The notes beneath the pieces were generated by a model that was given only the letters and a program-made list of their open reading frames with translations, made no database searches and was not told the DNA's origin. Positions 1 through 5,924 of a stretch of DNA of 5,924 nucleotides are shown here, piece by piece (position 1 is the stretch's first letter; each line of letters opens with the position of its first letter). The translations under genes were made by a program, and so were the position numbers. Source of the stretch: a bacterium (GTDB lineage: Bacteria; Patescibacteriota; Minisyncoccia; Phycocordibacterales; UBA6065); NCBI GenBank assembly GCA_030648825.1, contig JAUSGU010000075.1, positions 1 through 5,924 on the forward strand, written 5' to 3'.

Positions 1-254
1 TAAATAATATAGGCCAAAAAGATTGGATCAAGGTTGCTGAGAAAAAGAATCTTTTAGTAGTGAGAGGTACTCATGGCTCGCATTACATAAATATCAGAGA
101 CCCAAAATTACCTGATCCGAAAGATGTTAAGGGTTTAATTACAACTATAACTCCAAACTGTTTTAAACAGGCAAATGAGGAAATATTCAAAAAATTCTTA
201 AAATACGGCATATCCGAAGATGAGATTTGGATAGCTTTGGGATTTAATAAATGA
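1..254 (+). CDS. 3' end of a small HicA-like protein (partial)
   Basis: The frame is open from the left window edge (first full codon at base 3) to the TGA at 252-254, so this is the C-terminal 83 or so residues of a gene that starts outside the window. The GTG at 60 is an internal Val codon, because clear coding sequence (DWIKVAEKKNLLVVRGTHG) precedes it. The stretch RGTHGSHYINIRDP resembles the strand-turn-strand 'GSH' core of HicA-type mRNA interferase toxins, where the His is catalytic. The tail is ITPNCFKQANEEIFKKFL followed by GISEDEIWIALGF; it is longer than the usual HicA end and I do not recognise it firmly. No HicB-like antitoxin follows, since the next gene is convergent and begins 21 bp away. 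The toxin assignment is tentative; a conserved hypothetical protein with a similar fold is equally possible. Confidence 0.5.
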   Translation, partial: NNIGQKDWIKVAEKKNLLVVRGTHGSHYINIRDPKLPDPKDVKGLITTITPNCFKQANEEIFKKFLKYGISEDEIWIALGFNK

Positions 255-275
255 AAGTACAAACATACTGAGACT

Positions 276-1520
276 TTACCTGTCTTCATACACCCCCACC
301 GTCTCCTCCACCATCTTCTCCAGAGAAAATTCTCGTTCCACTTTCTCTTTTAGGTTCACTCCGAACGACAGAGCTCTGTCGGGATTTTTATAAATCAGTT
401 CCAGAGCGGAAGCGATGTCGTCGGGTTTTCTGGTTTGAATGAGAATGCCGGACTTCATATCGTCTATGATTTCTCCTACACCGCCGACATTTGTGGCCAC
501 GATGGGCAAGCCGGCGAAACCGGCTTCTATGACGACATAGGGTAGACCTTCTTTTATGGAAGACAGGACGATAGCATCAAAAGCTTTCAAATATTGCGGC
601 GCGTTTCCCACAAAACCGAGCAGAGCAACGTTTCTTTCCAGAGCCAATTCACGGATTTTATTTTCAAGTTTTTTTCTCTCTTCACCTCCGCCCAAAATCA
701 CGAATTTCACGGGAATATTCTTTTGTTTTAATGCATAGACAGCTTGCAGAGCGTATTCATACGCTTTGTTTTTGTGGAGCTCGCCTATAGCGCCTATCAG
801 AAAATCTTTTTTGCGATCACCTCTGTTTTCGCCGATCGCTCCGCTTTCGCTTTTGTCGTTATTTTTATTTTCGTCTATTACGACACCCTTCTCTTTTGCC
901 ATGTCGGCTATAAAAGCGCGACTTTCCGTCCTCTCTTTGAAATCCGGAGTTTTGATGCCGTTATGAACGAGAATCATTTTGTTTTTTGCCCACAGCATAT
1001 TTTTACCGTCATGAAAATCGCGCATAGAGACGGCGATTGTCGCATGAGCGAGCATGACGGTGAGCCAAGATAGAAATTTTATGACCGACAGAGAGAGGAA
1101 GTTTCTATTTTCATTAAACGGCCAGCCGTGACAGGTGAAAACGATGCGTGGCACTCTCGCCAGACGAGCGGCCAGAGCACCGAGACCGCCGACTTTTGAA
1201 CTATTCACATGGACCACATCTGGTTTTTCTTTTTTAAAGAGAGAGAGCAGTTTGAAAAAACCAAAAATGTCGCCGAATACGCTCACGTCCCTGCCGATAT
1301 TGGGTATGGAAACAGTCCGAACGCCTCTCTCGGCCAATTTCAGAGCCAGAGGTCCCGTGCCACCGAAAACCACGACACTCTCATATTGTTCTTCCGGATG
1401 GCCGGATTGTTCCTGCGGGAGATTGACGGCGAGATCATAGACATATCTCTGCGCTCCCCCCCAATTGCTCTTTGTTATGACATAGAGGATTTTTTTGACA
1501 GGTTTTTTATTTTCGTTCAT
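276..1520 (-). CDS. GT4-type glycosyltransferase (group 1, GT-B fold)
   Basis: A 414-residue cytoplasmic or membrane-associated glycosyltransferase, normal length for the family. It would transfer a sugar from a nucleotide donor to a lipid-linked glycan acceptor; donor and acceptor cannot be read from sequence. Visible landmarks are the N-terminal Rossmann start KKILYVITKSNWGGAQRYV (GGAQR at 21-25), VHVNSSKVGGLG (about 103-114), CHGWPF (130-135), VHNGI (185-189), the domain-2 start GAIGELHKNKAYEYALQA (243-260), FVILGGGEERKKLE (273-286), and the GT4 E-x7-E donor-site motif with Glu324 and Glu332 in KEGLPYVVIEAGFAGLP. An unusual charged, Asn/Lys/Glu/Asp-rich insert at about 211-239 lies between the two domains. 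The ATG at 1518-1520 directly precedes the family N-terminus and lacks a clear Shine-Dalgarno. It is divergent from the sugar transferase gene, which suggests one glycan pathway. Confidence 0.9.
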   Translation of the reverse strand: MNENKKPVKKILYVITKSNWGGAQRYVYDLAVNLPQEQSGHPEEQYESVVVFGGTGPLALKLAERGVRTVSIPNIGRDVSVFGDIFGFFKLLSLFKKEKPDVVHVNSSKVGGLGALAARLARVPRIVFTCHGWPFNENRNFLSLSVIKFLSWLTVMLAHATIAVSMRDFHDGKNMLWAKNKMILVHNGIKTPDFKERTESRAFIADMAKEKGVVIDENKNNDKSESGAIGENRGDRKKDFLIGAIGELHKNKAYEYALQAVYALKQKNIPVKFVILGGGEERKKLENKIRELALERNVALLGFVGNAPQYLKAFDAIVLSSIKEGLPYVVIEAGFAGLPIVATNVGGVGEIIDDMKSGILIQTRKPDDIASALELIYKNPDRALSFGVNLKEKVEREFSLEKMVEETVGVYEDR

Positions 1521-1532
1521 ATAATGGCTCTA

Positions 1533-1561
1533 ATTATAGTCTTTTTTGGAATAATTTTCAA
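1533..1561 (-). promoter_or_regulatory. sigma70-like promoter of the glycosyltransferase
   Basis: Read on the minus strand, TTGAAA (1561-1556) and a perfect TATAAT (1538-1533) are separated by 17 bp. The predicted start is near 1526, only about 6 bases before the ATG, so the mRNA would be essentially leaderless. This agrees with the lack of a Shine-Dalgarno. The prediction is from sequence only. Confidence 0.55.
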
Positions 1562-1608
1562 ACAGTTTTGATTATTCGTCCCCTCCCACGTTTTACTCTT
1601 ACCTTTAC

Positions 1609-1636
1609 TTGAAACCTTGCCACTCTCGTGTAGTAT
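1609..1636 (+). promoter_or_regulatory. possible promoter of the sugar transferase-epimerase operon
   Basis: TTGAAA at 1609-1614 is followed after 16 bp by TAGTAT at 1631-1636. A start near 1643 would put the mRNA 5' end within about 6 bases of the ATG at 1649, and no Shine-Dalgarno is visible there. The -10 element is imperfect, so this is weaker than the divergent promoter on the other strand. Confidence 0.35.
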
Positions 1637-1648
1637 TAACGATTGTAT

Positions 1649-2995
1649 ATGACAATTTTCAATAAACGAGCTCCGTGGCTCCTACTCTTGGGCGATGCCC
1701 TCTTTTTTGTCGTTTCTCTGTGGCTGGCCCTATTTTTGCGTTATGGTCAGTCTCCGGACAAGGAAATATTTTTTGCCCACTTGGCGCCTTTTTCTCTGCT
1801 CTTTGTCGTTTGGATTCTGGTTTTTTTCATCACCGGTCTCTATGACAAACAGAGTGCCATTTTGAAATCAAAACTGCCGACATATCTCTTTCAAGGTCAG
1901 GTTGTCAATTCCGTCATTGCCGTTATTTTCTTTTATTTCGTCCCATGGTTTGGTATCAGTCCGAAAACGACCCTTTTTGTCTATCTGGTCATATCGCTCC
2001 TGCTCATAATTTGGTGGCGAGTTTACGGTTATTTTTTCTTTGCGACAAAGGCGCGCGAAAAACTGATTCTTGTGGGCGGTGGCGGAGAAGTGAATGAACT
2101 GCGCCGAGAAATAGAAAGCAACCAGAGATACAATATAAATATCGTCTCGGTGATTGATTTGGAAAATGCACACCAAAACAATGTTCTCCAGAGTATAGAA
2201 GAGAGCGGGGCTTCCATCGTGGCTATGGATTTTCATAACGACAAGATCCGTTCAATCCTCCCAAATCTGTATAACCTCATCTTTCGGCGTTTGCGTTTCA
2301 TAGATATAGACGAATTATACGAAGCAGTTTTTGACAGAGTGCCACTCTCTCTCATAAAACATAATTGGTTTTTGGAAAACATTTCCACTTCACCGAAAAT
2401 GGTCTATGACGCTTTGAAGCGTTTCATGGATATCACTATCGCCCTCATTTTGGGAATTATTTCTCTCGTTTTTTATCCTTTTGTCGCTCTGGCAATCAAA
2501 TTGGAAGACGGCGGTCAGGTTTTCATTCTTCAGGCGAGAATTGGTGAAAACAATAAACCTATTCACATCAGAAAATTCAGAAGCATGACCACCACAACCA
2601 CTCTCTCCGGCGACAAAAACGGTGGAGCTAACGGTCAATCCATAACCCGTGTCGGCTCTTTTATGAGAAAGACACGCATAGACGAATTGCCTCAACTCTG
2701 GAATGTTGTGAGAGGGGATCTCTCTCTCATAGGTCCGCGTCCAGAATTACCTCAATTTGTAGCCATATATGAGCGGGAAATTCCTTTTTACGGCATACGT
2801 CATCTCATAAAACCGGGACTCTCCGGCTGGGCGCAACTGTATCACCAGACTCCACCAAAATTTGAAGCTTCAAACGAAGATACAAAGATGAAACTCTCTT
2901 ATGATCTGTTTTACATCAAAAATCGCTCATTGCTCCTCGATTTGAACATCGCCCTAAAAACCATTCGGGAAATTGTTTCTAGACGAGGAGTATAA
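1649..2995 (+). CDS. polyprenyl-phosphate sugar-1-phosphate transferase (WcaJ/WbaP-like, Bac_transf)
   Basis: An integral membrane enzyme that transfers a sugar-1-phosphate from a nucleotide sugar to undecaprenyl phosphate, the first committed step of exopolysaccharide or surface-glycan repeat assembly. It has about 448 residues, the normal length for the two-part family. The N-terminal half has four hydrophobic segments (roughly 9-31, 44-64, 84-102, 107-131). A nucleotide-binding-like central part follows, starting LILVGGGGEV (about 139). The catalytic Bac_transf domain starts at KRFMDITIALIL, a membrane-dipping hairpin. It carries RKFRSM (about 308), the essential Asp-Glu in KTRIDELPQLWNV, LSLIGPRPELP, and KPGLSGWAQL. 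I prefer the ATG at 1649 over the TTG at 1643 because of codon type and the promoter position. The downstream epimerase begins 12 bp after the stop, so the two form an operon. The sugar transferred is unknown. Confidence 0.92.
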   Translation: MTIFNKRAPWLLLLGDALFFVVSLWLALFLRYGQSPDKEIFFAHLAPFSLLFVVWILVFFITGLYDKQSAILKSKLPTYLFQGQVVNSVIAVIFFYFVPWFGISPKTTLFVYLVISLLLIIWWRVYGYFFFATKAREKLILVGGGGEVNELRREIESNQRYNINIVSVIDLENAHQNNVLQSIEESGASIVAMDFHNDKIRSILPNLYNLIFRRLRFIDIDELYEAVFDRVPLSLIKHNWFLENISTSPKMVYDALKRFMDITIALILGIISLVFYPFVALAIKLEDGGQVFILQARIGENNKPIHIRKFRSMTTTTTLSGDKNGGANGQSITRVGSFMRKTRIDELPQLWNVVRGDLSLIGPRPELPQFVAIYEREIPFYGIRHLIKPGLSGWAQLYHQTPPKFEASNEDTKMKLSYDLFYIKNRSLLLDLNIALKTIREIVSRRGV

Positions 2996-3007
2996 TCAAA
3001 AAAGACA

Positions 3008-3997
3008 ATGAATAAAAATATAAAAACAATAAATAAAAAAAATAAAAAAACCGCGAATAAAAAAGTAATTGTCACTGGTGGCGCCGGTTTTTTGGGCTCC
3101 ACTCTCGTGCCATCGCTTTTGAGAGGAGGGTACGCAGTGCATGTCATAGATAATTTAATTTCCGGAAAGAGAGAGCATGTACCGAAAGGAGCTATTTTGC
3201 ATGAGGTGGATATCCGCGATGCCAAAACCTTGGAAGATGTGTTCAAAAAAATCGGCGGCGGGGGTGATACAAGTGATATTCATTGTGTTTTCCATTTGGC
3301 CGCTCTGCCCAGAGTGCAATTTTCCATAGATAATCCTCTGGAATCTCATAGTGTAAATGTAAATGGTCTCCTAAATGTTTTTGAAGCGTCGCGAAAAGCG
3401 AAAGTCAGACGAATCGTTTATTCTGCTTCTAGTTCCGCCTACGGTGATCAGACGGTGATGCCTCTACGTGAAGATATGAAACCAAATCCAATGAGTCCTT
3501 ATGCCGCCCATAAATTTTACGGAGAGTTATTGGCCAAACAATATGCCTTGCACTATGGAATTGAAACTGTCTGTCTGCGTTACTTTAATATTTTCGGTCC
3601 GAATTTTGATCCCAACGGTCCTTATGCCATGGCCATAGGAAAATTTCTAATAGCGCAAAAAGAGGGTAGGCCCCTGACAGTTACTGGAGATGGCAGTCAA
3701 ACTCGCGACTGCGTATATGTCACAGATGTGACGCAGGCAAATATTCTCGCCATGGAGAGCAAAAAAGTGGGGAATGGTGAAATTATAAACATAGGTAATG
3801 GCAAGAATATTTCTATTTTGAATCTGGCAAAAATGATCGCTGGTAGAGACGGCAAAATTATCCACATCGCCCCGCGCGTGGAACCTCACGATACATTGGC
3901 CGACATTTCAAAAGCCAGAAAACTGCTCGGTTGGGAGCCGGAGGTTACGATTGAAGAGGGGATTGCAGAGCTGAAACGATTGAATAATATAAAATAG
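3008..3997 (+). CDS. NAD-dependent sugar epimerase/dehydratase (extended SDR, GalE/WbpP-like)
   Basis: A 329-residue nucleotide-sugar epimerase or dehydratase that probably interconverts UDP-hexoses or UDP-HexNAc for the neighbouring glycan genes. Features seen are the NAD-binding TGGAGFLG (23-30), Asp48 at the end of beta-2 (adenosine-ribose contact), FHLAALPRV (95-103), SASSSAYG (139-146), and the catalytic Tyr165-x3-Lys169 pair in SPYAAHKFYGE. RYFNIFGP (191-198) and the substrate-end motif DGSQTRDCVYVTD (228-240) follow. The LPRVQFSIDNP segment resembles UDP-GlcNAc/GalNAc 4-epimerases of the WbpP type more than dehydratases, but specificity is inference. A basic 18-residue tail (Lys/Asn rich) precedes the Rossmann core and is longer than usual. 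It lies 12 bp after the sugar transferase stop with only a weak A-rich ribosome site, so cotranscription and possibly coupled translation are likely. Confidence 0.9.
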   Translation: MNKNIKTINKKNKKTANKKVIVTGGAGFLGSTLVPSLLRGGYAVHVIDNLISGKREHVPKGAILHEVDIRDAKTLEDVFKKIGGGGDTSDIHCVFHLAALPRVQFSIDNPLESHSVNVNGLLNVFEASRKAKVRRIVYSASSSAYGDQTVMPLREDMKPNPMSPYAAHKFYGELLAKQYALHYGIETVCLRYFNIFGPNFDPNGPYAMAIGKFLIAQKEGRPLTVTGDGSQTRDCVYVTDVTQANILAMESKKVGNGEIINIGNGKNISILNLAKMIAGRDGKIIHIAPRVEPHDTLADISKARKLLGWEPEVTIEEGIAELKRLNNIK

Positions 3998-4036
3998 CCA
4001 CAAAAATAATGGCCCTATATAGCCAAACGGAAGCCC

Positions 4037-4065
4037 TTGACAAGAGTCCTATACAGGTGTATACT
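4037..4065 (+). promoter_or_regulatory. strong sigma70-like promoter of the DGR target gene
   Basis: A perfect TTGACA (4037-4042), a 17-bp spacer, and TATACT (4060-4065) make this the best promoter in the window. A start near 4072 would give a leader of about 174 bases before the ATG at 4246, containing the long inverted repeat at 4100-4166. It separates the retroelement from the sugar operon as a distinct transcription unit. Confidence 0.75.
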
Positions 4066-4095
4066 AGTAGGTAGTACAGAACATTGAAAAACTTG

Positions 4096-4215
4096 CGAGA
4101 TTACGGCGTTCTTTGAGGGCTTTGGCCAAAATAGCTATTTGCCAGAACTTTGAAAGAACGCCGTAACATCAACATACCGGCGCGCATCTCGGGTAATCTC
4201 ATTGTTATGAGACCC
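4096..4215 (+). promoter_or_regulatory. structured 5' leader of the target gene
   Basis: A perfect 14-bp inverted repeat (4100-4113 with 4153-4166; TTACGGCGTTCTTT and its complement) encloses 39 bases that hold a further AT-rich near-palindrome around 4128-4139. Downstream, TCTCAT/ATGAGA (4197-4202 with 4207-4212, loop TGTT) forms a second hairpin, extended by GGG/CCC. GAGATTAC (4096-4103) can instead pair with GTAATCTC (4193-4200), which would compete with both hairpins. No T-run follows the first stem, so it is not a plain terminator. A regulatory leader or a protein-binding site is inferred. Confidence 0.5.
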
Positions 4216-4232
4216 TGACATGCAAACTACAG

Positions 4233-4241
4233 AAAAAAGGA
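4233..4241 (+). promoter_or_regulatory. ribosome binding site of the target gene
   Basis: An A-rich stretch ending in AAGGA (4237-4241) lies 4 bases before the ATG at 4246. It is the clearest Shine-Dalgarno-like sequence in the window and supports that start. Confidence 0.5.
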
Positions 4242-4245
4242 AAAT

Positions 4246-4893
4246 ATGAGCACAATCATGTTCTCAGATGTTCGCGGAGTACTGAATGACCTCAACGAGA
4301 AGCTTGCTGGCGAAAAAGCCAACGAAACTCTCGAAGGGCTCAAAAAGTTCCTCCGTGGCGAAAATCCATTCGAGACGGTGACCACGACTGCCAAATGGGA
4401 AGTCCGCGAGGGTGTGATTTACGTCACGCTTCCCGCATCCGAAGGCATCACTGGTCCGCAGTGGATCAAACGCCTGAAGAAAAAGGATTTGCGTGTGAGC
4501 GAATACGCCGAGGGTCTACTGAAGTCGAAAGATTTCAAGCCGACCACAGGTGTCGTCCACAAGCTCGCCATTCTCTCTGGCAAAACCTTCTCCGACTCGG
4601 AACGCATCACGCGTACCATTCGGGCCGAAGGCAAAAAACGGGGTTGGGACGAGCTCAATCCGGAAGCGATCTGCATCCTTCGGGAAAACTTCTCGGATAA
4701 GGAGCTCGAAGCCATGGGTTTCTACTGGATCGTTGGAATTCACGAACCCATCGAGGTCGGCGGTGACCCGCACTTCCTCGTTGCCGCTCGTCATGACGAT
4801 GGCAGTTGGCTCGGCGCGACTTGGGCTGATCCTGGCTACGGCTGGCGTGGCAGTAGTGCGTTTGCTTGGTCCCTCCCGCAAGTTAGTACTTAG
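4246..4893 (+). CDS. DGR target (variable) protein with C-terminal VR
   Basis: A 215-residue protein with no signal peptide or membrane segment, so cytoplasmic unless exported by an unrecognised route. Residues 1-43 look helical and charged. About 51-168 form a domain with WEVREGVIYVTLP, GITGPQWIKRL, RITRTIRAEGKKRGW and ICILRENFSDKELEAMG, ending WIVGIHEPI. The C-terminus (169-209) is encoded by the VR and carries DDGSW (184-188) and AFAWSL (205-210). The latter resembles the conserved end of CPR DGR targets, whose VR domains are believed to adopt a C-type-lectin-like fold. Comparison with the TR shows 15 diversified residues: 172, 174, 179, 181, 183, 190-192, 195, 197-199, 201-203. Codon use is visibly more GC-rich than that of the sugar genes and of avd, hinting at separate ancestry. 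The ligand is unknown. Confidence 0.88.
   Translation: MSTIMFSDVRGVLNDLNEKLAGEKANETLEGLKKFLRGENPFETVTTTAKWEVREGVIYVTLPASEGITGPQWIKRLKKKDLRVSEYAEGLLKSKDFKPTTGVVHKLAILSGKTFSDSERITRTIRAEGKKRGWDELNPEAICILRENFSDKELEAMGFYWIVGIHEPIEVGGDPHFLVAARHDDGSWLGATWADPGYGWRGSSAFAWSLPQVST
4751..4878 (+). repeat. DGR variable repeat (VR)
   Basis: 128 bp, ungapped against the TR at 5240-5367 (constant offset 489). It has 21 mismatches: positions 4759, 4760, 4765, 4780, 4781, 4786, 4787, 4792, 4813, 4814, 4816, 4820, 4828, 4835, 4837, 4840, 4841, 4846, 4847, 4850 and 4853. Every one is an A in the TR; the VR has G at 15, C at 4 and T at 2. The last 25 bp (4854-4878) are identical to the TR and end in a pyrimidine-rich CCCTCCCG, the likely initiation-of-mutagenic-homing region. 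Identity ends there, with CA in the VR flank against TC beside the TR. Confidence 0.97.
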
Positions 4894-4899
4894 TTCTTT

Positions 4900-4919
4900 G
4901 GGCTCTTGGGCACTAGCCC
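4900..4919 (+). other. small hairpin just downstream of the VR
   Basis: GGGCT (4900-4904) pairs with AGCCC (4915-4919) around a 10-base loop, starting 21 bp after the VR ends. It may assist target-site recognition or be incidental. A second small stem, AGAAC/GTTCT (4930-4934 with 4938-4942), lies between it and the large hairpin. Confidence 0.3.
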
Positions 4920-4944
4920 TCTGATCCTTAGAACTTAGTTCTTC

Positions 4945-4974
4945 ACGGCCTCGACGAAAGTCGAGGCCGTTTTA
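4945..4974 (+). terminator. GAAA-loop hairpin: target-gene terminator and possible DGR cruciform
   Basis: A perfect 11-bp stem (4945-4955 with 4960-4970, ACGGCCTCGAC) is closed by a GAAA tetraloop and followed by TTTTAT. It is a convincing intrinsic terminator for the target gene. In the Bordetella phage DGR, a hairpin with a GRNA-type tetraloop just after the VR increases retrohoming efficiency. The GAAA loop fits that class, but here the stem begins 66 bp after the VR instead of a few bases. A dual role is inferred. Confidence 0.8.
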
Positions 4975-5239
4975 TATTTATGATAATATTATTTATGGTA
5001 GTAGGCGAGTATGTGAGAGACTATTGGATTTATCCTAAGTTTCCTGCTGCCGAATCCAGTATCCATGAGCTGAGAGCGTTCGCGACCTTAAATAGTTTTT
5101 GGGTTTCGAACGGAGGGTTCATGCAGACACTTCAAAAAATGAAGATACTTGGTGCGAAAAGCTAGAGCATTACGATGCTGAATTCGATTCAATCCCGAGA
5201 GTATTCAAAGGATGGTGTTACAGAAGGCTTTTCGCACAT
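4971..5239 (+). other. spacer between target and TR; probable start of the TR RNA
   Basis: I see no convincing gene here. A 61-codon open frame at 4980-5165 has no recognisable family, no ribosome site and an overlap with folded sequence, so I regard it as doubtful. From 5152 the sequence is rich in inverted repeats. GTGCGAAAAGC (5152-5162) pairs with GCTTTTCGCAC (5227-5237), enclosing AGCAT/ATGCT with a TACG loop (5166-5179) and GAAT/ATTC (5180-5190). The outer stem closes 2 bases before the TR, so it probably belongs to the non-coding TR transcript. The transcript's promoter is not obvious; the AT-rich 4971-4996 is a candidate area. Confidence 0.45.
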
Positions 5240-5367
5240 TCGAGGTCAACGGTAACCCGCACTTCCTCAATGCCAATCGTAATGACGATGGCAGTTGGCT
5301 CAACACGAATTGGGCTAATCCTGACAACAACTGGAATGACAATAGTGCGTTTGCTTGGTCCCTCCCG
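5240..5367 (+). repeat. DGR template repeat (TR)
   Basis: The 128-bp invariant donor copy. It contains 33 adenines, and 21 of them differ in the VR. It is loaded with AAC/AAT codons in the VR reading frame: 12 Asn codons, all changed in the VR. AAY codons cannot become stop codons by changes at the two adenines, a typical DGR design. The repeat happens to read as an open frame (GNPHFLNANRNDDGSW and so on) only because it mirrors the target's 3' end; no start or ribosome site supports translation. It acts as the template RNA for the RT. Confidence 0.96.
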
Positions 5368-5376
5368 TCAGTCTCT

Positions 5377-5751
5377 TTATTTCTCTCCCGTTCGCCCATT
5401 GGCAGATTCGGGGGAGTTTTGTTTTACGATTTGCCCATACCAACCGCCAAGCATTTTCCCTGCCAATGAGAGAGGCTCGGACAGAGCGATATATTTTTTG
5501 TCATCAATAGTTTCTGTTTCCCATGCCATAAATAGAAAGAATTTAAGAGCGTCTAGGGAAACAATCGCTTTCTTTATAAACGGTTGTTTTTCTCGTATTT
5601 GCAAGAAACTGGCGATAAGTATGTTTTCAATCGTCTGTAAAAAATATTTGTCTATTGTTTCGCCGAGAGTATATCGCGAAGTTTTTGAAAAAGTTACAAT
5701 GTATTCATGCCAGAGTTTGTAGGACAACTTAACTTTTTCGAGAACAGGCAA
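5377..5751 (-). CDS. avd: Avd-type four-helix-bundle protein (DGR accessory variability determinant)
   Basis: A 124-residue, mostly helical, basic protein matching the bacterial Avd family in length. Seen are YKLWHEY (11-17), the signature TSRYTLGETID (24-34), LDALKFFLFMAWE (66-78) and GKMLGGW (98-104). In characterised DGRs Avd forms a pentameric bundle that binds the RT and TR RNA and is needed for mutagenic cDNA synthesis. It is transcribed against target, TR and RT. Its stop is 9 bp from the TR end and its last codons lie over the TR terminator hairpin. The only start near the expected N-terminus is TTG at 5751. The frame stays open upstream to about 5784 without an ATG, because the nine-G tract puts an ATG at 5789-5791 one base out of frame. 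The true start is therefore unresolved. Confidence 0.87.
   Translation of the reverse strand: MPVLEKVKLSYKLWHEYIVTFSKTSRYTLGETIDKYFLQTIENILIASFLQIREKQPFIKKAIVSLDALKFFLFMAWETETIDDKKYIALSEPLSLAGKMLGGWYGQIVKQNSPESANGRTGEK
5383..5425 (+). terminator. intrinsic terminator of the TR RNA
   Basis: CTCTCCCG (5383-5390) pairs with CGGGGGAG (5409-5416) over 8 bp, with one G-U pair. An inner GCC/GGC stem (5394-5396 with 5401-5403) is present, and TTTTGTTTT follows at 5417-5425. It starts 16 bp after the TR and would define the 3' end of the TR transcript. It lies inside the antisense avd coding region, whose C-terminal codons it must also encode. Confidence 0.7.
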
Positions 5752-5774
5752 GAGCTTGGGTTGAAAATTGCTGT

Positions 5775-5783
5775 GGGGGGGGG
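5775..5783. repeat. nine-G homopolymer between avd and RT
   Basis: G9 on the plus strand lies in the shared 5' region of the divergent avd and RT genes. Loss of one G would put an ATG (minus strand, 5791-5789) in frame with avd and a TTG at 5768 in frame with the RT. It could be a sequencing error or a slippage-prone contingency tract. Confidence 0.6.
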
Positions 5784-5789
5784 CGCTTC

Positions 5790-5924
5790 ATAGGTTCGGG
5801 CCGAATTAAATTTTGTCATACATATAACGATATCATTTCCGTAGAAAACCTGCTCTCCGCGTGGAAAGAATTTATTCGAGGTAAACGTTCCAAAAAAGAC
5901 GTGCAAGAATTTCAGTTTCGTCTT
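5790..5924 (+). CDS. DGR reverse transcriptase, N-terminus only (partial)
   Basis: The frame runs open to the window edge and encodes IGSGRIKFCHTYNDIISVEN, then LLSAWKEFIRGKRSKKDVQE, then FQFRL. The pattern YNDIISVENLLSAW-EF-RGKR-K-DVQEF is the conserved N-terminus of DGR/group II-like RTs of CPR bacteria. The fingers and palm with the catalytic YxDD box lie outside the window. The enzyme would copy TR RNA into cDNA with misincorporation opposite adenines. The start is unresolved. The frame is open from 5733 but holds no ATG, GTG or TTG before the homology begins; 5790 is an ATA and is used here only as the approximate boundary. A length change in the G9 tract would supply upstream starts. 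Confidence 0.85.
   Translation, partial: MGSGRIKFCHTYNDIISVENLLSAWKEFIRGKRSKKDVQEFQFRL

Follow-up and report, generated by a model that had tools for sequence, protein, structure and literature searches.

This locus is a diversity-generating retroelement (DGR) whose avd gene runs antisense to its RT, with a run of nine G residues between the two. The window, meaning the whole stretch of DNA analysed here, is a contig of exactly 5924 bases that ends inside the RT. The original prediction had read it as a DGR and this reading stands, but the interpretation was incomplete, as both the inversion of avd (minus strand, 5377–5751) and the G tract were overlooked. The cassette is laid out as follows:

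4246–4893, plus strand: DGR target gene of 215 amino acids, with the variable region at its 3′ end
4751–4878, plus strand: variable region (VR), with 21 of 33 TR adenines and 0 of 95 other bases changed
4945–4970, plus strand: strong terminator-like hairpin followed by a T-rich stretch, 3′ of the target gene (−14.8 kcal/mol folded as DNA, z −7.0)
5240–5367, plus strand: template region (TR), on the strand shared with the target gene and the RT, ending 9 nt before the avd stop codon (5377–5379)
5377–5751, minus strand: conserved core of avd (accessory variability determinant), antisense to TR and RT, matching PHROG 3206, NF033474 and PF22296
5811–5924, plus strand: conserved N-terminus of the RT, truncated where the contig stops (47 bits to the RT profile, from 5811; phrog_1423, E 3.6e-5)

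VR and TR align without gaps over 128 nt at an offset of 489, and each of their 21 mismatches falls on a TR adenine, leaving 12 of the 33 adenines and 95 of 95 other bases unchanged, exactly as had been observed before. The mismatches comprise 15 A>G, 4 A>C and 2 A>T, and the similarity stops just past 4878, with the first non-A mismatches at 4879–4880. The probability of 21 random changes all hitting the 33 TR adenines is 6e-16. All 12 TR codons starting with AA are altered in the VR, and the 15 altered codons are non-synonymous without exception and introduce no new stop. The target gene, avd and the RT N-terminus are present around the pair, as also claimed in the original prediction. Together the adenine-only TR/VR differences, the Avd family matches and the RT N-terminus on the plus strand support the DGR reading: the window holds a DGR of a Patescibacteria-like genome, and it is predicted to keep rewriting one of the host cell's own genes. 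A Foldseek search with the target fold gave no significant match, and the sequence just 3′ of the TR (5365–5480) is unremarkable in its folding as DNA (z −0.49). Four RNA family matches, one of which (mir-872) covers the leader hairpin, all scored below the gathering score and were taken as chance.

The minus-strand frame at 5377–5751 matches the Avd family PHROG 3206 with an E-value of 6e-13, and matches NCBIfam DivGenRetAVD (NF033474, E 6.6e-12) and Pfam bAvd (PF22296, E 3.9e-6) below their curated cut-offs. Its listed start, the TTG at 5751, is the first residue of the conserved core as placed by the avd profile. The gene sits between TR and RT, head-to-head with the latter, and since TR and RT share one strand while avd lies between them on the other, RNA 3′ of the TR would be antisense to avd. 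Matches to avd were obtained in 25 of the 60 genomes searched, the window's own included. The rest of the window RT was not found elsewhere in the assembly, where the sole RT match, on contig C11, is part of a second, complete DGR and bears YADD. In the C11 RT and 8 relatives alike, YxDD and LGNxTSQ show no variation; the SQ motif is given as a DGR trait in the available part of PMC3521204.

At the assembled tract length the avd frame is closed by an in-frame stop 7 nt past the tract, and the two other phases are open. Three features are involved:

5775–5783, between avd and RT: G9 simple-sequence tract (C9 on the avd strand), the proposed slippage switch
5789–5791, minus strand: second candidate start, an ATG that one of the two non-assembled tract phases joins to the avd core
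5817–5819, minus strand: ATG joined to the avd core by the remaining non-assembled phase, starting the peptide MTKFNSARTYEA

The ATG at 5817–5819 is separated from the tract by 36 nt, close to the 34 and 37 nt seen most often in relatives. On the other strand no in-frame ATG, GTG or TTG stands between the tract and the core of the window RT, which is opened by a tract-touching GTG in one avd-open phase and by another alternative start in the second. Runs of G8 or longer occur at four places in the genome, two of which are its two DGR junctions, and only three tracts reach G9 or more, two of them at the two DGRs. A set of 23 genomes picked for having the RT (own included) contains 56 tracts of at least G9; compared by eye, 26 of these are roughly 100 nt or less from an RT start, and one further tract proved to be a DGR (L390). 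We consider it likely that the avd frame is switched on and off by slippage of the G9 between the candidate starts and the core.

The survey of relatives began from 264 locus identifiers from the window's own genome, from relatives in its order, class and phylum, and from GTDB contigs; the loci are the best-scoring ones and not a random sample, with the best 80 of 567 kept in the case of the GTDB contigs. After 41 were dropped (39 duplicates, L019 for having no RT and L124 for having no RT N-terminus), 223 remained, among which avd is antisense and head-to-head with the RT in 219, on the same strand in one (L157) and not found in three. A simple repeat lies between the avd core and the RT core in 195 of the 219 antisense loci. 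The unit is G in 166 loci (lengths 7 to 14), GA/AG in 22, CT in 2, GT/TG in 2, and TTGG, CTGA or ATTG in one locus each. The 24 loci without a tract by the threshold used include three with G6 (L134, L154, L182) and one with roughly four GA units (L167); tract-less L111 has a run of 19 N at the tract site, and L011 has one N there. When 164 loci were scanned by position, 144 repeats (14 + 130) fell into the two 50-nt bins that immediately precede the RT core, and only 4 into the 39 remaining bins. We count 21 changes among six classes (the class 'none' and five classes of unit) on a 162-row RT tree. VR/TR pairs could be identified in 185 of the 219 loci, and 3060 of 3202 mismatches (95.6%) fall at an A of the RT-proximal copy.

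The avd-side frame was analysed in 194 tract loci, L049, whose tract begins ahead of the avd core position, being left aside. An in-frame ATG between tract and core is absent in 193 of these, and any in-frame ATG, GTG or TTG occurs there in 12. With an open phase defined as one in which an ATG is met within 60 nt upstream across the tract before a stop, at least one phase is open in 192 of 194 loci: exactly one in 161 and two in 31, the window included; L113 and L145 have none. In a set of 142 loci, at least one phase is open in 140 against a mean of 78.1 (maximum 93), and exactly one in 121 against 61.1 (maximum 79), for a null of random sequence of like composition (300 runs). A repeat tract near the 5′ end of avd thus sets its frame, as is characteristic of contingency loci. 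At the assembled length 33 of the 161 single-phase loci are open and 128 closed, which is below one third (p 4e-4), and an in-frame ATG is present in 56 of all 194 tract loci, which does not differ from one third (p 0.2). The tract-less loci serve as a control: an in-frame ATG lies within 100 nt in 22 of 24, versus those 56 of 194 (Fisher 2e-9, relatedness ignored). The closed loci are not decayed, since the avd core is free of stops in 137 of the 138.

Tract length differs between some close relatives, these being differences between assemblies or species in which assembled homopolymer lengths can be wrong: GA6 versus GA8 in L166 and L169 (92.5% identical), TTGG10 versus ATTG7 in L109 and L199 (90.2%), and G10 versus G12 in L128 and L137 (90.7%), which are two DGRs of one genome. 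Other close pairs have equal lengths, such as L102 and L105 (88.3%) at G11 and L204 and L210 (80.6%) at G9. In L174 avd is closed at C10, and the database protein P0076, identical over the 100-residue core, is an open form; it starts MTELNFSSK-PPP-RQV, and both the upstream peptide MTELNFSSK and the residues downstream of the prolines match L174. Open and closed forms across close relatives, as a contingency locus presents them, are therefore seen here, the open form being known as a protein only. P0084 was not counted as a closed partner of P0076, as it lacks a start residue and probably stands at a contig edge.

Among 120 listed database relatives of the window Avd (175 in all), 51 have at least 6 residues before the core and 43 have PP or PPP there. 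A GA-tract Avd has 736 such relatives; 60 of the 120 that were listed have PP or serine-leucine repeats near the N-terminus, and the serine-leucine repeats vary in length. Two pairs of proteins that are 99% identical (P0081/P0104 and P0089/P0092) each consist of one member with the proline extension and another that starts inside; both pairs, known as proteins only, likewise point to open and closed forms.

In 69 of 102 loci (68 by a slightly different scan) the RT is provided with an ATG of its own past the tract, most often by 13 nt (21 loci), and is therefore probably not frame-gated there. The distance from tract to RT core ranges from 1 to 78 nt, and in 15 loci the core lies at most 8 nt from the tract and has no ATG of its own. 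In 13 of these 15 (all except L068 and L145) an RT phase that opens onto an avd-side ATG is also avd-open; L072 is not counted as coordinated by this stricter criterion. Two or three phases are open for 6 of the 15 RTs, which weakens the test of coordination. A small group of relatives seems to have its RT gated by the same tract as avd.

For comparison we examined viral contigs, in which the same RT alignment found 80 IMG/VR loci, 57 of them distinct. No repeat occurs in the 150 nt before the RT core in the 42 loci where no avd (33) or a same-strand avd (9) was recognised, the former count being one in which avd may have been missed since its profile was built from patescibacterial sequences. 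The 15 IMG/VR loci with an antisense avd have a tract in 3 cases and none in 12. In a 230-row RT tree the viral-contig rows are intermingled with the main clade of tract-less loci; we do not claim a prophage origin for the tract-less loci, as the independent-pairs test was not significant.

On the evidence of sequence, avd is likely a phase-variable contingency locus gating a mutator. In such a scheme replication slippage would alter the length of the tract and hence its phase, and a minority of cells, those in an open phase, would make full Avd. Avd and RT would then copy TR RNA with errors at adenines, and the VR of the target gene would be exchanged for this mutated copy, while cells with the tract in another phase would retain the VR they have. 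In the subset of relatives described above, the RT frame crosses the tract and opens in the phase of avd, such that one tract would gate both genes. Avd is taken to be required in this proposal because it is needed in the reconstituted BPP-1 system (as far as covered by the available parts of PMC12875486 and PMC6642488); its inactivation lowers BPP-1 DGR repair in E. coli to ~1e-9 according to the excerpt of PMC12875486. Extending the proposal to the group, we think it probable, with somewhat less assurance than for the window itself, that much of the Patescibacteria carries a phase-variable hypermutation machine, in which rare avd-on cells would diversify in a burst and then switch off, keeping the new variant. 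In a subset one tract would gate the two overlapping, divergent genes together, and two DGRs in one genome would mean two independent switches.

Other roles for the tract have to be weighed against slippage in the avd frame. One is that it acts on transcription or on RT translation, through promoter spacing or as a G-rich ribosome-binding site, the effect on the avd frame being a by-product. Transcription is known to be affected in this way by a poly-G tract in a meningococcal promoter (available part of PMC3639595), and the ATG that the RT possesses past the tract in 69 of 102 loci, most often at 13 nt, agrees with such a role. We infer that GA, CT and tetranucleotide tracts are unlikely ribosome-binding sites, the 1 to 78 nt separating tract and RT core speak against it as well, and a frame rule satisfied on the avd side in 192 of 194 loci is hard to reconcile with a by-product, making this explanation unlikely. 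Just as doubtful, in our view, is constitutive synthesis of Avd, whether initiated at a non-canonical codon past the tract or achieved through slippage of the ribosome or RNA polymerase on it, which would render tract length irrelevant. The window's listed avd start, a TTG that coincides with the first core residue, would suit constitutive synthesis, as would the in-frame start codons between tract and core in 12 of 194 loci, the seven itemised in the 102-locus set all being TTG. It is at odds with the upstream in-frame ATG of 22 of 24 tract-less loci and with the open-form database proteins, which read through the tract in frame; di- and tetranucleotide tracts, moreover, are poor slippage sites for a polymerase or a ribosome.

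That the DGR is dying and avd is a pseudogene is very improbable. The window avd is indeed closed at G9, and its RT has no standard start after the tract and is cut by the contig end, but stop-free cores in 137 of 138 closed loci, an antisense layout kept in 219 of 220 loci with an avd found, and a window VR that carries adenine changes and no stop all count against decay. Least credible of all is an artefact of assembly or sequencing: homopolymers are error-prone, and L011 and L111 have N or 19 N at the tract site, yet 195 of 219 loci, drawn from many records, have a repeat at this site, di- and tetranucleotide repeats included, and two of the only three G9-or-more tracts in the window's own genome stand at its DGRs. 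Slippage of the tract in the avd frame is thus the reading we prefer. If true, such a repeat-based switch would let a cell keep a mutator without scrambling a useful receptor, and two diversity generators would be stacked, slippage picking the cells that diversify and adenine mutagenesis setting the outcome.

With the DGR of Bordetella phage BPP-1 (mtd/avd/TR/brt) the window shares adenine-specific TR/VR changes, Avd, an RT and C-terminal variability of the target. In BPP-1, as described in the available text of PMC12875486, avd, TR and brt form one operon, with avd 5′ of the TR and a spacer 3′ of it; in the window, by contrast, avd is inverted between TR and RT, antisense avd takes the place 3′ of the TR, and a tract splits the start of avd from its core. 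Rearranged cassettes are already known, since DGRs have been grouped by the order and orientation of TR, VR and RT, with RT inversion included (PMC6642488, in part), and an inversion type has been described (PMC3521204, in part). The DGRs of Patescibacteria/CPR that form DGR clade 2 of Roux et al. 2021 (PMC8144416, excerpts) come from the same host group and have targets without recognisable domains, and the window locus probably belongs to this clade. The words avd, accessory, orientation and strand are absent from the main text of that paper as far as available, so neither the tract nor an antisense avd is described there. Among the literature matches listed, with subscription journals thinly covered, none reports a phase-variable DGR. 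The single match for Patescibacteria and phase variation deals, in its available part, with archaeal methylation, and phase variation in the accessible portion of one review (PMC10053308) is that of host surface molecules. The new element is the tract between avd and RT, which was found nowhere in the literature searched. The closest parallels for the tract are the contingency genes of Campylobacter, Neisseria and Helicobacter, where, in the portions of the literature at hand, simple-sequence tracts likewise set the reading frame, poly-G/C of seven or more included. The genes switched in those bacteria mostly concern surface structures, receptors and methyltransferases as far as these sources go, whereas in the window the gene switched would be part of a mutator that diversifies another gene.

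The diversity-generating retroelement (DGR) of the window is not the only one in its genome, as a second complete DGR with a separate target lies on another contig, C11 (locus L004), where its parts are arranged as follows:

1866-2900, minus strand, reverse transcriptase (RT)
2884-3222, plus strand, avd
3249-3381, template region (TR)
3723-3855, variable region (VR)

As in the window DGR, the avd of this second element is inverted relative to the RT, and it has its own, separate G10 tract, at the assembled length of which avd is closed, like that of the window. At four further loci (L122, L127, L185 and L111) the avd/RT junction coincides with a contig end or a run of N, the pattern that would be expected if mixed tract lengths had disrupted assembly.

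Other poly-G tracts were also seen. In genome G135, five similar genes on contigs C9 and C5 (L377-L380) have a start resembling a secretion signal. In each, a G10-G13 tract precedes the open frame by no more than ~30 nt, and these genes may encode additional phase-variable surface proteins of Patescibacteria. The window's own genome has a G9 tract at the very beginning of contig C49 (21-30).

Within the window, a long imperfect hairpin (4101-4166; z -4.5, folded as DNA) separates an epimerase gene from the target gene and is likely part of the target-gene leader; an Rfam search with it returned no family at the gathering score.

In L157, the sole relative whose avd and RT share a strand, there is no repeat tract. 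Among DGRs of IMG/VR viral contigs (L297-L312), in which avd is antisense as in the window, the tract is absent in 12 of 15, and the RT tree places several of these viral-contig DGRs near the tract-less cellular clade.
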